Shown piece after piece: positions 1-64,000 of a stretch of DNA of 64,000 bases; the stretch's first letter is position 1, and every line of letters starts with the position of its first letter. The stretch comes from Parazoarcus communis SWub3 = DSM 12120. Its GTDB lineage: Bacteria > Pseudomonadota > Gammaproteobacteria > Burkholderiales > Rhodocyclaceae. The notes beneath the pieces are model-generated. The model worked only from the letters and a program-made list of their open reading frames with translations, ran no database searches and was not told the origin of the DNA. The DNA lies in assembly GCF_003226565.1 (NCBI RefSeq), contig NZ_QKOE01000006.1, positions 124,001-188,000 on the forward strand. Reading direction: 5' to 3'. The position numbers were made by a program, and so were the translations under genes.

Positions 1-344
1 CGGTAATGCAGCACCGGCAGATCAAATCCACCACCATTCCACGACACGATCTGCGGCGAATAGCGCTCGATACCGTCAAAGAAGCGCTGGATGATCTGCC
101 CTTCACCCGCGTCAGGCTCGGACAGGGAGAACACCCGGAACTGATTGGCATCACGCAGCACACAGGAAATCGTCACCACCCGCTGCAGGTGGTGCGGCAG
201 AAAATCCGAGCCATGACTGGCACGCCGCTGCTGAAAGGCGAACTCGCCCACCTCGTAGTCGGAGAGTGACGCCGGCAACTCGTGCAGCACTCGAATACCG
301 GCAATATCCGGAATGGTCTCGATGTCAAAGACAAGAATCGGCAT
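1..344 (-). CDS. predicted 3'-5' exonuclease, PolB-exonuclease-like (DEDD), 3' end outside the window
   Basis: The N-terminal 114 codons of a predicted DEDD-family 3'-5' exonuclease (the DNA_pol_B_exo2 type, related to the proofreading domain of family B polymerases). The protein opens MPILVFDIETIPD, which holds the Asp-x-Glu pair of the Exo I motif at residues 7-9. Near residue 105 it carries SWNGGGFDLPVL, typical of the Exo II motif with its Asp. The ATG shares one base with the stop codon of ydbL (TGATG), so translation is probably coupled. It is the last visible gene of the cysM-ydbH-ynbE-ydbL run. The C-terminal part, with Exo III, lies beyond position 1, so catalytic completeness cannot be judged. 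The family call is firm; the cellular role is unknown. Confidence 0.8.
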   Translation of the reverse strand, partial: MPILVFDIETIPDIAGIRVLHELPASLSDYEVGEFAFQQRRASHGSDFLPHHLQRVVTISCVLRDANQFRVFSLSEPDAGEGQIIQRFFDGIERYSPQIVSWNGGGFDLPVLHY

Positions 345-754
345 CACTTCTGCACCCAGCTGCTGCCCTGCTGCACCCACCAGCCTGGCTGCGCCCGTTG
401 CGCCCAACGTTGGGCGAAAGTGCCACGCACTTCCGATTCCCACTCCGGCCGCCCGTTGGCCCGGGCAATCTCACGATAGAGCGCACTGCGGTCAGCGTTT
501 TCTGCCGCAACCAGCGAACTGGCCTGGGCACGCTGAGCCAGGGGTACCGCCGATGCATCGCGCAGGGCCACCGAGCCATCGGCAGCCAAACCCACTGCGC
601 CAGAAGCATAAAGCGGCGCCAATTGCGCATGACGCTGCTGCATCGAACGTTTGAGCGCCGCAATGGCAGGAGAGTCGACCTCGAGATTGCCTTGAGCTGC
701 GGCACTCAGCGACAGACTGAGCAGGGCTGCACCGAGCAGAGAACGAAATTTCAT
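344..754 (-). CDS. ydbL: YdbL family periplasmic protein (DUF1318)
   Basis: A 136-residue secreted protein with a clear signal peptide (MKFRSLLGAALLSLSLSAAAQG, cleavage likely after residue 21). The C-terminal RAQPGWWVQ...WVQK resembles the RAQPGEYVKG...WLKK end of E. coli YdbL. Residues 25-60 (SMQQRHAQLAPLYASGAVG) also fit DUF1318. The start ATG overlaps the stop of the upstream small lipoprotein gene by 4 bases, and its stop overlaps the start of the downstream exonuclease gene. In enterobacteria ydbH-ynbE-ydbL form one operon tied to inner-to-outer membrane lipid transport; the same order here supports the same role. The molecular function of YdbL itself is not settled. Confidence 0.8.
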   Translation of the reverse strand: MKFRSLLGAALLSLSLSAAAQGNLEVDSPAIAALKRSMQQRHAQLAPLYASGAVGLAADGSVALRDASAVPLAQRAQASSLVAAENADRSALYREIARANGRPEWESEVRGTFAQRWAQRAQPGWWVQQGSSWVQK

Positions 755-927
755 GGCTTGCTCCCGGACGGGGACTCAGCCGCGGGTTGCGCCTCGCGCA
801 ACTGCCAGACCTCGTCGATGATGCGATCAGCGGCCTTTTCGGCCGCCGCCGCAGGAAAATAGATGTTGATCGTGACGCAGGCGCTCAGTGAAAGCGACAG
901 CGCCACCAGCAAGATGCGCAGCGACAT
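751..927 (-). CDS. small lipoprotein in the YnbE position
   Basis: A 58-residue reading frame read directly from the sequence. It starts MSLRILLVALSLSLSAC, a lipoprotein signal with lipobox L-S-A-C and the acylated Cys at residue 17. The mature part begins VTINIYFPAAAAEKAADR and is followed by a charged, Pro-rich tail. It lies between ydbH and ydbL, exactly where E. coli has ynbE, and overlaps ydbL by ATGA. E. coli YnbE, as recalled, has a different mature sequence built around TINMNVKIEHE, so this is a positional and size equivalent rather than an obvious homologue. Both carry a short beta-strand-like stretch just after the Cys, which could extend the YdbH beta-groove; that is inference. Confidence 0.75.
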   Translation of the reverse strand: MSLRILLVALSLSLSACVTINIYFPAAAAEKAADRIIDEVWQLREAQPAAESPSGSKP

Positions 928-964
928 GCCGGCTCCTTCAGGTGGGGCTCAGAAAGGGATCCGA

Positions 965-2977
965 TCAGCGCACTTCCGGGCTTGCGTTGTCTTCGATGAC
1001 ACGCTGCAAGCGCGCCAGCAGCTCACGCCAATCCACGCGGGAATTGTAGCCGATGACATTGAGCGCCGGGACGCCGCCGCCGCGCACGATCTCGAACCCA
1101 CCACCGGGACGTTCAGCCCCGATTCCACTCATCGTGCAGACATCGGCTCGCAACACACAGGAAAATGAGATCTCTCGGTAGCCGAAGGTCTCAAAAAAGC
1201 CCAGCAGACTGCGCTGGATTGCAGCCACTGCCCCCACCCCGCCCAAGGAACCGATGTTCTGTACGGCGCGCTGGCTGATTCGGCGGCGGTAGTTGCCTGG
1301 ACTACTGGCTACCCGGGCGTCAAAGGCCACCGGCCGCCAGCGCACCAGTTCAAGCCCCTGCACATCGATATCGATGAAGCCAGTGATACTGCCGAAACTG
1401 AAGGTCTCGGTCAGCTGAGCAAGATCGAGATGACGCCCCTCGATCTCGGCATGCAGATGAGAAGCCACGCCAAAAGGCTCAAGGACGCGCAGCCCCGTCA
1501 GCTGCAGGTAGCCATCGAACACCGAGATCACCAGCGCACCGTCCAGCTCCAAGGCTCCCGGCGACACCGTGAGACCCGGCATCGACGCCGCCAGCACGCC
1601 AGACATCATCGGCAGGTCGAGCGCCTCGGTCAGCAGCGGCATCGACACCGGCTCGATCACCGCCTCGCCACGCCCGCGCCAGCCTCGGTCATCACGCTGC
1701 AGCGTCAGGCGATCGAGCACCAGCGCGCCGTCAAGCAAGGGGATACGCAGCCGATCGATCGCCAGAGACTGCGGCCGGATTTCGGCATTGAGCGCAAAGC
1801 GCCCCAAGGCAAGCTTTTGCCAGCGCCCACCCTCGATCTCGAGCGCCGCATGGACCGTTGCATCCTGACGCCAGGGCAGATGACCGCTAACCGGCCCGAA
1901 TGCCAGTCCGGACCCACCATCCGCCCCCTGCAAGCTGAAGCCCGCCTGATCGAAGACTGCATCCAGCGCCTGCACGCCTCCGTGCTCGAAACGCAACCCT
2001 CCACTCACCCACCCTGCGTACCAAAGTCGCTCCCCTGCTGCAGGCGCCAGCAGGGGGGTCAGCCAACGCGGCCCTATGGTCGCCAGATCAGCCCGCACCA
2101 AAGACACTGCTGCACGATCCAGACGCCCTTCTGCCAGGTCAATCGAGGCCGACAGGGCAAGCTGCTCCACCCCCTCCAGGGCAAGCACTGCCTGAACGAC
2201 ATCAAGCCGGTCTGCCGACAATGTCCCTTCAGCGCTCACGCCAAGCCTGGCTTCGACATACACCGGATCAACGTACACCGCACCATTATGCCAATCCAGT
2301 TCGGCACGCCAATGCCAGCCACCGGCCCGCTCGTTCAGGCTCAGACTAAGATCCACGGCCAGCGCTTCTCCCGCCTGCAGTCCGTCAGCGCTGGTAAAAG
2401 CGCCATCCACAAGCTGGCCAGTAAAAACGGCCTCTTCCCCCAAAGGCCAGGACAGGCGTCCGCCGAGCGAGCCTGCAGGTGACCAGCCCTGAAGCCCGGG
2501 AAGAAGGGCGGCCAGGTGGCCGAGCGCAAGCGCCTCGACCTGAGCTTCAAGGCGCGCATCATTCAGGCCGAGCTCGATACGCCCGCCATCTGGCAGGCGT
2601 ATCGCCAATGCCACATGCTGCCCCAGCAAGTCGGCTTGCAGGTCAATACGTCCAGGCAACAGGACACGCGCGCCAGCCGTCAGGCGGCCGTCACGACACC
2701 ACAGGCGGGCACCCGACAGACCGCCGGCATCGCAATGCAACTCAACTCGACGCCAACGCTGCTCACCGACACGCAAGCGCTCAAACCGGATGGAGGGCCG
2801 AGACTCCGAGGAAAAATCCGCGCTCAGCCCCTCAAAAGACAGTGCGGGGTGTTCGAGCCGATCGACAGTCAGCACCAGACCACCCGTACCGAAGCCTGGT
2901 AGCAACAGCAACAGGAGCAGCGCGCAAGACCTCAGCCATACGCGCCCCCTGCCAGAACGCTCAGGCCGGGAAGACAC
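965..2977 (-). CDS. ydbH: YdbH family AsmA-like intermembrane lipid transport protein
   Basis: About 670 residues with the start chosen here. YdbH is one of the three AsmA-like proteins (with TamB and YhdP) implicated in phospholipid movement from inner to outer membrane. The N-terminus has a basic stretch (RPERSGRGR) and one hydrophobic anchor (SCALLLLLLLPGFG); the rest alternates short hydrophobic and polar strands, as in beta-groove proteins. The C-terminal third has typical DUF2875/YdbH features such as FGSITGFIDIDVQGLEL and RRRISQRAVQNIGSLGG. The open frame extends up to 3109, but that part lies inside cysM and looks like shadow. GTG at 2977 gives a 17-base overlap with cysM and a normal signal-anchor; CTG at 2935 is an alternative. 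The start is therefore uncertain while the family is well supported. Confidence 0.82.
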   Translation of the reverse strand: MSSRPERSGRGRVWLRSCALLLLLLLPGFGTGGLVLTVDRLEHPALSFEGLSADFSSESRPSIRFERLRVGEQRWRRVELHCDAGGLSGARLWCRDGRLTAGARVLLPGRIDLQADLLGQHVALAIRLPDGGRIELGLNDARLEAQVEALALGHLAALLPGLQGWSPAGSLGGRLSWPLGEEAVFTGQLVDGAFTSADGLQAGEALAVDLSLSLNERAGGWHWRAELDWHNGAVYVDPVYVEARLGVSAEGTLSADRLDVVQAVLALEGVEQLALSASIDLAEGRLDRAAVSLVRADLATIGPRWLTPLLAPAAGERLWYAGWVSGGLRFEHGGVQALDAVFDQAGFSLQGADGGSGLAFGPVSGHLPWRQDATVHAALEIEGGRWQKLALGRFALNAEIRPQSLAIDRLRIPLLDGALVLDRLTLQRDDRGWRGRGEAVIEPVSMPLLTEALDLPMMSGVLAASMPGLTVSPGALELDGALVISVFDGYLQLTGLRVLEPFGVASHLHAEIEGRHLDLAQLTETFSFGSITGFIDIDVQGLELVRWRPVAFDARVASSPGNYRRRISQRAVQNIGSLGGVGAVAAIQRSLLGFFETFGYREISFSCVLRADVCTMSGIGAERPGGGFEIVRGGGVPALNVIGYNSRVDWRELLARLQRVIEDNASPEVR

Positions 2978-3851
2978 CCGTCGACAGATATCGGTCGCCA
3001 CGGTCGCACACGATTGAGACGATGACCGCGTTCTCAAGCTCCTCTGCCAAGCGCAACGCAACATGCATTGCGCCTCCAGAGGAGATGCCGGCAAAGATGC
3101 CTTCTTCACGCGCCAGACGACGCGTCATCTCCTCGGCGTCAGCCTGACCGACATATTCCAACCTGTCGACACGTGGTTTTTCATAGATCTTGGGCAGATA
3201 CGCCTCAGGCCACTTCCGGATACCAGGAATCTGCGACCCGTCCTCAGGCTGGCAGCCCACGATCTGAATCGCTGGATTACGCTCCTTGAGATAACGCGAA
3301 GTGCCCATGATGGTGCCAGTGGTCCCCATCGAGCTGACAAAATGGGTAATCAAACCACCGGTCTGGTCCCACAACTCCGGCCCGGTGCCTTCGTAGTGTG
3401 CGAGCGGGTTGTCTGCATTGGCGAACTGATCAAGGATCACCCCCTTGCCCTCGTCGCGCAAACGCTCGGCAACATCACGGGCCATCTCCATGCCGCCTTC
3501 CTTGGGCGTCAGCACAAGCTCGGCACCAAAGGCTCGCATGGTCTGGCGGCGCTCGATGCTCTGATTCTCGGGCATCACCAGAATCATCCGGTAACCCCGC
3601 ATTGCCGCGGCCATGGCGAGCGCGATGCCGGTATTACCGCTGGTGGCCTCGATCAGGCAATCGCCCGGGCGGATATCACCCCGGGCCTCGGCCCTGACCA
3701 CCATCGACAAGGCCGGCCGATCCTTCACCGAACCCGCAGGATTATTCCCTTCCAGTTTGGCCAGAATGACATTGTTGCGGCCGGCATTGATGCGCTTGAG
3801 ACGCACCAGGGGCGTCTGCCCGACATAATCCTCTAGCGTCTTGAATTCCAT
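2961..3851 (-). CDS. cysM: cysteine synthase B (O-acetylserine sulfhydrylase)
   Basis: A 296-residue PLP enzyme that forms L-cysteine from O-acetylserine and sulfide or thiosulfate in the cytoplasm. Family marks: PAGSVKDRPA with the Schiff-base lysine at residue 43, EATSGNTGIA around residue 70 (substrate loop), SSMGTTGTIMG (phosphate-binding loop) and GISSGGAM near the C-terminus. The length and the KWPEAYLPKIY segment fit CysM rather than CysK. It is preceded by a 318-base gap and so probably begins a new transcript that runs on into ydbH, ynbE-like and ydbL. The 3' end overlaps the proposed ydbH start. Confidence 0.95.
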   Translation of the reverse strand: MEFKTLEDYVGQTPLVRLKRINAGRNNVILAKLEGNNPAGSVKDRPALSMVVRAEARGDIRPGDCLIEATSGNTGIALAMAAAMRGYRMILVMPENQSIERRQTMRAFGAELVLTPKEGGMEMARDVAERLRDEGKGVILDQFANADNPLAHYEGTGPELWDQTGGLITHFVSSMGTTGTIMGTSRYLKERNPAIQIVGCQPEDGSQIPGIRKWPEAYLPKIYEKPRVDRLEYVGQADAEEMTRRLAREEGIFAGISSGGAMHVALRLAEELENAVIVSIVCDRGDRYLSTGVFPA

Positions 3852-4169
3852 TTTTCACCCTCATCGGTTCAGAGATCGGCGTGGACCGGAACCCGCTCCA
3901 ACCGCTCGTGACAAAGCACACCCATCCATTGCGGCTGCCTGTCCAGGCAACTTCCAGCACGCTATCAGCATCTAGCAGTGTTCATGCCATGATGCCCCAA
4001 GCCACGCACCGGCGCACACCGCGCAATCTCCGCAAAATCCGTACAACCACGCCATCAACCCGCCCTGATGAAGAATCGTGCAGCGCCGCGATTCGCGCAA
4101 AGTCTGTGGTCGTGTGACTTTAACGACAATACAGCCCCCTGCTACCAGAACGTCAACAGGCAGGTCTGC
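3852..4169. other. gap between lapB and cysM, no gene seen
   Basis: This 318-base stretch has no convincing reading frame on either strand; the short ones lack ribosome-binding sites and family features. It holds a small perfect inverted repeat, TGCCTG-TC-CAGGCA, at 3936-3949. It probably contains the lapB transcript end and the cysM promoter, but I could not pick out a convincing -35/-10 pair or a terminator with a U-tract. Confidence 0.5.
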
Positions 4170-5345
4170 TCAAGGCGTCAGATCGAACTCCTCGGTCCTG
4201 CGTGGCGGATAGGTTTCCCAACCCCCGCAGGCAGGGCAACGCCAATGGAACTGTCGCGCCTTGAAGCCACAGGCATCACAACGATAGCGAGCAACCTTAC
4301 GGGTATGACCATGAATCAACTGCTTGATCAACTCGATGTCGCCACGCTGCTCCGGTGAGGCTGTCAACAGGGCCGCCTCCAGCAGCTTATCCAACCCGAG
4401 CAAGGTCGGGTTGCGGCGCAACTCCTCGCGCACCAGGTCGTAGGCGGCCTTCGGTCCCAGCTTGTCGATTTCCCAGTGGAACAATTCATCCAGCAGATCA
4501 AGCGAGGGATGCTGCTCCAGCCATGCATGCAGCAACTGATGCCCCTGCTCTATCAGCCCGAGACGACCGTACGCATTCATGACACGCTCGGCAACCAAGG
4601 CGAGATAGACCGGATCCTGACTTTCGATGCGCTTCCAGACCTCGAGTGCGGCCTCATCCTTACCCTGCGCAACCAGAACATCGCCCTGTATCAGACTTGC
4701 CCGTACACATCGACGATTGGTCGCCAGAGCCGCATCAACATGCTTGCCAACCTCATCAAACCGCGAATTGGCCAGTGCCTGAGCGGCAAGTTCACAATGG
4801 AAGTTCGCCACCTCGGTCCGCCAGTGCAGACTCTCGTGATCAGGCAGTGCCGCAGCAACGTCAATCGCCTTGCCCCAGTCCTTCTCCTGCTGATAGATCT
4901 CAAGAAGGTACCTCAACGCGACATCATTGGCACGGGTACCTCGCAGACGCAGGAAGACGGCCTCGGCACGATCGAGCAGGCCGGCCTTCAGGTAATCCTG
5001 CCCAAGCTCGCCAAGCGCCTGCAGTCGTTGTTCTTCGGTGATGTCCTCGCGGTCAACGAGCAGTTGATGCATGCGGATGGCGCGGTCTGTTTCACCACGT
5101 CGGCGAAACAGGCTGCCAAGCGCGAAATGCAACTCGACCGTCTGAGGATCGATACGCACCGCCTCGACGAACTCGTCGATAGCCTTGTCGGGCTGCTCGT
5201 TCAGCAGGAAGTTGAGACCATTCAGATAGGACCGGGGCAAGGCTCGCGATTCGTGAACGACCTGCCGGATGTCGATACGGGCTGCGAGCCAGCCCAGCGC
5301 AAAGAAGAGCGGCAGCGCAAGCAACCACCAGAATTCAATTTCCAT
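4170..5345 (-). CDS. lapB: LPS assembly protein LapB (YciM)
   Basis: A 391-residue inner-membrane-anchored TPR protein. In E. coli LapB works with FtsH to control LpxC turnover and so sets LPS synthesis. The N-terminus EFWWLLALPLFFALGWLA is the single membrane anchor. TPR repeats follow (for example PDKAIDEFVEAVRIDPQTVELHFALGS near residues 53-80). The C-terminus ends in a rubredoxin-like metal site with CDAC and, 17 residues after its first Cys, CPAC. Length and domain order match E. coli LapB (389 residues). It follows lapA by 5 bases, the usual lapAB pair, downstream of rpsA-ihfB. Confidence 0.95.
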   Translation of the reverse strand: MEIEFWWLLALPLFFALGWLAARIDIRQVVHESRALPRSYLNGLNFLLNEQPDKAIDEFVEAVRIDPQTVELHFALGSLFRRRGETDRAIRMHQLLVDREDITEEQRLQALGELGQDYLKAGLLDRAEAVFLRLRGTRANDVALRYLLEIYQQEKDWGKAIDVAAALPDHESLHWRTEVANFHCELAAQALANSRFDEVGKHVDAALATNRRCVRASLIQGDVLVAQGKDEAALEVWKRIESQDPVYLALVAERVMNAYGRLGLIEQGHQLLHAWLEQHPSLDLLDELFHWEIDKLGPKAAYDLVREELRRNPTLLGLDKLLEAALLTASPEQRGDIELIKQLIHGHTRKVARYRCDACGFKARQFHWRCPACGGWETYPPRRTEEFDLTP

Positions 5346-5350
5346 GGATG

Positions 5351-5656
5351 TCAGAGAGTCTCCGGCGCCTGAGCGACCGTTGCCGCCGGATGAACTTCAT
5401 CACGAGGGCGAGCGGCACGATCCAGCTGCTTGCGCAGACGGGAAATTTCCCGGCGCTGGCGCAACAAGGAGGCGAAGGTTGCCGTCACCCCGAGCAATGC
5501 ACCCGCGGCGAACGCGATCAGGATGATGAACACCAGCGGCAGCTGCCACTCGGAGCCAAAGAAGAAATACAGCTTTGCCAGATGGTCGTTCTTGACCGCA
5601 AAGCCGAACAGGAGAAAAAACAACAGGAGACGAAGTAACCACATCAAGGCGCGCAT
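5351..5656 (-). CDS. lapA: LPS assembly protein LapA domain protein (DUF1049)
   Basis: About 101 residues. Two hydrophobic segments (LLRLLLFFLLFGFAV, residues 7-21, and LPLVFIILIAFAAGALLGV, residues 40-58) are followed by a basic cytosolic coiled stretch (RQRREISRLRKQLDRA). This is the LapA/YciS layout. MRALMWLL at 5656 is taken as the start because the seven residues before it, in a longer open frame, look non-coding. The gene lies between ihfB and lapB and is 5 bases from lapB. A terminator-like hairpin separates it from ihfB, so lapAB may depend on read-through. Confidence 0.88.
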   Translation of the reverse strand: MRALMWLLRLLLFFLLFGFAVKNDHLAKLYFFFGSEWQLPLVFIILIAFAAGALLGVTATFASLLRQRREISRLRKQLDRAARPRDEVHPAATVAQAPETL

Positions 5657-5682
5657 GGCTGCATTATCTCCGAGCACATGAC

Positions 5683-5710
5683 AAAAAAGAAGGCGGCCGA
5701 GGCCGCCTTC
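5683..5710 (-). terminator. intrinsic terminator after ihfB
   Basis: A perfect 10-base inverted repeat, GAAGGCGGCC-GA-GGCCGCCTTC, at 5689-5710, followed in the minus-strand direction by six T (5688-5683). It sits between ihfB and lapA and should terminate, or attenuate, the rpsA-ihfB transcript ahead of lapAB. Confidence 0.8.
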
Positions 5711-5739
5711 CGTGATTCATTGTACCGATCGCCGCGCGG

Positions 5740-6024
5740 TCATCCGCCGATATCCACCCGTTCGCGCAACTCCTTGCCGGCCTTGAAGTGCGGAACGTAC
5801 TTTTCGGGCACGTGCACCTTGTCGCCTGACTTCGGATTGCGCCCGACACGAGGCGGACGGTAATTCAGCGCAAAACTTCCAAACCCGCGGATCTCGATGC
5901 GATCACCGCGCGCCAGCGCGTCGGTCATCGCATCGAGAATCATCTTGACCGCGAAATCGGCGTCCTTTGCAACCAGCTGCGGAAAACGCGCCGCCAGCTG
6001 GGCAATCAGCTCCGACTTGGTCAT
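5740..6024 (-). CDS. ihfB: integration host factor subunit beta
   Basis: A 94-residue DNA-bending protein of the HU/IHF family; IhfB pairs with IhfA to bend DNA at promoters, recombination sites and origins. [17 protein letters not shown] at the N-terminus and the arm motif IEIRGFGSF...[15 protein letters not shown], with the intercalating Pro in RNPKSG, identify it. Length matches E. coli IhfB (94). It lies 11 bases after rpsA, the normal rpsA-ihfB arrangement. Confidence 0.96.
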
Positions 6025-6035
6025 GATCGGTCAGG

Positions 6036-7739
6036 TTACTGCTTCTGCTCGTTCAGCTTGGCCTTGAGCAGCGCACCCAGGTTGGTCGTGCCGGACGAGG
6101 CAGCGCTTTCCGAGGCGAGCTTGTTCATGACTTCAGACTGCTCGACCTGATCCTTGGCACGAACCGACAGGCTGATCGAACGGGTCTTACGGTCGACGTT
6201 GATGATGACCGCTTCGACTTCGTCACCTTCCTTCAGCACGGTGGTGAGGTCGTCAATGCGATGTGCGGCCGCTTCAGAAGCGCGCAGATAGCCTTCAACT
6301 TCGTCACCCAGATTGATCACCGCGCCGCGCGCTTCGACCGACTTGACCACGCCCTTCACAAGGCTGTTCTTCTCGTGAGTTGCGATGAAGTTGGTGTACG
6401 GATCACCTTCCATCTGCTTGATACCCAGCGAGATGCGCTCGCGCTCGACATCGATCGCCAGCACGATGGCCTCGACCTCATCACCCTTCTTGAAGCGGCG
6501 CACGGCTTCCTCGCCGGACTCGCTCCACGACAGGTCGGACAGGTGCACCAGACCATCGATGCCACCATCCAGACCGATGAACACGCCGAAGTCGGTGATC
6601 GACTTGATCTGACCGCGGACCTTGTCACCCTTCTTGTGGTTCAGGGCGAAATCGTCCCACGGGTTCGAGGCGCACTGCTTCATGCCCAGCGAGATACGGC
6701 GACGATCTTCGTCGATTTCGAGGATCATCACTTCGACTTCGTCGCCCAGCTGGACAACCTTGGTCGGGTGGATGTTCTTGTTGGTCCAGTCCATTTCGGA
6801 GACGTGCACCAGACCTTCGATACCTTGCTCGACTTCAACGAATGCGCCGTAGTCGGTGATGTTGGTCACCTTGCCGAACAGGCGGGTACCCTGCGGGTAA
6901 CGACGGGCAATGCCCACCCACGGATCTTCGCCCAGTTGCTTGAGGCCGAGCGAGACACGGTTCTTTTCCTGGTCGAACTTGAGCACCTTGGCTTCGATCT
7001 CGTCACCGACGTTGAGCACTTCGCTCGGGTGACGGACGCGACGCCAGGCCAGATCGGTGATGTGCAGCAGGCCATCGATACCACCCAGGTCAACAAACGC
7101 ACCGTAGTCGGTGATGTTCTTGACGATACCCTTGATGACCGTGCCTTCCTTGAGGTTGGAGAGCAGCTTTTCGCGCTCTTCACCCATCGACTCTTCCAGC
7201 ACGGCACGACGCGAAACCACCACGTTGTTGCGCTTGCGGTCGAGCTTGATGACCTTGAATTCGAATTCCTTGCCTTCGTACGGCGTGGTGTCCTTGACCG
7301 GACGCATGTCGACCAGCGAACCCGGCAGGAAGGCACGGATGCTGTTGGTCATGACGGTCAGACCACCCTTGACGCGACCCGAAACCACACCCTTGACCAG
7401 CGTGCCTTCGTTCAGTGCCTTCTCGAGATCGTTCCAGGCCGAGATACGCTTGGCCTTGTCACGCGACAGGCGGGTTTCGCCGAAGCCATCTTCCAGTGCA
7501 TCGATGGCAACGTGCACGAAATCACCGACTTCGACTTCCAGTTCGCCGCGGTCGTTACGGAATTCCTCGACGGGAACATAGCTCTCGGACTTCAGACCGG
7601 CGTTGACGACGACGAAGTTCTGATCGATGCGCACGACTTCAGCGGTGATGACTTCACCGGTGCGCATTTCCTGAAGGGCAAGGCTTTCTTCGAACAGCGC
7701 GGCAAAGCTTTCTTCGAAGGAGGGGGTGGCAGTGGACAT
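6036..7739 (-). CDS. rpsA: 30S ribosomal protein S1
   Basis: 567 residues with six S1 RNA-binding repeats. The repeats are recognised by recurring motifs such as [39 protein letters not shown] and [21 protein letters not shown]1 brings mRNA to the 30S subunit in initiation. The start is [19 protein letters not shown] at 7739; a 12-residue upstream extension in the open frame is not typical. It follows aroA/cmk, as cmk-rpsA does in most proteobacteria, with an 89-base gap that carries a CCGGGCA-ACCC-TGCCCGG hairpin at 7799-7816. That hairpin could be part of the S1 leader. Confidence 0.97.
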
Positions 7740-7828
7740 AAAGGGGAAAAATCCGGGACCGGCGTGCGACGGCAAGCAAAAAGGTTAAGGGACACGAACC
7801 GGGCAACCCTGCCCGGACGCGGTGGAAC

Positions 7829-9784
7829 TCAGCCGGCGGCCAGGCCGCGATCCCGCACGAGATCGAGCACAAAGGCAACGGCTGCATCAACGTCCATCGA
7901 AGTGGTGTCGAGCAGCACGGCATCCGGTTGCTGCTGCAGGGGCGCAACGGCACGGGCGGCATCCCGCGCATCCCGTTCACGCAAATCCTGCATCAAGCTT
8001 TCCATGTTAGCAGGCAAACCCTTTTCCTTCAACTGCTTATATCGACGCTGTGCGCGAGCCTCTGGCGAGGCCGTCAGGAACACCTTGACCGGCGCATCGG
8101 GGAAGATCGTTGAGCCGATATCCCGCCCCTCGGCCACCAGCCCGGGGCCGCAACGATAGTCGCGCTGGCGACCGAACAGCGCAGCCCGCACCGCCGGCAG
8201 CACCGCTACCCGCGACGCGCCAACCGACACGGCCTCGTCGCGGATCTCGTCGCTGACATCCTCGTCGCCGAGCAGCACCCGGTCGCCATCGAAACGTGCC
8301 GGCAGCGCCGCGGCCAGCGCCGCCACGCCAATCTCGTCGTCCAGATCGACGCCGTCACGCAAGGCCGTCAACGCCGTCAACCGGTAAAGCGAACCGCTGT
8401 CGAGATGGTGCCAGCCCAGCGCCTTGGCCACCATCGAACCGACCGTTCCCTTGCCGGATGCCGAAGGACCATCGATCGCCACCACCGGCACGGCGCGCGC
8501 GACAGCCGCGAACGCCGGGAAGTAGCCAGGAAAGGTCTTGTTCACGCATTTTGGATCGTTGATCCGGACCCTGCATTCGCCCAGTGCTACCAGCGAGAAG
8601 CACATCGCCATGCGATGATCGTCGTAGGTGTCGATCTCTGCCGGCAACAGACGCGCCGGCGCGGTGACGCAGAGATAATCCGCCCCCTCCTCGACCACTG
8701 CTCCCACCTTGCGTAACTCGGTTGCCATCGCGGCGATGCGATCGGTCTCCTTGACCCGCCAACTGGCAATGTTGCGCAGACGGCACGGTCCGTCGGCAAA
8801 CAGGGCCGCTACGGCCAGCGTCATTGCCGCGTCCGGGATGTGATTGAGGTCGAGGTCAAAGGCACGCAATACGCCGCCGGCGGGTGCGGACGCCTCGATC
8901 CAGTTGTCCCCCATGACGATACGGGCACCCAGTTGCTCCAGCGCCTCGGCGAAACGGACATCGCCCTGAATGCTCGAACGCCCCACACCTTCGACCCGTA
9001 CCGGACCACCGCCGATGACGCCAGCGGCAAGGAAGTACGATGCCGATGACGCATCACCCTCAACAAACACCGTACCCGGCGATACATACCGAGCCCCCGC
9101 AGGCACCACGAAACGCGACCAGGTCGCATCAGGCGCGACACGCACACCGAATCGTGCCATCAGATCCAGCGTGATCGCGATATAGGGCTTGGAGATCAAC
9201 TCCCCCACCACCTCGATGACGGTTTCTTCACCGGTCAGCGGCAAGGCCATCAGCAGGGCGGTCAGAAACTGGCTCGACACATCGCCCCGCACCCTGACCA
9301 CGCCACCGGGTCGGATGTCCGCTGGCCGGATCTCCAGCGGCGGGTAGCCCTCGTTGGCAGTGCAGCGGATATCCGCGCCGATCTGCCTGAGTGCATCTAC
9401 GAGATCACCGATTGGCCGCTCATGCATGCGCGCCACCCCGGCCAGCCGGTAGTGACCACCCGACAGGGCGAGCGCAGCGGTCAAGGGACGGAACGCCGTC
9501 CCTGCATTCCCCAGAAACAACTCACCCGACTTGACCGGAAACGGGCCACCCACGCCGGTTACCCGGTAGTCGTCGCGACCCGGGGTACGCTCCCACGCAA
9601 CCCCAAGCGCGCGCAATGCGTCGAGCATGCGCTCGACGTCATCAGAGGCAAGAAGGTCGCGAATGTCAGTCTCGCCTTCGGCCAGCGCTGCCAGCAGCAA
9701 CACCCGGTTGGAGATGCTCTTCGAGCCCGGAAGACGTACTGTGCCACGCGCGCCGAGCATCGGCGGCAGATCGAGGAATTCCAT
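7829..9784 (-). CDS. aroA-cmk: fused EPSP synthase / CMP kinase
   Basis: One uninterrupted frame of 651 residues holds two enzymes. Residues 1 to about 430 are 3-phosphoshikimate 1-carboxyvinyltransferase (shikimate pathway): [10 protein letters not shown] at 18-27, [11 protein letters not shown] at 91-101 and [10 protein letters not shown] at 385-394. Residues about 433-651 are cytidylate kinase: [15 protein letters not shown] with the P-loop at 439-447, [12 protein letters not shown] and EGRDIGS. The junction ([18 protein letters not shown]) has almost no linker and no internal stop. In many relatives the two are adjacent separate genes; fused forms are also known in some betaproteobacteria. 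It is 3 bases downstream of tyrA, inside the gyrA-to-rpsA run. Confidence 0.96.
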
Positions 9785-9787
9785 GAC

Positions 9788-10678
9788 TTACTCTGCAGTA
9801 GTGGTCGGCACGAACTGTTCTGCCCACGCATTGCGGGCCCGACGCGCCTCGTCGAACAATTGTTCCAGCCGCTCGCCGTCGCTCGACAGCAACAAGGCTC
9901 TCAGATAGGCCAGCTCGGCCAGATATTGATCAAGCTCGCCAAGCAAGGCCTGACGATTGGCGATACAGATATCACGCCACATCTCCGGATGACTGCCGGC
10001 GATGCGGGTGAAATCGCGAAAACCACTGGCCGCATGTGAGAACAGCAACTCGGCATTCGCCCGTCCGGCCAGATCATGCACCAGCCCGAAAGCCAGCAGA
10101 TGCGGCAGATGACTGACCGCAGCAAACACCCGGTCATGATCCTGCGGCGCCATGTCGACGACACTTGCGCCACACAGGCTCCACATCGCACGAATCTTGT
10201 CGACGGCTGCAGGCTCGTTCTCCGGCAGCGGCGTCACCACCACCTTGCGGCCACGATAGAGCTCCGCAAAGGCCGCCTCGACGCCACTCTTCTCTGCCCC
10301 GGCAATGGGGTGTGCGGGAACCACATGAGCCAGACTGGCATCAAGGTGACGATAGGCTGCCTCGATGACATCGCGCTTGGTACTGCCAACATCGGTGACG
10401 ATCGTCCCCGACGCCAGATGCGGCGCCAAGGCCACCATCTGCGCCTCGATCTGCCCGACTGGTGTCGCAAGCACAACGACATCGGCACCGTCGAGCGCCT
10501 CGGCCCATGTCGTGGCCATGGCATCGATCACGCCCAACTCAAGCGCACGCAGCAGAGATTCTGGCCGCCGGCCGATACCAACCACCTGCTCGACCGCGCC
10601 GGCGCGCTTGAGCGCCTGAGCCAGCGAACCGCCGATCAGGCCGACACCGCAGATCACCAGCTTGCCGATCAAGGCCAT
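9788..10678 (-). CDS. tyrA: prephenate/arogenate dehydrogenase
   Basis: A 296-residue NAD(P)-dependent dehydrogenase of tyrosine synthesis. It has the Rossmann motif CGVGLIGGSLA (residues 10-20), the catalytic-region HPIAGAEKSG near residue 120 and the SHLPHLLAF helix near 190. There is no chorismate mutase domain, so it is the stand-alone TyrA type, with pheA supplying the mutase. It sits between hisC and aroA/cmk with gaps of 10 and 3 bases, in the same transcript. Specificity (prephenate, arogenate or both) cannot be read from the sequence alone. Confidence 0.94.
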   Translation of the reverse strand: MALIGKLVICGVGLIGGSLAQALKRAGAVEQVVGIGRRPESLLRALELGVIDAMATTWAEALDGADVVVLATPVGQIEAQMVALAPHLASGTIVTDVGSTKRDVIEAAYRHLDASLAHVVPAHPIAGAEKSGVEAAFAELYRGRKVVVTPLPENEPAAVDKIRAMWSLCGASVVDMAPQDHDRVFAAVSHLPHLLAFGLVHDLAGRANAELLFSHAASGFRDFTRIAGSHPEMWRDICIANRQALLGELDQYLAELAYLRALLLSSDGERLEQLFDEARRARNAWAEQFVPTTTAE

Positions 10679-10688
10679 GGCAGCGTCC

Positions 10689-11789
10689 TTAATTGGCCAG
10701 GATCTGGCGAAGCGCCTCGATGAAGCGGGCGTTCTCCTCGGGCAGGCCGATCGACACCCGCAGCCATTCCGGCATGCCGTAGCCGGCTATCGGGCGCACG
10801 ATCACGCCCTGCCGGAGCAGCGCCTGATTGACGCCGGCAGCGTCGCCGACACGGAAGGTCACGAAGTTGCCTGCGGACGGAATCCACGTCAGGCCAAGGT
10901 CGGCAAACGCGGCCGTGATCTGGACCATGCCGCGCCGGTTGATCTCGGCGCTCTGCGCCAGAAACTCATCGTCGGCCAACGCAGCCTCGGCTGCGGCCAG
11001 CGCGATGCTCGACACATTGAACGGCTGCCGCACCCGGTTCATCAGATCCGCGACTTCAGGGTGGGCAATGCAGTAGCCAACCCGCAGCCCGGCAAGTCCG
11101 TAAGCTTTCGAGAAGGTGCGCGACACCAGCAGGTTGGGGAAACGCTTCAGCCAGCCGATTGCATCGTAACGCTGCCCTGGCGCCAGATATTCGGTATAGG
11201 CCTCATCGAGCACCACCAGCACATCGCTGGAAACACGCTCGAGAAAGAATTCGATCTCTGCCCCAGCCAGCAGGGTGCCGGTCGGGTTGTTCGGATTCGC
11301 GATGAATACCACCCGGGTATCCGGACGAATCGCGGCCGCCATCGCCTCAAGATCGTGACCGAAATCCTTGGCCGGCACCTCAATGCAGGTCGCCCCCACT
11401 GCGTTGCTGGCAAGCGGATACACAGCAAATGCATGCTGGGAGAAAACCGCCGACCGCCCGGGCGCCAGAAAAGCCCCGGCAGCCAGTTCGAGAATGTCAT
11501 TGGAGCCATTGCCAATGACGATCTGCTCGGACCTGACATCAAACTTGCGCGCAATGGCGGCCTTCAGCGCAAATGCACCGCCATCGGGATAACGGGCCGT
11601 ATCGGACAAGGTGGCGACTGCCGCCTCACGAGCACGGGCACTCATTCCCAGAGGATTCTCGTTGGAAGCCAGCTTGACGATGCTGGCCTCGGCAATGCCC
11701 ATCTCACGCGCAAGCTCGGAGATCGGCTTGCCCGGCTGGTAAGGCATGATGGAACGGATGTACTCGGGGGCGAGACTTGCAACACTCAT
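10689..11789 (-). CDS. hisC: histidinol-phosphate aminotransferase family (aromatic aminotransferase role likely)
   Basis: A 366-residue PLP aminotransferase of fold type I. It shows KLASNENPLG (residues 38-47), FIANPNNPTGT, and the PLP lysine in SRTFSKAYGLAGLRVGYC. The family name is HisC, but this copy lies between pheA and tyrA. In that context HisC2-type enzymes often transaminate phenylpyruvate, hydroxyphenylpyruvate or prephenate as well as imidazole acetol phosphate. A second hisC in a histidine operon elsewhere would support a mainly aromatic role. It is 27 bases downstream of pheA. Confidence 0.93.
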   Translation of the reverse strand: MSVASLAPEYIRSIMPYQPGKPISELAREMGIAEASIVKLASNENPLGMSARAREAAVATLSDTARYPDGGAFALKAAIARKFDVRSEQIVIGNGSNDILELAAGAFLAPGRSAVFSQHAFAVYPLASNAVGATCIEVPAKDFGHDLEAMAAAIRPDTRVVFIANPNNPTGTLLAGAEIEFFLERVSSDVLVVLDEAYTEYLAPGQRYDAIGWLKRFPNLLVSRTFSKAYGLAGLRVGYCIAHPEVADLMNRVRQPFNVSSIALAAAEAALADDEFLAQSAEINRRGMVQITAAFADLGLTWIPSAGNFVTFRVGDAAGVNQALLRQGVIVRPIAGYGMPEWLRVSIGLPEENARFIEALRQILAN

Positions 11790-11816
11790 GGCTGACTCCA
11801 GATTTTCCGTTTTTTG

Positions 11817-12881
11817 TCAGATTGCTGCGACCGGGTAGGAACCGAGCACCTTGACGAAGGCCGCGCGATCGGACAGTTCCTTGAGCGCAGCCGCCACCGG
11901 CGCATCGCTCTGATGCCCCTCGATATCGACGTAGAACACGTACTCCCACAGACCGCCACGTGCCGGGCGCGACTGCAGCTTGGTCATATCGACGCCGTGA
12001 CGGGCAAGCGGTTCCAGCAGCGCGTGCATCGCGCCTGGACGGTTCGATGCCGAGCATACCAGCGAGGTCTTGTCCTTGCCTGACGGCCCGGACTCATGGC
12101 CGGCGATGACCAGGAAGCGGGTGGAGTTGTTGGGATCGTCCTCAATGTTCGATGCAAGCTTGTTCAGTCCATACAACTCAGCCGCCGCCTCACCCGCAAT
12201 CGCGCAGGACTCCGGATCCTCTGCCGCCAGACGCGCAGCCTCCGCATTGCTCGCCACCGGCACACGAGGCAGGCTGGCCAGATTGCGGTTGAGCCACTCG
12301 TGGCATTGCGCCAGGGACTGCGCATGCGAGTAAAGCCGCTTGGCGCCACCGATTCCTTCCGCACGCGACAGCAGGTGCTGATGGATGCGCAGCTTGACTT
12401 CGCCACACACCTTCAACGGATTGGCCAGCAGCAGATCAAGCGTACCGCCGACGGCACCCTCGGTGGAGTTCTCCACCGGCACCACACCATAATCGGCATT
12501 GCCCGACTCGACCGCACGAAACACGTCGTCAATCGACGGCATCGGCAGGAAGTTGGGAGCAGAGCCAAAGTGCTTGCGGCTGGCACTCTCCGAAAAGGTG
12601 CCGGCGGGCCCGAGATAGGCCACCTTCAGGGGCTGCTCCAGCGCCAGGCAAGCCGACATCACCTCACGGAAGATGCGCTGCACCGCCGCCGCCGGCAGCG
12701 GCCCGGGGTTGATATCGGCCAGGCGGCGCAGCACCTGGGCCTCGCGCTCCGGGCGGTAGATGTTGCCCTGCTTGATCTCGCCCACACGCTGCGCGCACCG
12801 CGCACGCTCGGACAGTCGGGCCAGGATTTCCTCGTCGAGGTGATCGATGCGATTGCGCAGGTTCAGCAGTTCGTCACTCAT
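11817..12881 (-). CDS. pheA: chorismate mutase / prephenate dehydratase (P-protein)
   Basis: A 354-residue bifunctional enzyme of phenylalanine synthesis. Residues 1-85 are an AroQ chorismate mutase (LRNRIDHLDEEILARLSERA). Residues about 95-270 are prephenate dehydratase (YLGPAGTFSESA, PVENSTEGAVG, and the NNSTRFLVI motif). Residues 275-354 are an ACT regulatory domain with RPGAMHALLEPL and LQSRPARGGLWEYVFYVD, the equivalents of the GALV and ESRP motifs that bind Phe. Feedback inhibition by Phe is therefore likely. It lies between serC and hisC. Confidence 0.96.
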   Translation of the reverse strand: MSDELLNLRNRIDHLDEEILARLSERARCAQRVGEIKQGNIYRPEREAQVLRRLADINPGPLPAAAVQRIFREVMSACLALEQPLKVAYLGPAGTFSESASRKHFGSAPNFLPMPSIDDVFRAVESGNADYGVVPVENSTEGAVGGTLDLLLANPLKVCGEVKLRIHQHLLSRAEGIGGAKRLYSHAQSLAQCHEWLNRNLASLPRVPVASNAEAARLAAEDPESCAIAGEAAAELYGLNKLASNIEDDPNNSTRFLVIAGHESGPSGKDKTSLVCSASNRPGAMHALLEPLARHGVDMTKLQSRPARGGLWEYVFYVDIEGHQSDAPVAAALKELSDRAAFVKVLGSYPVAAI

Positions 12882-12919
12882 GCTCAGTTCTCTTTACGTA
12901 CCGTCGGATCAGCCTGAAA

Positions 12920-14017
12920 TCAGCCCTTGCGCGCAGCGAAATCGCGCATGAAATCCACCAGCGCCTGCACACCTGCCAGCGGCATCGCGTTGTAGATCGA
13001 CGCCCGCATGCCGCCAACCGACTTATGCCCTTTCAACTGCACCAGGCCCGCCGCCTTCGATTCAGCAAGGAAGACCTCATTGAGCGACTCGTCCGCCAGG
13101 AAGAAAGGCACATTCATGCGCGAGCGACACGCCGGATCCACCTTGGACGCATAGAAATCGCTGGCATCAAGGTAGTCATACAGCAGCTTCGCCTTGGCGA
13201 TGTTCTGCGCTTCGATAGCCGCCACCCCACCCTGACGCTTGAGCCACTGAAACACCAGCCCTGCGATGTAGATCCCATAGGTCGGCGGGGTGTTGTACAT
13301 CGAACCGTTGTCGGCGACGGTCTTGTAGTCAAAAGCCGTCGGGCAGGCCGGCACAGAGCGTCCGAGCAGATCTTCACGCACGATGACGATGGTCAGCCCC
13401 GCAGGGCCGATGTTCTTCTGCGCCCCACCAAACAGCAGCCCGTACTTCGACACATCCATGGCCCGCGACAGGATGTGAGAGGACACATCAGCAACAACCG
13501 GCACCTCGGCACGACCAATGGCCGCAAGATCGGGCTCGAAGGGATATTCAACGCCGCCAATGGTCTCATTGGTGCAGGTAAACAGGTAGGCGGGGTCGTC
13601 CGACAAAGACCACTCGGTCATCGCCGGCACGGAAGTGAAACCACCGGCCTCGGCGCTCGCGGCAACATGTGCCTTGCAATAGCGACGCGCTTCCTTCAAT
13701 GACTTGGCCGACCAGGCCCCGGTGACGACGTAATCAGCGCTGTCATGCTGCCCGAGCAGGTTCATCGGAATGATCGCATTCTCGGCAATCGCGCCGCCCT
13801 GCATGAACAGGATGCGATAGTTGTCCGGCACCGCCATCAACTCACGCAGATCGGCCTCTGCCGCCTCGGCGATGGAAGTGAACTCCTTGCCGCGATGGCT
13901 CATCTCCATCACGCCCATGCCGGCCCCCTGCCAGTCCAGCATTTCTTCGGCAGCCTGCTTCAGCACCTCTTCAGGCAAGGCCGCGGGCCCGGCACTGAAA
14001 TTCCATACCCGACTCAC
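12920..14017 (-). CDS. serC: phosphoserine aminotransferase
   Basis: A 365-residue PLP enzyme of serine and pyridoxine synthesis. [17 protein letters not shown] opens the protein; the PLP lysine lies in [16 protein letters not shown], and [12 protein letters not shown] is at the C-terminus. The start is GTG at 14017, overlapping the gyrA stop as GTGA, so it is translationally coupled to gyrA. The family length (about 360) is matched. Confidence 0.96.
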
Positions 14018-16653
14018 GCCTCACCTCCCTGCTCACCCGCCTCAGCATCCGGTGTGATGTTTCCACCTTCGGCGGGCGCAGCATCGCCGTCAGCCGCCAG
14101 CTCGACATCAAGTTCGTCGGCCTCGGATTCCGCAACTTTTTCGATCCCGGCCAGATACGTGCCTTCATCAAGGTTGATCAGGGTCACGCCCTGGGTGGCA
14201 CGCCCCAACTCACGGATATCCTGCACCTTGGTCCGGATCAGCACCGCGCCAGTCGAGATCAGCATCACCTCGTCGGTGGGATCGACCAGCACTGCACCGA
14301 CCAGCTTGCCATTGCGATCCGAGGTCTGGATCGCGATCATGCCCTTGGTGCCACGACCATGCCGGGTGTACTCGGCCACGGGGGTGCGCTTGCCATAGCC
14401 GTTCTCAGTCGCCGTCAGCACCGACTGGGTTTCACCTTCCGCTACCAGCATCGCGATCACACGCTGGCCATCTTCCAGCATCATGCCGCGCACGCCGCGC
14501 GCATCGCGCCCCATCGGCCGTACGTCGGTCTCGGCAAAACGCACCGCCTTGCCTGCATCGGAGAACAGCATCACGTCGCAGGCGCCGTTGGTGATTGCGA
14601 CGCCAATCAGGTGGTCGCCATCATCAAGATTGACGGCGATGATGCCGGCCTTGCGCGGATTGGAGAATGCCGTCAGCGTCGTCTTCTTGACCGTTCCCTC
14701 GGAAGTCGCCATGAACACGAAGTGGTCATCGTCGAAGGCCTGCACCGGCAGCACCGCAGTGATCTTCTCACCCTCGACCATCGGGAACAGATTGACGATG
14801 GGCTTGCCGCGCGAATTACGCGTTCCTTCGGGCACCTCATAGACCTTCAGCCAGTAGGCACGCCCTCGATTGGAGAAGCACAGCACGGTATCGTGGGTGT
14901 TGGCAACGAACAGGCGATCGATGAAATCCTCATCCTTCATCGACGTCGCCTGCTTGCCACGACCGCCACGACGCTGGGCGCGGTAGTCCGCCAGCGGCTG
15001 ACGCTTGAAGTAGCCGGTATGCGACAAGGTGACGACCATGTCTTCCGGCGTGATCAAATCTTCAATATTGATGTCCGCAGTGCTGAGCACGATTTCCGAG
15101 CGGCGCGGATCGCCAAACTGGGCACGAACCGCACCCAGCTCGGTGACGATGATCTGGGTGATGCGTTCAGGCCGGGCAAGGATGTCAAGCAGGTCGGTGA
15201 TCAGGTCCATCACCTCGCGGTACTCGTTGACGATCTTGTCCTGCTCCAGCCCGGTCAGGCGCTGCAGCCGCAGTTCGAGGATGGCCTGCGCCTGAACCTC
15301 GGACAAGCGATAGCCCTGCGCCGAAAGACCGAAGGACGGATCGAGCCCTTCCGGCCGATAGCTGTCTGCCAGCGCGCGCGACAACATCTCCTCGACCAGC
15401 GGCGAGCGCCAGGTGCGCTCCATCAGCCCACGCTTGGCATCGGCTGGGGTGGGCGCCGCCTTGATCAGCGCAATGATCTCGTCCACATTGGACAGCGCCA
15501 CCGCCAGACCTTCGAGGATATGCCCCCGATCACGCGCCTTGCGCAATTCGAACACAGTGCGACGGGTAATGACCTCGCGGCGGTGCTCAAGGAAGCAGAC
15601 CAGCATCTGCTTCAGATTGAGCAGGCGCGGCCGACCATCGACCAGCGCCACCATGTTCATGCCGAAGCTATCCTGCAGCTGGGTGTGCTTGAACAGCTTG
15701 TTGAGCACGACCTCGGGCATCTCGCCACGCTTGAGCTCGATGACCAGACGCATGCCGGACTTGTCGGATTCGTCTCGGATCTCGCTGATGCCTTCGACCT
15801 TCTTCTCGTTTACCAGCTCAGCCATGCGCTCCTGCAGGGTGCGCTTGTTGACCTGGTAGGGCAACTCGTCGACGACGATGGCCTGACGATCGGTCTTGCC
15901 AATCGGTTCGAAGTGAGTGCGTGCGCGCATGATCACTCGACCGCGGCCAGTGCGGTAACCTTCATGCACGCCGGACAGGCCGTAGATCAGACCCGCAGTC
16001 GGAAAATCCGGCGCCTTGACGATGTCGATCAAGGCCTCGATATCCGTCTCGGGGTCTTCGAGCAGCTTCAGGCAGGCATCGATGATCTCGCCAAGGTTGT
16101 GCGGCGGGATATTGGTCGCCATGCCGACCGCGATACCGGACGAGCCATTGATCAGCAGGTTGGGGATACGCGCGGGCATGACCAGCGGTTCTTTTTCCGA
16201 ACCGTCATAGTTCGGCCCGAAATCCACGGTTTCCTTGTCGATGTCGGCCAGCAGTTCGTGACCGATACGCGCCATGCGGATTTCCGTATACCGCATGGCC
16301 GCGGCGTTATCGCCATCCACCGAACCGAAGTTGCCCTGACCATCGACCAGCATGTAGCGCAGCGAAAAATTCTGCGCCATGCGGACAATGGTGTCGTACA
16401 CCGCGGTATCACCGTGCGGATGGTACTTACCGATCACGTCACCGACGATACGCGCCGACTTCTTGTAGGCGCGATTCCAGTCGTTGGACAACTCATGCAT
16501 GGCGTACAGCACGCGCCGATGCACCGGTTTGAGACCATCGCGCGCATCCGGCAGCGCCCGCCCCACGATCACGCTCATGGCGTAGTCGAGATAGGAGTGG
16601 CGCATCTCCTCCTCGAGGCTGATCGGCAGTGTTTCCTTGGCGAACTGTGTCAT
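14014..16653 (-). CDS. gyrA: DNA gyrase subunit A
   Basis: 879 residues from [17 protein letters not shown]. The first ~500 residues carry the breakage-reunion domain with the catalytic Tyr in [17 protein letters not shown]; the second half is the beta-pinwheel with the GyrA box QRRGGRGKQ. In that quinolone-resistance region Thr stands where E. coli has Ser83, and Asp87 is kept; Thr is natural in several genera. The C-terminus is acidic. A longer open frame (to 16965) overlaps the divergent grpE promoter and is not coding. gyrA leads the minus-strand run gyrA-serC-pheA. Confidence 0.97.
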
Positions 16654-16693
16654 GCTCTGAGGCGGTAAAACCCGCGTAAACCAAAAGCGTGCA

Positions 16694-16699
16694 ATCTTA
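16694..16699 (-). promoter_or_regulatory. candidate extended -10 of the gyrA promoter
   Basis: On the minus strand TGTTAAGAT gives an extended -10 (TGn-TAAGAT) about 40 bases upstream of the gyrA ATG. There is no good -35 at 17 bases, which fits an extended -10 promoter. Motif-based only. Confidence 0.4.
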
Positions 16700-16801
16700 A
16701 CACGCGCACCCCACGCCTGCCCCATCGACGCAGCACAGACGCGCCGATCACCACCCCGTCGGCAACCAGCAGCATCAGCCGCAAAAATATTTGGATTCCC
16801 T

Positions 16802-16827
16802 CTTGAAATCCCACCAGCAGCCCCAAA
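16802..16827 (+). promoter_or_regulatory. sigma-32-type heat-shock promoter of grpE
   Basis: CTTGAAA (16802-16808), a 12-base spacer and CCCCAAA (16821-16827) closely match the heat-shock consensus CTTGAAA-N(11-16)-CCCCATNT. It lies about 40 bases upstream of the grpE ATG and reads toward it. Together with the second copy before dnaK it indicates RpoH control of this chaperone run. Confidence 0.75.
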
Positions 16828-16864
16828 CTGCCGGGCAGACCATGGAAACAGGGAGCAAGCACCC

Positions 16865-17428
16865 ATGCAGGAACCGAACCCGAGCACCAACCCCGAGCTG
16901 GAACAACACGCCGCCGTGGATGCCACCCCCGACAACGCCGACGCCGCTACCGCACCGGATGTCATGCCCAGCCTGGAAGAAGCGCTGCGCCTGGCGGAGC
17001 TGAAGGCGGCAGAACATCACGATGCGTGGCTGCGCGCCAAGGCTGAGGGCGAGAACATCCGTCGCCGCGCACAGGACGACATCGCCAAGGCCTCCAAATT
17101 TGCTGCCGAAAAGTTCGCCAGCGCGATGCTGCCGGTCAAGGACAGCCTGGAGGCCGCGCTCGGCACCGAGAACCAGACGCTGGAAAAGCTTCGCGAAGGC
17201 GTCGAGTTGACCCTGAAGCAGCTGGTGTCCGCCTTTGACGGCGCCAATCTCGTCGAGGAAAACCCGCTGAACCAGAAGTTCGATCCCAACAAGCATCAAG
17301 CCATCGGCGCGCTGGAATCCGACGCCGAACCCAATACCGTGATCAATGTGCTGCAGAAGGGCTATCTGCTGCACGATCGCGTGGTGCGTCCGGCCCTGGT
17401 CATGGTGGCCAAGGCCAAGGCCCAGTAA
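16865..17428 (+). CDS. grpE: nucleotide exchange factor GrpE
   Basis: A 187-residue co-chaperone that releases ADP from DnaK. A low-complexity acidic N-terminus (residues 1-40) leads into a long helix ([26 protein letters not shown], then [16 protein letters not shown]). The C-terminal beta domain has [16 protein letters not shown] and the family end motif [28 protein letters not shown] ribosome site lies 9 bases before the ATG. It begins the grpE-dnaK-dnaJ run. Confidence 0.96.
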
Positions 17429-17443
17429 TCGCACCAAGCCGGA

Positions 17444-17471
17444 CTTGAAAGCCCGGCACCCTGCCCCATAT
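17444..17471 (+). promoter_or_regulatory. sigma-32-type heat-shock promoter of dnaK
   Basis: CTTGAAA (17444-17450), a 13-base spacer and CCCCATAT (17464-17471) match the RpoH consensus in every defined position. It lies in the 108-base gap between grpE and dnaK, about 65 bases before the dnaK ATG, giving dnaK-dnaJ its own heat-shock start in addition to the grpE promoter. Confidence 0.85.
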
Positions 17472-17536
17472 TCGATTCAGGACGGCGTCGCAGCGACGAC
17501 GCCAGCAAACAAATTCAATCTATTCAAGGATACAAA

Positions 17537-19462
<1,926 letters not shown>

Positions 19463-19488
19463 GCGTCTCGCCGGACGGCAAACCTTGT

Positions 19489-19533
19489 GGCCGAGCCCCT
19501 GCCGGAGCGCATGTTCCGGCCGGCTCGGCCTTT
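19489..19533 (+). terminator. stem-loop between dnaK and dnaJ
   Basis: GGCCGAGCC (19489-19497) pairs with GGCTCGGCC (19522-19530), and inside them GCCGGA (19501-19506) pairs with TCCGGC (19515-19520); only three T follow. It may be a partial terminator or an mRNA-stabilising or processing stem that lowers dnaJ relative to dnaK. Confidence 0.55.
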
Positions 19534-19560
19534 GCATGAACTGAGCTAGAGCGAACCACC

Positions 19561-20685
19561 ATGTCCAAACGGGATTATTACGAAGTCCTCGGCGTCAATC
19601 GCGACGCTGGCGACGATGAAATCAAGAAGGCCTACCGCAAGCTGGCCATGAAGTTCCATCCGGACCGCAACCCGGACAACAAGGAAGCGGAAGAGAAATT
19701 CAAGGAGGCCAAGGAAGCCTACGAGATCCTCTCCGACGCCAACAAGAAGGCCGCCTACGATCGCTACGGCCATGCCGGTGTCGACCCCTCGATGGGCGGC
19801 GGCGGTGGCGGCCAGGGCTTCGAAGGCTTTGGCGACGCTTTTTCCGACATTTTCGGCGACATCTTTGGCGGTGGTCGTGGCGGGAGCCGATCCAACGTCT
19901 ACCGGGGCGCCGACCTGCGCTACAACCTCGAGATCACGCTCGAGGAAGCCGCCCGTGGCGCAGAAAAGACCATCCGCATTCCGACCGTCGAGGAATGTGA
20001 AACCTGCCACGGCAGCGGCGCCAAGCCCGGTACCCAGCCCAAGACCTGCCCCACCTGCGGCGGAGCCGGCCAGGTACGCATCCAGCAGGGCTTCTTCTCT
20101 ATTCAGCAGACCTGCCCCAAGTGTCACGGCAGCGGCCGCATCATTCCTGACCCCTGCACCAGCTGCAATGGTGCAGGCCGGGTGAAGAAGCAGAAGACGC
20201 TTGAGGTCAAGATTCCCGCCGGCATTGACGAGGGCATGCGTCTGCGTCACGGCGGCCATGGCGAGCCGGGCGTCAATGGTGGCCCTCCGGGTGATCTCTA
20301 TGTCGAGATCCACATCCGCAAACATGCGGTGTTCGAGCGCGACCACGACGACCTGCACTGCGAGATGCCGATCAGCTTCACCGTTGCCGCGCTGGGTGGC
20401 GAGATCGAGATTCCCACGCTCGAGGGCATGGCACGCTTGAAGATTCCGGCGGAAACCCAGAGCGGCAAGGTCTTCCGCCTGCGTGGCAAGGGCATCAAGA
20501 ATGTACGCTCGCATGCACACGGCGACCTGCTCTGCCACGTGGTGGTCGAAACGCCGGTAAAACTCACCGAGCGCCAACGCGAACTGCTCCAGGAGTTCGA
20601 GGCCATCTCCAGCGGCAACGCCGACCGCCACAATCCCAAGGCGCAGTCGTGGATGGACAAGGTCCGGGACTTCTTCGGCACCTGA
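19561..20685 (+). CDS. dnaJ: chaperone protein DnaJ (Hsp40)
   Basis: A 374-residue type I J-protein. The J domain (1-70) has the HPD motif in [10 protein letters not shown]; a Gly/Phe-rich stretch follows (residues 78-105). The zinc centre has all four Cys repeats ([32 protein letters not shown]). The C-terminal substrate domains follow. It stimulates DnaK ATPase and delivers substrates. It lies 98 bases after dnaK, with an intervening stem-loop, and completes the grpE-dnaK-dnaJ run. Confidence 0.97.
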
Positions 20686-20793
20686 CCCGGATGCGCGCCG
20701 TGGTCACTCACCATGACCGAAGGCGCGCCATTTCGTCGTTCGAGCATTGCGCGCATGCGCCTGCAGTGAGATCCTTGGTCTCTTTCGCAAATC

Positions 20794-20819
20794 GCCTTTC
20801 AGCCGGGCCTTTCAGCCGG
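20794..20819. repeat. 13-base perfect tandem repeat downstream of dnaJ
   Basis: GCCTTTCAGCCGG occurs twice in direct tandem (20794-20806 and 20807-20819). The outer CGCCTTT (20793-20799) can pair with AAAGGCG (20823-20829), so the repeats lie within a larger stem-loop that may end the dnaJ transcript. No coding sequence is seen in the 20686-20907 gap. Confidence 0.6.
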
Positions 20820-20907
20820 CCAAAAGGCGGTTCCGCGTGAGGCCGACCAGGCCGATCAGCCCCTAGAAGAATCCACGGGCCAGCATAGCGGCCCTGCAGG
20901 AGACATC

Positions 20908-22047
20908 ATGAAAGCGTTTCGCCCATGGCTCGCGGCCGCCTTGCTCGCGCTGACACCGTTTGTCGCCCCTCTTGCTGCAGTCGCGCAGCAGGGCGTCTCG
21001 AATGACACACTGACCCTGGGCCACTCCGGCGCGCTCAGCGGCCCGTTGTCCGAACTGAACAAGGAATATCTCTCCGGCGCCACCCTGTTCTTCGACCAGA
21101 TCAATGCACGCGGTGGCATCAACGGCCGAAAGATCGAATTGATCACACTGGATGACGCCTACGACCCCGACCGTGCAGCCGACAACGTCCGCCAGCTGAT
21201 CGAGAAGAATGACGTGCTGGCCCTCTTCGCCTGTTTTGGCACAGGCCCCAGCCTGAAGGCGATTCCCGTTGCCAGCGCGGCCAAAGTACCGTTCTTCGCC
21301 CCCTATACCGGCGCCGATGCTGTCCGCACGCCGGCCAATCCGATGGTTTTCCACGTCCGCGCGTCCTATTCACAGGAGATCGAGAAGATGGTCGATCACC
21401 TGAGCAATATCGGCGTCCGCTCGATTGGCGTGGTCCACCACACCGACGCCTTCGGTCAAGCCGGCCTGGATGCGGCAGCTGCCGCCCTCACCCGCCGCGG
21501 GCTGCCCGCCCCCATCGTCGCCCCGATTGCCTCGGACGGCAGCAATGCCGACAGCGCGGTCACCCAGGTCATGGCGGGCAATGCCGCTGCCGTGCTGCTG
21601 ATCACCGCCGGCAACAGCTCACCCGCCTTCATGAAGGCCCTGCTCAAGACCGACTACCGCCCCATGCTTTACGGGCTGTCGGTGATCAGCGCCAAACAGT
21701 TGATCCGCGAACTCGGCGACGAGGCTCACGGCCTGGTCATTGCCCAGGTCATGCCCTCACCTTTCAGGGTCGATTATCCCTTCGTACGCGAGTACCGCCA
21801 GGCTGCCGACAAGGCAGGGCAGACCTATTCCCACACCGCACTGGAAGGCTATATGGCCGCAAGGAGCTTTGCCGAAGCGCTGCGTCGAGCAGGTCGCGAC
21901 ATCAACCGCGAGAAGCTCGTTATTGCATTGGAAAGCCTCGGCGACTGGGATGCTGGCGGCATGAAGCTAGGGTACTCGGCCCGCCGCCGAAATGGCCTGG
22001 ATTACGTCGATCTCGCAATCATCAGTCGCGGCAAGTTCAATCGCTGA
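20908..22047 (+). CDS. branched-chain amino acid-type ABC transporter substrate-binding protein
   Basis: A 379-residue periplasmic binding protein of the LivJ/Peripla_BP_6 family. The signal peptide is clear (KAFRPWLAAALLALTPFVAP, cleavage likely after AVA near residue 28). The mature protein opens with DTLTLGHSGALSGPLSELN and has the family segments YLSGATLFFDQINARGGING and KIELITLDDAYDP. No permease or ATPase genes are adjacent, so it is an orphan binding protein; the ligand could be an amino acid, amide or aromatic acid and cannot be told. A terminator follows at 22067-22108. Confidence 0.88.
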   Translation: MKAFRPWLAAALLALTPFVAPLAAVAQQGVSNDTLTLGHSGALSGPLSELNKEYLSGATLFFDQINARGGINGRKIELITLDDAYDPDRAADNVRQLIEKNDVLALFACFGTGPSLKAIPVASAAKVPFFAPYTGADAVRTPANPMVFHVRASYSQEIEKMVDHLSNIGVRSIGVVHHTDAFGQAGLDAAAAALTRRGLPAPIVAPIASDGSNADSAVTQVMAGNAAAVLLITAGNSSPAFMKALLKTDYRPMLYGLSVISAKQLIRELGDEAHGLVIAQVMPSPFRVDYPFVREYRQAADKAGQTYSHTALEGYMAARSFAEALRRAGRDINREKLVIALESLGDWDAGGMKLGYSARRRNGLDYVDLAIISRGKFNR

Positions 22048-22066
22048 CCCCCTGGACACCCACTCG

Positions 22067-22108
22067 GAAACGACAAGGGCAGCGTCGAGGCGCTGCCCTT
22101 GTCGTTTC
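22067..22108. terminator. bidirectional terminator between the binding protein gene and cysS
   Basis: A perfect 18-base inverted repeat with a 6-base loop: arm GAAACGACAAGGGCAGCG at 22067-22084 and its complement at 22091-22108. It lies between the convergent ends of the binding protein gene (plus) and cysS (minus). The A- and T-rich ends of the stem allow it to act on both strands. Confidence 0.85.
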
Positions 22109-22134
22109 TGCTTACGCGCAAGCAAGCGCTCGCG

Positions 22135-23517
22135 TCATGCCCGACGCCAGGTCGTACCCTGCGGGCCATCCTCCAGGACGATACCTGCTTCCATCAAGGC
22201 GGCCCGCAGACGGTCCGCTTCGGCAAAGTCCCGCGCCTTCTTGGCGGCAGCGCGCGCTTCGATCATGCGCTCGACGTCGGCTGCATCGAGCCCGTCACCG
22301 GTCGCGACGCCCGCCTGCAGGAACGTGGTGGCGTCCCGTTCAAGCAAGCCCAGCACCCCGCCAAGGGCGCGCAACTGCGCAGCCTGAGCAGGCGAATGTT
22401 CGCGATTGACCTCGTTGGCCAACTCAAACAACACAGCCAGCGCCTCGGCCGTGTTGAAGTCATCGTCCATTGCGGCCTTGAACCGACGCGCATGCTCGGT
22501 GTTCCAGTCCACCACCACCGCCTCCGAGGGTGCCGACTTGAGCGCGGTGTACAGCCGGGTCAACGCCTGACGGGCATCATCCAGATGCGCATCGGAGTAG
22601 TTCAGCGGGCTGCGGTAGTGGGCACGCAGAATGAAGAAGCGCACGACCTCTGGGTCATACTGGCGCAACACGTCGCGGATGGTGAAGAAATTGCCCAGCG
22701 ACTTGGACATCTTTTCGTTGTCCACCCGCACAAAGCCGTTGTGCATCCAGTAATTGACGAAGGTGTGGCCGTGCGCACCTTCGGACTGGGCGATCTCATT
22801 TTCATGGTGAGGAAACTGCAGATCCTGCCCACCGCCGTGGATGTCGAAGTGGTCGCCGAGCAGGTCGGAGCTCATCGCCGAACATTCAATATGCCAGCCC
22901 GGACGGCCGCTGCCCCAGGGCGAATCCCACTTGGCCTCGGACGGCTCCTCAGCCTTGGCATGCTTCCACAGCACGAAGTCGAGGGGGTCGTTCTTATCAC
23001 CCACCACGTCGACGCGCTCACCGGCACGCAGCTCATCCACGGACTTGCCAGACAACTTGCCGTAGCCATCGAACTTGCGTACTGCGTAGCAGACATCGCG
23101 ATTGGCCGCGACATACGCCAGGCCTTTTTCCTGCAGCCGCCCGATCAGGCTCTGCATCTTTGCGACATAGTCCATCGCCCGCGGCTCATGGTCAGGGCGC
23201 AATACGCCAAGCGCGTCGGCGTCTTCGTGCATGGCGGCAATGAAACGGTCGGTCAGCGCACGGATGCTCTCGCCGTTTTCCTGGGCACGTCGGATGATCT
23301 TGTCGTCGATATCGGTGATGTTGCGTACGTAGGTCACGTCCAACCCGCTTGCCCGCAGCCAGCGGGCCACCATATCGAACACGACCATCACTCGCGCATG
23401 ACCGAGGTGGCAGTAGTCGTACACCGTCATGCCGCAGACGTACATCCGTACCTTGCCGGCATCAATCGGTTTGAATACTTCCTTCCCGCGAGTCAGTGAG
23501 TTGTAGATCGTCAGCAT
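22135..23517 (-). CDS. cysS: cysteinyl-tRNA synthetase
   Basis: A 460-residue class I synthetase. The start [17 protein letters not shown] at 23517 gives the family length; a longer open frame adds 45 atypical residues. Motifs: [18 protein letters not shown], with the zinc-binding Cys and a HIGH-type HLGH sequence near residues 26-43; [23 protein letters not shown]; and the KMSKS loop [10 protein letters not shown]. It charges tRNA-Cys. The gene is divergent from ppiA. Confidence 0.96.
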
Positions 23518-23807
23518 GAAATCAACCAATGGAATGCACAGCACCTGCTGCGCGAAGATAGTCGGCAAGCCCGGCCGGTTCCCTTTTGGACAAGCAACCG
23601 AAACAGGGCATGCCCGGTTACACAAGGTGACCCCGGGCAGCGTTTCCAGCACCCGCCCTTGTTGCTAGAATCAAGGGCTGAGTTGCAGGCTGGAAAGCCG
23701 CAAAAGTATAGCACGGCGTATCATTCACCCTTTTGCCGCCCCTTGGCGCGGCCCCCAGCGATCAGTGCCCGGCTGCACCGGTTCGATACGTCCCACATGG
23801 AGACCGC
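23518..23807. promoter_or_regulatory. divergent cysS / ppiA intergenic region
   Basis: A 290-base gap that must carry the cysS (minus) and ppiA (plus) starts. It contains an inverted repeat GCCCTTG-N10-CAAGGGC (23655-23661 and 23672-23678). It also has a plus-strand promoter candidate, TTGCAG-N18-TATAGC, at about 23683-23712, pointing to ppiA. No reading frame with coding character is seen. Confidence 0.4.
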
Positions 23808-24386
23808 ATGAAAAAGTCCGTCCTCACCCTGTTCGCGCTCGCCGGCTTCGCCGCATCCGCCTTTGCCGCCAATCCGATGGTCGAGTTGCGCACCAACCAG
23901 GGCGACATCAAGGTCGAGCTCTATGCCGACAAGGCACCCAAGTCGGTGGCGAATTTCACCCAGTACATCAAGGACGGCCATTACACCGGCACCGTGTTCC
24001 ACCGCGTGATCGATGGATTCATGATCCAGGGCGGCGGCTTCGACGCCCAGATGCAGCAGAAGTCCACCCGCCCGCCAATCGAGAACGAAGCCAAGAACGG
24101 TCTCAAGAACGTGCCCGGCACGCTGGCCATGGCCCGCACGTCGGACCCACACTCGGCCTCATCCCAGTTCTTCATCAACCTTGCACCAAACACCTTCCTC
24201 GACTACCCGTCGCGCGACGGCTGGGGCTACGCGGTGTTCGGCAAGGTTGTCAGCGGCATGGACGTGGTCGAGAAGATCGCCAAGGTCCGGACCGGCAACG
24301 CCGGCTTCCACCAGAACGTGCCGGTCGAACCCATCATCATCGAATCGGCGCGCATCCTCGAAGCAGCGCCGACTTCCAGCAAGTAA
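23808..24386 (+). CDS. ppiA: periplasmic peptidyl-prolyl cis-trans isomerase (cyclophilin)
   Basis: A 192-residue cyclophilin with a signal peptide ([19 protein letters not shown], cleavage after about residue 20), so it acts in the periplasm. The core has [15 protein letters not shown] with the catalytic Arg, [20 protein letters not shown], and WGYAVFGKV with the site of the cyclosporin-binding residue. It catalyses proline isomerisation during folding. The next gene, 17 bases on, is a cytosolic paralogue. Confidence 0.93.
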
Positions 24387-24403
24387 GCCCACAGGAGAAG
24401 CAC

Positions 24404-24898
24404 ATGGCAGTCAAACTGCACACCAACCACGGCGTGATCACCCTCGAACTGGACGCAGAGAAGGCGCCCATCACGGTCGAGAACTTCCTCGCTTACGTCA
24501 GCGCAGGGCATTACGACAATACCGTGTTCCATCGCGTGATCGACGGATTCATGATCCAGGGCGGCGGTTTCGAGCCCGGCATGAAGCAGAAGCCCACCCG
24601 CGACCCGATCCAGAACGAAGCCAACAATGGCCTCAAGAACGAACGCGGCACCATCGCCATGGCCCGTACCCAGGCGCCGCACTCGGCTTCGGCACAGTTC
24701 TTCATCAACGTCGCCGACAACGACTTCCTCAACCATCGCTCCCCCGACCTGCAAGGCTGGGGCTACTGCGTGTTTGGCAAGGTCAGCGACGGTTTCGATG
24801 TCGTCGACCAGATCCGCAAGGTCAAGACCGGCTCCAGTGGCTTCCATCAGGACGTACCGAAGGAAGACGTGATCATCGAGCGTGCCGAGATTGTCTGA
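24404..24898 (+). CDS. ppiB: cytosolic peptidyl-prolyl cis-trans isomerase B
   Basis: A 164-residue cyclophilin without a signal peptide. It starts [17 protein letters not shown] and contains [35 protein letters not shown] and [12 protein letters not shown], matching the E. coli PpiB class in length and motifs. An AGGAG site precedes the ATG. It is 17 bases downstream of ppiA, from which it probably arose by tandem duplication, and 40 bases before the lpxH ATG. Confidence 0.95.
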
Positions 24899-24938
24899 TC
24901 GCGCAAGCGACGCACCCGCCGAGCGCGGGTGCACCACA

Positions 24939-25694
24939 ATGCCGGGCGTGCTGCAGGCGGCATCCCCGGCATTGTTCATTTCCGACCTCCACCTCAGCGA
25001 GGACGAACCCGCCACCGTCGACGCCTTCATCGACTTCCTGAACGGTCCGGCACGCGAGGCGGGCAGTCTGTTCATCCTCGGTGACCTGTTCGAATACTGG
25101 GCCGGGGACGATGATATCGACAGCGTCCTGAGTCGCCGCATCTGTGACGCGCTGGCGACATTGGCGACACGTGGCATGCACATCCACTACATGACCGGCA
25201 ACCGCGACCTGCTTGCAGGCAGCGGATTCGCAACCCGTGCCAAGGTCGCCCTGCTGCCCGACCCAAGTTGCGTGCGTATCGGCGACCAGGTGCTGCTGAT
25301 CAGCCACGGCGATGCGTTATGCACCGACGACGTACCCTATCAGCGTTATCGCCAGCAAGTGCGCGACCCCGCATGGCAGGCGGGCTTCCTCGCTCAACCG
25401 CTGTCTGCACGCAAGGCCTTCATCGAGAGTCTGCGCAAGCAAAGTGAAGCGGCGAAACGCGAAAAGGCCATGACCATCATGGATGTGAATGCGGACGCCG
25501 TTGCCGAGTTGCTGCGACAACACAGCCAGAGCACCTGTCTGATCCATGGCCATACCCACCGCCCAGCCCACCACGAAATTCTGGTGGATGGACGGATCTG
25601 CGAGCGCTGGGTGCTTGCCGACTGGCACGGCGAAGCCAGCTGGCTGGCGTTCGACGGCAAGCACTTCAGCGTCGGCGGCCAGTCCAGGGCCTGA
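24939..25694 (+). CDS. lpxH: UDP-2,3-diacylglucosamine diphosphatase
   Basis: A 251-residue metallophosphoesterase that makes lipid X in lipid A synthesis at the inner membrane face. All metal motifs are present: FISDLHLS (residues 13-20), FILGDLFEYWAGDD, YMTGNRDLL, LISHGDALC and LIHGHTHRPA. ATG at 24939 is chosen; a GTG at 24882 inside ppiB would add 19 residues without homology. It is probably transcribed with ppiA-ppiB. Confidence 0.93.
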   Translation: MPGVLQAASPALFISDLHLSEDEPATVDAFIDFLNGPAREAGSLFILGDLFEYWAGDDDIDSVLSRRICDALATLATRGMHIHYMTGNRDLLAGSGFATRAKVALLPDPSCVRIGDQVLLISHGDALCTDDVPYQRYRQQVRDPAWQAGFLAQPLSARKAFIESLRKQSEAAKREKAMTIMDVNADAVAELLRQHSQSTCLIHGHTHRPAHHEILVDGRICERWVLADWHGEASWLAFDGKHFSVGGQSRA

Positions 25695-25706
25695 GGGGCA
25701 TCGAAG

Positions 25707-25732
25707 GCCGGCAGCAGGAAACGGCTGCCGGC
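25707..25732. terminator. stem-loop between convergent lpxH and metZ
   Basis: GCCGGCAGC (25707-25715) pairs with GCTGCCGGC (25724-25732) across an 8-base loop, in the 46-base gap between the two convergent stops. The following runs are not T-rich, so efficiency is uncertain. Confidence 0.55.
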
Positions 25733-25740
25733 ACCTGATT

Positions 25741-26928
25741 TCAGCGTACCAGGCCGCGCGCGAGATCGGCTTTCAGATCGTCCACCGACTCCAGACCCAC
25801 AGCAATACGCAGCAGTCCATCGCTGATCCCGGAGGCGGCACGGGCCTCGGGCGAGATACGTCCATGGGTCGTGGTTGCCGGATGAGTGATGGTGGTCTTC
25901 GTATCACCCAGGTTGGCCGTGATCGAGATGACCCGGGTGGCATCGACCACCCGCCACGCTGCATCACGCCCGCCTTCGACCTCAAAACTGACGATGGCGC
26001 CACCGGTCTTTTGCTGGCGCATCGCCAGTTCGTGCTGCGGATGTGAAGGCAAACCGGGGTAGAACACCCGCGCCACACCCGGCTGCGTCTCCAGCCAGCT
26101 TGCCAGCGCAAGCGCGTTGGCCGACTGTGCTTCCATGCGGATCCGCAACGTCTCGAGGCCCTTCAGGATCACCCAGGCGTTGAACGGCGATAGGGTCGGG
26201 CCCGCCGTCCGCAGGAACTGGAACACCTTGTCGGTCACGACCTTTGCCCCCGCAACAGCACCACCGAGCACCCGGCCCTGGCCATCGAGATACTTGGTGG
26301 CGGAATGCACCACCACATCCGCGCCCAGATCCAGCGGCCGCTGCAAGGCCGGACTGCAGAAACAGTTATCCACCGCCAGGATCGCGCCTGCTTCGTGGGC
26401 AATCGCTGCAACGCCCGCGATATCGACCACCTCGGTCAGCGGATTCGATGGCGTCTCGATGAAGAACAGACGCGTGCTCGGGCGCACCGCAGCACGGTAT
26501 GCCGCAAGATCGGTTGCCGGCACAAAGCTGGTCTCGATGCCAAACTTGCCCAGGATGTTTGTGAACAGCTGCTGGGTCGCGCCAAACAGCCCATTGGACG
26601 CCACGACATGATCACCCGCCTGCATCGTGCCCATCGCCAGCGACAGGATCGCCGACATACCCGAGGCGGTCGCCACGCAAGCCTCGGCCCCCTCCAGAGC
26701 GGCCAGCCTCTCCTGCATCGCGGTCACGGTGGGGTTGGAGAAACGGGCGTAGACGTTCCCCTCCTCCGTGCCCGAAAAACGTGCAGCAGCCTGTGCTGCA
26801 CTCTCGAACACGAAGCTGGAGGTCAGATACATTGCCTCGCCGTGCTCGCCAAACTGGCTGCGGTGCGTGCCGGCGCGGATCGCCAGGGTATCGGGATGCC
26901 AGTCATCCATGTCGGGCAAGGTACTCAT
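25741..26928 (-). CDS. metZ: O-succinylhomoserine sulfhydrylase
   Basis: A 395-residue PLP enzyme of the Cys/Met metabolism family. It makes homocysteine directly from O-succinylhomoserine and sulfide. Motifs: YARFSNPTVTAMQERLAALE, ETPSNPLTEVVD, AVDNCFCSPALQ and the PLP lysine in HSATKYLDGQGRVLGG. LGDTKTTITHPATTTHG is typical of MetZ. Its ATG overlaps the purF stop (ATGA). It is the last gene of the leuC-to-metZ run; purF-metZ adjacency is common in beta- and gammaproteobacteria. Confidence 0.94.
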   Translation of the reverse strand: MSTLPDMDDWHPDTLAIRAGTHRSQFGEHGEAMYLTSSFVFESAAQAAARFSGTEEGNVYARFSNPTVTAMQERLAALEGAEACVATASGMSAILSLAMGTMQAGDHVVASNGLFGATQQLFTNILGKFGIETSFVPATDLAAYRAAVRPSTRLFFIETPSNPLTEVVDIAGVAAIAHEAGAILAVDNCFCSPALQRPLDLGADVVVHSATKYLDGQGRVLGGAVAGAKVVTDKVFQFLRTAGPTLSPFNAWVILKGLETLRIRMEAQSANALALASWLETQPGVARVFYPGLPSHPQHELAMRQQKTGGAIVSFEVEGGRDAAWRVVDATRVISITANLGDTKTTITHPATTTHGRISPEARAASGISDGLLRIAVGLESVDDLKADLARGLVR

Positions 26929-28451
26929 TGGTCGCGGCTGATCAGGTTGAGGTCGAGCTGCCCGTCCTCGCTGTCGTCGCGTGATGCTGGCTTTTCCTCA
27001 CCACGCTGGTTCTCCACCCCGTTCAGGTACTCGGTGGTGATGTCACCGGTCACGTAGCAGCCGTCGAAACAGGAGGTCTCAAAGAAGCGGATCGACGGAT
27101 TGAGCGCACTGACCGAGGCCTTGAGATCCTCGAGATCCTGATAAATCAGGCCATCGGCGCCAATCTGGCGGCAGATCTCGGCCTCGTCGCGATCACTGGC
27201 GATCAGCTCGCCACGGGTCGGCATGTCGATGCCATAGACATTGGCGTAGCGTACAGGGGGCGCGGCCGAAGCCATGTAGACCTTGGTCGCACCTGCTTCG
27301 CGCGCCATGTTGACGATTTCCTTGCTGGTCGTACCGCGGACAATGGAATCATCAACCAGCAGCACACTCTTGCCCTTGAATTCCTGGTGTATGGTGTTGA
27401 GCTTCTGACGCACCGACTTACGTCGTGTCGCCTGTCCCGGCATGATGAAGGTACGGCCGATGTAGCGGTTCTTCACAAAGCCTTCGCGATAGGGCAGATT
27501 GAGATGGTGCGCCATCTCCATCGCCGACGGCCTGCTGGAATCCGGAATCGGAATGACCACATCGATATGCACATGCGGCATGGTGCGCTTCATCTTGGCA
27601 GCAAGATACTCGCCCATCTTGACCCGCGACTCGTAGACCGACACACCGTCGATGATCGAATCCGGTCGTGCAAGGTAGACAAACTCGAACATGCACGGCG
27701 CTTCAACCGTCTTCTCGGCACATTGGCGACTGCGGAAATTACCTTCAACGTCAATCAGCACGGCCTCGCCCGGCGCCACATCGCGCAACAGCTTGAAACC
27801 GAGCACATCAACCGCCACCGACTCGGATGCAACCAGCCATTCAGTGCTGCCTTCGACATCATTGCGACCGATTACCAGCGGACGGATGCCATAGGGGTCA
27901 CGGAAGGCGAGAAGACCATAGCCGGCGATCATCACCACTGCGGCGTATGCGCCTCGACAGCGCCGATGCACACCGGCCACGGCGCGGAACACCGCTTCTT
28001 CGTCCAGTTTGAGGCCGTTGGCTGCCGCCTGCAGTTCGTGCGCCAGCACGTTGAGCAACACCTCGGAATCCGAATTGGTGTTGATATGACGCAGGTCGGC
28101 GAGAAACATCTCGCGCTTGAGCTCTTCGGAATTGGTCAGATTGCCGTTATGTGCCAGCAGCAAGCCAAACGGCGAGTTGACGTAGAACGGCTGGGCCTCG
28201 GCGGCATTGTATGCAGACCCGGCGGTCGGGTAGCGAACATGGCCGATCCCCCAGTTGCCCGCAAGGTTGCGCATGTTGCGCGTACGAAACACGTCGCGCA
28301 CCAGGCCAGAGCCCTTGTGCATGTGAAAACGCCCGCCTTCGGCGGTTGCAATCCCCGCAGCATCCTGACCGCGATGCTGCAGCACCTGCAAACCGTCGTA
28401 AAGCAACTGATTAACCGGGGAGGTCGCAACCACCCCAAGAATTCCGCACAT
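26925..28451 (-). CDS. purF: amidophosphoribosyltransferase
   Basis: A 508-residue enzyme for the first step of purine synthesis (PRPP + Gln to phosphoribosylamine). The start is MCGILGVVATSPVNQLLYDGL, where Cys2 becomes the N-terminal nucleophile after Met removal. The glutaminase half has LQHRGQDAAGIAT and GIGHVRYPTAGS. The transferase half has the PRPP loop VLLVDDSIVRGTTSKE. An open frame extends 38 codons upstream but is not needed. It lies 11 bases after cvpA, the conserved cvpA-purF pair. Confidence 0.96.
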   Translation of the reverse strand: MCGILGVVATSPVNQLLYDGLQVLQHRGQDAAGIATAEGGRFHMHKGSGLVRDVFRTRNMRNLAGNWGIGHVRYPTAGSAYNAAEAQPFYVNSPFGLLLAHNGNLTNSEELKREMFLADLRHINTNSDSEVLLNVLAHELQAAANGLKLDEEAVFRAVAGVHRRCRGAYAAVVMIAGYGLLAFRDPYGIRPLVIGRNDVEGSTEWLVASESVAVDVLGFKLLRDVAPGEAVLIDVEGNFRSRQCAEKTVEAPCMFEFVYLARPDSIIDGVSVYESRVKMGEYLAAKMKRTMPHVHIDVVIPIPDSSRPSAMEMAHHLNLPYREGFVKNRYIGRTFIMPGQATRRKSVRQKLNTIHQEFKGKSVLLVDDSIVRGTTSKEIVNMAREAGATKVYMASAAPPVRYANVYGIDMPTRGELIASDRDEAEICRQIGADGLIYQDLEDLKASVSALNPSIRFFETSCFDGCYVTGDITTEYLNGVENQRGEEKPASRDDSEDGQLDLNLISRDQ

Positions 28452-28462
28452 GGAAACCCTGC

Positions 28463-28957
28463 CTATCTGAAACGAACTCTGTCGGCCACCGCATCCGGCA
28501 ACCACGGTTTGGCAGCAATCACTGCCGTCTCCAGTGGAGGCGAGAACATCGCATTTGCCCACCAAGGCTCGCGCGACAGACCCAGCATACCTCCCACCAG
28601 CACTACCACCCAGGCAATCACCAAGCCCCGCGCCACACCGAAAAGTGCACCGAAGAACCGGTCGGTCGCCCCCAGACCTGCGGCCTTGAGCAACTCACGC
28701 AACAGGAAGCGCAAGAATGCCGCAAGCAGCAGGACCAGTACGAACACCAAGGCAAAGCCACCAATCTGCCGCCACGCGGGCTCGGCAATCAGGCCTTCAA
28801 GCGCCACGGTCGCTGCCACGTCGCCATACTGCCATGCAGCGACAAGTGCAGCGATCCAGGCTACAAGTGCCATGATCTCGCTGACCAGCCCACGCCACAA
28901 GCCCACGGCGGCGGACAAGCCCAGCACCGCCAGGAATACATAATCGAAAACCGTCAT
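28463..28957 (-). CDS. cvpA: CvpA family membrane protein
   Basis: A 164-residue inner-membrane protein with four hydrophobic segments (VFDYVFLAVLGLSAAVGLWRG; EIMALVAWIAALVAAW; GGFALVFVLVLLLAAFL; GLVIAWVVVLVGGMLGL). GATDRFFGALFGVARG is the CvpA/colicin V production signature. The family supports colicin V export and, more generally, envelope robustness. It lies directly upstream of purF, as usual, and 9 bases after dedD. Confidence 0.92.
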   Translation of the reverse strand: MTVFDYVFLAVLGLSAAVGLWRGLVSEIMALVAWIAALVAAWQYGDVAATVALEGLIAEPAWRQIGGFALVFVLVLLLAAFLRFLLRELLKAAGLGATDRFFGALFGVARGLVIAWVVVLVGGMLGLSREPWWANAMFSPPLETAVIAAKPWLPDAVADRVRFR

Positions 28958-28966
28958 CGCAGAAAA

Positions 28967-29665
28967 TCAGCGTACTGCAACGACCGCGTTGTGTCCCATC
29001 GCCTTCAGCCGGGACGCCATCGAATCCGCTTCTGCGCGGGTTGCGACCGGCCCTACCCGCACCCGCGTCATTGCACCAGCCTTTTCAGTGTAGGCGTTGT
29101 ATCCCTGCTTTTTCAGTTCGGTCGCCAGTGCCGCCGCCTTGGCTGCATCGCTCACGGCGGCAACCTGGATGACCAGGGACTCGGCCTGAGCCGGCGTCTT
29201 GGGCACGGCGCCACCAGCCAGCAAGGCCTTGACGCGCTCGGCTTCGGCATCGGCCGGCTTAGGGGGAGGAGGCGCCGCGGTCGCGGGAGAAGATGCAAGC
29301 TCGGGCTTCTGGGCCGGATTTGCCGCAACAGTGGGGTTTGCAGGCGCAGCTGGTGCCACAGTAGCCGTCCTGGCCTCTGCGACCGGCGGCGAAGGGGGAG
29401 GACTTGTCTGCACCGAAGCCTGGGGTGCCTGTTCAACTGGAGCGGGCGCCACCTCGGGTTCAGCCGGACGTGCGGCAATCGGACGCGCCTGGTTGACCAT
29501 CGCGTCACGCTCGGGGATGGAAATCTGGATATCCTGCGTCGAGACCTGCGGCTCCTGATCCATGGCCATCGGCAGGATGATGGCTGCGAGCAAAGCAAGC
29601 GCGGCCGCACCCACCAAGCGTCGGCGGGCGCGCTTCTTGATTTCGAGATTGTCAGCGTCGCTCAC
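28967..29665 (-). CDS. dedD: SPOR domain cell-division protein (DedD-like)
   Basis: A 232-residue bitopic membrane protein. A short basic cytosolic start (NLEIKKRARRRL) leads to one membrane segment (VGAAALALLAAIILPMAM, residues 18-35). A long Pro/Ala-rich periplasmic linker (about 45-155) follows, then a C-terminal SPOR domain (LVIQVAAVSDAAKAAALATELK...VRVGP...AEADSMASRLKAMG). SPOR domains bind denuded peptidoglycan at the septum. The neighbours folC and cvpA match the folC-dedD-cvpA-purF order of E. coli. Confidence 0.9.
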   Translation of the reverse strand: MSDADNLEIKKRARRRLVGAAALALLAAIILPMAMDQEPQVSTQDIQISIPERDAMVNQARPIAARPAEPEVAPAPVEQAPQASVQTSPPPSPPVAEARTATVAPAAPANPTVAANPAQKPELASSPATAAPPPPKPADAEAERVKALLAGGAVPKTPAQAESLVIQVAAVSDAAKAAALATELKKQGYNAYTEKAGAMTRVRVGPVATRAEADSMASRLKAMGHNAVVAVR

Positions 29666-29676
29666 CGGGAGCCTCT

Positions 29677-30987
29677 TCAGTGACGTTCGGCGCGTAGCGT
29701 TGACAGCACTTCGGCCACGGTCAGAAATGAACCAAAGGCCAGAATTCTATCACCCTCGGCGGCACGATTCCGCGCTGCATCAAATGCCTTGGCAGGTGAT
29801 TCGAAACAGCTTATGTCGCCCTTGACACCCGCAGTCCGCAGACGCAGCGCAAGCTCTTCAGCGATGAGCCCACGCGGCCCTGGCAGCGTGGCAAGCAACC
29901 AGTGATCGACGCGCTCATCCAGCCGCATGACCACGCCTTCGACATCCTTGTCGCCCAACATACCGAGCACAGCCCAGGTTTCAGGATAGAAGCCCATGCC
30001 GGAGAGATTCTCCGACAGCACCCCCGCCGCCTGTGGATTGTGTGCAACATCGAGCACCACCGCCGGTTTGCCAGGCAGCACCTGAAAACGCCCCGGCACA
30101 TCGACCAGCATCAAACCCTGCCGGATCGACTGCATCGACACCGGGATTCGATCCCTGAGTGCATCCAGTGCAGTCATGACCGCTGCCGCGTTCAACAACT
30201 GATTGGCACCGCGCAGTGCCGGATAAGCCAGACCACCGCGTTTGACCAGACTGCCGCTGGCAGGCGTTGCCGCATAACGCCAGTAACCCCATTGCTGCCG
30301 ATCACCGCCAAAACCAAAGTCACGACCACTGACCCACAATTGCGCGCCAATCGCGGCAGCATGATCCAGCAAGGACGCTGGCGGCTGGGGATCACCGCAA
30401 ACCGCCGGGCGTCCGGAACGGAAAATACCGGCTTTCTCGAAGCCAATGGCCTCCCGGGTGTCACCAAGGTAATCCATGTGGTCCATCGCCACCCCGGTGA
30501 CGATGGCACAGTCGGAGTCAAACACATTGACCGCGTCGAGCCTTCCACCGAGGCCGACCTCAAGGATGATGACGTCCAACCCCGCCCGGCAGAACACCGC
30601 CCAGGCCGCCAGCGTACCGTGCTCGAAATAAGTCAGCGGGGTCTCTCCCCTGGCACCCTCCACCGCGGCAAATCCATCGGCCAGTACCTCATCGTCCGCC
30701 TCCTTGCCGCCGAGCCGAACGCGCTCGTTATAGCGCAGCAGGTGCGGCGAGGTGTAGCAGCCGACTCGGTAGCCTTCTGCCAGCAGGATGGCCTCGAGCA
30801 TGGCACAAGTCGAACCCTTGCCATTGGTTCCGCCAACGGTGATCACGACGGCGTCGGTGGAAAACCCGCAACGTGCCGCGACCTCAGCCACACGCTCAAG
30901 TCCGAGCTCGACCTTTTGTCCATGGCGCGCTTCCAGCAAATCCAGCCAGCCTTGAAGGCTCGCTGGCTGCGCAGTCTCACACTTCAT
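29677..30987 (-). CDS. folC: bifunctional folylpolyglutamate synthase / dihydrofolate synthase
   Basis: A 436-residue Mur-ligase-family enzyme that joins Glu to dihydropteroate and lengthens folate polyglutamates. It has the ATP loop VVITVGGTNGKGSTCAMLE (near residues 47-65), TSPHLLRYNERVRLGG, EVGLGGRLDAVNV and the C-domain DVAHNPQAAGVL. The start MKCETAQPASLQGW at 30987 is only 4 bases after the accD stop. The position accD-folC-dedD is conserved. Confidence 0.94.
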   Translation of the reverse strand: MKCETAQPASLQGWLDLLEARHGQKVELGLERVAEVAARCGFSTDAVVITVGGTNGKGSTCAMLEAILLAEGYRVGCYTSPHLLRYNERVRLGGKEADDEVLADGFAAVEGARGETPLTYFEHGTLAAWAVFCRAGLDVIILEVGLGGRLDAVNVFDSDCAIVTGVAMDHMDYLGDTREAIGFEKAGIFRSGRPAVCGDPQPPASLLDHAAAIGAQLWVSGRDFGFGGDRQQWGYWRYAATPASGSLVKRGGLAYPALRGANQLLNAAAVMTALDALRDRIPVSMQSIRQGLMLVDVPGRFQVLPGKPAVVLDVAHNPQAAGVLSENLSGMGFYPETWAVLGMLGDKDVEGVVMRLDERVDHWLLATLPGPRGLIAEELALRLRTAGVKGDISCFESPAKAFDAARNRAAEGDRILAFGSFLTVAEVLSTLRAERH

Positions 30988-30991
30988 CGAC

Positions 30992-31864
30992 TCAAGCCTT
31001 GACCGACGGTTGCCGACCGAGCAATGCCAGCACCTCGGCAACCCGTTCACGCATCTCGCGGCGATCGACGATCATGTCGATGGCGCCTTTCTCAAGCAGA
31101 AACTCGGAACGCTGGAAACCTTCAGGCAACTTCTCGCGAACCGTCTGCTCGATAACGCGCGGCCCGGCAAAACCGATCAGGGCGCCAGGCTCCGCGATGA
31201 CCACATCGCCCATGAACGCAAAGCTCGCCGAGACCCCACCCATGGTCGGGTCGGTCAGAATGGTCAGGAAAGGCAGTTTGCGCTCGGCAAGCTGGGTGAT
31301 GGCTGCAGTGGTCTTGGCCATCTGCATCAAGGAGAACAGGCCTTCCTGCATCCGGGCACCACCTGTAGCCGTGATGCAGATGAAGGGCAGACGCTGCTCA
31401 TAAGCAGCACGCGCGCCGCGAACGAAACGCTCGCCCACCACCGACCCCATGGACCCACCCAGGAACTCGAACTCAAAGCAGGCAACGACCACTGGCACCG
31501 TCAGGATCGCACCCTGCATGACCACCATCGCATCCGACTCGCCGGTGTCGGATGTCGCCGCCGAGAGGCGCTCGGGATACTTGCGCGAGTCCTTGAACTT
31601 GAGCGCATCGACCGGCAACACCTCTGCACCGATCTCGAAGCGCCCTTCAGGATCGAGCAGCAGATCCAGCCGGGTACGCGCCTTGATGCGCTGATGATGC
31701 CCGCACTTGGGGCACACGCTCATGTTGCTCTCGAGATCGGAGCGATAGAGCACCGCTTCGCAAGCCGTACACTTACTCCACAAGCCTTCTGGAATCGACT
31801 TGTTGCGCGCCGCAGCGTCGTTACGCTTGATCTTGGGCGGCAGGAGTTTCTGAAGCCAGCTCAT
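30992..31864 (-). CDS. accD: acetyl-CoA carboxylase carboxyltransferase subunit beta
   Basis: A 290-residue subunit that, with AccA, transfers carboxyl from biotin to acetyl-CoA to make malonyl-CoA. The N-terminal zinc ribbon shows CTAC and, further on, CPKCGH (four Cys within residues 32-57). The crotonase-fold body has [27 protein letters not shown] and [13 protein letters not shown]. Its start overlaps the trpA stop by 4 bases (ATGA). Confidence 0.96.
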
Positions 31865-32676
31865 TGTGCGCCTCCTGCGGGCTGATCGAGCGCGGCGCGG
31901 ATACCACGAATGAAGCCCTCGACATTGGCGACGACCGCCTCTCGCGGGCTACGCTCGATTTCCTCGATGATTCGACTGCCGATCACGACGGCATCGGCGA
32001 CCGCACCGATACGACGCGCGCTTTCGGCGTCACGGATCCCGAATCCGACCCCGACCGGCATGCCGACCGCCTTGCGGATGACGGGAATACGCCTCGCAAC
32101 CTCGTCGAAATCGAGATGCCCCGCCCCGGTCACACCCTTTAGCGAAACGTAGTAGATATAGCCACTACCCGCCTCGGCGACATCGCGGAAACGCTGTTCG
32201 GAGGATGTCGGCGCCAGCAGGAAAATAGGATCAAGCCCGACCGACTTCACGACCGAGGCGAAGTTTGCGCACTCTTCGGGCGGATAGTCCACCACCAGCA
32301 CTCCATCAACCCCGGCCTCGCTGGCCACCGCCGCAAAGGCTTGCACGCCCATGGCTTCGATCGGATTGGCATAGCCCATGAGCACGACCGGGGTGGTCAC
32401 GTCAGTCTCGCGGAAAGTGCGTACGATCGCCAGCACCTTGCGCAGGCTCATACCGCCCGCGAGGGCTCGCTCCGAGGCACGCTGAATCGTCGGTCCGTCC
32501 GCCATCGGGTCGGAAAAGGGCACGCCCAGCTCGATGATGTCCGCGCCACCGGCGACCAGTGCGTGCATCAAGGGCACGGTCAGCTCGCCATCGGGGTCGC
32601 CCGCGGTAATGAAAGGGATCAGCGCCTTGCGGCCATCGGCCTGCAGACGCGCAAAAGTACTCTGGATTTTCGACAT
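31861..32676 (-). CDS. trpA: tryptophan synthase alpha subunit
   Basis: A 271-residue TIM-barrel lyase that cleaves indole-3-glycerol phosphate. [17 protein letters not shown] near the N-terminus, [22 protein letters not shown] with the catalytic Glu and Asp, and [14 protein letters not shown] (phosphate site) identify it. It is 45 bases downstream of trpB and overlaps accD by 4 bases. Confidence 0.96.
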
Positions 32677-32721
32677 AGTGGAATCCCGCGATGCGGGCCG
32701 TCGGCGACGACCCGCTGCAGC

Positions 32722-33933
32722 TTAGAACTGGATGCCCGAACGCTCGGCGACAGTATGCATGTCCTTGTCGCCCCGACCGGACAGATTCACCAGCAGGACA
32801 CGATCCTTGGGCAGAGTCGGTGCCAGCTTGGCTGCGTAGGCCAGCGCATGCGATGACTCGAGCGCCGGAATGATGCCTTCGAAACGACACAGGTCATGAA
32901 AGGCCTTGAGCGCCTCTTCGTCAGTAATGCCGACATATTCGGCACGCCCGGAATCCTTGAGCAGCGCATGCTCCGGACCGACTCCGGGGTAATCCAGGCC
33001 AGCCGAGATCGAATGCGTTTCGGTGATCTGGCCGTCCTCGTTCTGCAGCAGATACGTGCGATTACCGTGGAGCACACCCGGAACACCCGCACTGAGCGAA
33101 GCAGCATGGCGGCCGGTCTCGATACCATCGCCTGCGGCCTCCACACCGATCAACTGGACACCGTCGACGCCGATATAAGGATGGAAGATTCCGATCGCGT
33201 TCGAACCGCCTCCCACGCAGGCAATCACGTAGTCTGGCTGACGCCCAGCCATTTCCGGCATCTGTACCAGGCACTCCTTGCCGATCACGGTCTGAAAATC
33301 GCGCACCATCATCGGATACGGGTGTGGTCCGGCAACCGTGCCAATGATATAAAAAGTGTTGCCAACATTGGTCACCCAGTCACGCATGGCTTCATTGAGG
33401 GCATCCTTCAAGGTCTTGGAGCCAGACTCAACCGGCACCACCGTCGCCCCCAGCAACTTCATGCGGTAGACGTTGGCTGCCTGGCGCTTGACGTCCTCTG
33501 CGCCCATGTACACCACGCATTCCATCCCGTAGCGCGCAGCCACGGTCGCAGTCGCCACCCCGTGCTGCCCGGCACCGGTCTCGGCGATCACCCGCGGCTT
33601 GCCCATCCGCCGAGCTACCAGCGCCTGACCGATGCAGTTGTTAACCTTGTGCGCACCAGTGTGGTTCAGATCCTCTCGCTTCAGATAGATCTGCGCACCA
33701 CCCAGCAGGTTCGACCACCGTTTGGCATGATAGATCGGGCTGGGGCGACCGACATAATGCTTGAGTTCGTACTCGAACTCGGCCACGAAGGCGGGATCCG
33801 CCATACACTCGGCGTAGGCCGTACGCAACTCATCAAGCGCCGGAATCAGCGTTTCAGCGACGAAAATCCCGCCGTACGGGCCGAAATGCCCACGATCATC
33901 CGGAAACTGGTACTGCATGTCAGCCATCTGCAT
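32722..33933 (-). CDS. trpB: tryptophan synthase beta subunit
   Basis: About 403 residues; a PLP enzyme joining indole and serine. It has [10 protein letters not shown], the Schiff-base lysine in [26 protein letters not shown], and [16 protein letters not shown]. Three in-frame ATGs lie close together (33933, 33927, 33918). The first has GGAG six bases upstream and is used here, overlapping trpF by 14 bases; [10 protein letters not shown] at 33918 is the alternative. The order trpF-trpB-trpA is usual. Confidence 0.96.
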
Positions 33934-34543
33934 CTCGAACTCCGGCAATAAACGCAGCCACCTTGGCCGCATCCTTGATTCCCTTGGCCGACTCCACGCC
34001 GCTGGAGACATCAACCGCAAAAGGGCGAATCCGTCTAACGGCTTCGCCCACATTATCGGGGTCGAGCCCCCCGGACAGCACCAGGGGCCGCGACAATCCA
34101 TCAGGAATCAGGGACCAATCGAAAGTCTTGCCACCCCCACCGTATCCGTCCACAAAGGCATCGAGCAAGATACCCCGCGCACCGGGATGGCGAAACGCGA
34201 ATTCTACCAGATCGATCCCGGGACGCACTCGTGCAGCCTTGATCCAGGGGCGACCATACTGTGCACACTCTACCTCGGACTCATCCCCATGAAACTGCAG
34301 TAGCTGCAACGGCACCTGCTGCAAGGCTTGCTGAACGAAGGCGGGTGCCGGATTCACGAACAAGCCGACGGCCGAAACAAAAGGCGGAAGTTCGGCCGCC
34401 AGCGCAGCCGCCTGATCGAACCCGACATTACGCGGACTGGGCGGATAGAACACGAAACCGATCGCATCGGCACCGGCCATGACCGCCGCGCGGACATCCT
34501 GCGGCCGGGTCAGGCCACAGATCTTGATTCGGGTACGTGACAT
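33920..34543 (-). CDS. trpF: phosphoribosylanthranilate isomerase
   Basis: A 207-residue TIM-barrel isomerase of tryptophan synthesis. [18 protein letters not shown] opens it with the catalytic Cys; [23 protein letters not shown] and [15 protein letters not shown] are family motifs. The catalytic Asp is in [11 protein letters not shown]. It starts immediately after the truA stop with no gap. Confidence 0.96.
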
Positions 34544-35350
34544 TCAGAGTAGTGGAAGCTGAGGCAGCGCGATGATACGCCCATCGCCGGGCAGCGACCA
34601 GTTTGGTGGATAGCTGACACCGCAGAGATACAGCCCGGCAGGCTCGAAGGTTGGCGCCGCCCGCACCCGGTCACGCGTCTGCAGCAACGCCTCTATCCAC
34701 GCCGGCGGGTAATGTCCCTTACCCACATACACCAGGGCACCAACCAGATTGCGCACCATATGGTGGAGGAAGGCGCTAGCCCGGAAATCGAAGGCGATGT
34801 ACTGCCCCACACGTGTCACCCTGGCATCGCGCATCACCTTGATGGGCGACTTGGCCTGGCAGGCAGCTGCACGGAAGGCAGAAAAGTCATGCGTGCCGAT
34901 CAAGCGCGTGGCGGCATCCGCCATCAAGGTTTCATCGAGCGGAACGTGAAACCAGCCGACTTTACCCGCCAGTATCGCAGGGCGAGTGGGCGAATTGAAC
35001 AGGATGTAGCGATATGTCCGCTCATAAGCAAGAAAACGGGCATGAAACGTCTCATCCACCTCGCGCGCCCAACGCACCACAACCGAGGGCGGCAAATGGG
35101 TATTGACACCACGCACCCAGGCAGACATGGGGCGCACTGCTGTGGTATCGAAATGGGTCACCTGCGCGGTGGCATGTACACCGGTATCCGTCCGCCCGGC
35201 AACCTGCGTCTTGACCCGCTCGCCTGCAATCGACGAGACAGCGCGCTCAAGCACGTCCTGTACGGTCCGGCCATGGCGCTGCGCCTGCCAGCCCTCGAAC
35301 ATATCTCCAGCATACTCGACACCCAGCACAATCCTTACCACGCCCACCAC
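34544..35350 (-). CDS. truA: tRNA pseudouridine(38-40) synthase
   Basis: About 268 residues. RIVLGVEYAGDMFEGWQ and the catalytic Asp in AGRTDTGVHATAQVTHF (near residue 53) mark TruA; FLHHMVRNLVGALVYVGKG is the C-domain motif. It modifies U38-40 in the anticodon arm. The start is GTG, either 35350 (16-base overlap with the upstream membrane gene) or 35341; there is no ATG before the conserved region. The trpF gene follows without a gap. Confidence 0.94.
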   Translation of the reverse strand: MVGVVRIVLGVEYAGDMFEGWQAQRHGRTVQDVLERAVSSIAGERVKTQVAGRTDTGVHATAQVTHFDTTAVRPMSAWVRGVNTHLPPSVVVRWAREVDETFHARFLAYERTYRYILFNSPTRPAILAGKVGWFHVPLDETLMADAATRLIGTHDFSAFRAAACQAKSPIKVMRDARVTRVGQYIAFDFRASAFLHHMVRNLVGALVYVGKGHYPPAWIEALLQTRDRVRAAPTFEPAGLYLCGVSYPPNWSLPGDGRIIALPQLPLL

Positions 35351-35928
35351 CCTATCACGGCTATAAGCCCTGCCAACACCAAACCATCACGCCACCCCAT
35401 GTATTCGTGCGACAGATGCACCGGCGCCTGCAACTCCCCCTCCTCCATCAACCAGGTACGCCAGTCATGCCGCCCGCCACGTGCATCATCCACATAGCGC
35501 AATACCAGCATCAGGCGCAGCGCCAGTCTCTCGGTCGGCAAACCGGAAAACCGCAGGGGACGGAAAAGCGCATGCAACCCGCTCACCAGACGGTCTGTCG
35601 GCAAGTGCTGCAGCAACATCGCCACGCAGCACATCACCACCAGCAAGCGCGCACTGTGCGTCAGGGCCAGGCCCACCCCTTCGCGAGTCGGGCTGAGCGA
35701 GGGCCAAGCGGCAAGCAAGGCCTCTCCCGGCGTAAACCAGGCAAACAGCAGGATGATCGCCAGAAAAAGTACCCGAACTCGTCGTATCAACCTGCCGATC
35801 CGGACCCGGGCCGCCACGAGGGCGAGCAGCAGCGCCGCAACTGTCAGCAAAAGCAGCGCACGCCCATCCAGAAGCTGGACCGAGGCAACCCCGCACCCCC
35901 ACAAGAACAGAATCAGGCCCGCATGCAT
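35335..35928 (-). CDS. EcfT/CbiQ-like membrane protein
   Basis: A 197-residue membrane protein with about five hydrophobic segments (LILFLWGCGVASVQLL; LLLLTVAALLLALVAA; VRVLFLAIILLFAWF; SARLLVVMCCVAMLLQHL; VLAGLIAVIGWWAW). The PTERLALRLMLVLRYVDDARGG stretch resembles the cytosolic loop of energy-coupling-factor T components, which carries an A-R-G motif. No EcfA ATPase or S component is adjacent, so it is a lone copy and its substrate is unknown. The ATG at 35928 lies directly after the U-tract of the fimV terminator, so expression would need read-through or its own start. It overlaps truA by 16 bases. Confidence 0.6.
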   Translation of the reverse strand: MHAGLILFLWGCGVASVQLLDGRALLLLTVAALLLALVAARVRIGRLIRRVRVLFLAIILLFAWFTPGEALLAAWPSLSPTREGVGLALTHSARLLVVMCCVAMLLQHLPTDRLVSGLHALFRPLRFSGLPTERLALRLMLVLRYVDDARGGRHDWRTWLMEEGELQAPVHLSHEYMGWRDGLVLAGLIAVIGWWAW

Positions 35929-35929
35929 G

Positions 35930-35974
35930 AAAAAAGTAAAACGCCATCGCCGGACAACAGTCCGGCGATGGCGT
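35930..35974 (-). terminator. intrinsic terminator after fimV
   Basis: A perfect 15-base inverted repeat with a 4-base loop: arms 35941-35955 (ACGCCATCGCCGGAC) and 35960-35974. It is followed in the minus direction by a TTTACTTTTTT tract. It lies 12 bases after the fimV stop and immediately before the start of the EcfT-like gene. Confidence 0.9.
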
Positions 35975-35986
35975 CTGAACGAAACC

Positions 35987-38938
35987 TCAACCCAGTTTTT
36001 CGATCAATGCGCGCGCTGCCTCCTGTTGCGCAGGCGCACCTTCGGCGAGCACTTCCTGCAACAGTTCCAGTGCCCCTTCCTTGTCCCCCATCTCGTCATA
36101 GGCCCTCGCCAACTCAAGCTTGGTCTCGACTTCACTGTCGAGCGGCGCATCGTTTGCCGTAGTCAGGGCAGGCTCGGAAACGGGAGTTGTGCCAGACTCT
36201 GCAACGTCCTCGGATGGCTCGAGGTCAAGATCGAAACTGGTCAGATCCAGCCCTGCCGGCTGCGCTGCCGCAGGCGCGTCGACCGTTGGCGATTCGAGAT
36301 CAAAATCGAAATCGAGCAGACTGTTATCAAAGCTGGTCTTCTCCAGATCCACGACAGCATCATCCTCTGCAGCCAGATCTTCAGCCTGAATGACTGTTGC
36401 ACTCATGTCGAAGGCCGGCTTGTCATCGTCTCCGCCGAGGGACGGCAGATCGAACTCAAGTGCCGGCACCTCAGTGGGCGTCGGAGCAGATGCAACTGCG
36501 AAGCTCGCGGTCGTATCAAGCTCCTGGACCGCGGGTGCCTCATCCAGCGTGACCTCGTCTCCGCCAAGATCAAAATCCAGCCCCGAGTCCGACATCACGT
36601 CCTTGGCGGCAGCCACCTCCTGCGCCAGTTCGCCACCTGCCACATCGGAAGCCGGCTCAGGTGAGACCTCGACCGGCGATTCGTCCAGTCCAAGATCGAA
36701 ATCAATCGTTCCGGTCTGCTCCAGCGAATGATCCTCAGTTGCCAGATCGAAGGCTTGTGAAGGATCACGCCCTGCATCGAGCTGAGCCTCGATCTGCTCG
36801 ACCTCGGCCGCTGCCTGTCCCAACTCACCGGGCATGGTCCAGGTATCCTTGAACTGCGAAGGACTTGGCTCGATTCCACCCGTCGTGGTGAAGTCAAGAC
36901 TGGACAGCGCCGGCCCAGACTCCTCGCCAGCCTCGTCCTCGACCAATGTCGCTGCCGACGCCGCCCCTGCAGCGGAAACCACCGTCGCTGCAACGGCCGC
37001 AAGCGGCACTCCACCCGGCGGCAACTCGGTCTTCGGCGCCACCGAACGCTCGGCCTCGACCGGTGCTGCGCTATAAAGCGGATTGTCAGGGTCAAGCTTG
37101 CGTCCCATTGCGGCCGCCTTGTCCCAATCGCTGCCCTGCCCGCCTGTTCTGGCATAGAGTTCGGTAGCGGTCGTCTCGAATGGCTTCAGATGCTGACGCT
37201 GGGCGTGGATTTCCAGCAACTTCAAATAGATCGCAGCCCGGTTCGGATCGGCCTTCAAGGCATCCTCGAGAATCTCCTCGGCCTGGGCGTCACGGCCGTA
37301 AGCCATGTAGACGTCCGCTTCCGCCACCGGATCAACCCCTTCATCGGCATCGATCGCCGACAGTCCGGACTGGCTGAAATCTGTCTGAAGGATGCTGCTG
37401 TTGCCGGTATCGACGCTCTGCCCACCCGTTGCGCCGAAAACGGCACTTGTATCAGGCGGGAACTCGCTCATCAGGGCCGAGCTATCCAACTGCTGCGCAG
37501 CCTGCTTGCGTTGGCGTGCGCGATACAGCGCAAACGCAATCAACAAGGCCAGCACACCTCCACCAGCGCCCAGCATCGCAGGATCCGCCGACAAGGACGA
37601 AAGGAAGTCCGGATCAGGTTCCGGTTCCGGCTGCGGAGCGACTTGAGGCCGCGGCTGTGGTTTCGGCGGCTCAGCCACCGGAGCAGCAGGCTGCGCTGGC
37701 GCAGGCTCAACCACGACGGGTGGGGTTGCATCCGCCGCAGGCGGTGTGGACTCGGCTGCAGGCGGAGTGGGAACCGCCGCAGGCGGCACCTCGGCAGCAA
37801 GCGGCGCGGCGGGAGGCGGAGCCTGCACTGCCGGGGGCTCAAGCGTTACGGGCGCGCCTTGCTGCTGCAGCTGAGCCAAGGACTGATTACGCAACTCGAG
37901 CAGCTTCTGCAACTCACGAATACTGGTCTCAAGCTGCGCAAGACGGGCGTTGGCTTCTTCCAACCCTTTCTCACGCGCAATCAACTCCTCCTCAAGCGCC
38001 TGCAAACGACCCGTGGCACCCACGTCACCCGATGCATCGGGCGTCGGCTGGGTTTTGGAGACCTGCAGACGATCGCTGGTCTCAGCACGCTCGGCGGCGT
38101 CATCCACCCGCGGCACGATCGTCCCGGCGCTTGCCTGGGCAGCCGGCGCCGGTTCAGCGGCACGCGTGCTGACGGCCCCCGCAAGGCGCTGGCGATAGGC
38201 TTCGAAATCTGCCGCCTGAGCCAGGATCTCCTTGCGCGCTTCGGCCGGCGAAGTCTGACGGGCGACCTCCGCGGAGGGCACCGACAACACAGCCCCTGCG
38301 CGCAGACGATTGATGTTCTCTCCGTCAAACGCCGACGGGTTGGCCCGGAACAGCGCAACCAGCATCTGATCGAGACTCGTGCCTTCGTGCCGGTTCTGCT
38401 CGGCAATACGGCGTAGCGTGTCACCCCGCTGAACGGTGTACCGGTCGGCAACCGGGCGTGGCGCGGTCGCAACGGCCGGTGCTGACGGTGGACGCGCGAT
38501 TGCAGGCGAAGGAGAAACCGGAGCGGCAACCGGCTTGGGCGGCGCAATATCAACCGGATCAAGCAGGAAGGTGTATTCGCGAGACAGACGGCCCGACTCC
38601 CAGTTCAACTCGATGAGCAAGCCCACGAACGGCTCGCTGATCGGCCGGTCACTGGTGAGCCTCACCACCGGGCGCGAGCCTTGTTGGTCGACGGATACCC
38701 GGATGCCTGTCATGAAACCGGGGTAAGGAATATTGGCCTGACGGAACGCGTCCGGCGGCGCAATCCGCGCCGTGATCGACTGCAACTCCTGCGGCGTCGC
38801 GCTCAGTTGTATCTCGGCGCGCAGCGGCTGCCCCAAGCCACTGAAAACATTGATCTGCCCAAGCCCGGCCGCGAAACCTCCGAGCGGATAGGAGGCGATC
38901 GCAGCTGCGATCAGGGATGCCCTTAGCGACGTTTTCAT
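35987..38938 (-). CDS. fimV: FimV/HubP family polar peptidoglycan-binding protein
   Basis: A 983-residue protein of the FimV/HubP family, which organises the cell pole and supports type IV pili. Order: signal peptide (KTSLRASLIAAAIASYPLGG); the FimV N-domain beginning GLGQINVFSGLGQPLRAEI; a LysM domain near residues 165-225 (YTVQRGDTLRRIAEQN); a coiled coil near 310-355; a Pro/Ala-rich linker; one membrane helix near 466 (GGGVLALLIAFALYRARQ). A long acidic cytosolic region with D-F-D-L repeats follows, then a C-terminal TPR-like FimV domain (LELARAYDEMGDKEGALELL). The start is ATG at 38938 with GAGG six bases upstream; an in-frame TTG at 38950 is not used. Confidence 0.92.
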   Translation of the reverse strand: MKTSLRASLIAAAIASYPLGGFAAGLGQINVFSGLGQPLRAEIQLSATPQELQSITARIAPPDAFRQANIPYPGFMTGIRVSVDQQGSRPVVRLTSDRPISEPFVGLLIELNWESGRLSREYTFLLDPVDIAPPKPVAAPVSPSPAIARPPSAPAVATAPRPVADRYTVQRGDTLRRIAEQNRHEGTSLDQMLVALFRANPSAFDGENINRLRAGAVLSVPSAEVARQTSPAEARKEILAQAADFEAYRQRLAGAVSTRAAEPAPAAQASAGTIVPRVDDAAERAETSDRLQVSKTQPTPDASGDVGATGRLQALEEELIAREKGLEEANARLAQLETSIRELQKLLELRNQSLAQLQQQGAPVTLEPPAVQAPPPAAPLAAEVPPAAVPTPPAAESTPPAADATPPVVVEPAPAQPAAPVAEPPKPQPRPQVAPQPEPEPDPDFLSSLSADPAMLGAGGGVLALLIAFALYRARQRKQAAQQLDSSALMSEFPPDTSAVFGATGGQSVDTGNSSILQTDFSQSGLSAIDADEGVDPVAEADVYMAYGRDAQAEEILEDALKADPNRAAIYLKLLEIHAQRQHLKPFETTATELYARTGGQGSDWDKAAAMGRKLDPDNPLYSAAPVEAERSVAPKTELPPGGVPLAAVAATVVSAAGAASAATLVEDEAGEESGPALSSLDFTTTGGIEPSPSQFKDTWTMPGELGQAAAEVEQIEAQLDAGRDPSQAFDLATEDHSLEQTGTIDFDLGLDESPVEVSPEPASDVAGGELAQEVAAAKDVMSDSGLDFDLGGDEVTLDEAPAVQELDTTASFAVASAPTPTEVPALEFDLPSLGGDDDKPAFDMSATVIQAEDLAAEDDAVVDLEKTSFDNSLLDFDFDLESPTVDAPAAAQPAGLDLTSFDLDLEPSEDVAESGTTPVSEPALTTANDAPLDSEVETKLELARAYDEMGDKEGALELLQEVLAEGAPAQQEAARALIEKLG

Positions 38939-39276
38939 AGTTATCCTCAAACCACGCTCCCCTTTACCCGTCCAGCAAAGGACGCTACATCATGGACTTG
39001 GTTTAGCAATCTAGCATTATTTTTAACTAGCTGCACCAACTCTTTAATACTAAAGAGGAAAGGCTCCACTCACGAACGCCCTTGACAGCGCATCCGAAAC
39101 GACACTCAGGCCTGTGCCAGCACAAGCACACACAAGCCATAAACGCACCCTAAGTCATAGACCATGATTCGCAGGATGGCTGGTAAGACACTGAAAACAT
39201 GAAGGATCGGCCCTTCCCCGGAGCGCCAACCCTGCAGCGTGCCACAACACACCTGCCGCGGCACGCTGATGGCTTA
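38939..39276. other. fimV upstream region, AT-rich
   Basis: A 338-base gap between the asd stop and the fimV start with no supported gene. Positions 39000-39060 are strikingly AT-rich for this genome and contain a CTCTTTA-ATAC-TAAAGAG stem (39040-39057) and the TTTTTAACTAG block. This is the likely fimV promoter zone, although no clean -35/-10 pair stands out. Nearer asd, AGCGTGCC (39236-39243) pairs with GGCACGCT (39260-39267), a possible asd end without a T-run. Confidence 0.5.
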
Positions 39277-40410
39277 TCAGTCCTCGATGAGGATGCGCAG
39301 CATGCGGCGCAGCGGCTCTGCAGCCCCCCACAGCAACTGATCACCTACGGTAAATGCGCCCAGGTAATCGTTGCCCATCGCGAGCTTGTGCAGACGTCCG
39401 ACAGGCACCGTCAGCGTGCCGGTAACCGCCGCTGGCGTCAGCTCGCGCTCGGAAATCTCACGATCATTGGGCACAACCTTCACCCAGTCGTTGGCCGAAG
39501 CGATGATGGCGGTGACTTCGTCGAGTGGCACATCCTTCTTCAACTTGATGGTCAGCCCCTGCGAGTGACAGCGCATGGCACCAATACGGACGCACAGACC
39601 GTCGATCGGGATGCTGCCCGCGCTGCGGAAAGCCGGCTTGCCCAGGATCTTGTTGCACTCCGCGCCGCCCTTCCACTCCTCCTTGGACTGACCGTTGTCC
39701 ACCGGCACATCGATCCAGGGAATCAGGCTGCCAGCCAAGGGCGTATTGCGGAAGTTCTTCTTCGGAAAGGCATCAGAGCGGATGGTTTCGGCCACCTTGC
39801 GATCGATATCGAGGATGGCCGATGCCGGATCAGCCAGCAGATCGGCGACCGAGGCGTGAATGGTGCCCATTTGCGAAATCAGCTCACGCATGTTCTGTGC
39901 GCCAGCGCCCGAAGCCGCCTGGTAGGTCATTGCCGACACCCACTCGACCAGGTCGTGCTTGAACAGGCCACCCAGGCCCATCAGCATCAAGGACACCGTG
40001 CAATTGCCGCCGATCCAGTCCTTGCCGCCCTTGGCAAGCGCATCCTTGATCACATGCATGTTGACCGGGTCAAGAATGATCACCGCATCATCAGCCATGC
40101 GCAGCGCCGACGCCGCATCGATCCAGTGGCCATTCCAGCCGGCTGCACGCAGCTTCGGGTACACCTCCTTGGTGTAATCACCGCCCTGGCAGGTAATGAT
40201 GATCTCGCAAGCCTTGAGCGCATCAATGCTCATTGCATCCTGCAAGGGCAATGCAGCTTCCTTGCCACCGAACACCGGTGCCTTGCCCCCTGCGGCAGAG
40301 GTCGAGAAATACACCGGCTCGATATGGGCGAAGTCACCTTCATCCACCATGCGTTGCATCAGCACCGAGCCTACCATCCCACGCCAGCCAACCAGACCCA
40401 CTCGCTTCAT
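39277..40410 (-). CDS. asd: aspartate-semialdehyde dehydrogenase
   Basis: A 377-residue NADPH enzyme on the Asp-family pathway (Lys, Met, Thr, DAP). [19 protein letters not shown] is the nucleotide-binding start; the catalytic Cys is in [17 protein letters not shown] near residue 135, and [15 protein letters not shown] carries substrate-binding His. Two ATGs are adjacent at 40413 and 40410; the second has GAGG at a better distance. It follows leuB by 24 bases, the usual leuB-asd order. Confidence 0.96.
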
Positions 40411-40434
40411 CATGTCACCTCGAATCAATGAACC

Positions 40435-41499
40435 TTACAGCGCCGCAAGTACCGCGTCGCCCATCTCCTTCGTCCCTACCCGCTTGGTCCCCGGCTCATA
40501 GATGTCACCGGTACGGTAGCCCTGCGCGAGAACCTTCTTGACTGCGGTTTCGATACGCGTCGCCGCGACTTCCTCGTTAAAGGTGTAGCGCAGCATCATC
40601 GCAGCAGAAAGAATGGTCGCCAGCGGATTGGCCACGCCCTTGCCGGCGATATCAGGCGCCGAACCATGCGAAGGCTCGTACAAGCCCTTGTTGTTGGCGT
40701 CCAGCGAGGCCGACGGCAGCATCCCGATCGAACCCGTCAGCATCGAGGCCTCATCCGACAGAATGTCGCCAAACATGTTGCCCGTCACCATCACATCGAA
40801 CTGCTTGGGATTACGCACCAGCTGCATCGCAGCGTTGTCTACCAGCATGTGCGAGAGCTCCACATCCGGGAAGTCCTTTGCCATTTCCTCGGCGATGTCG
40901 CGCCACAACTGGGTGGTTTCGAGCACGTTCATCTTGTCCACCGAGCACAGCTTCTTGCCACGCTTCTGCGCCGCCTCGAAAGCCACCTTGAGAATGCGGC
41001 GGATCTCGTACTCGGCATAGATCATGGTGTTCCAGCCGACGCGCTGCGCAGTGCCGTTGACGTCGCGCATCTCGATGCCACGAGGCTGGCCGAAGTAGAT
41101 GTCACCGGTCAGCTCGCGCACGATCAGGATGTCCAGACCCGCCACCACCTCAGGCTTCAGCGTGGACGCATTGGCCAGCTCGGGGTACAGGATCGCCGGG
41201 CGCAGGTTGGCGAACAGATTGAGATCCTTGCGGATACCAAGCAAACCACGTTCCGGGCGCTGTTCGCGCGGCAACGTGTCCCACTTGGGCCCGCCCACCG
41301 CGCCGAGCAACACCGCGTCGGCTTCACGTGCCAGCTTCTGCGTGGCTTCTGGATAGGGACTCCCCGTGGCATCCACCGCCCCACCGCCGAGCAGGGCATG
41401 CTCAAGCTCGAATTTCAGATCAAGCGCACCGAGCACGCGAACGGCTTCAGCCATGATCTCGGGACCGATACCATCACCCGGCAATACGCAAATCTTCAT
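40435..41499 (-). CDS. leuB: 3-isopropylmalate dehydrogenase
   Basis: A 354-residue NAD-dependent decarboxylating dehydrogenase of leucine synthesis. It starts [19 protein letters not shown] and has [25 protein letters not shown] and the NAD-binding [18 protein letters not shown]. The ten-residue upstream extension in the open frame is not typical. It is 36 bases after leuD. Confidence 0.97.
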
Positions 41500-41535
41500 C
41501 GGTTCGTCTTCCTTGGTTCGTCGAGCCAACGCGGC

Positions 41536-42174
41536 TCAGGCAAAGTAATAGGGATGTTCTGTCCGACGCTTCGCTTCGAAAGCGCGGATCTTTTCGGCAT
41601 GGCGCAGGGTCAGGCCAATATCGTCCCAACCGTTGAGCAGGCATTCCTTGCGGAAAGGATCGATATCAAAGGTGATGACCTTGCCATCCGGCCGGGTAAT
41701 GGTCTGTGCCGCCAGATCAACGGCCAGTCGGTAACCCGGACTTGCCTCGCACTGAGCAAACAGCACATCGACTTCAGCTGCATCGAGCTTGATCGGCAGC
41801 AGGCCATTCTTGAAGCTGTTGTTGAAGAAGATGTCGGCAAAACTCGGGCCGATCAGCACTCGGAAACCATAATCCTCCAACGCCCAGGGCGCATGCTCGC
41901 GCGAACTGCCACAACCGAAATTGTCGCGGGTCAGCAGGATCTGCGCCCCCTGATAACGGGGCTGATTGAGCACGAAGTCCGGGTTCAGCGGGCGGGCACT
42001 GCAATCCTGACCCGGCTGCCCGACGTCCAGATAACGCCACTCGTCAAAAGCATTGGGACCGAAGCCACTGCGCTTGATCGACTTCAGGAACTGCTTGGGG
42101 ATGATCGCATCGGTATCGACATTGGCGCGATCAAGCGGGGCGACCAGCCCATCAAGTTGAGTAAAGGGATTCAT
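41536..42174 (-). CDS. leuD: 3-isopropylmalate dehydratase small subunit
   Basis: A 212-residue swivel-domain subunit. [29 protein letters not shown] opens it (read in two parts), and [18 protein letters not shown] is the signature loop. It combines with LeuC to isomerise 2-isopropylmalate. The 117-base gap to leuC, where some betaproteobacteria have a small entericidin gene, contains no such frame here. Confidence 0.96.
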
Positions 42175-42291
42175 CGTTTCACTGCCTCCGGATGGCCTGG
42201 CCATCCTGTTCGATTCGAGATCACCGCCCCGGCACTACGTGATCCGTCAACGCGGTCACGCAGGCCGGACGGCGCCGGGCATATGCAGCGC

Positions 42292-43701
42292 TCAGGCCAG
42301 CGTGCGGACGTCGACGAAATGTCCGGTCACCGCAGCCGCAGCAGCCATCGCCGGGCTGACCAGGTGGGTTCGCCCGCCTGCACCCTGACGCCCCTCAAAG
42401 TTGCGATTCGAGGTCGAGGCACAGCGCTCACCCGGCTCCAGGCGGTCGGCATTCATCGCCAGACACATCGAACAGCCTGGTTCACGCCACTCGAAACCTG
42501 CATCGATGAAGATCTTGTCCAGCCCCTCAGCCTCAGCCTGACGCTTGACCAGGCCAGAGCCCGGCACCACCAGCACACGGCGCACGTTGGCGGCCTTGCT
42601 GCGCCCCCTGGCCACAACAGCGGCCTCGCGCAGATCTTCAATGCGCGAATTGGTACACGAACCGATGAAGACCTGGTCCACGGCGATCTCGCTGATCGGC
42701 GTATTGGCGCTGAGCCCCATGTACTTGAGGGCGCGCTCAACCCCTTCACGCCGCACCGGATCGGTAATCTGTGCGGGGTCCGGCACGCGACCGTCAATGG
42801 TGGTGACCATCTCCGGCGAAGTCCCCCAGGTCACCTGCGGCAGGATGTCCTCGGCCTTGAGCTCGACCACCTTGTCGAACACCGCACCCTCGTCGCTGAC
42901 AAGGGTGCGCCAATATTCAACGGCACGCGCCCAATCCTCGCCCTTGGGCGAGAACGGACGATCCTTCAGATAGGCGATGGTGGTCTCGTCAACGCCCACC
43001 AGACCAGCACGCGCGCCCGCCTCGATCGCCATGTTGCAGATCGTCATCCGACCTTCCATCGACAGACTGCGGATCGCACTGCCACCGAACTCCATGGCGT
43101 AGCCTGTACCACCGGCAGTACCAATCTTGCCGATGATGGCGAGCACGACATCCTTGGCGGTGACGCCTGCACCCAGCTGACCATCGACCCGAATCAGCAG
43201 CGTCCTGGACTTCTTCTGCAGCAGGCACTGGGTCGCCATCACGTGCTCGACCTCGGACGTGCCAATGCCGTGCGCCAGACAGGCGAATGCGCCATGCGTG
43301 GACGTATGCGAGTCGCCACAAACCACGGTCATGCCCGGCAGCGTGGCGCCGTTCTCTGGGCCAATGACGTGAACAATACCCTGACGCGCATCCTTGAACG
43401 GGAAATAAGCCAGCGAGCCGACTTCGCGGATATTGGCGTCGAGGGTCTCGACCTGCTGACGCGACACTGGATCCTGAATCCCCATGTCCCAATGGTCGGT
43501 CGGCGTGTTGTGATCCGCAGTCGCCACGATCGAACTGATGCGCCACGGTTTGCGACCCGCCAACTTCAGCCCCTCGAAGGCCTGCGGACTGGTCACTTCA
43601 TGCACCAGATGGCGATCGATATAGATCAGCGCCGTGCCGTCAGCTTCTTGATGAACGACATGGCTGGACCAGAGCTTTTCGTAGAGCGTTTGCGCTTGCA
43701 T
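42292..43701 (-). CDS. leuC: 3-isopropylmalate dehydratase large subunit
   Basis: A 469-residue aconitase-family subunit with a 4Fe-4S cluster. Cluster Cys are in [13 protein letters not shown] and [35 protein letters not shown] carries active-site residues. The start [16 protein letters not shown] is standard. It is the first gene of the long leuC-to-metZ minus-strand run. Confidence 0.97.
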
Positions 43702-43778
43702 CCAAGGAATTCCGCTTGAAAGAAAAGGTTTTGATTATTTCACACGGCCGCCCGCATGGGTAGCAGGGGCCAGCGACC

Positions 43779-44609
43779 TCAACGCCGGCGCGCCTGCTCG
43801 TACAGCGGCATGACACGTGCGGCATAGTCAGCCAGATCTTTCTGCCGAGAGGCGTGCGACGGGTGCGTGGACAGCCACTGCGGCGGCGCCCCGGCGGACT
43901 GCGTCGCCATCTTGTCCCACAACCGGACCGCAGCGCGGGGGTCATAGCCCGCACGGGCAGCGAGTTCAACCCCCACTCGATCGGCCTCGGTTTCGTGCAG
44001 CCGGGAATTGGGCAGTTCAAACGTCACTTTAGCCAGCGAACCCATCAAGTCCTGCCCTGCCTGTCCAACCCCGAGCAAGGCGCCCGCAACCGAAATCCCC
44101 AGGCCTGTGGCCATCGCCTTGGACACCCGCTCACGCGCATGCTCACGCAAGGCATGCGCAATCTCGTGGCCCATCACGGCAGCAATCTCGTCGTCAGTCA
44201 GTGCCAGCCGCTCGATCAGCCCGGAGTAGAACGCGATCTTGCCGCCGGCCATGCACCAGGCGTTGAGCTCGTTCGAGCTGATGACGTTGACTTCCCACTT
44301 CCAGGCGGGCGCATCCGGACGAAAATTCGCCGTCTGCGGGATCAAACGGTTTGCAATCTGACGCACCCGCTGCACCTGGGCGGCATCACGATTGAGCGCA
44401 TTCTTGCGCCGCGCCTCGGCCAGCACCTCCTGATACTGCTGCGCGGAGGCCTGCTCGATGTCGCGTGCCGGGATCATCATCATCTGCTCGCGTTCGACGC
44501 CAACCGCCCCACCACCGGTGGTCTGTACCGTCTGGCAAGCTACCGCGACCGTCGCCGCCAGCACCGCAGGCAGCAGATTCGAGAAAACGCGCTTCGGCTT
44601 CAAATTCAC
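43779..44609 (-). CDS. M48 family metalloprotease, probable lipoprotein
   Basis: A 276-residue zinc protease of the M48 (HtpX/BepA/LoiP-like) family. The HExxH site is in VMGHEIAHALREHARE, and ETEADRVGVELAARAGYDPRAA holds the third zinc ligand. THPSHASRQKDLADY is the usual C-terminal motif. GTG at 44609 with AGGAG six bases upstream is the start. The N-terminal PAVLAATVAVAC looks like a lipoprotein signal with a relaxed lipobox, so an envelope location is likely. Such proteases act in outer-membrane protein quality control. It lies 32 bases after the MFS gene. Confidence 0.88.
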   Translation of the reverse strand: MNLKPKRVFSNLLPAVLAATVAVACQTVQTTGGGAVGVEREQMMMIPARDIEQASAQQYQEVLAEARRKNALNRDAAQVQRVRQIANRLIPQTANFRPDAPAWKWEVNVISSNELNAWCMAGGKIAFYSGLIERLALTDDEIAAVMGHEIAHALREHARERVSKAMATGLGISVAGALLGVGQAGQDLMGSLAKVTFELPNSRLHETEADRVGVELAARAGYDPRAAVRLWDKMATQSAGAPPQWLSTHPSHASRQKDLADYAARVMPLYEQARRR

Positions 44610-44641
44610 ATCGGACTCCTTTCGATTCGATCCTGGAATGC

Positions 44642-45799
44642 TCAATGCCGATCGGGGCGCAAGTCAGCCTCGACCCGCCAACCGAAAAGCAAGCACAGCA
44701 AACCGATCAGTGCAAATACCGAACCAAGGGTAAATGACCACGCCGCACCAACCCAGTCCCAGCAGTAGCCACTGATCAAGCCGCCCAGCATGCCCCCGGC
44801 ACCAAACGAGATCGACCCGTACAGCGCCTGCCCACGCGACTGGAGCTTGCCGGGAAACCAGTGGTTGATCGCTGCGATGGCTGCCGCGTGGTACATGCCA
44901 AAGGTCGCACCATGCAGCACTTGGGCAAGCAGCAACACAACAAGGTTTCCCGCCCCCCAGCCAATCGCGGCAAATCTCAGGACGGCACATGCAAAAGCAA
45001 ACAGCAGCAACTGACGCAGACTGAAGTGCTGCATCAGGCGCGGCATGAACATGAACACGACGATCTCGGCAATCACCCCCAGAGACCACAACCAACCGAT
45101 CACCGCCTTGCCGTAACCCTCGTCAGCCAGCAGGATGGAATAGAACACATAGAGCACGCCATGCGCTGCAGACATCAGGAAGCACGCCCACAGCAAGGCC
45201 TGCACGGCAGGATTGCGCAGCGTGGCGCCCAGGCTGATCACCGCCCTGCCCGGTGCCGCCACCCGGGCGTCCGGCATGAGCACCGCACACACCAGAATCC
45301 CCACCAGTATCATCACGATCGCCCACAGGACCCCGCGAATCGGCACATGATCCAGCACATACCCAAGTGCCAGCACCGCCACGATGAAGCCCACGGACCC
45401 CCAGACACGGATGCTGCCATAGCGATGACCTTCCCGCCCCAGATGGGCAAAGGTCAAGGTCTCCACCAGCGGCAAGGATGCACTCCAGAAGAATGCCATC
45501 AGGGCCATGCCGACAAAAATGCCGGTGAAGCTTTCAGTAAAGAAGAAGATCGCGAAACCCGCCACACTCATCAGTGCGGACAGCCGGACAATGGGCAGCC
45601 GCAGCCCGGTATGTTCTGCCAGCCAGCTCCATAGATTGGGCGCCAGCACCCGCATGACCTGCATCAGCGACATCAGGATGGCGATGTCGGTCGCAGAGAA
45701 GCTCAGATCCTGCAGGTACAACGTGAAGTAGGGAGAGAACGCGCCGACAAAGGCGAAGTAGAAAAAGTAGTAAGCGGACAGGCGTCGGTAAGGCAGCAT
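44642..45799 (-). CDS. MFS transporter (HcaT / nucleoside-symporter-like)
   Basis: A 385-residue membrane protein with about 12 hydrophobic helices. YYFFYFAFVGAFSPYFTLYLQDLSFSA near the N-terminus (read across two helices) and RVWGSVGFIVAVLALGY near residue 130 are typical of the 3-phenylpropionate/nucleoside-symporter-like MFS group. The substrate cannot be inferred. No regulator or catabolic gene is next to it. It probably forms a short unit with the M48 protease gene. Confidence 0.82.
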   Translation of the reverse strand: MLPYRRLSAYYFFYFAFVGAFSPYFTLYLQDLSFSATDIAILMSLMQVMRVLAPNLWSWLAEHTGLRLPIVRLSALMSVAGFAIFFFTESFTGIFVGMALMAFFWSASLPLVETLTFAHLGREGHRYGSIRVWGSVGFIVAVLALGYVLDHVPIRGVLWAIVMILVGILVCAVLMPDARVAAPGRAVISLGATLRNPAVQALLWACFLMSAAHGVLYVFYSILLADEGYGKAVIGWLWSLGVIAEIVVFMFMPRLMQHFSLRQLLLFAFACAVLRFAAIGWGAGNLVVLLLAQVLHGATFGMYHAAAIAAINHWFPGKLQSRGQALYGSISFGAGGMLGGLISGYCWDWVGAAWSFTLGSVFALIGLLCLLFGWRVEADLRPDRH

Positions 45800-45915
45800 G
45801 AAGGCTCACCCCACCCGACGCACGTCATCCTGCGGCCACGGCATGCTGTCCACACTCGGTGCCGGGCAGACGTGACCCGCCGAATGCAAACCGGCACACC
45901 GACCGCCTGCGCGCA

Positions 45916-47061
45916 TCAGCCGCGCGCAGGCTGCCCGGGAGATGGCACCGGCTGAACGCCATTGGGTGCCAGCCCCGCCACACGGGGAGTTGCGGTCAGC
46001 ACATCGCCACATTGGGCCCGGTGACGCAAGGCATGGTCGATCAGAACCAGTGCGAGCATCGCCTCGGCGATCGGCGTGGCCCGGATACCCACACACGGGT
46101 CGTGACGGCCATGGGTATTGACGATCACCGGCCCACCCTGACGGTCGATCGAACGGCGGTCAAGACGAATGCTCGAAGTCGGCTTGATTGCCATGCTGAC
46201 AAGAATATCCTGCCCGGTGGACAAACCACCCAGCACACCACCGGCATTGTTCGACAGAAAGCCTTCGGGGGTGATCTCATCACCATGCTGCGTCCCAAGC
46301 TGGGAAACGGACTCGAAACCCGCGCCGATCTCGACCCCCTTGACCGCATTGATGCTCATCATCGCATAGGCGATGTCGGCGTCGAGACGGTCGAACACCG
46401 GTTCGCCCCAGCCCACCGGCACACCGCTGGCAACGACGTTGATGCGCGCACCAACCGAATCGCCCGATTTGCGCAGATCATCCATGTACTGCTCGAGCGC
46501 CTCGATCTTGCTCGCCCCCGGCGCAAAGAACGGATTGCACCCGACCTCGTCCCACGACTCGAACGGAATCTCGATCGGACCGAGCTGCGCCATGTAGCCA
46601 CGCACCACCACACCAAAACGCTCGGCCAGCCACTTCTTGGCAATCGCGCCGGCCGCCACGCGCACGGCTGTCTCACGCGCCGACGAGCGCCCGCCCCCAC
46701 GAAAATCGCGGACACCGTATTTTTGCCAGTAGGGATAATCGGCGTGGCCAGGGCGGAAGGTCTCGGCGATGTTGCCGTAGTCCTTGCTGCGCTGATCCTG
46801 GTTGCGGATCAACAAGGCGATCGGCGTGCCCGTGGTGACACCCTCGAACACACCTGAGAGGATCTCCACCTCGTCAGGCTCACGGCGCTGGGTGACGTGC
46901 CTCGACGTCCCTGGCTTTCGGCGATCCAGCTCCAGCTGGATCTCCTCCGCAGTGATCGGCAGTCCCGGCGGGCAGCCGTCAACCACGCAGCCGATGGCGG
47001 GGCCGTGGGATTCACCAAAGGACGTGACGCAGAACAACTTACCGAAGGTATTGCCGGACAT
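45916..47061 (-). CDS. aroC: chorismate synthase
   Basis: A 381-residue FMN-dependent enzyme that makes chorismate from [24 protein letters not shown] opens it; [33 protein letters not shown] and [17 protein letters not shown] are family signatures. Substrate supply is linked to aroA/cmk at 7.8-9.8 kb. A terminator at 47112-47144 separates it from ilvN upstream, so it should have its own promoter in the short gap. Confidence 0.97.
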
Positions 47062-47111
47062 GAGGCACTCTTTGCGATCAGGCGTGAAAGGCTGGCGAGT
47101 TTAACACAGCG

Positions 47112-47144
47112 AAAAACGCCCCTTCGACGATGGCCGAAGGGGCG
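47112..47144 (-). terminator. intrinsic terminator after ilvN
   Basis: CGCCCCTTCG (47117-47126) pairs perfectly with CGAAGGGGCG (47135-47144), followed in the minus direction by five T (47116-47112). It ends the ilvBN transcript 37 bases after the ilvN stop. Confidence 0.88.
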
Positions 47145-47180
47145 CAACCGGATTCTCAGTAGGTGCATCCGGCGAGGAGA

Positions 47181-47498
47181 TCAGTGGAAGAAGTCCTCCA
47201 GACGCTCGAAGACCTCGTGCTCTGCGCCATGACGACGGACATGGAGGACATCCTCCAGCTTCTCGAGCTGACGAATCATCTGCTCCAGCCGCTGATCTTC
47301 GAACACCAGCAACCAGATCCGGCTTCTGTCGCCGCTGCTCAGCGGCATGCACAGGATCCCTTCCATATTGAACGCACGGCGGGCAAAGAGATTGCAGATG
47401 TGACTCATCACACCGGGATGGTTATTCACATCGAGCTCCAGCACCACCTTGGCAAAGCTGGCCTGCTGCAGGGGTTCGGCAACCTGTTCGATCATCAT
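47181..47498 (-). CDS. ilvN: acetolactate synthase I small (regulatory) subunit
   Basis: A 105-residue regulatory subunit consisting of one ACT domain (VVLELDVNNHPGVMSHICNL, then LFARRAFNMEGILCMP). Its size and the segments RIWLLVFEDQRLEQMI and LEKLEDVLHVRR match E. coli IlvN (96 residues), not the about 160-residue IlvH common in betaproteobacteria. It should confer valine feedback. The ATG shares one base with the ilvB stop (TGATG), and GGAGG within the ilvB end is its ribosome site. The larger isoform III pair is not in this window. Confidence 0.94.
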   Translation of the reverse strand: MMIEQVAEPLQQASFAKVVLELDVNNHPGVMSHICNLFARRAFNMEGILCMPLSSGDRSRIWLLVFEDQRLEQMIRQLEKLEDVLHVRRHGAEHEVFERLEDFFH

Positions 47499-49165
47499 CA
47501 GCCTCCGATCATCTCGGTGTTGGCCGCACCCGGCGGCACCATGGGGTAGACAAACTGTTCACGGTCGATCGACGCGTGGATCAGACACGGCCCAGGCGTC
47601 TGCAAGGCCTGCGCCAGGGTCGCTTGCGGATTGGCCGCAGCATCGAGGTCGATCGCGGGAATGCCGAACCCTTCTGCAATACGCAGGAAGTCAGGCTCTC
47701 CCTTGTAGCGTGAAGCGAACACGCGCTTGCCATAGAACAGATTCTGCTGCTGGTACACCAGACCCAGCGCATTGTTGTTCATCAGCACGATCTTGACGTT
47801 AAGCTGCTGCTCGGCGAGCGTCGCCAACTCCTGGATATTCATCATGAAGCTGCCGTCACCGGAGAAGCACACCACGGTACGCTCCGGCGCTGCCATCGCC
47901 GCGCCCAACGCTGCCGGCATACCAAAGCCCATGGTCCCCAGGCCACCCGAAGTCAGCCACTGCCGCGGACGACGGAAGGGGTAGGCCTGCGCCACCCACA
48001 TCTGATGCTGACCGACATCGGTAGTGATGACCGCCTCGTCGTCCAGCGCTTCCGCCACTGCATGGATCAGACCATAGTGACTGCGCGGATTGTCCTGCTC
48101 GGGGAACTGCATTGGAAAAGCGGTGCGCAGCGCTGCCACGCGAGCCAGCCAGCCTTCGCGCAGCTGCACCTTGACCCGCGGCAACAAGGCATCAAGCACT
48201 TCCGCCACATCGCCATTGATCGCCACATGAGCATTCTTGATCTTGTGCAGTTCTGACGGATCAACGTCGACGTGCACGATCTTCGCGTTCGGACAGAACT
48301 GTGCCGCTTTGCCAATGGCGCGATCATCGAAGCGCGCACCAACGCAGATCAGCAGATCGGACTCTTCCAGCACGAAATTGGTATAGCGCGCGCCGTGCAT
48401 GCCCAGCATGCCGATCGACAAGGGGTGATCAACCGGCATCGAACCCAGCGCCATCAGCGTCATCGTGGTCGGCAAGCCCGCCTGCTCGGCCAGATTCACC
48501 GCCTGCTGTGCTGCACCGGAGTGGATCACGCCACCACCGAGATACAACACCGGACGCTCAGCCTCGTTGATCATCCTGGCCGCGGCTTCGATCTGCTCAA
48601 CCTGCACCACCGGCGAAGGGCTTCGCACTGCCACTGGCGGAAACTGCGCGAACTCGATGATCTGGTTCTGCACATCCTTGGGCACATCAACCAGCACCGG
48701 GCCAGGCCGGCCCGACATCGCGATCCGGAAGGCTTCTGGAATCACCTCGAGCAACTCCCGCGCGGAACGGACCAAAAAGTTGTGTTTGGTGATCGGCACC
48801 GTCATGCCGTAGATGTCGACTTCCTGAAAAGCATCGGTACCGATCATCGGCAGCGGCACCTGCCCGGTGATCGCCACCAACGGGATGGAATCGAGCATGG
48901 CGTCGGCAATCGCCGTCACCAGATTGGTTGCCCCCGGACCGCTGGAGGCAAAACACACCTCGGGCTTGCCGGACACACGCGCCATGCCCTGCGCCATGAA
49001 GCCCGCCCCCTGCTCGTGGCGTGCCAGTACGTGATGGATGATGTCACTGCCCGAAAGCGCGTCATACAAGGGCAGGATGGCACCACCGGGAATCCCGGCA
49101 ATGGTACGCACACCCTGGCGCTCGAGCAGGCGCACAATCAACTGGGCGCCGGTCATCTGATTCAT
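47498..49165 (-). CDS. ilvB: acetolactate synthase I large (catalytic) subunit
   Basis: A 555-residue ThDP/FAD enzyme for the first common step of Val/Ile/Leu synthesis. AGIPGGAILPLYDAL, LARHEQGAGFMAQGMARVSG (ThDP Glu), SGPGATNLVTAIADA, GARFDDRAIGK and the ThDP motif FSGDGSFMMNIQELATL are all present. Segments such as MIGTDAFQEVDIYGM and LGMLGMHGARYTN match recalled E. coli IlvB closely. Expression is predicted to be controlled by a valine-rich leader peptide and an attenuator upstream (49212-49357). Confidence 0.96.
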   Translation of the reverse strand: MNQMTGAQLIVRLLERQGVRTIAGIPGGAILPLYDALSGSDIIHHVLARHEQGAGFMAQGMARVSGKPEVCFASSGPGATNLVTAIADAMLDSIPLVAITGQVPLPMIGTDAFQEVDIYGMTVPITKHNFLVRSARELLEVIPEAFRIAMSGRPGPVLVDVPKDVQNQIIEFAQFPPVAVRSPSPVVQVEQIEAAARMINEAERPVLYLGGGVIHSGAAQQAVNLAEQAGLPTTMTLMALGSMPVDHPLSIGMLGMHGARYTNFVLEESDLLICVGARFDDRAIGKAAQFCPNAKIVHVDVDPSELHKIKNAHVAINGDVAEVLDALLPRVKVQLREGWLARVAALRTAFPMQFPEQDNPRSHYGLIHAVAEALDDEAVITTDVGQHQMWVAQAYPFRRPRQWLTSGGLGTMGFGMPAALGAAMAAPERTVVCFSGDGSFMMNIQELATLAEQQLNVKIVLMNNNALGLVYQQQNLFYGKRVFASRYKGEPDFLRIAEGFGIPAIDLDAAANPQATLAQALQTPGPCLIHASIDREQFVYPMVPPGAANTEMIGG

Positions 49166-49211
49166 CTGCTTCTCCTTTCAAGGACGTTTTGCGGCGTATC
49201 GACCGGCGGCA

Positions 49212-49253
49212 CAAAAAACAAACCCCCGCCGGCCTTGCGCGCCGGCGGGGGTT
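49212..49253 (-). terminator. attenuator terminator upstream of ilvB
   Basis: AACCCCCGCCGGC (49221-49233) and GCCGGCGGGGGTT (49241-49253) form a perfect 13-base stem with a 7-base loop. In the minus direction it is followed by TTTGTTTTTTGTG. It lies between the valine leader peptide stop and the ilvB start, the position of a transcription attenuator. Confidence 0.88.
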
Positions 49254-49282
49254 CTGGATTTGGTTCGTTCTGTCCTGACCCG

Positions 49283-49357
49283 CTACGACGCGCGCACGCC
49301 TACGCCTACTACTACGCGTACGACGATTACATCGAGGGACAGGAAACGACGAGTCAT
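49283..49357 (-). CDS. ivbL: valine-rich ilvB operon leader peptide (ivbL-like)
   Basis: A 24-codon frame read directly from the minus strand: MTRRFLSLDVIVVRVVVGVG then VRAS and TAG. It contains nine Val codons and one Ile codon within 12 residues, resembling the Val-rich core (VVVRVVVVVG) of E. coli IvbL. It is 30 bases upstream of an intrinsic terminator and 118 bases upstream of ilvB, with a promoter candidate 30-55 bases before its ATG. Stalling at Val codons when Val-tRNA is scarce would favour an antiterminator. The ribosome site is weak. Too short for ordinary gene finders. Confidence 0.85.
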   Translation of the reverse strand: MTRRFLSLDVIVVRVVVGVGVRAS

Positions 49358-49384
49358 GGTCGGGCCATAAAGTTTACAGGCGAC

Positions 49385-49413
49385 ATAAAATCACGAAACA
49401 GAGAACAACACAA
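49385..49413 (-). promoter_or_regulatory. candidate promoter of the ivbL-ilvBN operon
   Basis: On the minus strand TTGTGT (49413-49408), a 17-base spacer and TTTTAT (49390-49385) form a plausible sigma-70 promoter. Initiation would fall about 20 bases before the leader peptide ATG. The local AT-richness supports it; not otherwise proven. Confidence 0.5.
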
Positions 49414-49435
49414 GCATTTTCTCGCATGCTGCCCC

Positions 49436-51118
49436 TCATGCGCCGCCGTTCTGCTGATGCTCGTCCCTCAGCATGCGTCGCAGAATCTTGCCAACATTGG
49501 TCTTGGGCAGCTCGTCCCTGAACTCGATCAGGTGCGGCACCTTGTATCCGGTCAGGTTCTTCCGGCAGTGCGCGATCAGATCCGCCTCCGTCAGCGCCGG
49601 ATCCTTGCGCACCACAAACACCTTGACCGCCTCACCCGAGTGTTCACTGGGCACACCAATGGCCGCCACCTCCATCACACCCGGGTGACTGGCAACAACA
49701 TCCTCCACCTCGTTGGGATAGACATTGAATCCGGACACCAGGATCATGTCCTTCTTGCGATCGACGATGGTCACGAAACCGTCCTGATCCATGACTGCAA
49801 TGTCCCCGGTACGGAAGAATCCGTCCGGCGTGAACGCACGTGCGGTATCCTCCGGCCGATTCCAGTAACCCCGCGTCACCTGTGGCCCACGCACGCAGAG
49901 TTCCCCACGCTGACCGATGGGCTGTTCGACGTCATCGTCATCACGCAGGCTGACCTCGGTCGACGAAATCGGCAAGCCGATCGAGTGATTGAAGGCAGGC
50001 AGGTTGAGCGGGTTGATGGTGACTGCTGGAGAGGTCTCGGTCAGCCCGTACGCCTCGATCAAGGGCAAGCCGGTCACCTGCTTCCATTTCTCGGCCACTG
50101 CCTGCTGCACCGACATCCCGCCACCCAGCGAGATCCGCAAGGCAGAGAAATCCAGCCGCGCAAAATCCGGATTGTTCAGCAAGGCATTGAACAGCGTATT
50201 GACCCCGGTGATGGCGGTGAATCGATACTTGGCCAACTCCTTGACGAAGCCGGGAATATCGCGCGGATTGGTGATCAGCACATTGGTCGCACCGATCTTC
50301 AGGAAAGTCAGACAGTTCGCGGTCAGCGAGAAGATGTGATACAGCGGCAAGGCCGTGATGATCACCTCTTCCCCTTCATGCAGGAAAGGCTTGATCCAGG
50401 CATGCGCCTGCTGCAGGTTGGCAACGATGTTGCCGTGGCTCAGAATGGCGCCCTTGGCAACCCCGGTAGTCCCTCCGGTGTACTGCAGGAAGGCAATGTC
50501 ATCATGCCCCACAGCCACGCGCCTGAGCGCATGCCGCCCACCACTCGACAGCGCCCCGGAAAAGCGGATGCAGCCGGGCAAGGACCATGGCGGCACCCCT
50601 TTCTTGACCCTGCGGACAACAAAATCCACGATCAGCGATTTCGGGAAGCCCAGCATCTCGCCCACACTGGTGACGACGACGTGTCGCAAGGGCAGACGCT
50701 CGCGCACCTGCTGCAGCGTGTTCGCAAAGTTTTCCAGGATGACGATGACGTCAGCGCCGGCGTCGCGCAACTGATGCTCCAGTTCGCGCGCAGTGTAGAG
50801 CGGATTGACGTTGACGACGGTGTATCCGGCCCGCAAGGCCCCGAACATTGCAACCGGGTACTGCAACAGATTGGGCATCATCAGCGCCACCCGTGCACCC
50901 GGCTCAAGGCCCAGCTCGCCTTGCAGGAAGCCCGCAAACTGCGCCGACAGACGATCAAGCTCGGCGTAACTGATGCCTTTGCCCATACAGACAAAGGCCG
51001 TACGTGCCGCGAATTTCGAGACACTCTGCTCGAAAAGGTCGCCAAGCGAACCGAACTGATTCAGGTCGACCTCTGCCGGCACCCCCTCGGGGTACTGCTT
51101 GAGCCAGATCTTATCCAT
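49436..51118 (-). CDS. fadD: long-chain fatty acid-CoA ligase
   Basis: A 560-residue AMP-forming acyl-CoA synthetase. The AMP loop is [18 protein letters not shown] (near residues 210-227); [16 protein letters not shown], the [15 protein letters not shown] segment and [16 protein letters not shown], and the C-terminal [12 protein letters not shown] with the adenylating Lys, follow. Length matches E. coli FadD (561). The start [17 protein letters not shown] at 51118 is preceded by AGGAGGAGG. It feeds beta-oxidation; the fadD-CBS pair here has no other fatty-acid genes beside it. Confidence 0.95.
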
Positions 51119-51285
51119 TTTGCCTCCTCCTGCTGTTGGAAAAAAGATCGACACAGAAACGTCTGCATCGACCCGCCCTCCCCAGGCGCAGGCATGGCCA
51201 CAGGCCATCCTGTTTCCAACCCTTGGCGCATTCGTCTGTGGCGAATGTCGCCCCGGGGGCAACATCACCCCCGGCAGTCCTCAGC

Positions 51286-51305
51286 GAAGCCCGCTACCGG
51301 GCTTC
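51286..51305 (-). terminator. stem-loop after the CBS-domain gene
   Basis: GAAGCCCG (51286-51293) pairs with CGGGCTTC (51298-51305) across a 4-base loop, just downstream of the CBS gene on the minus strand. There is no U-tract, so termination strength is doubtful. Confidence 0.45.
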
Positions 51306-51316
51306 AGTAACCGGTG

Positions 51317-51766
51317 TCAGCGCCCCGCCTCCTCGGCGGGCCAGTTGCGGATGTAGTTCTTCAGCATCCGGTTTTCGAAGCTCTGCTCTTCGAGCACTGC
51401 CTTGGCAACGTCGTGGAAGCTGACCACCCCCAGCAGGGTCGTACCGTCCATGACCGGAAGGTAGCGCTGGTGATGATCAACCATGAGCCGGCGCAACTCG
51501 TCCATTTCCATATTGGGCGCGGCCACCATCGGCCCCGCCAGCATCGCCTGCTCGACGGTCAAGGCCGCCCAGTCAGCGCCGCCGCGGTGTACGGCCTGCA
51601 GCACTTCGCGGAAGGTCAGCATGCCGGCCATCTGCCCCTTGTCAAATACGACCAGCGACCCGACGTCCTGTTCAGTCATGATCGTGACCGCTTCGGACAG
51701 GCTGCGATTGGGCGCAATGGTATAAAGCACCTTGCCCTTGATGGCCAGAATCTCGCTTACCAGCAT
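51317..51766 (-). CDS. CBS domain pair protein
   Basis: A 149-residue protein made almost entirely of two CBS domains: residues about 8-60 (LSEAVTIMTEQDVGSLVVF...GMLTFREVLQAV) and 73-130 (VEQAMLAGPMVAAPNMEMDELRRLM...YLPVM...LLGVVSFHDVAKAV). Such stand-alone proteins often bind adenine nucleotides as sensors. No partner is indicated by the neighbours fdxA and fadD. Function unknown beyond the domain. Confidence 0.88.
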   Translation of the reverse strand: MLVSEILAIKGKVLYTIAPNRSLSEAVTIMTEQDVGSLVVFDKGQMAGMLTFREVLQAVHRGGADWAALTVEQAMLAGPMVAAPNMEMDELRRLMVDHHQRYLPVMDGTTLLGVVSFHDVAKAVLEEQSFENRMLKNYIRNWPAEEAGR

Positions 51767-51872
51767 GTCTGCTCCCGGTGAAGATTATCTTGGTGTATGT
51801 GCTGCCAGCATCTTAGTGCAAGTTATGCGCCACCGGAACCCGGGAAGCCCCGTACTCGACGGCAATGGAAAC

Positions 51873-52196
51873 TCAACGTTGCAACTGATCAAGCTTGCCC
51901 TTGACCTTGGCCCACTCGTCGGCATCGGGCAGGGGGGCCTTGCGCTCGACAATGGGCTTCCACTGCCGCGCAAGCTCTGCGTTCAGGGCGATGTATGCCT
52001 CCTGCCCCGCCGGCACATCATCCTCGGCATAGATTGCCTCGACCGGACACTCGGCAACGCACAAAGTACAGTCAATGCACTCATCTGGATCGATGACGAG
52101 AAAGTTCGGCCCTTCGCGAAAACAGTCCACCGGGCATACATCGACACAATCCGTGTATTTGCAGCGCACGCACGCTTCGGTTACAACATAGGTCAT
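51873..52196 (-). CDS. fdxA: ferredoxin FdxA (7Fe type)
   Basis: A 107-residue ferredoxin with a 3Fe-4S and a 4Fe-4S cluster. The N-terminal Cys pattern [18 protein letters not shown] and the second set [16 protein letters not shown] give the 7Fe layout; the long C-terminal tail ([20 protein letters not shown]) is typical of the Azotobacter FdxA class. The open frame runs upstream to 52946, but that part is antisense to trxA and not coding. Divergent from trxA across a 276-base gap. Confidence 0.95.
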
Positions 52197-52333
52197 TGCT
52201 AGATCACTCTCGACGGGTCGGCCAGATCTCCCGGCAAAAGGCCGGAAGATCCACACAGCCGACAATATAGTCCAGGGATTCACATTTTCGCCACGCCTGC
52301 GCCACATTCTGCCGGGCGGACTTGCTGAATTGC

Positions 52334-52362
52334 TTGACGTGACCCGCGTCATCGCATAACTT
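52334..52362 (+). promoter_or_regulatory. candidate promoter of trxA-rho
   Basis: TTGACG (52334-52339), a 17-base spacer and TAACTT (52357-52362) make a good sigma-70 promoter about 105 bases before trxA. An inverted repeat TGACG-N7-CGTCA (52335-52351) begins within the -35 and runs into the spacer, and could be an operator. Confidence 0.55.
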
Positions 52363-52472
52363 TCTGAAAACTTTCTTCCGGGCGCGACTCCAGCACCCGG
52401 CCGAACGGGTTCCCAGCAACCCTTCATCTCCCCAAGCAATACGCAAAACCTCTCCCCCTGATGCGAGGAATC

Positions 52473-52799
52473 ATGAGCGAGCATATCCATTACGTGACTG
52501 ATGGCAACTTCGAATCCGAGGTGCTGCAGTCCCAGACGCCGGTACTCGTCGACTATTGGGCCGAGTGGTGCGGTCCCTGCAAGATGATCGCCCCCATCCT
52601 GGACGAAGTCGCCAAGGACTACGCCGGGAAACTCAAGGTCGCCAAGCTGAACATCGACGAAAACCAGGAAACCCCCGCCAAGTACGGCATCCGTGGCATC
52701 CCCACGCTGATGCTGTTCAAAGGCGGCAACATCGAGGCGACCAAAGTTGGCGCCCTGTCCAAATCTCAACTGACCGCCTTCATTGACAGCAACATCTAA
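52473..52799 (+). CDS. trxA: thioredoxin 1
   Basis: A 108-residue thioredoxin with the redox site WCGPC at residues 32-36 and the cis-Pro in RGIPTLMLF. It reduces disulfides in the cytoplasm. GAGG lies 4-7 bases before ATG 52473; an ATG at 52461 is less suitable. The 3' end overlaps the proposed rho start by 17 bases, and trxA-rho adjacency is widespread in proteobacteria. Confidence 0.97.
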
Positions 52800-54228
52800 G
52801 CCGGAATCCGCTCCGGCCCGTTCTCGCGGTGCCTCACGCGCCCGCCGCCGGGGTCCCCGGCACCGCGACGGTAATCCCCCCACTGCCACTCCGTCCGACG
52901 ACGATCTGTTTGATGCAGAATCGTCCGGCGAGACGGGTTCGTCCACCGAATCGACCGTTCCGGCGCTTCATCTCTCCGAGCTCAAGGCACTGCATGTCAG
53001 TGAACTGCTCGAGATGGCGGTCGCAAATGAAATCGAAGGTGCAAACCGGCTTCGCAAGCAGGAACTCGTCTTCGCGCTATTGAAGAACCGGGCCCGCAAG
53101 GGCGAACCGATCTGCGGTGACGGCGCGCTTGAAGTGCTGCCCGACGGCTTCGGCTTTCTGCGCTCGCCCGATACCTCGTATCTGGCTGGCACCGACGACA
53201 TCTACGTGTCGCCGTCGCAGATCCGTCGCTTCAACCTGCACACAGGCGACACCATCGAGGGCGAGATCCGCACCCCGAAGGACGGCGAGCGCTATTTTGC
53301 ACTGACCAAGCTCGACAAGATCAACGGCCGCCCTCCCGAGGAGTGCAAGCACAAGATCCTGTTCGAGAACCTCACGCCGCTGCACCCCAACGAGTGCCTG
53401 AAGCTCGAGCGCGACATGCGCGGCGAAGAGAACACCACCAGCCGCATCATCGACATGATTGCGCCGATCGGCAAGGGGCAACGCGGCCTCATCGTTGCCC
53501 CGCCCAAGAGCGGCAAAACGGTGATGCTGCAGCATATCGCCCATGCGATCACCGCCAATCATCCTGATGTCGACCTCATCGTGCTGCTGATCGACGAGCG
53601 CCCGGAAGAAGTCACCGAGATGCAGCGCTCGGTCAAGGGAGAGGTTGTCGCCTCGACCTTCGACGAGCCCGCATCGCGTCATGTGCAGGTTGCCGAGATG
53701 GTGATCGAGAAGGCCAAGCGCCTGACCGAGCACAAGAAGGATGTCGTCATCCTGCTCGATTCCCTGACCCGCCTGGCACGTGCCTACAACACGGTGGTAC
53801 CCGCCTCCGGCAAGGTACTGACCGGCGGTGTCGACGCCAATGCCCTGCAAAAGCCCAAGCGCTTCTTTGGCGCTGCGCGCAACATCGAGGAAGGTGGCTC
53901 GCTGACCATCCTGGCCACGACGCTGATCGACACCGGCAGCCGCATGGACGACGTGATCTACGAGGAGTTCAAGGGCACCGGCAACATGGAGCTCCACCTC
54001 GATCGCCGCATGGCAGAGAAACGTGTCTATCCAGCAATCAATGTCAATCGCTCGGGCACTCGACGCGAAGAGTTGCTGATGAAGCCGGACATCCTGCAAA
54101 AAGTATGGATCCTGCGCAAACTGCTCTACGGCATGGATGACATTGATGCGATGGAATTCCTGCTGGACAAGGTCAAGGCGACCAAAGGCAATGCAGAGTT
54201 CTTCGACGCCATGCGCTCCGGTCGCTGA
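52783..54228 (+). CDS. rho: transcription termination factor Rho
   Basis: About 481 residues including an unusual N-terminal extension. The normal Rho start [17 protein letters not shown] is preceded here by Leu (CTT), not Met. The only upstream start in frame is TTG at 52783, within trxA. The extension has an Arg-rich stretch ([18 protein letters not shown], residues 13-30) followed by an acidic Ser/Thr-rich part. The RNA-binding domain has [16 protein letters not shown]; the ATPase has [25 protein letters not shown] and the Q/R-loop regions. A strong terminator follows. Enzyme identity is certain; the exact start is not. Confidence 0.95.
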
Positions 54229-54248
54229 ACAGCCTCCGACGCACAGTC

Positions 54249-54279
54249 AAACGGCCACCCTCGGGTGGCCGTTTTGTTT
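54249..54279 (+). terminator. intrinsic terminator after rho
   Basis: AAACGGCCAC (54249-54258) pairs with GTGGCCGTTT (54265-54274) across a short loop, followed by a TTTTGTTT run. It lies 20 bases after the rho stop, between the convergent rho and hbd genes, and may serve both. Confidence 0.88.
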
Positions 54280-54292
54280 GCTACCGTAAGAC

Positions 54293-55147
54293 TTACTTGC
54301 TGTAGTCAAAGAAGCCCTTGCCAGTCTTGCGCCCCAGATAGCCCGCCTCGACCATCTCCACCAACAAGGGCGCAGGACGGTATTTGGGGTCCTTGAAGCC
54401 CTCGAACAGCACCTGCATGACCGCCAGCTCAACATCTAGCCCGATCAGGTCACACAGCGCCAGCGGGCCGATCGGGTGATTGCAGCCCAGCTTCATCGCC
54501 TCATCGATTTCGGCCGCCGTTGCCAGCCCTTCGCCCAGCGCGAAGATAGCTTCGTTGATCATCGGACACAGCATGCGATTGACGACAAAACCCGGACTGT
54601 TGCGCACCTGAACCGGCGTCTTGCCAACGGCCTTGGCAACGGCTTCGACCCTTGCATAGGTCTCATCGGTGGTTTGCAGGCCTCGAATCAACTCGACCAG
54701 CGCCATCATCGGTACCGGGTTGAAGAAGTGCATGCCGATGACCCGATCAGCACGCCGGGTCGACGCCGCAAGCTTGGTGATCGAGATCGACGAAGTGTTG
54801 CTGGCGATGATGGCATCTGCCTTGGCCGCAGCATCAAGCTGAGCAAAGATCTTGAGCTTGAGCTCGAGATTCTCGGTTGCCGCCTCAATGATCAGATCGC
54901 AATCCGCCAAGGCCACCATCTCGGTCGATACCGAGATCCGCTGCATGGCCTCATCCTTTTGCGCAGCCGTCATCTTTTCCTTCTTGATCAGACGGTCCAG
55001 ACTCGCGCCGATCGTCGCCACACCACGCTGCAAGGCAGCATCGGCGATATCGGTCATCACTACCGGATAGCCTGCTACCGCAAAGGCCTGCACGATGCCG
55101 TTGCCCATGGTCCCTGCGCCAACGACGCCAATCTTGCTGATAGTCAT
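54293..55147 (-). CDS. hbd: 3-hydroxybutyryl-CoA dehydrogenase
   Basis: A 284-residue NAD-dependent 3-hydroxyacyl-CoA dehydrogenase. The N-terminal Rossmann motif is [19 protein letters not shown]; the catalytic His and Glu lie in [17 protein letters not shown], and [17 protein letters not shown] and [18 protein letters not shown] are signature segments. The size fits the short single-domain Hbd/PaaH type. It may serve butyrate, PHB or aromatic-acid breakdown. A palindromic operator candidate lies upstream (55189-55206). Confidence 0.93.
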
Positions 55148-55188
55148 GCCTGCATGTCTCCTTGTTAACGAACGCGATCCATCTGGAT

Positions 55189-55206
55189 CCATACTGTAGC
55201 GTATGG
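55189..55206. promoter_or_regulatory. palindrome upstream of hbd, possible operator
   Basis: CCATAC-TGTAGC-GTATGG, a perfect 6-base inverted repeat with a 6-base centre, lies 42 bases upstream of the hbd ATG. On the minus strand TTTACA (55217-55212) is a possible -35, placing the palindrome over the promoter. The rest of the 55148-55393 gap shows no gene. Confidence 0.45.
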
Positions 55207-55393
55207 AAGAAATGTAAACGATTCCGGAGATCTTTTCCAGCCCAGGACAGGATCAGAGACACGACGCCCAAACAAGACAGACCACCCTTAGTTGCGCGTC
55301 ACAAGCTCACGCGACATAGGCAACCCCCGCACCCCGCACGGCACCCGAAACCCCAACCCCGAGCACCGCCAACGATGATAAAAACCAGAACGA

Positions 55394-55433
55394 CAAAAAG
55401 CACAAAGGGAATCCGGAGATTCCCTTTGTGCTT
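55394..55433 (-). terminator. intrinsic terminator of the tRNA cluster
   Basis: A perfect 16-base inverted repeat (55398-55413 and 55418-55433) with a 4-base loop. The stem ends and adjacent bases supply a TTTTT tract on the minus strand. It lies 7 bases after the CCA end of tRNA-Asp. Confidence 0.92.
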
Positions 55434-55439
55434 GATAGG

Positions 55440-55516
55440 TGGCGGAGTGGACGGGGCTCGAACCCGCGACCCCCGGCGTGACAGGCCGGTATTCTAACCA
55501 ACTGAACTACCACTCC
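55440..55516 (-). tRNA. tRNA-Asp(GTC), copy 1
   Basis: 77 bases with encoded CCA. The acceptor stem is GGAGTGG/CCACTCC, the anticodon loop CCTGTCACG gives GTC, and the T-loop is GGTTCGAGCC. It is last in the Ala-Glu-Asp order of the first module. Confidence 0.95.
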
Positions 55517-55585
55517 GCGCTGAACGGTTGCGACATTTTCGCTTGTCGCGGCAGACCGGCTTGCGCTGCGCCGATCTCGCCTTGT

Positions 55586-55661
55586 TGGCGTCCCCACGGG
55601 GATTCGAACCCCGGTTATCGCCGTGAAAGGGCGGTGTCCTAGGCCTCTAGACGATGGGGAC
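55586..55661 (-). tRNA. tRNA-Glu(TTC), copy 1
   Basis: 76 bases with encoded CCA. The acceptor is GTCCCCA/TGGGGAC, the anticodon loop CCTTTCACG gives TTC, and the T-loop is GGTTCGAATCC. Middle member of the first module. Confidence 0.95.
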
Positions 55662-55671
55662 CTGAACCTTT

Positions 55672-55747
<76 letters not shown>

Positions 55748-55761
55748 ACAACAAGCCGGCG

Positions 55762-55791
55762 ATTATAGCCTCTGTTTCAAGCTCACCGCAA
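55762..55791 (-). promoter_or_regulatory. promoter of tRNA module 1
   Basis: On the minus strand TTGCGG (55791-55786), an 18-base spacer and TATAAT (55767-55762) lie just before tRNA-Ala copy 1. Module 1 can thus be transcribed independently of module 2. A GGTTTCGAA/TTCGAAACC stem (55793-55817) lies just upstream. Confidence 0.6.
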
Positions 55792-55844
55792 TGGTTTCGA
55801 ACATTTTTTTCGAAACCTGCAGAGCCGAAGCCCTACGGTGTAAT

Positions 55845-55921
55845 TGGCGGAGTGGACGGGGCTCGAACCCGCGACCCCCGGCGTGACAGGCCGGTATTCT
55901 AACCAACTGAACTACCACTCC
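55845..55921 (-). tRNA. tRNA-Asp(GTC), copy 2
   Basis: Identical in the mature sequence to copy 1 by direct reading; 77 bases with CCA. Last member of the second module. Confidence 0.95.
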
Positions 55922-55983
55922 GCGCAAACCTGCCCGACATCTCTGCCGGTTTGCATGCCTGCATCCGCAGCCACGCTGAAATC

Positions 55984-56059
55984 TGGCGTCCCCACGGGGA
56001 TTCGAACCCCGGTTATCGCCGTGAAAGGGCGGTGTCCTAGGCCTCTAGACGATGGGGAC
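55984..56059 (-). tRNA. tRNA-Glu(TTC), copy 2
   Basis: 76 bases with CCA, identical to copy 1 by direct reading. The spacers on each side differ from those of module 1. Confidence 0.95.
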
Positions 56060-56085
56060 CTGGTACTACAAACAGCAACTTTCGG

Positions 56086-56161
<76 letters not shown>

Positions 56162-56176
56162 GTCGAAAGAGCGCGC

Positions 56177-56205
56177 ATTATAGGGGGCGGTTTATCGCTT
56201 GTAAA
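56177..56205 (-). promoter_or_regulatory. strong promoter of the tRNA cluster with GC-rich discriminator
   Basis: On the minus strand TTTACA (56205-56200), 17 bases, TATAAT (56182-56177), then GCGCGC. The near-consensus hexamers and GC-rich discriminator are the standard mark of stringently controlled stable-RNA promoters (ppGpp/DksA). Confidence 0.8.
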
Positions 56206-56265
56206 GCCTCTGCAATCAAAATTTGAACTTTCCCCAACCACACATCCTGATCGCATACCACTGAC

Positions 56266-57672
56266 TTACAGAACCTTGCCCGGATTCATCAAGCCTGCCG
56301 GATCGAGCGCTTGCTTTATTGACCGCATCAAGTCCAGTTCCACCTCACTCTTGTAGCGGCGTATCTCCTCACGCTTGAGCTGCCCGAGACCGTGCTCCGC
56401 GGAGATCGAACCTCCCAGGGCATGCACCAGATCATGCACGACGGCATTGACCTCTGCGGTTCGCGCAATGAAGGCCTCATTTGCCGACGACTCTGGTTTG
56501 GAGAGGTTGTAATGCAGATTACCGTCGCCGATATGCCCGAACGCAACAATACGGACCTCCGGCCACGCCCGGCGCAAACGCTCTCCAGCGCACGCCAGGA
56601 ACTCGGCGATCCGACTGACCGGCACAGCAACATCGTGCTTGATGCTGATCCCCTCCAGGCGCTGCGCCTCGGAGATATTCTCCCTCAACGCCCAAAGCGC
56701 CTCAGCCTGCGCCAGACTTGTGGCGATCGCTGCATCAAGGACCTCTCCCTGCTCCATCGCAACTTCCAGCGTCTGCTCCAGCAAGGCCTCCAGCGGGGCC
56801 TGCTCGTGCGTATCCGAGAGCTCGACCAGCACATACCAAGGCTGCGGACCAGACATCGGATCGCGCGCCCCCTCGATGTGCTCCAGCACCAACTCGAGCG
56901 CCGGCCGACCAACCAGTTCGAAAGCACTGACCCGGTCGCCACAGCCCCCCCTCAGCCGGGACAGCACGGCGACGGCCGCTGCGGGGTCGGGTACCGCCAG
57001 CCACGCCGTCGCACGACGACGCAAGGGCGGAAAGAGCTTGAGCACCGCTGCAGTAATGATACCCAGCGTACCCTCGGCACCGACGAACAGGTGCTTGAGG
57101 TCATAACCGGTGTTGTCCTTGCGCAGACCACGCAGCCCGTCCCAGATACGTCCATCGGGCAGTACAACCTCAAGCCCCAGCACCAGGTCACGCATATTGC
57201 CGTAACGTAGCACCTGCACCCCACCCGCATTGGTCGACAGGTTGCCACCGATCTGACAGCTGCCCTCGGAGGCCAGCGCCAGCGGAAAGAACCTGTCCGC
57301 GGCCTGCGCCATCATCTGCACCTCGGCCAGCGTGACGCCCGCCTCGACGCACAGTGTGTTGTTGTCAGCATCCAGCGCACGAACCTGCCGCATCCGCCCC
57401 AGACAGAGCACGACAGAGCGCCCCGTTTCCAAGGGCGTCGCCCCCCCGCACAAGCCGGTGTTCCCACCCTGGGGCACCACGGCCACCCCTGCCTGAACGC
57501 AGATCCGCACCACCGCAGCAACGGCCTCTACGGTAGCCGGGCGCACCACTGCCAATGCATGCCCATGGTAGCGCCCACGCCAGTCAGTCAGGTACGGCGC
57601 CATTTCCTGCTCGCCACACAGTACGTGATCCGAGCCAACGATCTCCACCAAGGCCGCTTGCAGAGCCTCCAT
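56266..57672 (-). CDS. FAD-linked oxidase (D-lactate/2-hydroxyacid dehydrogenase type)
   Basis: A 468-residue flavoprotein of the GlcD/D-lactate dehydrogenase (FAD_binding_4) family. The FAD loop is VVPQGGNTGLCGGATP (near residues 70-85); SEGSCQIGGNLSTNAGG and HLFVGAEGTLGIITA follow. The C-terminal domain has FGHIGDGNLHYNLSKP and ISAEHGLGQLKRE with metal/substrate His. The start MEALQAALVEIVG at 57672 has GGGAGG five bases upstream. The exact substrate (D-lactate, D-2-hydroxyglutarate or similar) is not resolved; a stand-alone gene 13 bases after the patatin gene. Confidence 0.9.
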   Translation of the reverse strand: MEALQAALVEIVGSDHVLCGEQEMAPYLTDWRGRYHGHALAVVRPATVEAVAAVVRICVQAGVAVVPQGGNTGLCGGATPLETGRSVVLCLGRMRQVRALDADNNTLCVEAGVTLAEVQMMAQAADRFFPLALASEGSCQIGGNLSTNAGGVQVLRYGNMRDLVLGLEVVLPDGRIWDGLRGLRKDNTGYDLKHLFVGAEGTLGIITAAVLKLFPPLRRRATAWLAVPDPAAAVAVLSRLRGGCGDRVSAFELVGRPALELVLEHIEGARDPMSGPQPWYVLVELSDTHEQAPLEALLEQTLEVAMEQGEVLDAAIATSLAQAEALWALRENISEAQRLEGISIKHDVAVPVSRIAEFLACAGERLRRAWPEVRIVAFGHIGDGNLHYNLSKPESSANEAFIARTAEVNAVVHDLVHALGGSISAEHGLGQLKREEIRRYKSEVELDLMRSIKQALDPAGLMNPGKVL

Positions 57673-57685
57673 CGACGCCTCCCGA

Positions 57686-58648
57686 TCAGGCGTCCGTCTC
57701 ATCGGCCCGCCCCAGTACATATCTGAGCAGTGGGCGTATGCGCCCGACTGCCGCCTCACCCTCGGCGATCGCCTCGGCAGCACGATGGTAGTCCATCAGC
57801 CCCAACTGCCCGACCCTTGGGGAAATCAGCACATCGGCTGGCTCACCCGCGAGCCGGCTCCGTGCAATGCGCACCTGCATGATGTTGATGCTCGAACTGA
57901 GCACGCTGACCAGTGAAGGCAAGGCATCAGCAGGCGCTGCCGGCTCTGCACTCCCGCCCAAGCCGAAGCGGGCAAGCAATCGATCGCCCCACCCCGCCTC
58001 GGTTTCCTCTGGAGGCAAGGGCGGCTCCGAACCACGACGTCTCCAGGCCTTGCCAACCATGTCTGAGCCAAGGTCCACCGCGATCACGATGTCTGCCCCC
58101 ATCGCCCGACACAAGGACACAGGCACTGGATTCACCAGCCCGCCATCGACAAGCAAACGACCTTCGCGCATGACTGGCGTCATCAGCCCTGGCAGCGCAA
58201 TCGACGCCCGCACCGCCTCTGCGACGCTACCCTGGTGGAGCCAGATCTCACGACCCGACTGCAACTCGGTAGCGACGCAGGCAAAACGAATGGGCAAACT
58301 GGCGAAATCGCGGTCAGTGAACTTACGTTCGAAAAACTGGATCAGCCGCTCACCCTTGATCAAGCCACTGCGCAGACTGACATCGAGCAAAGCGACCACA
58401 TCGGGCCATTTCAGCGACTCTGCCCAATCCACCAGCTTGGCCAGGTCACCGGTCGCAGCCGCGGCGCCAACGAAGGCACCAATCGAGCAACCGCAAATGA
58501 TCTGCGGCTCAACCCCCTCGGCGGCCAGCGCCCGCAATACGCCAAGATGCGCCCAACCGCGTGCGGCACCGCTACCCAGCGCCAGCCCGATGACCGGACT
58601 GCCGGACACCTGGGGCGGAGCGACTGCAAGATCCATCGGCGGCCCCAT
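57686..58648 (-). CDS. rssA: patatin-like phospholipase (RssA family)
   Basis: A 320-residue patatin-domain hydrolase. The oxyanion loop is GLALGSGAARGWAHLGVL (residues 20-37), the nucleophile Ser is in IICGCSIGAFVGA (GxSxG), and the dyad Asp is in RLLVDGGLVNPVPV. It should hydrolyse phospholipid or acyl esters; RssA family members are mostly uncharacterised. It lies 14 bases downstream of rimO and just before the FAD oxidase, probably one transcript. Confidence 0.9.
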   Translation of the reverse strand: MGPPMDLAVAPPQVSGSPVIGLALGSGAARGWAHLGVLRALAAEGVEPQIICGCSIGAFVGAAAATGDLAKLVDWAESLKWPDVVALLDVSLRSGLIKGERLIQFFERKFTDRDFASLPIRFACVATELQSGREIWLHQGSVAEAVRASIALPGLMTPVMREGRLLVDGGLVNPVPVSLCRAMGADIVIAVDLGSDMVGKAWRRRGSEPPLPPEETEAGWGDRLLARFGLGGSAEPAAPADALPSLVSVLSSSINIMQVRIARSRLAGEPADVLISPRVGQLGLMDYHRAAEAIAEGEAAVGRIRPLLRYVLGRADETDA

Positions 58649-58662
58649 TACCCGACCCTGGG

Positions 58663-59997
58663 TCAGTCGCCGATACGCTCGGCGTAGAGGTCGTGAATAT
58701 CGCAGTCGGTGATCCGGACCCGCACGAAATCCCCCGGCGCGAGGTCATCACCATCCGGAATGATCACCAGGCCATCGATCTCCGGCGCGTCGCCCGGCGA
58801 GCGCGCCAGGGCACCATCCTCATCCACGTCATCAACCAGCACGGTCATCTCACGGCCAATCTTGGCCTCGAGACGCTGCGTGGAGATATCCTCCTGGAAA
58901 TCCATCAAGCGCGCACGCCGCTCCTCGCGCACCTCGTCCGGCACGGGATCGGCCAACTCATTGGCGGTGGCACCCTCTACCGGTGAGTATGCGAACGCAC
59001 CGACGCGATCCAGTTGCGCCTCCTCCAGGAAGTTGAGCAACTGCTCGAAATCCTCCTCGGTCTCACCGGGGAAGCCGGTAATGAAGGTCGAACGGATGGT
59101 CAGCTCCGGACAGATGCTGCGCCACTTGCGTACCCGCTCGAGCACATTCTCGGCATTGGCGGGCCGTTTCATCGCCTTCAGGATGCGCGGACTGGCGTGC
59201 TGGAAGGGCACATCCAGATAGGGCAGGATCTTGCCCTCCGCCATCAGCGGAATGAGGTCGTCGACACTGGGGTAAGGATAGACGTAGTGCATCCGGATCC
59301 AGATGCCGAGCTCACCCAAGGCGTTGGCCAGATCCACCAAGCGGGTCTTCAGCGGTTTGCCGTTCCAGAAGCCCGTACGGTATTTCACATCCACCCCATA
59401 AGCCGACGTGTCCTGCGAGATCACCAGAATCTCCTTGACGCCGGATTCGGCCAGCGCCTCGGCTTCACGCATCACTTCATGGATCGGCCGGCTCACCAGA
59501 TCGCCACGCATCGACGGAATGATGCAGAAGGTGCAGCGGTGATTGCAGCCCTCGGAGATCTTCAGGTAGGCATAGTGCTGCGGTGTCAGCCGGATACCCT
59601 GCGGCGGCACCAGATCAACAAAGGGGTCGTGCGGCTTGGGTAGATGCTTGTGAACGGCATGCATCACCTCTTCGGTGGCATGCGGGCCCGTTACGGCCAG
59701 CACCTGCGGATGCGCCGCCAGCACCACATCGTCCTTGGCACCCAGACAGCCGGTCACGATCACCTTGCCATTCTCGGCCAGGGCCTCGCCAATGGCGTCG
59801 AGCGATTCCTCCACTGCTGCGTCGATGAAACCACAGGTATTGACGACGACAATGTCAGCCTCATCATAGCTGCCAGAGATCTGGTAGCCCTCGGCCCGCA
59901 GGCGGGTCAGGATGTGCTCGGAGTCAACGGTTGCCTTGGGGCAGCCAAGGCTGACGAAACCGACACGCGGCACGTCCGGGAGTTTGGGAGAAGTCAT
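58663..59997 (-). CDS. rimO: ribosomal protein S12 methylthiotransferase
   Basis: A 444-residue radical SAM methylthiotransferase that modifies Asp89 of S12. [20 protein letters not shown] opens it. The N-domain Cys are in [18 protein letters not shown] and VTGCLGA; the radical SAM cluster is [17 protein letters not shown]. The C-terminal TRAM domain (MTVLVDDV...) follows. ATG 59997 is used; the upstream 17 residues in the open frame are not typical. It follows phaR by 56 bases. Confidence 0.95.
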
Positions 59998-60019
59998 GGG
60001 CGTGCTGCCTGTCGGGTCG

Positions 60020-60046
60020 GCGCACCTTCCGGATCGGAAGGTGCGC
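60020..60046 (-). terminator. stem-loop between phaR and rimO
   Basis: GCGCACCTTCC (60020-60030) pairs perfectly with GGAAGGTGCGC (60036-60046) over a 5-base loop, 8 bases after the phaR stop. No U-tract follows, so it may be a partial terminator or a 3'-end-stabilising stem. Confidence 0.5.
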
Positions 60047-60053
60047 AAGGGAT

Positions 60054-60656
60054 TTACTTGTCGGTACGGCTCTTGGCGGCCGAGGCGGTGGCATCCGCCT
60101 TGTCTTCGGCGCCGGTCGGCTGACCATAGGCCGGAAACTGGAAGCCGGTGAACATGTTACGGGTCTGGCTCTCGACCTGCTCCTGCATCTGCTGGAACAT
60201 TTTCTTCGATTGCTCGACGTAGGTGCCCATCATGCTTTGCAGCGCCGGACCCTGGAAATTCAGGAACTGGGCCCACAAGTCCTGGCTGACCGGGCTGTTT
60301 TCACCGTAGATGCTGCGTGCCTGCTCCTGCAGCTTGCCCTGCATGTCGGTAAAGGCCTTGATATTGTTCTCAAGGTACTTGCCCATCATGCCCTGCATCG
60401 CATTGCCGTAGAAACGGATCATGTGCGACAGCAGGTCGCTGGTGAACATGGGTGCACCACCGGCCTCCTCTTCGAGAATGATCTGCAGCAGGATGCTGCG
60501 GGTCAGGTCTTCGCCGGTCTTGGCATCCACCACCTGGAAGTCTTCATTGCCCAACACGAGCTCCTTCACGTCAGACAAGGTGATGTAAGAACTGGTACGG
60601 GTGTCGTAAAGACGGCGGTTCGGGTATTTCTTGATCAGGCGCGATTGATCGGCCAT
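60054..60656 (-). CDS. phaR: polyhydroxyalkanoate synthesis repressor PhaR
   Basis: A 200-residue regulator. The N-terminal PHB_acc domain is [20 protein letters not shown] (residues 6-25); a second domain (residues 70-110, [20 protein letters not shown]) and a Gln/Met-rich helical C-terminus follow. PhaR binds DNA and PHB and represses phasin and phaR transcription until PHB is made. Its own TATAAT-type promoter lies directly upstream. It sits downstream of phaB1 in the phaC-phaB2-phaB1-phaR cluster. Confidence 0.95.
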
Positions 60657-60705
60657 GGTGACTTCCTCCTCGGCGGCGGTGGATTCCGCTCTCGCTTGTA
60701 TAAAA

Positions 60706-60711
60706 ATTATA
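60706..60711 (-). promoter_or_regulatory. -10 element of the phaR promoter
   Basis: A perfect TATAAT (60711-60706, minus) about 50 bases before the phaR ATG. The upstream side is the T-tract of the phaB1 terminator, leaving only a weak -35 (GGGTTT at 17 bases). This gives phaR its own start, as expected for an autoregulated repressor. Confidence 0.55.
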
Positions 60712-60721
60712 CCGCGCTGCG

Positions 60722-60751
60722 AAAAGAAAAACCCCGCCTTGCGACGGGGTT
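60722..60751 (-). terminator. intrinsic terminator after phaB1
   Basis: AACCCCG (60730-60736) pairs with CGGGGTT (60745-60751) over an 8-base loop, followed on the minus strand by TTTTTCTTTTC. It lies 32 bases after the phaB1 stop. Confidence 0.85.
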
Positions 60752-60782
60752 GCGCTGAGACGCGGTCCTTGCGGATGCCGCA

Positions 60783-61523
60783 TCAGCACATATGCAGGCC
60801 ACCATTGATGTTGATCGTGGCACCGGTAATGTAACCAGCCAGCTCGGACGACAGGTAGGCGCACAGACCGCCGATCTCCTCCGGCTTGCCCAGACGCTTC
60901 ATTGGCACGGTGTCGATGATGCCCTGACGGATGTCGTCGCGGATCGCCATCACCATGTCGGTGCCGATGTAGCCTGGCGCGATCGCGTTGACGGTTACAC
61001 CCTTGGTGGCCAGCTCGGCTGCCAGTGCCTTGGTGAAGCCCAGCACGCCAGCCTTGGCGGTGGAATAGTTGGTCTGGCCAGCCTGACCCTTGACGCCATT
61101 GACTGACGAGATATTGACGATGCGACCCCAGCCGCGCTCAGCCATCTTCGGCGAGATATGGTGAGTCACGTTGAACAGGCTGTTCAGGTTGGTGTTGATC
61201 ACCGCATCCCACTGGCCCTTCTCCATCTTGGGGAAGAACTTGTCGCGGGTGATACCGGCATTGTTGATCAGCACATCGATCGGACCGACTTCGGCTTCGA
61301 TCTTCTCGACCATGGCCTTGCACGATTCGTAGTCCGACACGTCACCTTCGGCAGCAACGAAGTCAAAGCCGAGGGCCTTCTGCTGTGCCAGCCACTCGTC
61401 CTTTTGCGGGAACGCGGGCAGACAGTTGGCGACGACCTTCATGCCTTCCTTGGCGAGGGATTGGCAGATTGCAGTGCCGAGGCCGCCCATGGCGCCGGTA
61501 ACGAGTGCGACTTTCTGAGACAT
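60783..61523 (-). CDS. phaB: acetoacetyl-CoA reductase, copy 1
   Basis: A 246-residue short-chain dehydrogenase that reduces acetoacetyl-CoA to (R)-3-hydroxybutyryl-CoA with NADPH for PHB. VALVTGAMGGLGTAICQSLA, LINNAGITRDKFFPKM, NISSVNGVKGQAGQTNYSTAKAG (split: Ser, then YxxxK) and the end TGATININGGLHMC fit PhaB. ATGs occur at 61526 and 61523; the second has the better ribosome-site distance. It is a tandem paralogue of the next gene upstream. Confidence 0.95.
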   Translation of the reverse strand: MSQKVALVTGAMGGLGTAICQSLAKEGMKVVANCLPAFPQKDEWLAQQKALGFDFVAAEGDVSDYESCKAMVEKIEAEVGPIDVLINNAGITRDKFFPKMEKGQWDAVINTNLNSLFNVTHHISPKMAERGWGRIVNISSVNGVKGQAGQTNYSTAKAGVLGFTKALAAELATKGVTVNAIAPGYIGTDMVMAIRDDIRQGIIDTVPMKRLGKPEEIGGLCAYLSSELAGYITGATININGGLHMC

Positions 61524-61671
61524 CATCGAATCCTTCTGCAGCGTTTATCGTTTTCGGACATTGCAGCCCGTAAGCCACCCTTGTCCGCACCTGTCTTGCG
61601 GCAGCGCATCAGCCACGCAACAGCCGCATTATAGTCACAGTTTCTTACGAGTGCTGCGTCGCAAAATGAGC

Positions 61672-61702
61672 AAAAAAAAAGCCTGCCCCACCGGGACAGG
61701 CT
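61672..61702 (-). terminator. intrinsic terminator after phaB2
   Basis: AGCCTG (61680-61685) pairs with CAGGCT (61697-61702), extended by the CCC/GGG inner stem, followed on the minus strand by eight or more T. It lies 21 bases after the phaB2 stop and separates the two phaB transcripts. Confidence 0.88.
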
Positions 61703-61723
61703 CGCTTGCGAAGCACGGGACGA

Positions 61724-62464
61724 TCAGAACATGTGCTGCCCGCCGTTGATCGAAATATTGGCGCCGGTCACAAACGCGGCCTCCTCCGACGACAGATAAG
61801 CCACCAGACCGGCGATCTCTTCCGGCTTGCCGAGACGCGATACCGGAATCTGCGGCAGGATCTTGGAGTCGAGGATTTCCTGCGGGATCGCCATCACCAT
61901 CTTGGTACCGATATACCCCGGCGAGATCGTATTCACGGTCACTCCACTGCGCGCCACCTCAAGCGCCAGCGCCTTGGTAAAGCCATGCATGCCGGCCTTG
62001 GCCGCCGAATAGTTGGTCTGCCCGAAAGCCCCCTTCTGACCATTGACCGAGGACACGTTGATCACCCGGCCCCACTTGCGTTCGACCATGCCATCCATGA
62101 CCTGCTTGGTCATGTTGAACACCGAATCCAGGTTGGTGCTGATCACCGCATCCCAGTCGGCCTTGGTCATCTTCTTGAAGGTCATGTCACGGGTGATGCC
62201 CGCGTTGTTCACGAGCACATCCACCGGACCGACATCCTTGGTCACCTGCTCCACGCACGCCTTGCACGAGTCGAAATCCGACACATCGCACGGATAGCCC
62301 TTGAAGCCGTAGCCCATGTTGTTCATCGCCTGCAGCCACTCGGCCGCCTTGGCATTGCCCGGCGAATGCGTCGTCACCACCTTGTAGCCCAGCGCGGCCA
62401 GCTTGATGCAGATCGCCTCGCCCAGCCCACCCATACCACCGGTCACCAGTGCAACTCTCGACAT
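61724..62464 (-). CDS. phaB: acetoacetyl-CoA reductase, copy 2
   Basis: A 246-residue short-chain dehydrogenase, same length as copy 1. VALVTGGMGGLGEAICIKLA, LVNNAGITRDMTFKKM, NVSSVNGQKGAFGQTNYSAAKAG (catalytic Ser and YxxxK) and the end TGANISINGGQHMF are close to the classical Cupriavidus-type PhaB. It is 111 bases downstream of phaC; a GGCGCGC/GCGCGCC stem lies near 62554-62570 in between. It is probably the main PHB reductase, being next to phaC. Confidence 0.95.
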   Translation of the reverse strand: MSRVALVTGGMGGLGEAICIKLAALGYKVVTTHSPGNAKAAEWLQAMNNMGYGFKGYPCDVSDFDSCKACVEQVTKDVGPVDVLVNNAGITRDMTFKKMTKADWDAVISTNLDSVFNMTKQVMDGMVERKWGRVINVSSVNGQKGAFGQTNYSAAKAGMHGFTKALALEVARSGVTVNTISPGYIGTKMVMAIPQEILDSKILPQIPVSRLGKPEEIAGLVAYLSSEEAAFVTGANISINGGQHMF

Positions 62465-62575
62465 AGTATTTCCTCCTCCCAATCGGATGTTCGGGGGGGC
62501 TTCGCGTGCTCTGACGCCGGCCCCACCCGACCCGTCGCCAGATTCGACTTCAAGGCGCGCCGAAGCGCGCCGCGG

Positions 62576-64000
62576 TCATGCTTTTTCTTTTACGTAACGC
62601 CCCGGAGCCGGTTCGATCGGCTCGTACTTCGTGCTGCCAAGCCGACCTCGAGCAGCCACCTGCTTGCCGCCGAAGGCCTTCAGCCACTCGGCCCAGTGCA
62701 ACCACCAGCTGCCCTTCTGTTCGACCGCCTGCCCCAGCCACTCCTCGGGGTCGGCCACCTTCGCCGCATTGGTCCAGTAGCTGCGACGGTTCTTCGAAGC
62801 CGGATTGATCGCCCCGGCGATATGGCCGCTGGCGCCCAGCACGAAGGTGGTTTCGCCGCCCAGCAGATTGCGCGCCAGATAGGCACTGGCCCACGGCACG
62901 ATGTGATCCTCGCGCGCAGCCAGCAGATAGGCCGGCATGTCCACCTTGCCGAGATCGACCTTCTGCCCCAACATCCGCAGCTTGCCCGGCACTCGCAGAT
63001 TGTTCTCCAGGTACATGTTGCGCAGATACCAGGTCAGGAATGGGCCAGGCAGGTTGGTCGAATCCGAATTCCAGTAAAGCAGGTCGAACGCCTGCGGCTT
63101 CTGCCCCTTGAGGTAGTTGCCCACGACGTACTGCCATACCAGATCGTTGGCGCGCAGGAAGGAGAATACATTGGCCAGTTCCTGCCCCTTCAGCAGCCCC
63201 CCCTTGCCGATGGCCGCCTCGCGTGCCGTCACGCCGGCTTCGTCCACCAGGCAACCCAACTCTCCTGCATCGGCAAAGTCGAGCAGCGTGGTCATCAGGG
63301 TCAGGCTTGCGACGGGGTCCTCTCCTCGTGCCTTGGCGACGGCCAGCGCAGAGGTCAGGATGGTGCCGCCAACGCAGAAGCCCAGCACATTGGGCTTCTT
63401 CACCCGGGTCACCGAACGCACCACATCCAGCGCGGCGAGCGGCCCTTTTTCGAGATAGTCGTCCCAGGTCATCTGCGACTCGGCCGGCCCCGCGTTCTTC
63501 CAGGACACCAGGAACACGGTGAAACCCTGCTCGACGACGAAGCGGACCAACGAATTTTCCGGCTGCAAGTCCATGATGTAGAACTTGTTGATGCACGGCG
63601 GCACGATCAGCAACGGCACCTGCGCGACCTTGTCGGTCAGTGGCGCGTACTGGATCAGCTGCATCAACTCGTTTTCATAGATGACCGCACCGGGCGACAC
63701 GCCCAGATTGCGCCCGACCTCGAAGGCCGCATCATCGGTCATCGAGATGCGTCCCTTCTCCAGATCAGCCATCAGGTTCTTGATGCCCTGAGTGATGCTC
63801 TCACCCTGGGTATCAATCGCCTTCTTGATGAATTCGGGATTGGTTGCGGCAAAATTGGTCGGCGCCAGCGCATCGATGTACTGCCGGGTCAGGAACTGGA
63901 TCCGGCTCTTGGCCCGGCCGTCGGCAATCGGCATCTCATCGGCCACCTGCTTGAGGAAGCCGGCATTGATCAGGTAAGCCTGACGCAGGTAATCGAATAC
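62576..64000 (-). CDS. phaC: class I poly(3-hydroxyalkanoate) synthase, 5' end outside the window
   Basis: 474 residues of the C-terminal part of PHA synthase, open through the window edge (the frame continues VFDYLRQAYLINAGFLKQ beyond a GTG at 63946, so that GTG is not the start). The lipase-like box has the catalytic Cys in NVLGFCVGGTILTS; the Asp is in LAAREDHIVPW and the His in LGASGHIAGAINP. VPPCINKFYIMDLQPENS is a class I signature. It polymerises (R)-3-hydroxybutyryl-CoA on the granule surface. No phaA is seen within the window. Confidence 0.95.
   Translation of the reverse strand, partial: VFDYLRQAYLINAGFLKQVADEMPIADGRAKSRIQFLTRQYIDALAPTNFAATNPEFIKKAIDTQGESITQGIKNLMADLEKGRISMTDDAAFEVGRNLGVSPGAVIYENELMQLIQYAPLTDKVAQVPLLIVPPCINKFYIMDLQPENSLVRFVVEQGFTVFLVSWKNAGPAESQMTWDDYLEKGPLAALDVVRSVTRVKKPNVLGFCVGGTILTSALAVAKARGEDPVASLTLMTTLLDFADAGELGCLVDEAGVTAREAAIGKGGLLKGQELANVFSFLRANDLVWQYVVGNYLKGQKPQAFDLLYWNSDSTNLPGPFLTWYLRNMYLENNLRVPGKLRMLGQKVDLGKVDMPAYLLAAREDHIVPWASAYLARNLLGGETTFVLGASGHIAGAINPASKNRRSYWTNAAKVADPEEWLGQAVEQKGSWWLHWAEWLKAFGGKQVAARGRLGSTKYEPIEPAPGRYVKEKA

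Follow-up and report, generated by a model that had tools for sequence, protein, structure and literature searches.

A predicted valine leader peptide and attenuator upstream of ilvBN in Parazoarcus communis and its relation to the ivbL system of Enterobacteriaceae

Introduction

The closest described system is the ivbL-ilvBN attenuator of E. coli and other Enterobacteriaceae (NF007579, PF08049), in which a leader peptide with a run of valines, a central arginine and a glycine after it precedes the AHAS I operon. The ilvL-ilvGMEDA and leuL attenuators likewise combine a leader peptide and a terminator with control by charged branched-chain tRNA, but they serve other enzymes and have other leader codons than the system described here. 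T-boxes sense tRNA charging as well; they bind the tRNA directly and have no leader peptide. The leu leaders use the rare codon CUA, according to the available part of the paper by Elf and Ehrenberg (PMC1183508), just as the leader described below uses a rare codon. In Corynebacterium, ilvB expression is likewise leader-controlled by a uORF attenuator, as given in the available parts of two reports (PMC10272879, PMC11857589), but in a different phylum and in a different operon, ilvBNC.

Here we analysed a stretch of 64,000 nucleotides from P. communis SWub3 (the window). A first-pass annotation had proposed an ivbL-like valine leader and attenuator before ilvBN, and the comparative evidence, all of it drawn from sequence, supports this proposal. 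We consider it very probable that AHAS I expression at this locus is set by valine supply through ribosome-mediated transcription attenuation, and that the system is homologous to E. coli ivbL-ilvBN. Among the literature matches listed, there was no paper on an ilvBN leader in Rhodocyclaceae; an earlier mention of betaproteobacterial candidates is possible, and a survey of proteobacterial attenuators is said to have appeared in 2004 in FEMS Microbiol Lett. The kind of attenuator is already known, and what is new is its Rhodocyclaceae member, the codon choice and the place in the tree.

The ilvBN leader region in the window

The features of the locus, in the direction of transcription, are:

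49385..49413, minus strand: candidate promoter chosen by eye, with -35 TTGTGT (49413-49408), 17 nt, and extended -10 TGA-TTTTAT (49390-49385)
49283..49357, minus strand: leader peptide gene (ivbL-like), 24 codons, MTRRFLSLDVIVVRVVVGVGVRAS followed by the stop
49301..49320, minus strand: predicted hairpin in the valine run, UACGC (49320-49316) with GCGUA (49305-49301), of near-invariant bases
49279..49293, minus strand: predicted antiterminator 5' strand, the last leader codons and the stop (GCGCGUCG ua GCGGG), pairing with 49249-49237
49237..49249, minus strand: predicted antiterminator 3' strand, CCCGCCGGCGCGC, part of the terminator 5' arm and loop, near-identical in E. coli (locus L032)
49220..49254, minus strand: intrinsic terminator stem-loop with 14 pairs (11 G-C) and a loop of 7, then the T-tract GTTTTTT
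47498..49165, minus strand: ilvB, AHAS I large subunit, the regulated gene (NF006016, 1046.6 bits, cut-off 870)
47181..47498, minus strand: ilvN, AHAS I small subunit, the second gene (NF006036, 169.5 bits, cut-off 128; ACT_AHAS_ss domain)

Both ilvB and ilvN, which overlap by one base, exceeded the equivalog cut-offs of AHAS I (the E. coli IlvB/IlvN type). The leader stop is 117 bases from ilvB, with the terminator in between, and the upstream neighbour is a long-chain acyl-CoA ligase (fadD-like) gene on the same strand. A second AHAS large subunit gene (L002) on the same contig encodes a protein 45% identical to the window IlvB, and no valine-rich leader was found upstream of it.

The whole leader contains eight valines and one isoleucine, and its densest 12-residue stretch holds nine valine and isoleucine residues, eight of them valine. 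The control codons are GTA (six), GTC (one), GTG (one) and ATC (one). Nine valines and one isoleucine had originally been counted in the leader core; the valine-rich frame and the isoleucine stand, and the valine count was one too high. Compared to E. coli IvbL, the leader has 24 rather than 32 residues, ends in R-A-S rather than N-A-P, and has GTA control codons where E. coli ivbL has GTG and GTC. The two systems share the valine run with its central arginine and following glycine, the terminator core CCCCGCCGGCGC and the AHAS I operon, and the antiterminator falls in the same place, with the last codons and stop set against the terminator arm. Judged by place, pairing and terminator sequence, the window system is homologous to ivbL attenuation. 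The peptide scored 11.2 bits against the IvbL profile NF007579 (cut-off 60) and had no Pfam match, and the leader of another Rhodocyclaceae locus, L018, was also below both IvbL cut-offs (20.1 bits, cut-off 60, and 17.2 bits, cut-off 25), with E. coli IvbL as a control at 78.7 and 72.6 bits. Since the window peptide falls below the cut-offs, profile-based annotation would miss this leader. A search of 49100-49500 with Rfam gave no family at its gathering score, with Leu_leader at 17.1 bits against 50.

A promoter had also been suggested before the leader. A strict consensus scan of the region found no promoter, but when the alignment was inspected by eye, a block resembling cTTG and TGnTTAnAnT stood upstream of the leader in 13 of 16 rows, the window included; three of the 16 rows (L007, L105 and L117) were cut at another ATG. 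The candidate is kept on the similarity of this block. At L005 and L006, a 14-pair hairpin about 230-265 bases before ilvB overlapped what is presumed to be the -35 of the leader promoter, and is perhaps the terminator of the upstream gene sharing bases with the promoter.

Distribution of the leader

An ilvB of the AHAS I type was found in 126 of 249 Rhodocyclaceae genomes (E <= 1e-200; 127 places), and the upstream DNA was read for 125 of these places, the other two genes being partial. The best short frame had at least six valines in 12 residues at 111 of the 125 places and at least five at 117, and the same search on dinucleotide shuffles reached at least six in 1 of 1000 and at least five in 22 of 1000; on the reverse strands, at least six were reached in 0 of 125. 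At 11 places the best frame had only four to five valines, and the remaining three (L194, L202 and L204) had no valine-rich frame, with two valines in 12 residues at best. A terminator was detected by at least one of two scans at 118 of the 125 places and by neither at seven, and a motif search found the terminator core at 111. The comparison across related ilvB loci that had been put forward as a check thereby favoured the leader. The intact copy in this window had further been called notable; its presence was confirmed, but rather than a lone outlier of an enterobacterial device it is a usual feature of the sampled Rhodocyclaceae that bear AHAS I. Upstream of AHAS genes of other types, a valine-rich frame was present in 8 of 62 loci, and four of the eight (L050, L055, L060 and L082) we take to be the known IlvL leader.

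Some loci deviated from the common arrangement. The leaderless AHAS-I-type genes L202 and L204 (genomes G162 and G167) lie closely behind the end of another coding frame, rhodanese-like by eye, and G167 has an additional AHAS I copy with a leader (L191). In L153-L156 (g64), leucine stands beside valine in the control run (by eye, e.g. LAVLLLVRVGVG in L153) and the terminator core differs, with a leader end that matches it in L154 and L156; these leaders are possibly tuned to leucine too.

Outside Rhodocyclaceae, AHAS I was scarce. At E <= 1e-190 it was present in 9 of 399 genomes of an order sample, eight of them Rhodocyclaceae, and in 10 of 369 genomes of a class sample, including the window's own genome. 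All ten AHAS I loci outside Rhodocyclaceae in the two samples had a valine-rich leader, as did loci from Desulfovibrionaceae and Myxococcales (L037 and L048). In Fusibacter paucivorans (Bacillota), a T-box (L035, 1679-1903, plus strand) precedes a related, AHAS-I-like ilvB in place of the valine leader, which is the same control logic as in the proteobacterial leader with a different sensor. Neither a valine-rich leader nor a T-box was found upstream of L039. Short valine-rich frames followed by terminator-like hairpins (by eye) were also seen before AHAS genes in a Fibrobacteres MAG (L061, MNNLRLVTLVVSVVVVVDHSLPLG) and a Treponema MAG (L042, MNTKLLVTVVTVLVVKVFR), and are possible leader-peptide attenuators outside Pseudomonadota.

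Terminator, antiterminator and other pairings

The terminator was the only one found in 48900-49700 by a simple scan, which on the window alone is not above chance (one found, 0.7 expected in shuffles). The leader and terminator together folded at -71.6 kcal/mol, with a z of -5.4 compared to 200 shuffles; this fold and the 14-pair stem bear out the terminator with a U-tract that had been reported between leader and ilvB. A scan for bulge-free terminators found none in 24 of 151 loci, and the motif search matched 15 of these 24, whose arm, similar to CCCCGCCGGTG...CCGAGCGGGGG, contains a bulge. An RNAalifold consensus of 58 leaders recovered the terminator and the hairpin in the valine run with little covariation. 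The antiterminator was absent from this consensus, as is expected where folds are alternative.

The pairs of the valine-run hairpin were kept in 56-58 of the 58 rows, without covariation. In 42 leaders chosen by peptide pattern, codons -1, 0 and +4 were GTA, CGC and GTA in 41, and the codon three after the conserved arginine codon was nGC (AGC, GGC or CGC) in 34; we take the invariance of codons -1 and 0 from this peptide-selected set, and in the pattern-selected set it holds by construction. The hairpin would explain the conserved arginine codon and the nGC codon three codons on.

When the terminator 3' arm was removed from the window RNA, starting at the ATG, the predicted fold paired 49293-49279 with 49249-49237, although this RNA folded no more stably than its shuffles (z -0.60). 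The pairing of TGCGCGC with GCGCGCA pointed out in the first-pass annotation forms part of this predicted antiterminator, between the leader end and the terminator 5' arm and loop. With upstream sequence included, the antiterminator was the best fold in six of nine loci, and in the remaining three, the window (L001) among them, a competing fold between the early leader and the sequence after the stop won. A ribosome on the leader would disrupt that competing fold. A mutually exclusive antiterminator that uses the terminator arm is accordingly a prediction for the window and for six of the nine loci.

Whether the two strands have evolved as partners could be read from a few lineages only. In a test with 96 leaders, native and swapped partners paired equally well, with both strands nearly invariant. 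Of the 103 loci that have the common arm, 96 had a native leader end that paired better with it than its own shuffles did on average. Among 24 loci with a variant arm, leader ends from common-arm loci equalled the native pairing in 0-2% of trials in five: L038, L154 and L156 (arm CCCCCTCCGGAG; one lineage by arm), L181 (arm CCCCTCCGGC) and L206 (another arm). The leader ends of L181 and L206, however, paired equally well with common arms and with their native arms. In eight of the 24 (L123, L125, L127, L144, L174, L197, L268 and L271) there was no native advantage, the native end being equalled by half or more of the common leader ends. The variant-arm test supports the antiterminator in the former five and not in the latter eight. 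The leader end thus appears to have changed together with the terminator arm in a few lineages, on which the support from covariation rests.

A protector pairing of the early leader with the sequence after the stop, CTGTCC (49342-49337) with GGACAG (49275-49270), had been suggested as well. It is present in the window and strong in energy, yet native partners were hardly better than species-swapped ones (mean z -0.20 in 56 leaders), and its conservation was unsupported; the candidate was rejected.

These pairings suggest the following course of events. With enough charged tRNA-Val, the ribosome would reach the stop codon and cover 49293-49279, the terminator would form and transcription would end near 49213. 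Under a shortage of Val-tRNA, the ribosome would stall on GTA codons 8-37 bases upstream of 49293-49279, the antiterminator would form and RNA polymerase would enter ilvBN. The hairpin in the valine run may serve as a pause hairpin, keeping ribosome and polymerase in step; this is a guess, and the least certain step.

Two simpler readings of the locus were weighed against attenuation. The hairpin could be only an intrinsic terminator, for example that of the fadD-like gene, next to a valine-rich frame that arose by chance, with the ilvB promoter further downstream. A terminator would be expected at this place, as 78 bases separate the leader from the end of the acyl-CoA ligase gene at 49436, and the chance-level result of the simple scan points the same way; but a chance frame is hard to reconcile with a rate of 111 in 125 loci compared to 1 in 1000 shuffles, with a codon bias specific to valine, with the joint changes of leader end and terminator arm in some lineages, or with leaders in families far from Rhodocyclaceae, and we regard this reading as extremely improbable. 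It is also very improbable that the leader acts mainly by being translated, through translational coupling or as a bioactive peptide, and not through early termination. Residues other than valine are indeed conserved, namely the R and G of the valine run and, in many leaders, an A-S or A-P that precedes the stop, but they sit where the valine-run hairpin and the antiterminator need their bases, and the leader stop is separated from ilvB by 117 bases and the terminator.

Control codons and tRNA-Val genes

In the 111 Rhodocyclaceae leaders, 62% of the valine codons were GTA (590/953), followed by GTC (25%), GTT (8%) and GTG (5%), compared to 2% GTA (39/1937) and 62% GTG in 43 Rhodocyclaceae ilvB genes. 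For seven other four-fold amino acids in the same leaders, the third base was A in 3-12%; by these counts, the GTA preference is confined to valine. The valine codons of enterobacterial leaders were GTG and GTC.

The window's genome has tRNA-Val genes with the anticodons UAC (one), CAC (two) and GAC (one) among 52 tRNA matches. We searched 31 genomes for tRNA-Val(CAC) with one query gene, and the anticodons were assigned with ARAGORN. The gene was present in 15 of the 20 genomes of the first set and in 4 of 11 further genomes (Azospira, Accumulibacter, a Desulfovibrionaceae and a Myxococcales), and this search did not find it in the other five of the first set or in seven enterobacterial genomes. 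A pattern search for the CAC anticodon arm matched 18 of the 19 CAC genomes, missing G101 with its unusual D arm, and among the 12 others matched only G1006, at a place where ARAGORN reported no tRNA. The pattern for tRNA-Val(UAC) matched nine of the 12 CAC-less genomes; in G950, G1002 and G1005, the pattern search found neither tRNA-Val(CAC) nor tRNA-Val(UAC), which makes the CAC absence there uninformative.

Leader GTA exceeded GTG in 18 of the 19 genomes with tRNA-Val(CAC) (14/15 and 4/4; the exception, G828, was a tie) and in 0 of the 12 where it was not found (0/5 and 0/7, or 0/9 minus the uninformative three), both counts being uncorrected for relatedness. Summed over the first 20 genomes, GTA:GTG was 77:12 with CAC and 3:24 without. 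One genome, G873, had the CAC tRNA and more GTA than GTG, whereas its four nearest relatives in the tree had no CAC tRNA that we could find and more GTG than GTA. At least two codon switches look independent in the trees: that of the enterobacteria within Rhodocyclaceae, and G873 beside its CAC-less relatives.

With tRNA-Val(CAC) present, GTG would have two readers and GTA one, tRNA-Val(UAC), so that GTA would slow first; with CAC absent, GTG would be read by UAC only, by wobble, and would be the codon used. The leader control codon would in this way be tuned to the tRNA set of the host. According to Elf and Ehrenberg, attenuator codons follow the charging sensitivity of isoacceptors; the available part of their text contains no occurrence of GUA, GUG or valine (PMC1183508). 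The switch between GTA and GTG with tRNA gene content may serve as a natural comparative test of that theory for valine (PMC1183508, as far as its available text goes).

IlvB trees and the enterobacterial operon

A 2017 survey by Liu et al. described beta-proteobacteria as having a single AHAS, with AHAS I arising inside the gamma-proteobacteria and occurring only there, save for Desulfovibrio and one firmicute (PMC5727371, available part of the text). In our 77-row IlvB tree, eight Enterobacteriaceae rows were sister to Rhodocyclaceae L018/L019 (97/91), inside clades with 100/97 and 100/99 support. In a second tree with denser sampling of g8, g12 and g14, the Enterobacteriaceae grouped with g12/g14 (94/68) and then g8 (99/96), within a clade of 37 rows (100/99) to which further Rhodocyclaceae do not belong. 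In AU tests on groups defined once the tree had been inspected, a constraint keeping the others as one group apart from the enterobacteria was rejected on the second tree (p 0.032) and borderline on the first (p 0.057); constraining all 51 Rhodocyclaceae rows to one group, which excludes L258 and L263 as well, gave p 0.015. The enterobacterial IlvB stem was long (0.53-0.55). The Rhodocyclaceae did not form one clade, as the IlvB of L289 (G134) grouped with a Desulfovibrionaceae sequence, and this is probably another transfer of the operon, as far as the tree tells. At the DNA level, the seven best local matches of the Mangrovibacter attenuator were all from g12/g14 (L203, L184, L018, L200, L199, L198 and L019), and the E. 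coli attenuator matched L186 of another genus best, with the next four from g12/g14.

The E. coli operon was probably acquired together with its attenuator, transfer into Enterobacteriaceae being a better explanation of these trees and matches than vertical descent, although it is not proven. A fuller account would be that the ilvBN attenuator of E. coli represents a branch of the Rhodocyclaceae system that crossed as one unit of operon and leader, and that its control codons then changed from GTA to GTG for want of a tRNA-Val(CAC) in the new host, so that the leader keeps the slowest-read valine codon, the one read by UAC only; in our judgement this stands about evenly between right and wrong.

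Each half of that account has a competitor. Vertical descent of ilvBN and its attenuator from an ancestor shared by Enterobacteriaceae and Rhodocyclaceae, accompanied by numerous losses, seems clearly unlikely to us. Such descent is made easier to hold by an AU result that was borderline in one of two tests directed at the enterobacteria, by groups that were named afterwards and by the long enterobacterial stem; it is made harder by the well-supported position of the enterobacterial IlvB with g8/g12/g14 inside a clade without further Rhodocyclaceae, by the lower p on the second tree, by attenuator DNA that is mostly most like g12/g14, and by the rarity of AHAS I elsewhere in the order sample. 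As for the codons, GTA might be favoured for structure and not for tRNA supply: in its place, GTG or GTC might pair wrongly with the C-rich terminator arm or disrupt the valine-run hairpin. Two GTA codons do lie within the stem of that hairpin, and the CAC-less genomes are a small group drawn wholly from the class sample or Enterobacteriaceae, but enterobacteria use GTG with the same arm, CCCCGCCGGCGC, GTA also predominates at the loop codons, which are not in the stem (37/42 and 26/42), and G873 differs from its four nearest relatives in codon and tRNA together. We find this structural reading somewhat unlikely. About half of the sampled Rhodocyclaceae have AHAS I, nearly always with a valine leader, and the enterobacterial copies are nested among them, so the account of where the textbook system arose may need revising.

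Elsewhere in the window, at 55440-56161 on the minus strand, two tandem copies of an Ala-Glu-Asp tRNA block (six genes) are present; their tRNAs are near-identical and their spacers differ.
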